Assembly: GCA_947653315.1 (NCBI GenBank)
Contig: CANTGP010000024.1
Span: 1 to 14,889 of the forward strand
Direction: 5' to 3'
Length of the DNA: 14,889 nt
From: an uncultured Lachnospiraceae bacterium
GTDB taxonomy: Bacteria; Bacillota; Clostridia; Lachnospirales; Lachnospiraceae
Shown here: piece after piece, positions 1 through 14,889 of the stretch
Layout: the number at the start of each line of letters is the position of its first letter
Numbering within the stretch: the first letter of the stretch is position 1
Program-made: the position numbers and the translations under genes
Notes under the pieces: generated by a model
What the model was told of the DNA's origin: nothing
Seen by the model: the letters and a program-made list of their open reading frames with translations, nothing else
Database searches by the model: none

Positions 1-51
1 TGCAACGGTGCTTTACTACATGTTTGTATTTTCCATGATCGTACCGTTGCA
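1..51. repeat. 9-bp inverted repeat flanking a 33-bp inverted segment in the permease gene
   Basis: TGCAACGGT at 1-9 and its exact reverse complement ACCGTTGCA at 43-51 enclose a 33-bp spacer (10-42). Flipping the spacer restores a continuous MalG-type frame on the minus strand, VYATV followed by LYYMFVFSMIVPL. As given, the spacer encodes that peptide on the wrong strand. Both arms fit the gene in the restored frame (encoding ATV and VPL), so the repeat is part of the normal gene and only the spacer has turned. The window starts exactly at the outer edge of one arm, so a contig-end artefact is possible. Confidence 0.85.
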
Positions 52-368
52 TATACGGATTTCACCCTTGTGATGTAGTATGCCGTCATGGACGTAAAAA
101 GGATGAGCAATATCACGGAAATAATCGTGATGAAAAAGGACCAGCCGATGGCATTTAAAAGTCCCGTCTTAATCAAACCGTTCACATAATTCGTCATTCC
201 CGCAAACGTTTCCCCCGTAGGAAGCGAAAACGGGTCGGAACTGATGTAAAATTTCCCTTTGAAAGAGTTATTCAGGATGAACAACAGCGGATACAATATC
301 GCTACCGCTACTACACATAATACCACAAAAATCACTTTATTGGAAGCCTTTGTTTTTGCCGACATCAT
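1..368 (-). CDS. Carbohydrate ABC transporter permease, MalG-type (partial, cut by the window edge)
   Basis: Inner-membrane permease subunit of a CUT1-type sugar importer, partner of the upstream MalF-type permease. The ATG at 368-366 overlaps the upstream stop by one base (TAATG), and AGGAGG lies 10 nt before it; a second ATG follows at once at 365. The protein begins with a short basic stretch (MMSAKTKASNK), then TM1 (about residues 11-30, ending YPLLFILNNSFK), a periplasmic part containing the typical LPTGETFAGMTNY, and TM2 (about 70-95, ending MTAYYITRVKSVYATV). That is the usual MalG N-terminus. After residue about 108 the minus-strand reading becomes unlike the family (RSWKIQTCSKAPL), because a 33-bp piece is inverted there; the expected LYYMFVFSMIVP is encoded on the plus strand at 11-46. 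The EAA loop and later membrane segments lie outside the window. Substrate unknown. Confidence 0.9.
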   Translation of the reverse strand, partial: MMSAKTKASNKVIFVVLCVVAVAILYPLLFILNNSFKGKFYISSDPFSLPTGETFAGMTNYVNGLIKTGLLNAIGWSFFITIISVILLILFTSMTAYYITRVKSVYATVRSWKIQTCSKAPL

Positions 369-1213
369 TATTGCTCTACCTCCTTACTCCTTGTAAAGGA
401 CAACTGTGCCAATGCGATAACCACTACGATTACGAAGAACAAAACTGCCTTTGCCTGACCCACGCCTTCATACCCGGTCCTTCCATAGAACGTTTCGTAA
501 ATATTCAGGGCAAGCATCTGCGTCCGTTTCATCGGCGCGCCGTCCGTCAGGGCCTTGTTTTGGTCGAACAGCTTGAAGCTGTTGGATAAGGTTAAGAACA
601 TACAAATCGTAATCGAAGACATAACCATGGGCACTTTTACTTTAATCAACGTCTGCCAGGGCGTTGCACCGTCAATCTTCGCCGCCTCAATCAGCTCTGT
701 CGGTACGTTCTGCAGCCCCGCGATGTAAATAATCATCATGTAACCGATCATCTGCCAGTTCATCAGAAGTACCAAACCCCAAAAACCGAATTTGGCATTG
801 GATACAATCGTCGTTTCATATCTATATAAAATAGCGTTAATCATCTGCTGCCATGTATAGCCGAGTACAATACCGCCGATTAAGTTCGGCATGAAAAAGA
901 TTGTCCTGAAAACGTTCGTCCCTGCCACTTTCCTTGTCAGCAGCAGCGCAATCGTAAACGCCAGCAGGTTAATGGTAAGTACGCTGATAATCGTAAATGC
1001 TGCCGTAAATCCCAGCGCACTGGTGAATCCCTGACCGCTTTCAAAAGCCGTTTTGTAATTTGCCAATCCCACAAACGTCGCATTGTCTACCGTGGTAAAT
1101 TTGCAAAAGGATAAATACACACCCTGTGCAAACGGAATGATAAACGCGAATGCAAACGCTATTACGGTAGGCAGGGTAAAAATCATAAAATATCTTTTTA
1201 ATGTTTTTTCCAT
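368..1213 (-). CDS. Carbohydrate ABC transporter permease, MalF/MsmF-type
   Basis: Integral membrane permease of a CUT1 sugar ABC importer, 281 residues, the usual length for MsmF/LacF-like proteins that lack the long periplasmic loop of E. coli MalF. About six hydrophobic segments are visible, starting with residues 10-33 and ending with 257-273. The EAA loop that docks the ATPase is clear at residues 175-196 (IEAAKIDGATPWQ, then VKVPM), with the invariant glycine at 182. The ATG at 1213-1211 follows AGGAGG by 7 nt. The stop overlaps the start of the next permease, so the two are probably translationally coupled. The binding-protein gene lies upstream across a hairpin. No ATPase gene is present; many Firmicutes CUT1 systems share one MsmX-type ATPase encoded elsewhere. 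Family is clear; the sugar is not predictable from this sequence. Confidence 0.95.
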   Translation of the reverse strand: MEKTLKRYFMIFTLPTVIAFAFAFIIPFAQGVYLSFCKFTTVDNATFVGLANYKTAFESGQGFTSALGFTAAFTIISVLTINLLAFTIALLLTRKVAGTNVFRTIFFMPNLIGGIVLGYTWQQMINAILYRYETTIVSNAKFGFWGLVLLMNWQMIGYMMIIYIAGLQNVPTELIEAAKIDGATPWQTLIKVKVPMVMSSITICMFLTLSNSFKLFDQNKALTDGAPMKRTQMLALNIYETFYGRTGYEGVGQAKAVLFFVIVVVIALAQLSFTRSKEVEQ

Positions 1214-1260
1214 TGTCCATCCTCCTTCTCAACCGCCCCTGTTTGGACCAATTTCCTTAC

Positions 1261-1292
1261 AAAACGCCCCACAGCCGAGGCTGTGGGGCGTT
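1261..1292 (-). terminator. Intercistronic hairpin between binding-protein and permease genes
   Basis: Perfect 14-bp arms, 1263-1276 and 1279-1292 (GC-rich core CGCCCCACAG / CTGTGGGGCG), separated by 2 nt, so in practice about 13 pairs with a 4-nt loop. Read on the minus strand the stem is followed by only TTTT then G, a short U-tract. It lies between the binding-protein stop (1388) and the permease start (1213). The likely role is partial termination or 3'-end protection of the upstream message, giving more binding protein than permease, as is common for ABC importers. Confidence 0.75.
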
Positions 1293-1310
1293 CCCTGCAA
1301 GGCTTGCACA

Positions 1311-1357
1311 TCTGATTCTTATTAAATCTGATTCCTGTTAAATCCGGTTCTTATTCA
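1311..1357. repeat. Three degenerate 16-bp tandem repeats downstream of the binding-protein gene
   Basis: TCTGATTCTTATTAAA (1311-1326), TCTGATTCCTGTTAAA (1327-1342) and a diverged TCCGGTTCTTATTCA (1343-1357) lie head to tail between the binding-protein stop and the intercistronic hairpin. Copies 1 and 2 differ at two positions. No function is evident; slippage-generated spacer is the simplest reading. Confidence 0.7.
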
Positions 1358-1387
1358 TTTTGTGCCTTGTTTTATTGTATCAATTAT

Positions 1388-2827
1388 TTACTGTGCCGTT
1401 GCGGATTTCTCCTCAGCCCACCTTGTTACCACCAGGTTCTTTACATCATCCCAGCTCATGTTGCCGTTGCAGTACTCCAGCAATGCCGCGCCGAAGTCAT
1501 CCTTGAACGCCTGGCTGGGGAATGTAGTAAAGTTCCAGGTTACGCTGTTCTTGCCGTTTTCCATGAAACGGTACATTTCTTTTGCCAAAGGATCGGAAGG
1601 CTTCTCGCTGTCGCCAAAGGTAGAGAACGGAGCAGCGTTTCCTAAAGAGTTCACCATGTAATTCTTTCCTGCGTCGGAAGAAATCATCCAGTTTACGAAA
1701 TCAAGCGTTGCCTTCTGGTCTGCTTCGGATGCCTGCTTGTTTACGCACCAGAAGTTTTCCGTACCGGTGCACAACCCCTGGCTTTCCTCGCCGGATACAC
1801 CCGTGTAAATCGGCATGAACTTAATGTCTTCTTCTTTTACGGTATTGCCGTCTACGTCGGCAACCTGTCCCCATGCCCAGTTACCGTTCTGTACCATTGC
1901 GCACTGTCCAAGCGCAAATTCAGCCATGGAATCGGTAACTGCCTTGCTTCCGAGAAGTCCCGGCGCGCAGGTGGAATTGTTAATATAAAGGTCAAAAATA
2001 TTTTTGAAATTATCGGAATACTTAAAGGTAATTTCGGCCATATCGTTTACGCCGTTGTCTTTGTATTCATAATATACCGGAAGGTTTGCAAGGTGGGTCT
2101 GCCATCTCCAGTCTTCACCGGGAAGAAGGGAAGTGGAAGCGAATACGCCCTGGATACCAAGCGCATCCTTCTTTGCGGTCATGTCTTCCACAACTTCCTT
2201 CAATTTTGCGAAGCTGTTGATTTCATCCACGTTTGCCGCTTTCGCGCCTTCGGTTGCGAAATATGCCTGCATGATGGCATCGTTGTAAATGATTCCGTAT
2301 GCTTCCACGGTATAAGGAACACCGTATACGCCGCCGTCATCGCCCGTTACCGCAAGACCTTTGTCGGACAGGTTGTTGTAAAGGTCGGAACCCGATAAAT
2401 CAAGGCAGTAATCTTTCCAACTGTTATATCCTACCGGTCCGTTAATCTGGAACAGGGTCGGCGCATCGGAACCTGCGATTTCCGATTTCAAAACTTCTTC
2501 GTAAGTACCGCTTGCCGCAGTTACCACTTTTACGGGAACCCCGGTTTCCTGTGTGTAAGCTGCCGCGATTTCCTGCCACTGTGCATCAACTTCCGGTTTG
2601 AAGTTCAGGTAATATACGGAACCTTCCCCTGCTGCCGCACTGTCGTCTGCTGCCGCATTGTCTGCGGGTGCCGTCTCTGCCGGAGCCGTTTCCGCAGGCG
2701 CCGTCTCCGCCGCATTGTCTGCCGGAGCCGTTTCCGCAGGCGCTTCGGAAGCGCCGCCGCCACAGCCGACTAACATGGAAGAAACCATTGCTGCACAAAG
2801 TAATGCGCTGATTAATTTCTTTTTCAT
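1388..2827 (-). CDS. Extracellular sugar-binding lipoprotein (family 1 solute-binding protein)
   Basis: Membrane-anchored binding protein that delivers substrate, probably an oligosaccharide, to the two permeases encoded downstream. The product has 479 residues. The ATG at 2827-2825 is chosen because AGGAGAG lies 9 nt before it and the product opens with a classic lipoprotein signal: basic MKKK, a hydrophobic stretch, and lipobox L19-V20-G21-C22. The frame stays open another 72 codons upstream, but that part encodes an RYRx repeat produced by the 12-bp array and precedes the signal peptide, so it is not coding. After Cys22 comes a low-complexity linker of about 45 residues rich in AETAPA and ADNAA, then the folded domain from about residue 67 (SVYYLNFKPEVDAQW) to the end (VVTRWAEEKSATAQ). 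Family assignment rests on overall pattern and operon context. Confidence 0.95.
   Translation of the reverse strand: MKKKLISALLCAAMVSSMLVGCGGGASEAPAETAPADNAAETAPAETAPAETAPADNAAADDSAAAGEGSVYYLNFKPEVDAQWQEIAAAYTQETGVPVKVVTAASGTYEEVLKSEIAGSDAPTLFQINGPVGYNSWKDYCLDLSGSDLYNNLSDKGLAVTGDDGGVYGVPYTVEAYGIIYNDAIMQAYFATEGAKAANVDEINSFAKLKEVVEDMTAKKDALGIQGVFASTSLLPGEDWRWQTHLANLPVYYEYKDNGVNDMAEITFKYSDNFKNIFDLYINNSTCAPGLLGSKAVTDSMAEFALGQCAMVQNGNWAWGQVADVDGNTVKEEDIKFMPIYTGVSGEESQGLCTGTENFWCVNKQASEADQKATLDFVNWMISSDAGKNYMVNSLGNAAPFSTFGDSEKPSDPLAKEMYRFMENGKNSVTWNFTTFPSQAFKDDFGAALLEYCNGNMSWDDVKNLVVTRWAEEKSATAQ
2649..2748 (-). repeat. In-frame tandem repeats encoding the lipoprotein linker
   Basis: A block starting GCCGCATTGTCTGC recurs 57 bp apart (2652 and 2709, plus strand), equal to 19 residues and giving two ADNAA copies. 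Between and after them are 15-bp units encoding ETAPA. All units are multiples of three, so copy-number change alters linker length without shifting frame. The linker joins the lipid anchor to the binding domain. Confidence 0.8.
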
Positions 2828-2836
2828 AATACTTAT

Positions 2837-2843
2837 CTCTCCT
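2837..2843 (-). promoter_or_regulatory. Ribosome binding site of the binding-protein gene
   Basis: AGGAGAG on the minus strand, 9 nt before the ATG at 2827. It fixes the start at the lipoprotein signal peptide and rules out the longer open frame reaching 3043. Confidence 0.85.
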
Positions 2844-2906
2844 TTTCTGCTGAAATACTGTTTCCCGTTTCCGGCAACTGCCCCACCGCTTCCCGTTTCT
2901 GTTTTC

Positions 2907-2942
2907 CATTCCTGTCTACATTCCTGTCTACATTCCTGTTTG
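2907..2942. repeat. Three 12-bp tandem repeats in the binding-protein leader
   Basis: CATTCCTGTCTA at 2907-2918 and 2919-2930 are identical; CATTCCTGTTTG at 2931-2942 differs in its last bases. They lie between the predicted promoter and the ribosome binding site, next to a second, unrelated 12-bp array. Confidence 0.85.
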
Positions 2943-2960
2943 TCATTATGGCAATCATTA

Positions 2961-3032
2961 CGGTAACGGTTTCGGTAACGATGTCGGTACCGTTTTCGGT
3001 ATCGTTGTCGGTAACGTTTCCGATTACATTTT
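2961..3032. repeat. Five to six degenerate 12-bp tandem repeats at the transcription start of the sugar operon
   Basis: Plus-strand units: CGGTAACGGTTT (2961), CGGTAACGATGT (2973), CGGTACCGTTTT (2985), CGGTATCGTTGT (2997), CGGTAACGTTTC (3009) and a diverged CGATTACATTTT (3021). The core CGGTAaCGttt is kept. Several units form CG-centred palindromes, such as CGGTACCG (2985-2992) and the imperfect CGGTAACGTTTCCG (3009-3022). The array begins just downstream of the predicted -10 box, so it overlaps the transcription start and the leader. Possible roles are a multi-site operator, for instance for a LacI-type regulator, or a purely structural repeat. Confidence 0.85.
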
Positions 3033-3033
3033 G

Positions 3034-3062
3034 AGAATATCATTCCTCACCAAATATTGCAA
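3034..3062 (-). promoter_or_regulatory. Predicted sigma-A promoter of the sugar ABC operon
   Basis: Minus strand: -35 TTGCAA (3062-3057), 17-nt spacer, -10 TATTCT (3039-3034). Each box matches consensus at four positions and the spacing is ideal. Transcription would start near 3027, inside the first 12-bp repeat, giving a leader of about 200 nt before the ATG at 2827. Confidence 0.6.
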
Positions 3063-3240
3063 GCCTTTTTTTGCTTTTTTTGTATCTTTGTTACTATTAG
3101 CAAAATTTCATCTTTTGTTTTTATGCATTTTTTCTATACATTTTCCATAATTTTTATGACGGCAGGAACCCCGTTCTCCCATAACGGATTCACCTGTTCG
3201 CCGCGGGTACCGGATTTGCCGCCGTTTACAAACTTTCCGG
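3063..3240. other. Intergenic region between the purine operon terminator and the sugar operon promoter
   Basis: No convincing gene. The part nearest the promoter (3063-3160) is AT-rich with runs of T on the plus strand, as is common upstream of Firmicutes promoters (possible UP-element-like tract). The rest (3161-3240) is GC-rich and without recognisable repeats. A 75-codon minus-strand frame crosses it, but it runs through the terminator and into the preceding gene. Confidence 0.6.
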
Positions 3241-3294
3241 AAAAAAAAGCGGAATACCCTGACCGGTATCCGCAGACCGGACAGGGTATTCCGC
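3241..3294 (-). terminator. Rho-independent terminator of the purine operon
   Basis: Perfect 13-bp stem, 3249-3261 with 3282-3294 (GCGGAATACCCTG on both strands), extended after one mismatch by a further 5 pairs (3263-3267 with 3276-3280) around an 8-nt loop. On the minus strand it is followed directly by eight T residues. It lies 20 nt after the last purine gene and separates it from the sugar operon. Confidence 0.93.
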
Positions 3295-3314
3295 TAACGC
3301 GCATCCCCCAAAAC

Positions 3315-4718
3315 CTATTCCTTTCCGTCCCAGCAATACGTACACAGTTTACACCGTTCAATCCCCACCGACTCCATCATATCATCCAGCCTGTGGTAGC
3401 GCAGGGAGGTAAAATTAAGCTGCTCCCTGATCCGCTCCAGCATTTCCCCGTATTCCTCCGTCTCCGGGTCGGAATATGCCTCCAGGCGGGTAAACCTGCC
3501 TTCCCGCTCCAAATCCTTTAACACCCTGCGGGCAATCAAATCCATTTCCGAAGTGGAACGGGAGAAATTCAGGTATTTACAGCCGTAAAGCAGCGGCGGG
3601 CACGCCGGACGGATATGCACTTCCTTCGCGCCGCTTTGGTAAAGGAACTCCGTAGTCTCCCTAAGCTGGGTTCCCCTGACGATGGAATCGTCAATTAAAA
3701 GAAGGCTCTTATCCTGGATTAAATCGTGGACGGGAATCAGTTTCATCTTCGCAATCAGGTTCCTTTGGCTCTGTATCGTGGGCATAAAGGAACGGGGCCA
3801 TGTGGGCGTATACTTAATGAACGGACGGGAAAACGGAATCCCCGACTCATTGGAATAGCCGATGGCATGGGCAGTCCCGGAATCCGGCACCCCTGCCACG
3901 ATATCCGGCTGTGCATCATCCCTTCTGGCAAGCAGCGAGCCGCAGTTATAGCGCATCTTTTCCACGCTGATTCCCTCATAAGAGGAAGACGGGTAACCGT
4001 AATAAACCCATAAAAACGTGCAGATTTTCATGTCTTTCCCCGGTGCTGCAAGCGTATGGACCCCCTCCGGCGTCACGATAACCACTTCCCCCGGTCCCAG
4101 TTCCCGCTCCCCGGTATACCCAAGGTTTAAATAAGCAAAGCTCTCAAAGGAAATGCAGTATGCATCGTCCTTTTTTCCCAGCGCCACAGGCGTCCGTCCC
4201 ATCCGGTCCCTTGCCGCATAAATCCCCTTTGCGGTCATTAACAGTATGGTCATGGAACCGTCTATGATTTCCTGCGCATACCGGATGCCTTCCACCAGGT
4301 TTTCCTTTTGGTTAATAATTGCCGCCACCAGTTCCGTGGCATTGATATCCCCGCCGCTCATTTCCAGAAAATGGGAATGCCCGGACCGGAAAACCTGCTC
4401 CACGATTTTGTCCGTATTATTAATCTTTCCCACCGTTTCTATGGCATAGGTGCCGTGATGGGAACGCACGATTAACGGCTGCGGCTCATAATCGGAAATG
4501 CAGCCGATGCCCAGGAAGCCTTTCATTTCATTTAAGTCTTTATCGAACTTGGTACGGAACGGTGCGTTCTCGATATTGTGGATGGCGCGGTCAAAACCCT
4601 TTTCCCCGTATACCGCCAGTCCCGCCCGCCTTGTCCCCAAATGGGAATGGTAATCCGTCCCGAAAAACAAGTCAAACATGCAATCCTTTTTTGATGCCAC
4701 TCCAAAAAATCCACCCAT
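3315..4718 (-). CDS. PurF-like amidophosphoribosyltransferase paralogue lacking the glutaminase catalytic cysteine
   Basis: 467-residue relative of PurF, last gene of the purine operon. The C-terminal phosphoribosyltransferase part is well kept: PRPP loop at residues 338-352 (LLLIDDSIVRGTQL) and the region AGVPDSGTAHAIGYS (275-289). Cysteines matching the four 4Fe-4S ligands of Bacillus-type PurF are present at 233, 380, 456 and 459. The N-terminal glutaminase part is degenerate. The protein starts MGGFFGVAS where PurF has mature CGVFGI, so the Ntn nucleophile Cys is Gly; HRGQE is TRRAG (29-33), GHVRYST is GCISDYE (72-78), HNG is TVG (95-97). The start is firm: GAGG precedes the ATG, and an in-frame TAA lies two codons upstream, so no missed cysteine exists. 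Expected to be unable to use glutamine. It could use free ammonia, act with PurF, or be regulatory. Databases probably label it simply PurF. Confidence 0.88.
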   Translation of the reverse strand: MGGFFGVASKKDCMFDLFFGTDYHSHLGTRRAGLAVYGEKGFDRAIHNIENAPFRTKFDKDLNEMKGFLGIGCISDYEPQPLIVRSHHGTYAIETVGKINNTDKIVEQVFRSGHSHFLEMSGGDINATELVAAIINQKENLVEGIRYAQEIIDGSMTILLMTAKGIYAARDRMGRTPVALGKKDDAYCISFESFAYLNLGYTGERELGPGEVVIVTPEGVHTLAAPGKDMKICTFLWVYYGYPSSSYEGISVEKMRYNCGSLLARRDDAQPDIVAGVPDSGTAHAIGYSNESGIPFSRPFIKYTPTWPRSFMPTIQSQRNLIAKMKLIPVHDLIQDKSLLLIDDSIVRGTQLRETTEFLYQSGAKEVHIRPACPPLLYGCKYLNFSRSTSEMDLIARRVLKDLEREGRFTRLEAYSDPETEEYGEMLERIREQLNFTSLRYHRLDDMMESVGIERCKLCTYCWDGKE

Positions 4719-4735
4719 AAATTATCCTCATTCCT

Positions 4736-4781
4736 AAATGCACCGTAACGCTTCCGGTTCCGTCCCTGTTACGGTGCATTT
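4736..4781 (-). terminator. Stem-loop between purB and the PurF-like gene
   Basis: Perfect 14-bp arms AAATGCACCGTAAC (4736-4749) and GTTACGGTGCATTT (4768-4781) with an 18-nt loop. On the minus strand only TTT follows before AGGAATGAGG, which carries the ribosome binding site of the next gene. With so short a U-tract it is more likely a processing, stability or attenuating element than a full terminator, and would lower expression of the last gene relative to purB. Confidence 0.65.
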
Positions 4782-4785
4782 CTTC

Positions 4786-6219
4786 CTATACGTTAATCTC
4801 CGCTTTCACGCCCAGCAAATCCTTATGCTTCTCCAGCAACGGACGGATGACACCGGAAAGGAATGCCTCCACCTGCTCTTTGGACCGTCCCACGTATTTG
4901 GCCGGGTCCATGGTTTTGCGCAAATCCTCCAGGGTCATGTTAAACGCGGGATCCGCCGCAATCAATTCCAGTAAATTATTATCCTTTCCTTCCACCTTCA
5001 CGTTCCTGCCCGCTTCCATGGAAAGCGTGCGGATCTTCTCATGCAATTCCTGCCTGTCGCCCCCTGCCTTTACCGCATCCATCATGATATTCTCCGTCGC
5101 CATGAACGGCAGCTCGCTCATCAGCCGTTTTTCGATGACTTTCGGGTATACCACCAAACCGTCCACCACATTCAGGCACAAATCCAAAATACCGTCCACC
5201 GCAAGAAACCCTTCCGGTATGGAAAGCCTTTTATTCGCCGAATCATCCAACGTCCGCTCAAACCACTGGGTCGCCGAAGTAATGGCGGGATTTAATGCAT
5301 CCACCATCACATAACGGGAGAGGGAAGCAATCCTTTCACTCCGCATGGGATTACGCTTATACGCCATGGCGGAAGACCCGATCTGGCTCTTTTCAAACGG
5401 TTCCTCCACTTCCTTTAAATGCTGGAGCAGACGGATATCGTTGGACATCTTATGGGCGCTGGCAGCAATGCCCGCCAGCACGTTTACGACTCTCGTATCC
5501 ACCTTGCGGGAATACGTCTGGCCCGATACCGGGTAGCATTCCGCAAACCCCATTTTTTCCGCAATCATCGGATCAATCTTATCAATGGTTTCCTGGTCCC
5601 CGTCAAAAAGCTCCAAAAAGGACGCCTGCGTCCCTGTGGTTCCCTTGGAGCCCAAAAGTTTCATATGGGAAAGCACATGCTCCAAATCCTCCAAATCAAG
5701 AAAGAACTCCTGCAGCCAAAGCGTCGCCCTCTTTCCCACGGTGGTGGGCTGCGCCGGCTGGAAATGGGTAAAGGCAAGCGTGGGCTGCGCCTTGTATTCC
5801 TCCGCGAAATCGGCAAGTTCCTTCATCACGTTCACCAGTTTCTTTTTCACCAGCTTAAGCGCTTCCGTCATGACGATGATATCCGTGTTGTCGCCCACAT
5901 AACAGGACGTGGCGCCCAAATGGATGATGCCTTTCGCTTTCGGACACTGTACCCCGTATGCATACACATGGCTCATGACGTCATGGCGGACTTCCTTCTC
6001 CCGCGCCTTTGCCACATCGTAATTGATATCCTCCGCATGCGCCTTTAGCTCGTCAATCTGCTCCTGCGTAATGGGAAGCCCCAGTTCCTTTTCCGTCTCC
6101 GCAAGGGCAATCCACAATTTCCTCCATGTGCGGAACTTCATGTCCGGCGAAAAAATATACTGCATTTCTTTGCTGGCATACCGTTCCGAAAGCGGACTCT
6201 GATATCTGTCTGTACTCAT
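4786..6219 (-). CDS. purB: Adenylosuccinate lyase
   Basis: Cytosolic tetrameric enzyme that removes fumarate twice in purine synthesis: SAICAR to AICAR, and adenylosuccinate to AMP. The 477-residue product carries the fumarase/aspartase superfamily signature at 281-291 (GSSAMAYKRNP, followed by MRSERIASLSR), the HLGATSCYVGDNTD block (100-113) and THFQPAQPTT (151-160), which contains the conserved active-site histidine. The length and the YKRNPMRSER motif match the longer, human-like ADSL subgroup rather than the roughly 430-residue B. subtilis form. The ATG at 6219-6217 is preferred because GAGGAGAGG lies just upstream; a frame open 21 codons further has no such site. It lies 68 bp after purF and is followed by a stem-loop and the PurF-like gene. 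PurC, encoded in the same operon, makes its substrate SAICAR. Confidence 0.97.
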   Translation of the reverse strand: MSTDRYQSPLSERYASKEMQYIFSPDMKFRTWRKLWIALAETEKELGLPITQEQIDELKAHAEDINYDVAKAREKEVRHDVMSHVYAYGVQCPKAKGIIHLGATSCYVGDNTDIIVMTEALKLVKKKLVNVMKELADFAEEYKAQPTLAFTHFQPAQPTTVGKRATLWLQEFFLDLEDLEHVLSHMKLLGSKGTTGTQASFLELFDGDQETIDKIDPMIAEKMGFAECYPVSGQTYSRKVDTRVVNVLAGIAASAHKMSNDIRLLQHLKEVEEPFEKSQIGSSAMAYKRNPMRSERIASLSRYVMVDALNPAITSATQWFERTLDDSANKRLSIPEGFLAVDGILDLCLNVVDGLVVYPKVIEKRLMSELPFMATENIMMDAVKAGGDRQELHEKIRTLSMEAGRNVKVEGKDNNLLELIAADPAFNMTLEDLRKTMDPAKYVGRSKEQVEAFLSGVIRPLLEKHKDLLGVKAEINV

Positions 6220-6222
6220 AAA

Positions 6223-6231
6223 CCTCTCCTC
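6223..6231 (-). promoter_or_regulatory. Ribosome binding site of purB
   Basis: GAGGAGAGG on the minus strand, three nt before the ATG at 6219 (six nt from the GAGGAG core). It selects MSTDRYQ as the N-terminus over a longer open frame starting at 6282. Confidence 0.85.
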
Positions 6232-6287
6232 TCTGATTCCATGACTTTCCACGACCTCCAATGGCCTTCCATGGCTTTCCATGCTTC

Positions 6288-7787
6288 CTACCGCTCATAA
6301 TCCCCGCGGATATCCCCTTTGGGCGGTTCCATGGGATACCTTCCGTTAAAGCAGCCCTTGCAGATACCAAGGCCGCCCACCATTTCCTCCAGCCGTTCTT
6401 CCTTCAGGTAAGCAAGGGAATCGGCGCCTATGATGGCGCAGATTTCCTCCACGGTGCGCCCGTGGGCAATGAGCTGCTCCTTTGCCGGTACGTCCGTACC
6501 GAAATAACAGGGCCATAAAAAAGGCGGGGAACTGATCCTCATATGCACTTCCTCCGCCCCCGCTTCCCGCAGCATATGCACGATGCGGTCGGAAGTCGTT
6601 CCACGCACGATGGAATCATCGATCATGATAATCCGCTTTCCTTCCACGGCTTCCCGCAGCGCGTTCAGTTTCACCCGTACACTGCTCTCCCTGCTTTTCT
6701 GTTTGGGCTTTATAAACGTGCGCCCCACATAGGTATTCTTCACAAACGCCTGTCCGTAAGGGATGCCCGACTGCAAAGAATATCCGAGCGCCGCACAATT
6801 CCCCGATTCCGGCACGCCCACCACCAAATCCGCCTCCACGGGCGAATCCATGGCGAGAAACCTGCCCGCCAAAATGCGCGCATTATAAACGCTGACACCG
6901 TCAATATAACTGTCCGGTCTTGCAAAATAAATATATTCAAAGATGCACCTGGCATGTTTTTCTTCCGGGATGCAAAGGGATTGGTCGGATTCGATTCCCT
7001 TTTCCGGCGAAATCGTTACGATTTCCCCCGGCAGCACGTCCCTGACATATTCCGCGCCCACCGTATCCAGCGCGCAGGTCTCGGAAGCCAAAAGATAAGC
7101 ATTGTCCCGTTTCCCGATGCAAAGCGGCCGGAAACCAAAGGGATCCCTCGCCCCGATCAGCTTTCTCGGCGACATCACAATCAGCGAATAAGCGCCCTTA
7201 ATCTTCCGCATGGCACGCCCCACCGCTTCCTCCACGGTGGCGGAATTCAGCCGTTCCCTGGCGATATGGTAAGCAATCACTTCCGAATCGATGGTGGTCT
7301 GGAAAATCGCCCCCGTGTATTCCAGTTCGTGACGCAGCTCCGGCGCATTCACCAGGTTACCGTTATGGGCAAGCCCCAAAGTTCCTTTCACGTAATTTAA
7401 CACCAAGGGCTGGGCATTTTCCCTCGTGCTGCTTCCCGCCGTGGAATAGCGCACATGCCCCACGCCGATGTCACCCTTTAACGTATCCAAAAGCTCCGGC
7501 GTAAAGGCTTCATTCAAAAGTCCCATATCCTTGGCGCTTACCACTTTCCCTTTCGGTCCGTTCGTATCGCTGACCGCAATGCCGCAGCTCTCCTGCCCCC
7601 TGTGCTGGAGCGCAAACAGCCCGTAATAAATCGTGGATGCCACGTCCCCGCCGGAAAAATCATACATGCCGAAAACACCGCATTCTTCCTTCAGCCTGTC
7701 CGTCCCGCCGCTTTGCGCCCGTCCCTGTTCCATCTGCCCTTGTTCCATCTGCCCTTGTTCCATCTGCCCCGTATACTCCATATGCAT
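6288..7787 (-). CDS. purF: Amidophosphoribosyltransferase (glutamine PRPP amidotransferase)
   Basis: First committed enzyme of de novo purine synthesis: PRPP plus glutamine to 5-phosphoribosylamine. The product has 499 residues. The Ntn glutaminase nucleophile is Cys36 (EECGVFGMY), exposed after removal of a 35-residue propeptide. Other glutaminase motifs are intact: HRGQE (62-66), GHVRYST (110-116), HNG (141-143), Asp168. The PRPP loop is at 386-399 (IIMIDDSIVRGTTS). Putative 4Fe-4S ligands are Cys281, 427, 476 and 479 (CKGC), as in B. subtilis PurF. The ATG at 7787 overlaps the purC stop by one base (TAATG); no strong ribosome binding site is visible there, so translational coupling to purC is likely, and ATG 7781 is an alternative. 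The propeptide is unusually long and carries three GQMEQ repeats, compared with about 11 residues in B. subtilis. Confidence 0.97.
   Translation of the reverse strand: MHMEYTGQMEQGQMEQGQMEQGRAQSGGTDRLKEECGVFGMYDFSGGDVASTIYYGLFALQHRGQESCGIAVSDTNGPKGKVVSAKDMGLLNEAFTPELLDTLKGDIGVGHVRYSTAGSSTRENAQPLVLNYVKGTLGLAHNGNLVNAPELRHELEYTGAIFQTTIDSEVIAYHIARERLNSATVEEAVGRAMRKIKGAYSLIVMSPRKLIGARDPFGFRPLCIGKRDNAYLLASETCALDTVGAEYVRDVLPGEIVTISPEKGIESDQSLCIPEEKHARCIFEYIYFARPDSYIDGVSVYNARILAGRFLAMDSPVEADLVVGVPESGNCAALGYSLQSGIPYGQAFVKNTYVGRTFIKPKQKSRESSVRVKLNALREAVEGKRIIMIDDSIVRGTTSDRIVHMLREAGAEEVHMRISSPPFLWPCYFGTDVPAKEQLIAHGRTVEEICAIIGADSLAYLKEERLEEMVGGLGICKGCFNGRYPMEPPKGDIRGDYER
7726..7770 (-). repeat. Three 15-bp tandem repeats in the purF propeptide region
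   Basis: TGTTCCATCTGCCCT (plus strand) at 7726-7740 and 7741-7755, and with one change at 7756-7770. On the minus strand they encode GQMEQ three times (PurF residues 7-21), upstream of the catalytic Cys36. Copy-number change would keep the frame and affect only the part removed on maturation. Each unit also carries an ATG shortly after an AAGGG or GGGG run. Confidence 0.92.
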
Positions 7788-8491
7788 TACAACCCAAGCC
7801 GTTTAAACACTTCGTTATAGGCTTCCTCCACATTGCCAAGATCCCTGCGGAAACGGTCTTTGTCCAGTTTTTCGTTGGTATGTACGTCCCAAAGCCTGCA
7901 GGTATCCGGGGATGTTTCGTCCGCAAGGAGAATTTTCCCATGGAAACGTCCGAATTCAATCTTAAAATCAATGAGCTTAATGTCCGCCTGCAGGAAATAT
8001 GCCTTCAGCACCTCATTTACCTGAAACGCATATTTCTTAATGGTTTCGATTTCCTCCCATGTCGCCAGTCCCAGCGCAACCGCAAAATAACTGTTGATCA
8101 GCGGATCGCCGAGTTCATCGTTTTTATAACTGAATTCAATGGTAGGCTCCTTGAACGGGGTACCCTCCGGAACGCCCAGCCGTTTGGAAAAGCTGCCTGC
8201 CGCCACATTACGGATAATCACTTCAAGCGGAACGATTTCCACCTTCTTTACCGCCGTTTCCCTGTCGCTCAGTTCCTCAATGAAATGGGTGGGAACCCCT
8301 TCCTTTTCCAAAAGCCGGAACACATGGTTGGTCATTTTGTTATTAATGACGCCCTTTCCGACAATCGTCCCCTTCTTCTCCCCGTTAAATGCAGTAGCGT
8401 CGTCCTTGTAATCCACGATTACCACATCCGCGTCATCCGTCGCAAATACCTTCTTTGCCTTTCCTTCATAAAGCTGTTCCAATTTCTTCAT
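7787..8491 (-). CDS. purC: Phosphoribosylaminoimidazole-succinocarboxamide synthase (SAICAR synthetase)
   Basis: Cytosolic ATP-dependent ligase joining aspartate to CAIR to give SAICAR, the substrate of PurB. The product has 234 residues, close to the 240 or so usual for bacterial PurC. It begins with the nucleotide-binding [10 protein letters not shown] (6-15) and carries SAICAR synthetase signature 1 ([17 protein letters not shown]), signature 2 (LIDFKIEFG) and the later SPDTCRLWD. The ATG at 8491-8489 has GGAGG 5 nt upstream; the frame is open 18 codons further but that part overlaps the leader. It is the first gene of the purine operon, about 50 nt after the predicted transcription start, and its stop overlaps the purF start. 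Confidence 0.97.
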
Positions 8492-8496
8492 GTTTT

Positions 8497-8501
8497 CCTC
8501 C
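8497..8501 (-). promoter_or_regulatory. Ribosome binding site of purC
   Basis: GGAGG on the minus strand, 5 nt before the ATG at 8491. It sets the PurC start at [11 protein letters not shown]; the longer open frame to 8545 would begin at about the transcription start. Confidence 0.85.
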
Positions 8502-8550
8502 GTTCCGCCTGCCGGCAAAAGATAATTCAAGCAAAATCCTGTCACTTTGA

Positions 8551-8579
8551 AGTATATAACAGATGTTTTTATAAGTCAA
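8551..8579 (-). promoter_or_regulatory. Predicted sigma-A promoter of the purine operon
   Basis: Minus strand: -35 TTGACT (8579-8574), 17-nt spacer, -10 TATACT (8556-8551). Each box differs from consensus at one position. Transcription would start near 8544, leaving a leader of roughly 50 nt, too short for a purine riboswitch; I also see no purine riboswitch core or clear PurBox. The promoter starts 28 nt after the stop of the preceding large gene, with no terminator between. Confidence 0.82.
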
Positions 8580-8606
8580 TTCGATTTGGGGGCTGAACCG
8601 ATACGC

Positions 8607-11600
8607 TTATTTCAACCGGAACAGGCGCGAAACCATATATTCTTTCCGGTAATAATCCGCCAAAAGCTGGTCCGCCGTATCATAATCCTGCAATACCTGT
8701 GCCGTCACGATATCGTTAATCAGCGCAAACCTGCTGTCCGTTTCCCCGGGCAGGGAATCCGCCGGGGTAATGACGGCGCTTTCCGTCACCTGTTCGCTGC
8801 CATAGCTTTCCTCCGAGATATAATAACGGAGTTTTTCCCCGAAAAACAATACGAACGCCTTGGCATACACCCCGCCGTACATATCGGTCATTTCCTCTTT
8901 ACGGTAACGGTCCGGTCCTTCTTCGTTTCCCTCCGCTTCCGTCATATAGTGGATGGACACCCTCCCGCCGGATACCGACTGGTATTCCACGATGGTTTTG
9001 TCCTCATACTGCAAAAGCTCCGGCAATTCCCCCGCATAGTCCTTATAGAACGAAAAACACAATTCCTCCCCCAGCAGACCGCGTAAGAAATCCCTTACCG
9101 CCGCCCGCACCTTTTCCGTAATTTCCCCCTTATGCCCCGCATAATATTTCAAAAATGCCAGCCGGCATACCTTGTCCAGCGGCTCCCCCCGTTCGTACAC
9201 ACGAAGCATATCCGTAAACACAAAAGAGTCGGTTTCCCTGCCCTTTAGGAAAAAGCCGCGGGAACAACGGGTTAGGAATGCCGTTTCCACTTCCGCTTTC
9301 GCCCCTCCCGCAATATAGGTACGGAACACATCCATCTGCTCCGCCACCACGGCGCCGGTTTCCATCATTTGGGTCAGGATGCGTTCACACAGCCCATAGG
9401 TATCCACTTCAAAGGCTTCCGCCGCCTTCCATATATCCCGCAGCCGTTTCATCGTTCCATGGTAAAAGCGGCATAAATAAAAAAGAAGGTTCCCGTCATA
9501 TTTTCCCTTTCCGAACACATGGTAAACCACCGGCGTCATTTCCGCATCTTCCACGAAACCGTCCCTGGCAATCAGCCTGCTGCACAGCCGCATCATGATC
9601 TTACTGTCCGTCCCCTGTACGCCGAACCGCTTCAGCCACAAAAGCGCCTTGTCATACATGGCACGCATAACAAGGAAGCGGATGATTTCGTTCCTCTCCC
9701 TTCCGTTCTTCCCTTCCGGTCCTATCTCCTCCAGATAACGGTCCAAATCCATCATATAGTCCCGCTCGTAATAATAATGCAGCAGTTTCAGACATACTTC
9801 GTTGCGCCTGTCGTTTTCAATGTTTTCCGAAGCAGCGATATGCCGGAAACGGCTTTCGTTTTCTTCCGTGATTTCCTGAAAGGAATGCCCGTTCCCGCAC
9901 AGGTAAATATCCAGCCCTTCATGCTCCGGTACGAAACCGCCCACCGCATCCGCCAGCTTCCCCGCACGCATCAGCCGCTCCATCCGGTGCGGCACACTGA
10001 CCGTATAACGGTAACCCGCCCCATCCTCCAAAAACACTTTATAATCTTCCCCGTACAAAGGCAGGTATCCTTTCCCGCCGTTTAACGGGTAGCGGTATTC
10101 CTTCCGGTCAATGGCATAACACACCACGGCATTGCGTACTTCCTTATTCTCCGTCTGCACCATATAAGTAAAAAGCAGGGGAAGCAGTTCCTTTGCCTTT
10201 TCCTCATCCAACTGTCCTGCCAAAAGGGTATTTTGGTACAGATATGCCAAATCCTCGTTAATCCTGCCCTTTTTTAACTGTGCCTGCACAAAACGGTCAA
10301 TCTGCGCACAAAATTTTATGTAATATTCGGGATGTTCCTCCCTCTTTTTATGGATATAGGCATACAGGAAAGCATTCTTTTTATAATCCAGGTTGCTTTG
10401 GTATGCAAAATACATCAGAACAATCCGGGGGATTTCCTCCCCGTAACCCTCCGGCAGCGCCATCATGTAATATTCATACAGCTTCGTAATCCGCAGTTCC
10501 TTCTCCACCCCCATCCGGTACCACGGGAAATAACGCTCCTCCGTCCGGTTTCCCTTAATGAGCAGCGTACAGATTGCCTGCAGCGTTTCGTTATCCGGGT
10601 ATTTTCCGTAACATGCCTGCAAAACGGCAAGGGCATGGGGGGAATCATCCCTTAATTTCTGCGCCTGGTAACGGATTTGCACAATGACGTCCTGGCTCAG
10701 CAAATCTTTGCGTGCCGCAAACCGCAACACCTGCAGTTCAAAAGAATGGAGCTTCATCAGTAAGGTTGGGTTCATTTCCAAAAGATGCCACGCCTCAACA
10801 TAAAGTACCGGACTGACACATCCTTGCCGGAATTGTTCTTCCAAAACCAGCCACCGCTTGGAAGGACTTTTCACATATTCCTCCGATACATGCAGCATCA
10901 GCCAAGCAATCCGCCAGTTTCCCGGATTCATCCGGTAAAGTTTTCCGATACGCTCCGCCGTCCGGTCCACGTATTCCCCGTCGTCGCTAAGCAGCGTTTT
11001 CAAATAAAGATAATAACAGTTGATTTCCGGCGGACATTCTTCCAGCAGCACTTCCTCCTTCAGCCGGTCCAATTGCCAGGCGGCTTCCTTATACCGCTCC
11101 TGCGTCAGGTATAACTGCGCCTGGAACAACCTGGTCTGGATATCCTTCGAATCCAAAGCCGCCAGCCGTTCCACCAGTTTTTCCGTTTCCGCCATCCATG
11201 TCCCCGCCGTCAGCTTCTTTCCCCTGTAATTACAGAAATACTCCATTAACAGTACCAAAATCTGCTTTTTTTCCCGCTCCAGTCCGAGCGCCCGCAGACG
11301 TTTGCCACTGCCGCGCACCGTCACCGGAATCCGGATGTCGGTATAGGAATTATAGACACGGAGACAGCCGTAATTGCGTCCCGCATGAAGACAGCCGCCG
11401 TCGATATAATATGCCAGCCTGCAGGTATTGCCAAGGAATTCGTTATCGGTCAAACGGTCCTTTTCCACACGCAGGAAATCCCCTTCCGCTTCCACATGCA
11501 GGAAGGTATACCCCCAACCAATCCTGGTGACAAGTATGCTGTGTTCCGACACTCCGGCAACATCATCCAGCCGTATCTGCGTTTGGTCCACGGCAAACGT

Positions 11601-12185
11601 TACCTTCTGTTTCTTATTGGTTTCCAACAGAAATTCTTCCACGTTCCGTTCATTGCCCCGTACTGCCGACAACCCCTTATAGGCACAGTAATACTGCCTG
11701 TCCGCCCCTTTGGTAAAAATACGTTGGAACTCCTTGGAATAAAAAACTTTCACCGCCTCGTCCCAATTCACTTTCGCCAAATTGGCAAAATGGAAAACAT
11801 TACGGATTTCTCCCAAACTGGAAGAAACGGTTTCCTTTTCCATCGTAATCCGGTAAGGAATCTCGTATTCCCCGTAATTGGACAGAATGGTAAAAAAACC
11901 TTCCCATACGTCCCCTTCTTCCATTCCTTCGCTGTCAAAACGGTAGGCAATTTCTTCTTTTTTCCCGATAAACTCCCCTGTCAGGAGCCGCATCTTAAGC
12001 TCCGAAGAATACACGCACCCCTCCGCGGGCACTTCCCCCGGCGCGTATACCGTAAAAAAACCTTCCGCAATTTCCCCTTTGGAGACGGAAAGCTCTATGC
12101 TTTCCACCGAAAATCCCAACGGCTCACGGTCCAAATCCGCCTGTCCGGAACCGTTCTTCCTCTCATCGTAGTTTCCCGCTGCCAC
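8607..12185 (-). CDS. Large conserved protein of unknown function (possible DUF5717 family)
   Basis: 1192 residues. From memory it resembles the Lachnospiraceae family named DUF5717; I could not verify this. There is no signal peptide or obvious membrane segment, so it is probably cytosolic. Residues about 20-295 are beta-rich with alternating polar and hydrophobic strands (for example GEIAEGFFTVYAPGEVP and LRVYNSYTDIRIPVTV), suggesting one or more Ig-like sandwiches. From about 300 on it is mostly helical, with repeated patterns such as LFQAQLYLTQERYKEAAWQL that look like TPR-type repeats. The last 150 or so residues again contain beta-like stretches (KTIVEYQSVSGGRVSIHYM). The start is GTG at 12185, with AGGAAGG 9 nt upstream. 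It follows the MCP gene by 79 nt without a terminator, so co-transcription is likely. TPR and beta-sandwich content suggests a scaffold, but the function is not known to me. Confidence 0.85.
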   Translation of the reverse strand: MAAGNYDERKNGSGQADLDREPLGFSVESIELSVSKGEIAEGFFTVYAPGEVPAEGCVYSSELKMRLLTGEFIGKKEEIAYRFDSEGMEEGDVWEGFFTILSNYGEYEIPYRITMEKETVSSSLGEIRNVFHFANLAKVNWDEAVKVFYSKEFQRIFTKGADRQYYCAYKGLSAVRGNERNVEEFLLETNKKQKVTFAVDQTQIRLDDVAGVSEHSILVTRIGWGYTFLHVEAEGDFLRVEKDRLTDNEFLGNTCRLAYYIDGGCLHAGRNYGCLRVYNSYTDIRIPVTVRGSGKRLRALGLEREKKQILVLLMEYFCNYRGKKLTAGTWMAETEKLVERLAALDSKDIQTRLFQAQLYLTQERYKEAAWQLDRLKEEVLLEECPPEINCYYLYLKTLLSDDGEYVDRTAERIGKLYRMNPGNWRIAWLMLHVSEEYVKSPSKRWLVLEEQFRQGCVSPVLYVEAWHLLEMNPTLLMKLHSFELQVLRFAARKDLLSQDVIVQIRYQAQKLRDDSPHALAVLQACYGKYPDNETLQAICTLLIKGNRTEERYFPWYRMGVEKELRITKLYEYYMMALPEGYGEEIPRIVLMYFAYQSNLDYKKNAFLYAYIHKKREEHPEYYIKFCAQIDRFVQAQLKKGRINEDLAYLYQNTLLAGQLDEEKAKELLPLLFTYMVQTENKEVRNAVVCYAIDRKEYRYPLNGGKGYLPLYGEDYKVFLEDGAGYRYTVSVPHRMERLMRAGKLADAVGGFVPEHEGLDIYLCGNGHSFQEITEENESRFRHIAASENIENDRRNEVCLKLLHYYYERDYMMDLDRYLEEIGPEGKNGRERNEIIRFLVMRAMYDKALLWLKRFGVQGTDSKIMMRLCSRLIARDGFVEDAEMTPVVYHVFGKGKYDGNLLFYLCRFYHGTMKRLRDIWKAAEAFEVDTYGLCERILTQMMETGAVVAEQMDVFRTYIAGGAKAEVETAFLTRCSRGFFLKGRETDSFVFTDMLRVYERGEPLDKVCRLAFLKYYAGHKGEITEKVRAAVRDFLRGLLGEELCFSFYKDYAGELPELLQYEDKTIVEYQSVSGGRVSIHYMTEAEGNEEGPDRYRKEEMTDMYGGVYAKAFVLFFGEKLRYYISEESYGSEQVTESAVITPADSLPGETDSRFALINDIVTAQVLQDYDTADQLLADYYRKEYMVSRLFRLK

Positions 12186-12264
12186 TGTCCGCCACCTTCC
12201 TCATCCGTTCCTCTCTCGTTTCCGTCCGGCATATCATCCGGCATTTTCTGAACTTACGGGTTCC

Positions 12265-14283
12265 TTATCTCCTGTTTTTTAACCGGAATCCGGCTACCAG
12301 CTCTTTTAGGGAGGCAGCCTGGCCGGACAGTTCCTCGCTGGCAGCGGCGCTGGATTCCGCCGTACTCACATTGGTTTGGACCACCACGGCAATCTGGCTG
12401 ATTCCATGACTGATTTCCTCCGCCGTAACAGCCTGCTCCCCGGTATAATCCGCAATACCGCCTATCAGACGGTCCATTTCCTCTGCCAGTCCCACGGCTG
12501 CCAGCATGGATTTCGCCGTATCGTCGGCGGCGCTGACCCCTTCTGTCATGGACGCCATGGTTTCCCCCAAAAGCTCCGTGGTTTCTTTGGCCGCATTCGC
12601 GGATTTTCCTGCCAATGTCCTGACTTCTTCCGCCACAACCGCAAAACCTTTTCCCGCATCGCCTGCCCTGGCAGCTTCCACCGCCGCATTCAGGGCAAGG
12701 ATATTCGTCTGGAAGGCAATATCGTCAATCGTCTTTACGATTTTATGGATTGCATTGGATTTTTCGCTGATCTTTTGGATTACCTCCGTCATATTCTGCA
12801 TTTTTGCATTGCTGTCCAAAAGTCCTTCCCTTACTTCCTGGGAAATACTGCTTGCTTTCTGCGCACCCTGGGCAATTTTCTGCACGCTGTCAGACACTTT
12901 TCCGATATTCCCGGCCAGTGCTTCCACCTCTGCCGCCTGTTCCGTGGAACCCTGGGACAAAGTCACGGCGCCGTTGGAAACCATTGCCGCACCTGCCGCA
13001 ACATCCTCGGAAGATGCACTTAACTGCCCCATGACAACATTTAACTCAACGGAAATTTCGTCCAAAGATTCCCGGATTTTTGAAAATTCGCCGGTATACT
13101 CGCTTTTCAGCTCAAATGCCAGGTTTCCTTTGGCAATTTCCTTCAACACATCCGAAATTTCATTAATATACCTTATGTAATCACGCAGCCTGACAGTTAC
13201 CCGGTTAAAGTTGTCCGCCAAAATTCCCAATTCATCCCTGGAACGGTAACGGATGGTCTGGTCCAAATCCCCTTCCGCAATTTTGGTAGCCACCTTACTA
13301 AGTTCCCGGACCGGCCTTCCGATAATACGCCGGATTTGAAGTATCACAAGAAGCGCCAGTGCGAACACCGCCACTGCGGACACCGTTCCCATGGTACGTG
13401 TCAGACCGTAAAGTTCCGATAATACCTCCGCCTTTGGCACATAAGCCACCGCCATCCAACTGCTTCCCACGACCTCGGCAATCTCCATGTATATATCTTC
13501 GCCGCCATCCCGGTAAAGACTAAGTCCCGTCTTTCCCGCCTGTATCTGTCCTTCCGCATAAGTATACATTCCCCCGGCGCCGCCCAGCTTTTCCCCTACT
13601 ACCGCCGCGTCCCGGTGTCCGATAACCGTATCCGTGCGTGTATCGACAAGGAAAATCCCGCCGGTCTCCTCAATCCGTATCCCGCTGACAATTTCGGAAA
13701 TGGAATCCAAATACACATCCGCTGCCGCAACGCCGCGCACCGCCCCGTTTCCGTCCTTTAACACCCCGGACGCCCCCACGACATACGACCGGCTGTCCTC
13801 ATCAAAATATACGTCCCCCAGCAGAAAATCTTCGGAATCCAATCCGTCCAAATACCAGCTTTTCACCAAAGCATTAAAATCCGGTCCCGGTACAAAAGAC
13901 GCATGGTACAGGGAACCGTCCGTCAGCGCCACATACAGCCCTGCCGGATAGGCATCGTTTTTCCCTGCCGTATGCTTGATATATTCCGTCATTTCCGGTA
14001 TTTCCATATCTTCATATTCAATGGTATCCCTTTGGGTTTCCAGCATGGTAAGCGTCCGGTTCATCCACGCCTTTGTCTCCTGAATGGTCTTTTCGGTAGT
14101 GGTATGCAGTATTTCCTCACTTTTTTCTAACAATGTCCGGGACATCCTGTCAAATACCACCGTCAACAATGCCGATACCGCAATGACGGCGCTCACGACA
14201 ATGGCTGCCACCAACTTCACCGTAATCCCGATTCCCCGCCTTCTCACTCTGTTTCCGGATTTTTCCGTCTTTGTCTGTTCCAT
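12265..14283 (-). CDS. Methyl-accepting chemotaxis protein with a dCache-type sensor domain
   Basis: Transmembrane chemoreceptor that passes ligand binding to CheA/CheW. The product has 672 residues: short basic cytoplasmic start, TM1 (about 20-44), extracellular dCache-like sensor (about 45-295), TM2 (about 299-317), HAMP (about 318-372, with [10 protein letters not shown]), a second HAMP-like stretch ([15 protein letters not shown], 378-392), then the signalling hairpin with the conserved tip [20 protein letters not shown] followed by [19 protein letters not shown]. The sensor contains K141-S-W143-Y144 and D189, reminiscent of the R-x-W-Y ... D pocket of amino-acid dCache sensors. There is no C-terminal CheR-docking pentapeptide; it ends FRLKNRR. 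The ATG at 14283 has GAGAGGG 7 nt upstream. The gene for the large unknown protein follows. The ligand is unknown. Confidence 0.95.
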
Positions 14284-14424
14284 CTCCGTTCCCTCTCTTT
14301 CCTGCGCCTCTTTTTCTTTATTCCCGCAAGCACTCAGCCAAATACCACGCTTGAAGCCAGCCTATGGTTTTTCTAAAGGTTTCCCCTAATGTCTTTCTGA
14401 CATCATACCATTTTCCCCTTAAAA

Positions 14425-14453
14425 ATTGTACCATAATATCCGGGAAAATGAAA
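14425..14453 (-). promoter_or_regulatory. Possible weak promoter of the MCP gene
   Basis: Minus strand: -10 TACAAT (14430-14425) with TTTCAT 17 nt upstream as a poor -35. An overlapping TTCCCGGATAT is faintly like the -10 of a flagellar sigma-D promoter (GCCGATAT) but carries an extra base. Either reading is weak. Confidence 0.3.
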
Positions 14454-14481
14454 TCTTTTTCCAAGGTGTTCCACAAAAATC

Positions 14482-14497
14482 GTAACTGTTCAGTTAC
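14482..14497. promoter_or_regulatory. 16-bp palindrome, operator-like
   Basis: GTAACTGTTCAGTTAC: perfect 7-bp arms around TT, placed about 30-50 bp upstream of the possible MCP promoter and next to the terminator of the upstream gene. Size and symmetry fit a dimeric repressor site, for instance TetR- or MarR-type. No regulator gene lies nearby. Confidence 0.4.
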
Positions 14498-14552
14498 CAA
14501 AAATCCCCCTTAAATAGATTTTGGTCATAAACCTTGTCTACTTAAGGGGGAT
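14498..14552 (-). terminator. Rho-independent terminator of the upstream MCP gene
   Basis: Perfect 11-bp arms ATCCCCCTTAA (14503-14513) and TTAAGGGGGAT (14542-14552) around a 28-nt loop. On the minus strand the second arm runs into a five-T tract then GG. It lies about 60 nt after the stop of the partial MCP. Confidence 0.75.
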
Positions 14553-14613
14553 CCTATCAATTCCGCCGCTCCTGCTGGTCAATACAGCCAAATGAACAGC
14601 ATTTCCGGACCAT

Positions 14614-14889
14614 TCAGTCTCTCTCCTCCGATACGAGCTCATATATTTTTTCGCGTACATTTTTTGTTACTACTTTTACATCCTCTGACGCTGATGCAAT
14701 TCCGTATGTTGAAGCGACCAAATTTTGGATTCGTCCGTCTACTTCTTCCACAATCTGAAATAATTCGTCCGTCTTCTCATGCAATGTGTCAATCGAAACC
14801 CCAATATCCGTCTTTGTCTGATCGCTCTTACTCACCGTATCTTTGGAATTTTTAGCAAGCACATTGATCTGCTCCGCAACCACGGCAAA
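14614..14889 (-). CDS. Methyl-accepting chemotaxis protein, C-terminal fragment (cut by the window edge)
   Basis: The last 91 residues of a chemoreceptor signalling domain. The visible part begins FAVVAEQINVLAKNSK, matching the segment just after the hairpin tip ([16 protein letters not shown] in the neighbouring MCP), then continues as a heptad-rich coiled coil to EKIYELVSEERD. The N-terminal sensor, any membrane segments and the tip lie beyond the window. The tail after the tip is about 90 residues, shorter than in the complete MCP next door, and no CheR-docking pentapeptide is seen. The sequence differs from the neighbour, so this is not a recent duplicate. Confidence 0.88.
   Translation of the reverse strand, partial: FAVVAEQINVLAKNSKDTVSKSDQTKTDIGVSIDTLHEKTDELFQIVEEVDGRIQNLVASTYGIASASEDVKVVTKNVREKIYELVSEERD

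Follow-up and report, generated by a model that had tools for sequence, protein, structure and literature searches.

The purine gene run of an uncultured Lachnospiraceae bacterium (contig CANTGP010000024.1; the window is the whole stretch of 14,889 nucleotides that was analysed) encodes two proteins of the PurF type, one canonical and one, here called PurF2, that lacks the catalytic cysteine of the glutaminase half. What does this second protein contribute to a pathway whose committed step is taught as glutamine-dependent? Glutaminase-dead PurF2 was found in 206 of 296 sampled Lachnospiraceae genomes as well as in Bacteroides; in 26 of these 296, it seems to sustain the purine pathway by itself. 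We propose, at a probability of roughly 75%, that PurF2 is an ammonia-using phosphoribosylamine (PRA) synthase in the de novo purine pathway. Such an enzyme would alter metabolic models, with respect to both nitrogen source and regulation, and the predicted sensitivity to glutamine antagonists. PurF2 also provides a clean natural experiment in which a channelled enzyme has lost one half.

Gene run and coding sequence of PurF2

The genes on the minus strand of the window follow the order purC, purF, purB, PurF2, then a gene for a solute-binding protein and a transporter-like gene. The purine genes of this run are as follows.

3315..4718, minus strand: PurF2 coding sequence, 467 aa, ATG start; glutaminase-dead protein of predicted PurF fold
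4786..6282, minus strand: purB, between purF and PurF2
6288..7787, minus strand: canonical purF, ECGVFG intact, TIGR01134 score 516.7 bits
7787..8545, minus strand: purC, preceding purF in this gene run

An in-frame TAA lies two codons before the ATG of PurF2 (frame F-MGGFFG...), so no N-terminus was missed, as the sequence-only reading of this DNA had argued from the same stop; with no Cys near the start, a missed N-terminal nucleophile is ruled out. Profile searches (Pfam, NCBIfam) gave PurF2 27.8 bits for GATase_7 and 192.5 bits for TIGR01134, below the cut-off of 350. Its closest solved relatives by sequence are the B. subtilis PurF structures 1ao0 and 1gph, and the model predicts a PurF-superfamily fold over the whole length, with an Ntn and a PRTase domain.

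Elsewhere in the window, the canonical PurF carries a propeptide-like stretch with short tandem repeats (GQMEQ) before ECGVFG (7680-7787). The solute-binding-protein ORF begins with a repetitive Arg/Tyr-rich N-terminal extension, RQRYRKRYRHRYRNRYRN (2830-3043), probably an over-long start call. Upstream of purC, at 8607-12185, lies the gene for a DUF5717 protein (1192 residues; function unknown).

Loss of the glutamine site and retention of the PRPP site

PurF2 was aligned with six canonical PurFs, among them E. coli PurF and the one encoded in the window, and shares 25–31% identity with the canonical rows compared. The sites located in this way are listed below.

4620..4718, minus strand: residues 1-33, MGGFFG...FGTDYHSHLGTRRAG; nucleophile Cys1 replaced by Gly, HRGQ by HLGT; clade motif DYxSHL
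4476..4511, minus strand: residues 70-81, GIGCISDYEPQP; the GHVRYxTxG glutamine loop is missing (gap of 8 columns)
4020..4022, minus strand: Cys233, Fe-S position 1 by alignment
3876..3890, minus strand: residues 277-281, VPDSG; pyrophosphate loop kept by alignment
3780..3815, minus strand: residues 302-313, flexible loop KYTPTWPRSFMP; Lys/Arg kept, Tyr-Val-Gly replaced
3666..3692, minus strand: residues 343-351, DDSIVRGTQ; PRPP loop kept by alignment
3579..3581, minus strand: Cys380, Fe-S position 2 by alignment
3441..3527, minus strand: residues ~398-426, C-terminal insert of ~25 residues absent from the aligned canonical PurFs
3333..3344, minus strand: Cys459 and Cys462 (CTYC), Fe-S positions 3 and 4 by alignment

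The N-terminal nucleophile Cys of TIGR01134-type PurF is absent from PurF2, and none of HRGQ(D/E), GHVRYxT, HNG or the Asp of SDxE is retained. Specifically, GHVRYxTxG is replaced by GCI and an 8-column gap, HNG reads TVG, and the canonical S-D-x-E at the Asp site has become N-x-T-E. The PRPP loop DDSIVRGT and the PPi loop VPDS are kept, as are Lys and Arg in the flexible loop. This loop, KYTPTWPRSFMP, is one residue longer than its canonical counterpart, with pLDDT below 50 for residues 304-311 in the model. All 18 aligned PurF2 proteins and all 59 rows of a deeper alignment, one row of which is a canonical PurF, have the four Fe-S Cys; we take the ligand identities at these positions to be those of the B. 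subtilis type. The alignment thus bears out the earlier description of a glutaminase-dead PurF paralogue with PRPP and Fe-S features kept, and both the altered loop at residues 302-313 and the C-terminal change noted then are present, the latter now placed at residues ~398-426.

The PurF2 clade has invariant motifs of its own, DYxSHL and ISD, in or close to the former glutamine site. Their fixation suggests that the dead Ntn domain may still do something beyond what a PRA synthase would ask of it.

PurF2 is a separate clade under purifying selection

Among 398 genomes of the phylum, 28 contain PurF2 (the window's own included), all at 620 bits or more; the best other match reached 200 bits, with nothing between. 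Records of a plasmid collection hold relatives in Peptoclostridium (60% identity) and in Parabacteroides, Bacteroides and Phocaeicola (47–48%). For Bacteroidota, coverage consisted of these records and of a protein database, in which Bacteroides forms, named amidophosphoribosyltransferase there, occur on 1000 contigs; PurF2 carries this label where sources name it. In a tree of 75 rows, all 66 PurF2 proteins lie on one side of a branch and nine canonical PurFs on the other (SH-aLRT 100); this branch is long and the tree a quick one, which leaves uncertain where the root lies and how deep the split goes. PurF2 thus forms a sharply separate clade, with members in both Bacillota and Bacteroidota, and purifying selection on it is strong.

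The Cys1 place holds Gly or Ser in every one of the 35 loci whose N-terminus was covered (of 37, all but L020 and L030). The same substitution, together with DDSIVRGTQ and CTYC, is found in 31 of 31 PurF2 proteins from the 31 genomes that have PurF2 and no detected canonical PurF, hereafter PurF2-only genomes. Across six pairs within the window's genus, dN/dS of PurF2 is 0.017–0.040, and 0.011–0.044 for the two halves taken separately, ratios that are rough because dS is above 1 in all but one pair; the low values in each half indicate that the dead domain is constrained too. Clade-wide loss of the Cys and low dN/dS rule out a lone mutation or decay, in line with the sequence-only proposal of a functional protein. 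One genome (G233; C67, C49) holds two PurF2 copies, 59–61% identical to the window's PurF2.

Genomes with PurF2 and no canonical PurF

The family sample comprised 296 genomes of the window's family, each at least 95% complete except the window's own (G000, 81%). Its rows were sorted by hand, and the genome with the weakest PurF2 score (G612, E 2.7e-129) was taken as a carrier. PurF2 occurs with a further match in 180 genomes, assigned from match counts, PurF only in 87, PurF2 only in 26 and neither in three. Canonical PurF is therefore undetected in 26 of the 206 carriers. The sequence-only reading had expected PurF2 to accompany intact PurF as a rule, and here it does not stand: of the family-tree pattern it had put forward, the separate clade with the Cys lost throughout (to Gly or Ser) was recovered, and constant co-occurrence with PurF was not.

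The 26 PurF2-only family genomes span 24 genera and include a single-contig assembly rated 100% complete (G693) and one of five contigs (G477), which argues against an assembly gap as the reason for the absence of PurF. With the window's PurF as query, 25 of the 26 (all except G004) returned PurF2, at ~30% identity, and 28 weaker matches. The 25 weaker matches inspected are GlmS (20, of which 19 are taken as such from the C-terminal motif alone) or AsnB (5), and the remaining three lie in G708, G628 and G687; a hidden long-form PurF was rejected on the basis of these 25 of 28 matches. On the PurF2 tree, the label for carriers with both proteins or PurF2 only (32 and 31 rows) switches at least 12 times, the former rows being sampled thinly.

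The next steps of the pathway are kept in these genomes. A purD match above the cut-off is present in 26 of 26 PurF2-only genomes and in 293 of the 296 family genomes, being absent only from the three with neither PurF nor PurF2; purM is likewise present in 26 of 26 and in none of those three. Loss of PurF with purD kept was seen in 26 of 206 PurF2 carriers versus 0 of 90 other genomes (Fisher p 7e-5, not corrected for relatedness). Put the other way round, all 26 purD-positive family genomes without PurF have PurF2, and PurF is present in every one of the 87 purD-positive genomes that lack PurF2.

A 54-genome set was checked for canonical PurF by TIGR01134, and 47 genomes scored above the cut-off; of the other seven, six are PurF2-only and one, G038, has neither protein. 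Five further genomes are PurF2-only: G010, G012, G021 (67% complete), G040 (99%) and G378. The first four contain purD and purM. G378, which lies outside the family (92% complete, 160 contigs; PurF2 at L136, C114), has PurF2 and no detectable PurF, purD or purM; given the 160 contigs, a missing pur contig is likely, if unproved. In the phylum sample, purD is present in two of 11 genomes without PurF and PurF2 (G240, G410), so such absences can be gaps, probably of assembly. Neither G378 nor G240 and G410, nor the Salmonella bypass considered below, explains the presence of PurF2 in 26 of 26 purD-positive family genomes without PurF. PurF2 appears to be the sole entry enzyme in these 26 genomes, and its sufficiency rests on comparative genomics.

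Genomic context of PurF2

Within the window's genus, the order is purC-purB-PurF2 in G004, G010 and G012 (99, 87 and 92% complete) and purC-purF-purB-PurF2 in G000 and G008; elsewhere in G004, G010 and G012, no canonical PurF scores above the TIGR01134 cut-off. The operon of PurF2-only G603 and G582 reads purE-purC-PurF2-purM-purN-purD, and that of PurF2-only G586 reads purE-PurF2-purM up to the contig end. Both genes stand in tandem in G286 (purE-purC-purF-PurF2-purM-purN-purD), and in G416 the run is purE-purC-PurF2-purM-purN-purD, a different contig carrying the canonical purF. G693, the single-contig genome, has purE-purM-purN-purD side by side without purF, and PurF2 lies elsewhere. A purB, purC or purF gene is present in 18 of 100 PurF2 stretches, some of them cut short and a few loci represented twice, so context alone is insufficient to settle the role.

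No gene neighbour of PurF2 conserved across Bacillota loci was found among 95 loci. pepT comes immediately after PurF2 in Bacteroides (L128:8001-11904), Parabacteroides (L130:6001-9783) and Peptoclostridium (L129:6001-8800); in the two Bacteroidota records, gcvT comes after pepT and no pur genes lie beside PurF2.

Among other neighbours, carB adjoins PurF2, after it in L084, L089, L090 and L197 and before it in L142, L143 and L144 (assigned by Pfam in L089 and by similarity in the other loci). In G011 of the window's genus (L137, L138), the canonical purF lies far from PurF2 and is 63% identical to the window's purF; one or the other purF may have been gained or moved.

Proposed role and alternatives

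The PRPP site is intact, the glutamine site is lost, PurF2-only genomes keep the next steps, and PurF2 sometimes takes the purF slot; the simplest reading is therefore an ammonia-fed PRA synthase, the option that also fares best among the three offered by the sequence-only reading. PRPP would be bound in the intact PRTase site and aminated by ammonia taken up directly, not derived from glutamine in PurF2's own N-terminal domain, and the Ntn domain would be retained as a structural, possibly regulatory, part. Both PRA formation by PurF2 and ammonia as the donor are inferred. PurF2 occurs in many gut bacteria, and those that seem to rely on it alone would probably use free ammonia in place of glutamine. 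Ammonium is abundant around gut and rumen anaerobes; in most carriers, PurF2 beside the glutamine-dependent PurF would provide a second entry to the pathway, useful when ammonia is plentiful. Such chemistry has precedents: the E. coli PurF Cys1 mutants taken up below, and yeast PPAT, which is described as forming PRA using ambient ammonia (PMC12017579).

A bolder version of the ammonia-fed synthase, which we hold to be doubtful, would have the glutaminase pocket, with its fixed DYxSHL and ISD motifs, rebuilt to sense, bind or channel ammonia, for example that released by GcvT in Bacteroidota. PurF2 would then found a widespread glutamine-free entry to purine synthesis among gut anaerobes and tie this pathway to ammonia or glycine catabolism rather than to glutamine.

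Alternatively, PurF2 could make PRA with a dedicated nitrogen source, be it a glutaminase acting in trans, catabolic release of ammonia (by GcvT, for instance) or a new donor bound by a rebuilt Ntn pocket. GcvT releases ammonia, and the run of pepT and gcvT behind PurF2 in Bacteroides and Parabacteroides (with pepT in Peptoclostridium), as well as the clade-invariant motifs in or close to the former glutamine site, would fit such an arrangement. This reading is unlikely, however: no partner is conserved across the Bacillota loci, PurF2 has no Cys nucleophile for amide hydrolysis, and the pepT-gcvT link is confined to two Bacteroidota records and, in part, one clostridium.

There is little to recommend a regulatory or hetero-oligomeric partner that tunes canonical PurF without making PRA. 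PurF-type enzymes are tetramers, canonical PurF is present in the window and in most carriers, and only purB separates the two genes in the window, but the 26 of 206 family carriers without canonical PurF retain purD and purM. Carriers of this kind speak against both a solely regulatory or hetero-oligomeric role beside PurF and an acceptor that lies wholly outside purine synthesis. Furthermore, the residues of the PRPP site do not vary, and strong constraint acts on the PRTase half, at odds with a mere partner.

We see only a slim chance that PurF2 transfers the phosphoribosyl group to another acceptor and that genomes without PurF make PRA via a bypass. The altered flexible loop and the C-terminal insert would suit a changed acceptor, and Salmonella mutants are reported to form PRA independently of PurF; as described in the same source, however, that route relieves the thiamine requirement and purF strains still need purines (PMC3485032). 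Against another acceptor also stand the purF slot occupied by PurF2 in some pur operons and the strict presence of PurF2 wherever family genomes keep purD and lack PurF. Lastly, a decaying paralogue without function, which the missing catalytic Cys and glutamine-site motifs might bring to mind, is contradicted by dN/dS of 0.01–0.04 in both halves (six pairs, dS saturated in five) and by conservation across two phyla.

Relation to known systems

PurF2 shares with canonical PurF (EC 2.4.2.14; B. subtilis 1ao0/1gph, E. coli 1ecb) the predicted whole-length fold, the PRPP and PPi loops, the B. subtilis-type Fe-S Cys positions and a place in some pur gene runs, but it is without the N-terminal Cys and the glutamine site, has a changed flexible loop and an extra C-terminal segment, and scores under the TIGR01134 cut-off. 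The nearest described case is the crenarchaeal PurF' of Brown et al. (2011), a PurF-like protein without the N-terminal Cys, encoded near purF and other pur genes (PMC3261824). As described there, each Crenarchaeon has one PurF and one PurF', many PurF' carry Ala or Val in place of the Cys, and an ammonia-dependent PRPP aminotransferase is suggested, though untested there (PMC3261824). The window's PurF2 answers to the same description (PurF-like, no N-terminal Cys, near purF and pur genes), and the two are likened by description. PurF2 also occurs without PurF, whereas the crenarchaeal PurF' is described as always beside PurF (PMC3261824). In a literature coverage that was incomplete and thin for subscription journals, we found no published account of the bacterial PurF2 clade or of genomes relying on PurF2 alone. 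Culturable bacteria now allow a direct test of the question raised for archaea in 2011.

E. coli PurF Cys1 mutants are reported to lack glutaminase activity and still to accept ammonia as nitrogen source (Mei and Zalkin 1989, as cited in PMC3261824). These mutants carry one engineered change, whereas in PurF2 the whole site has been rebuilt and fixed by evolution. Ammonia-using counterparts of glutamine amidotransferases include AsnA, which is unrelated to AsnB, and the ammonia-type NadE. The latter has no glutaminase domain, whereas PurF2 keeps its dead one, and the idea they would share is the direct use of ammonia.
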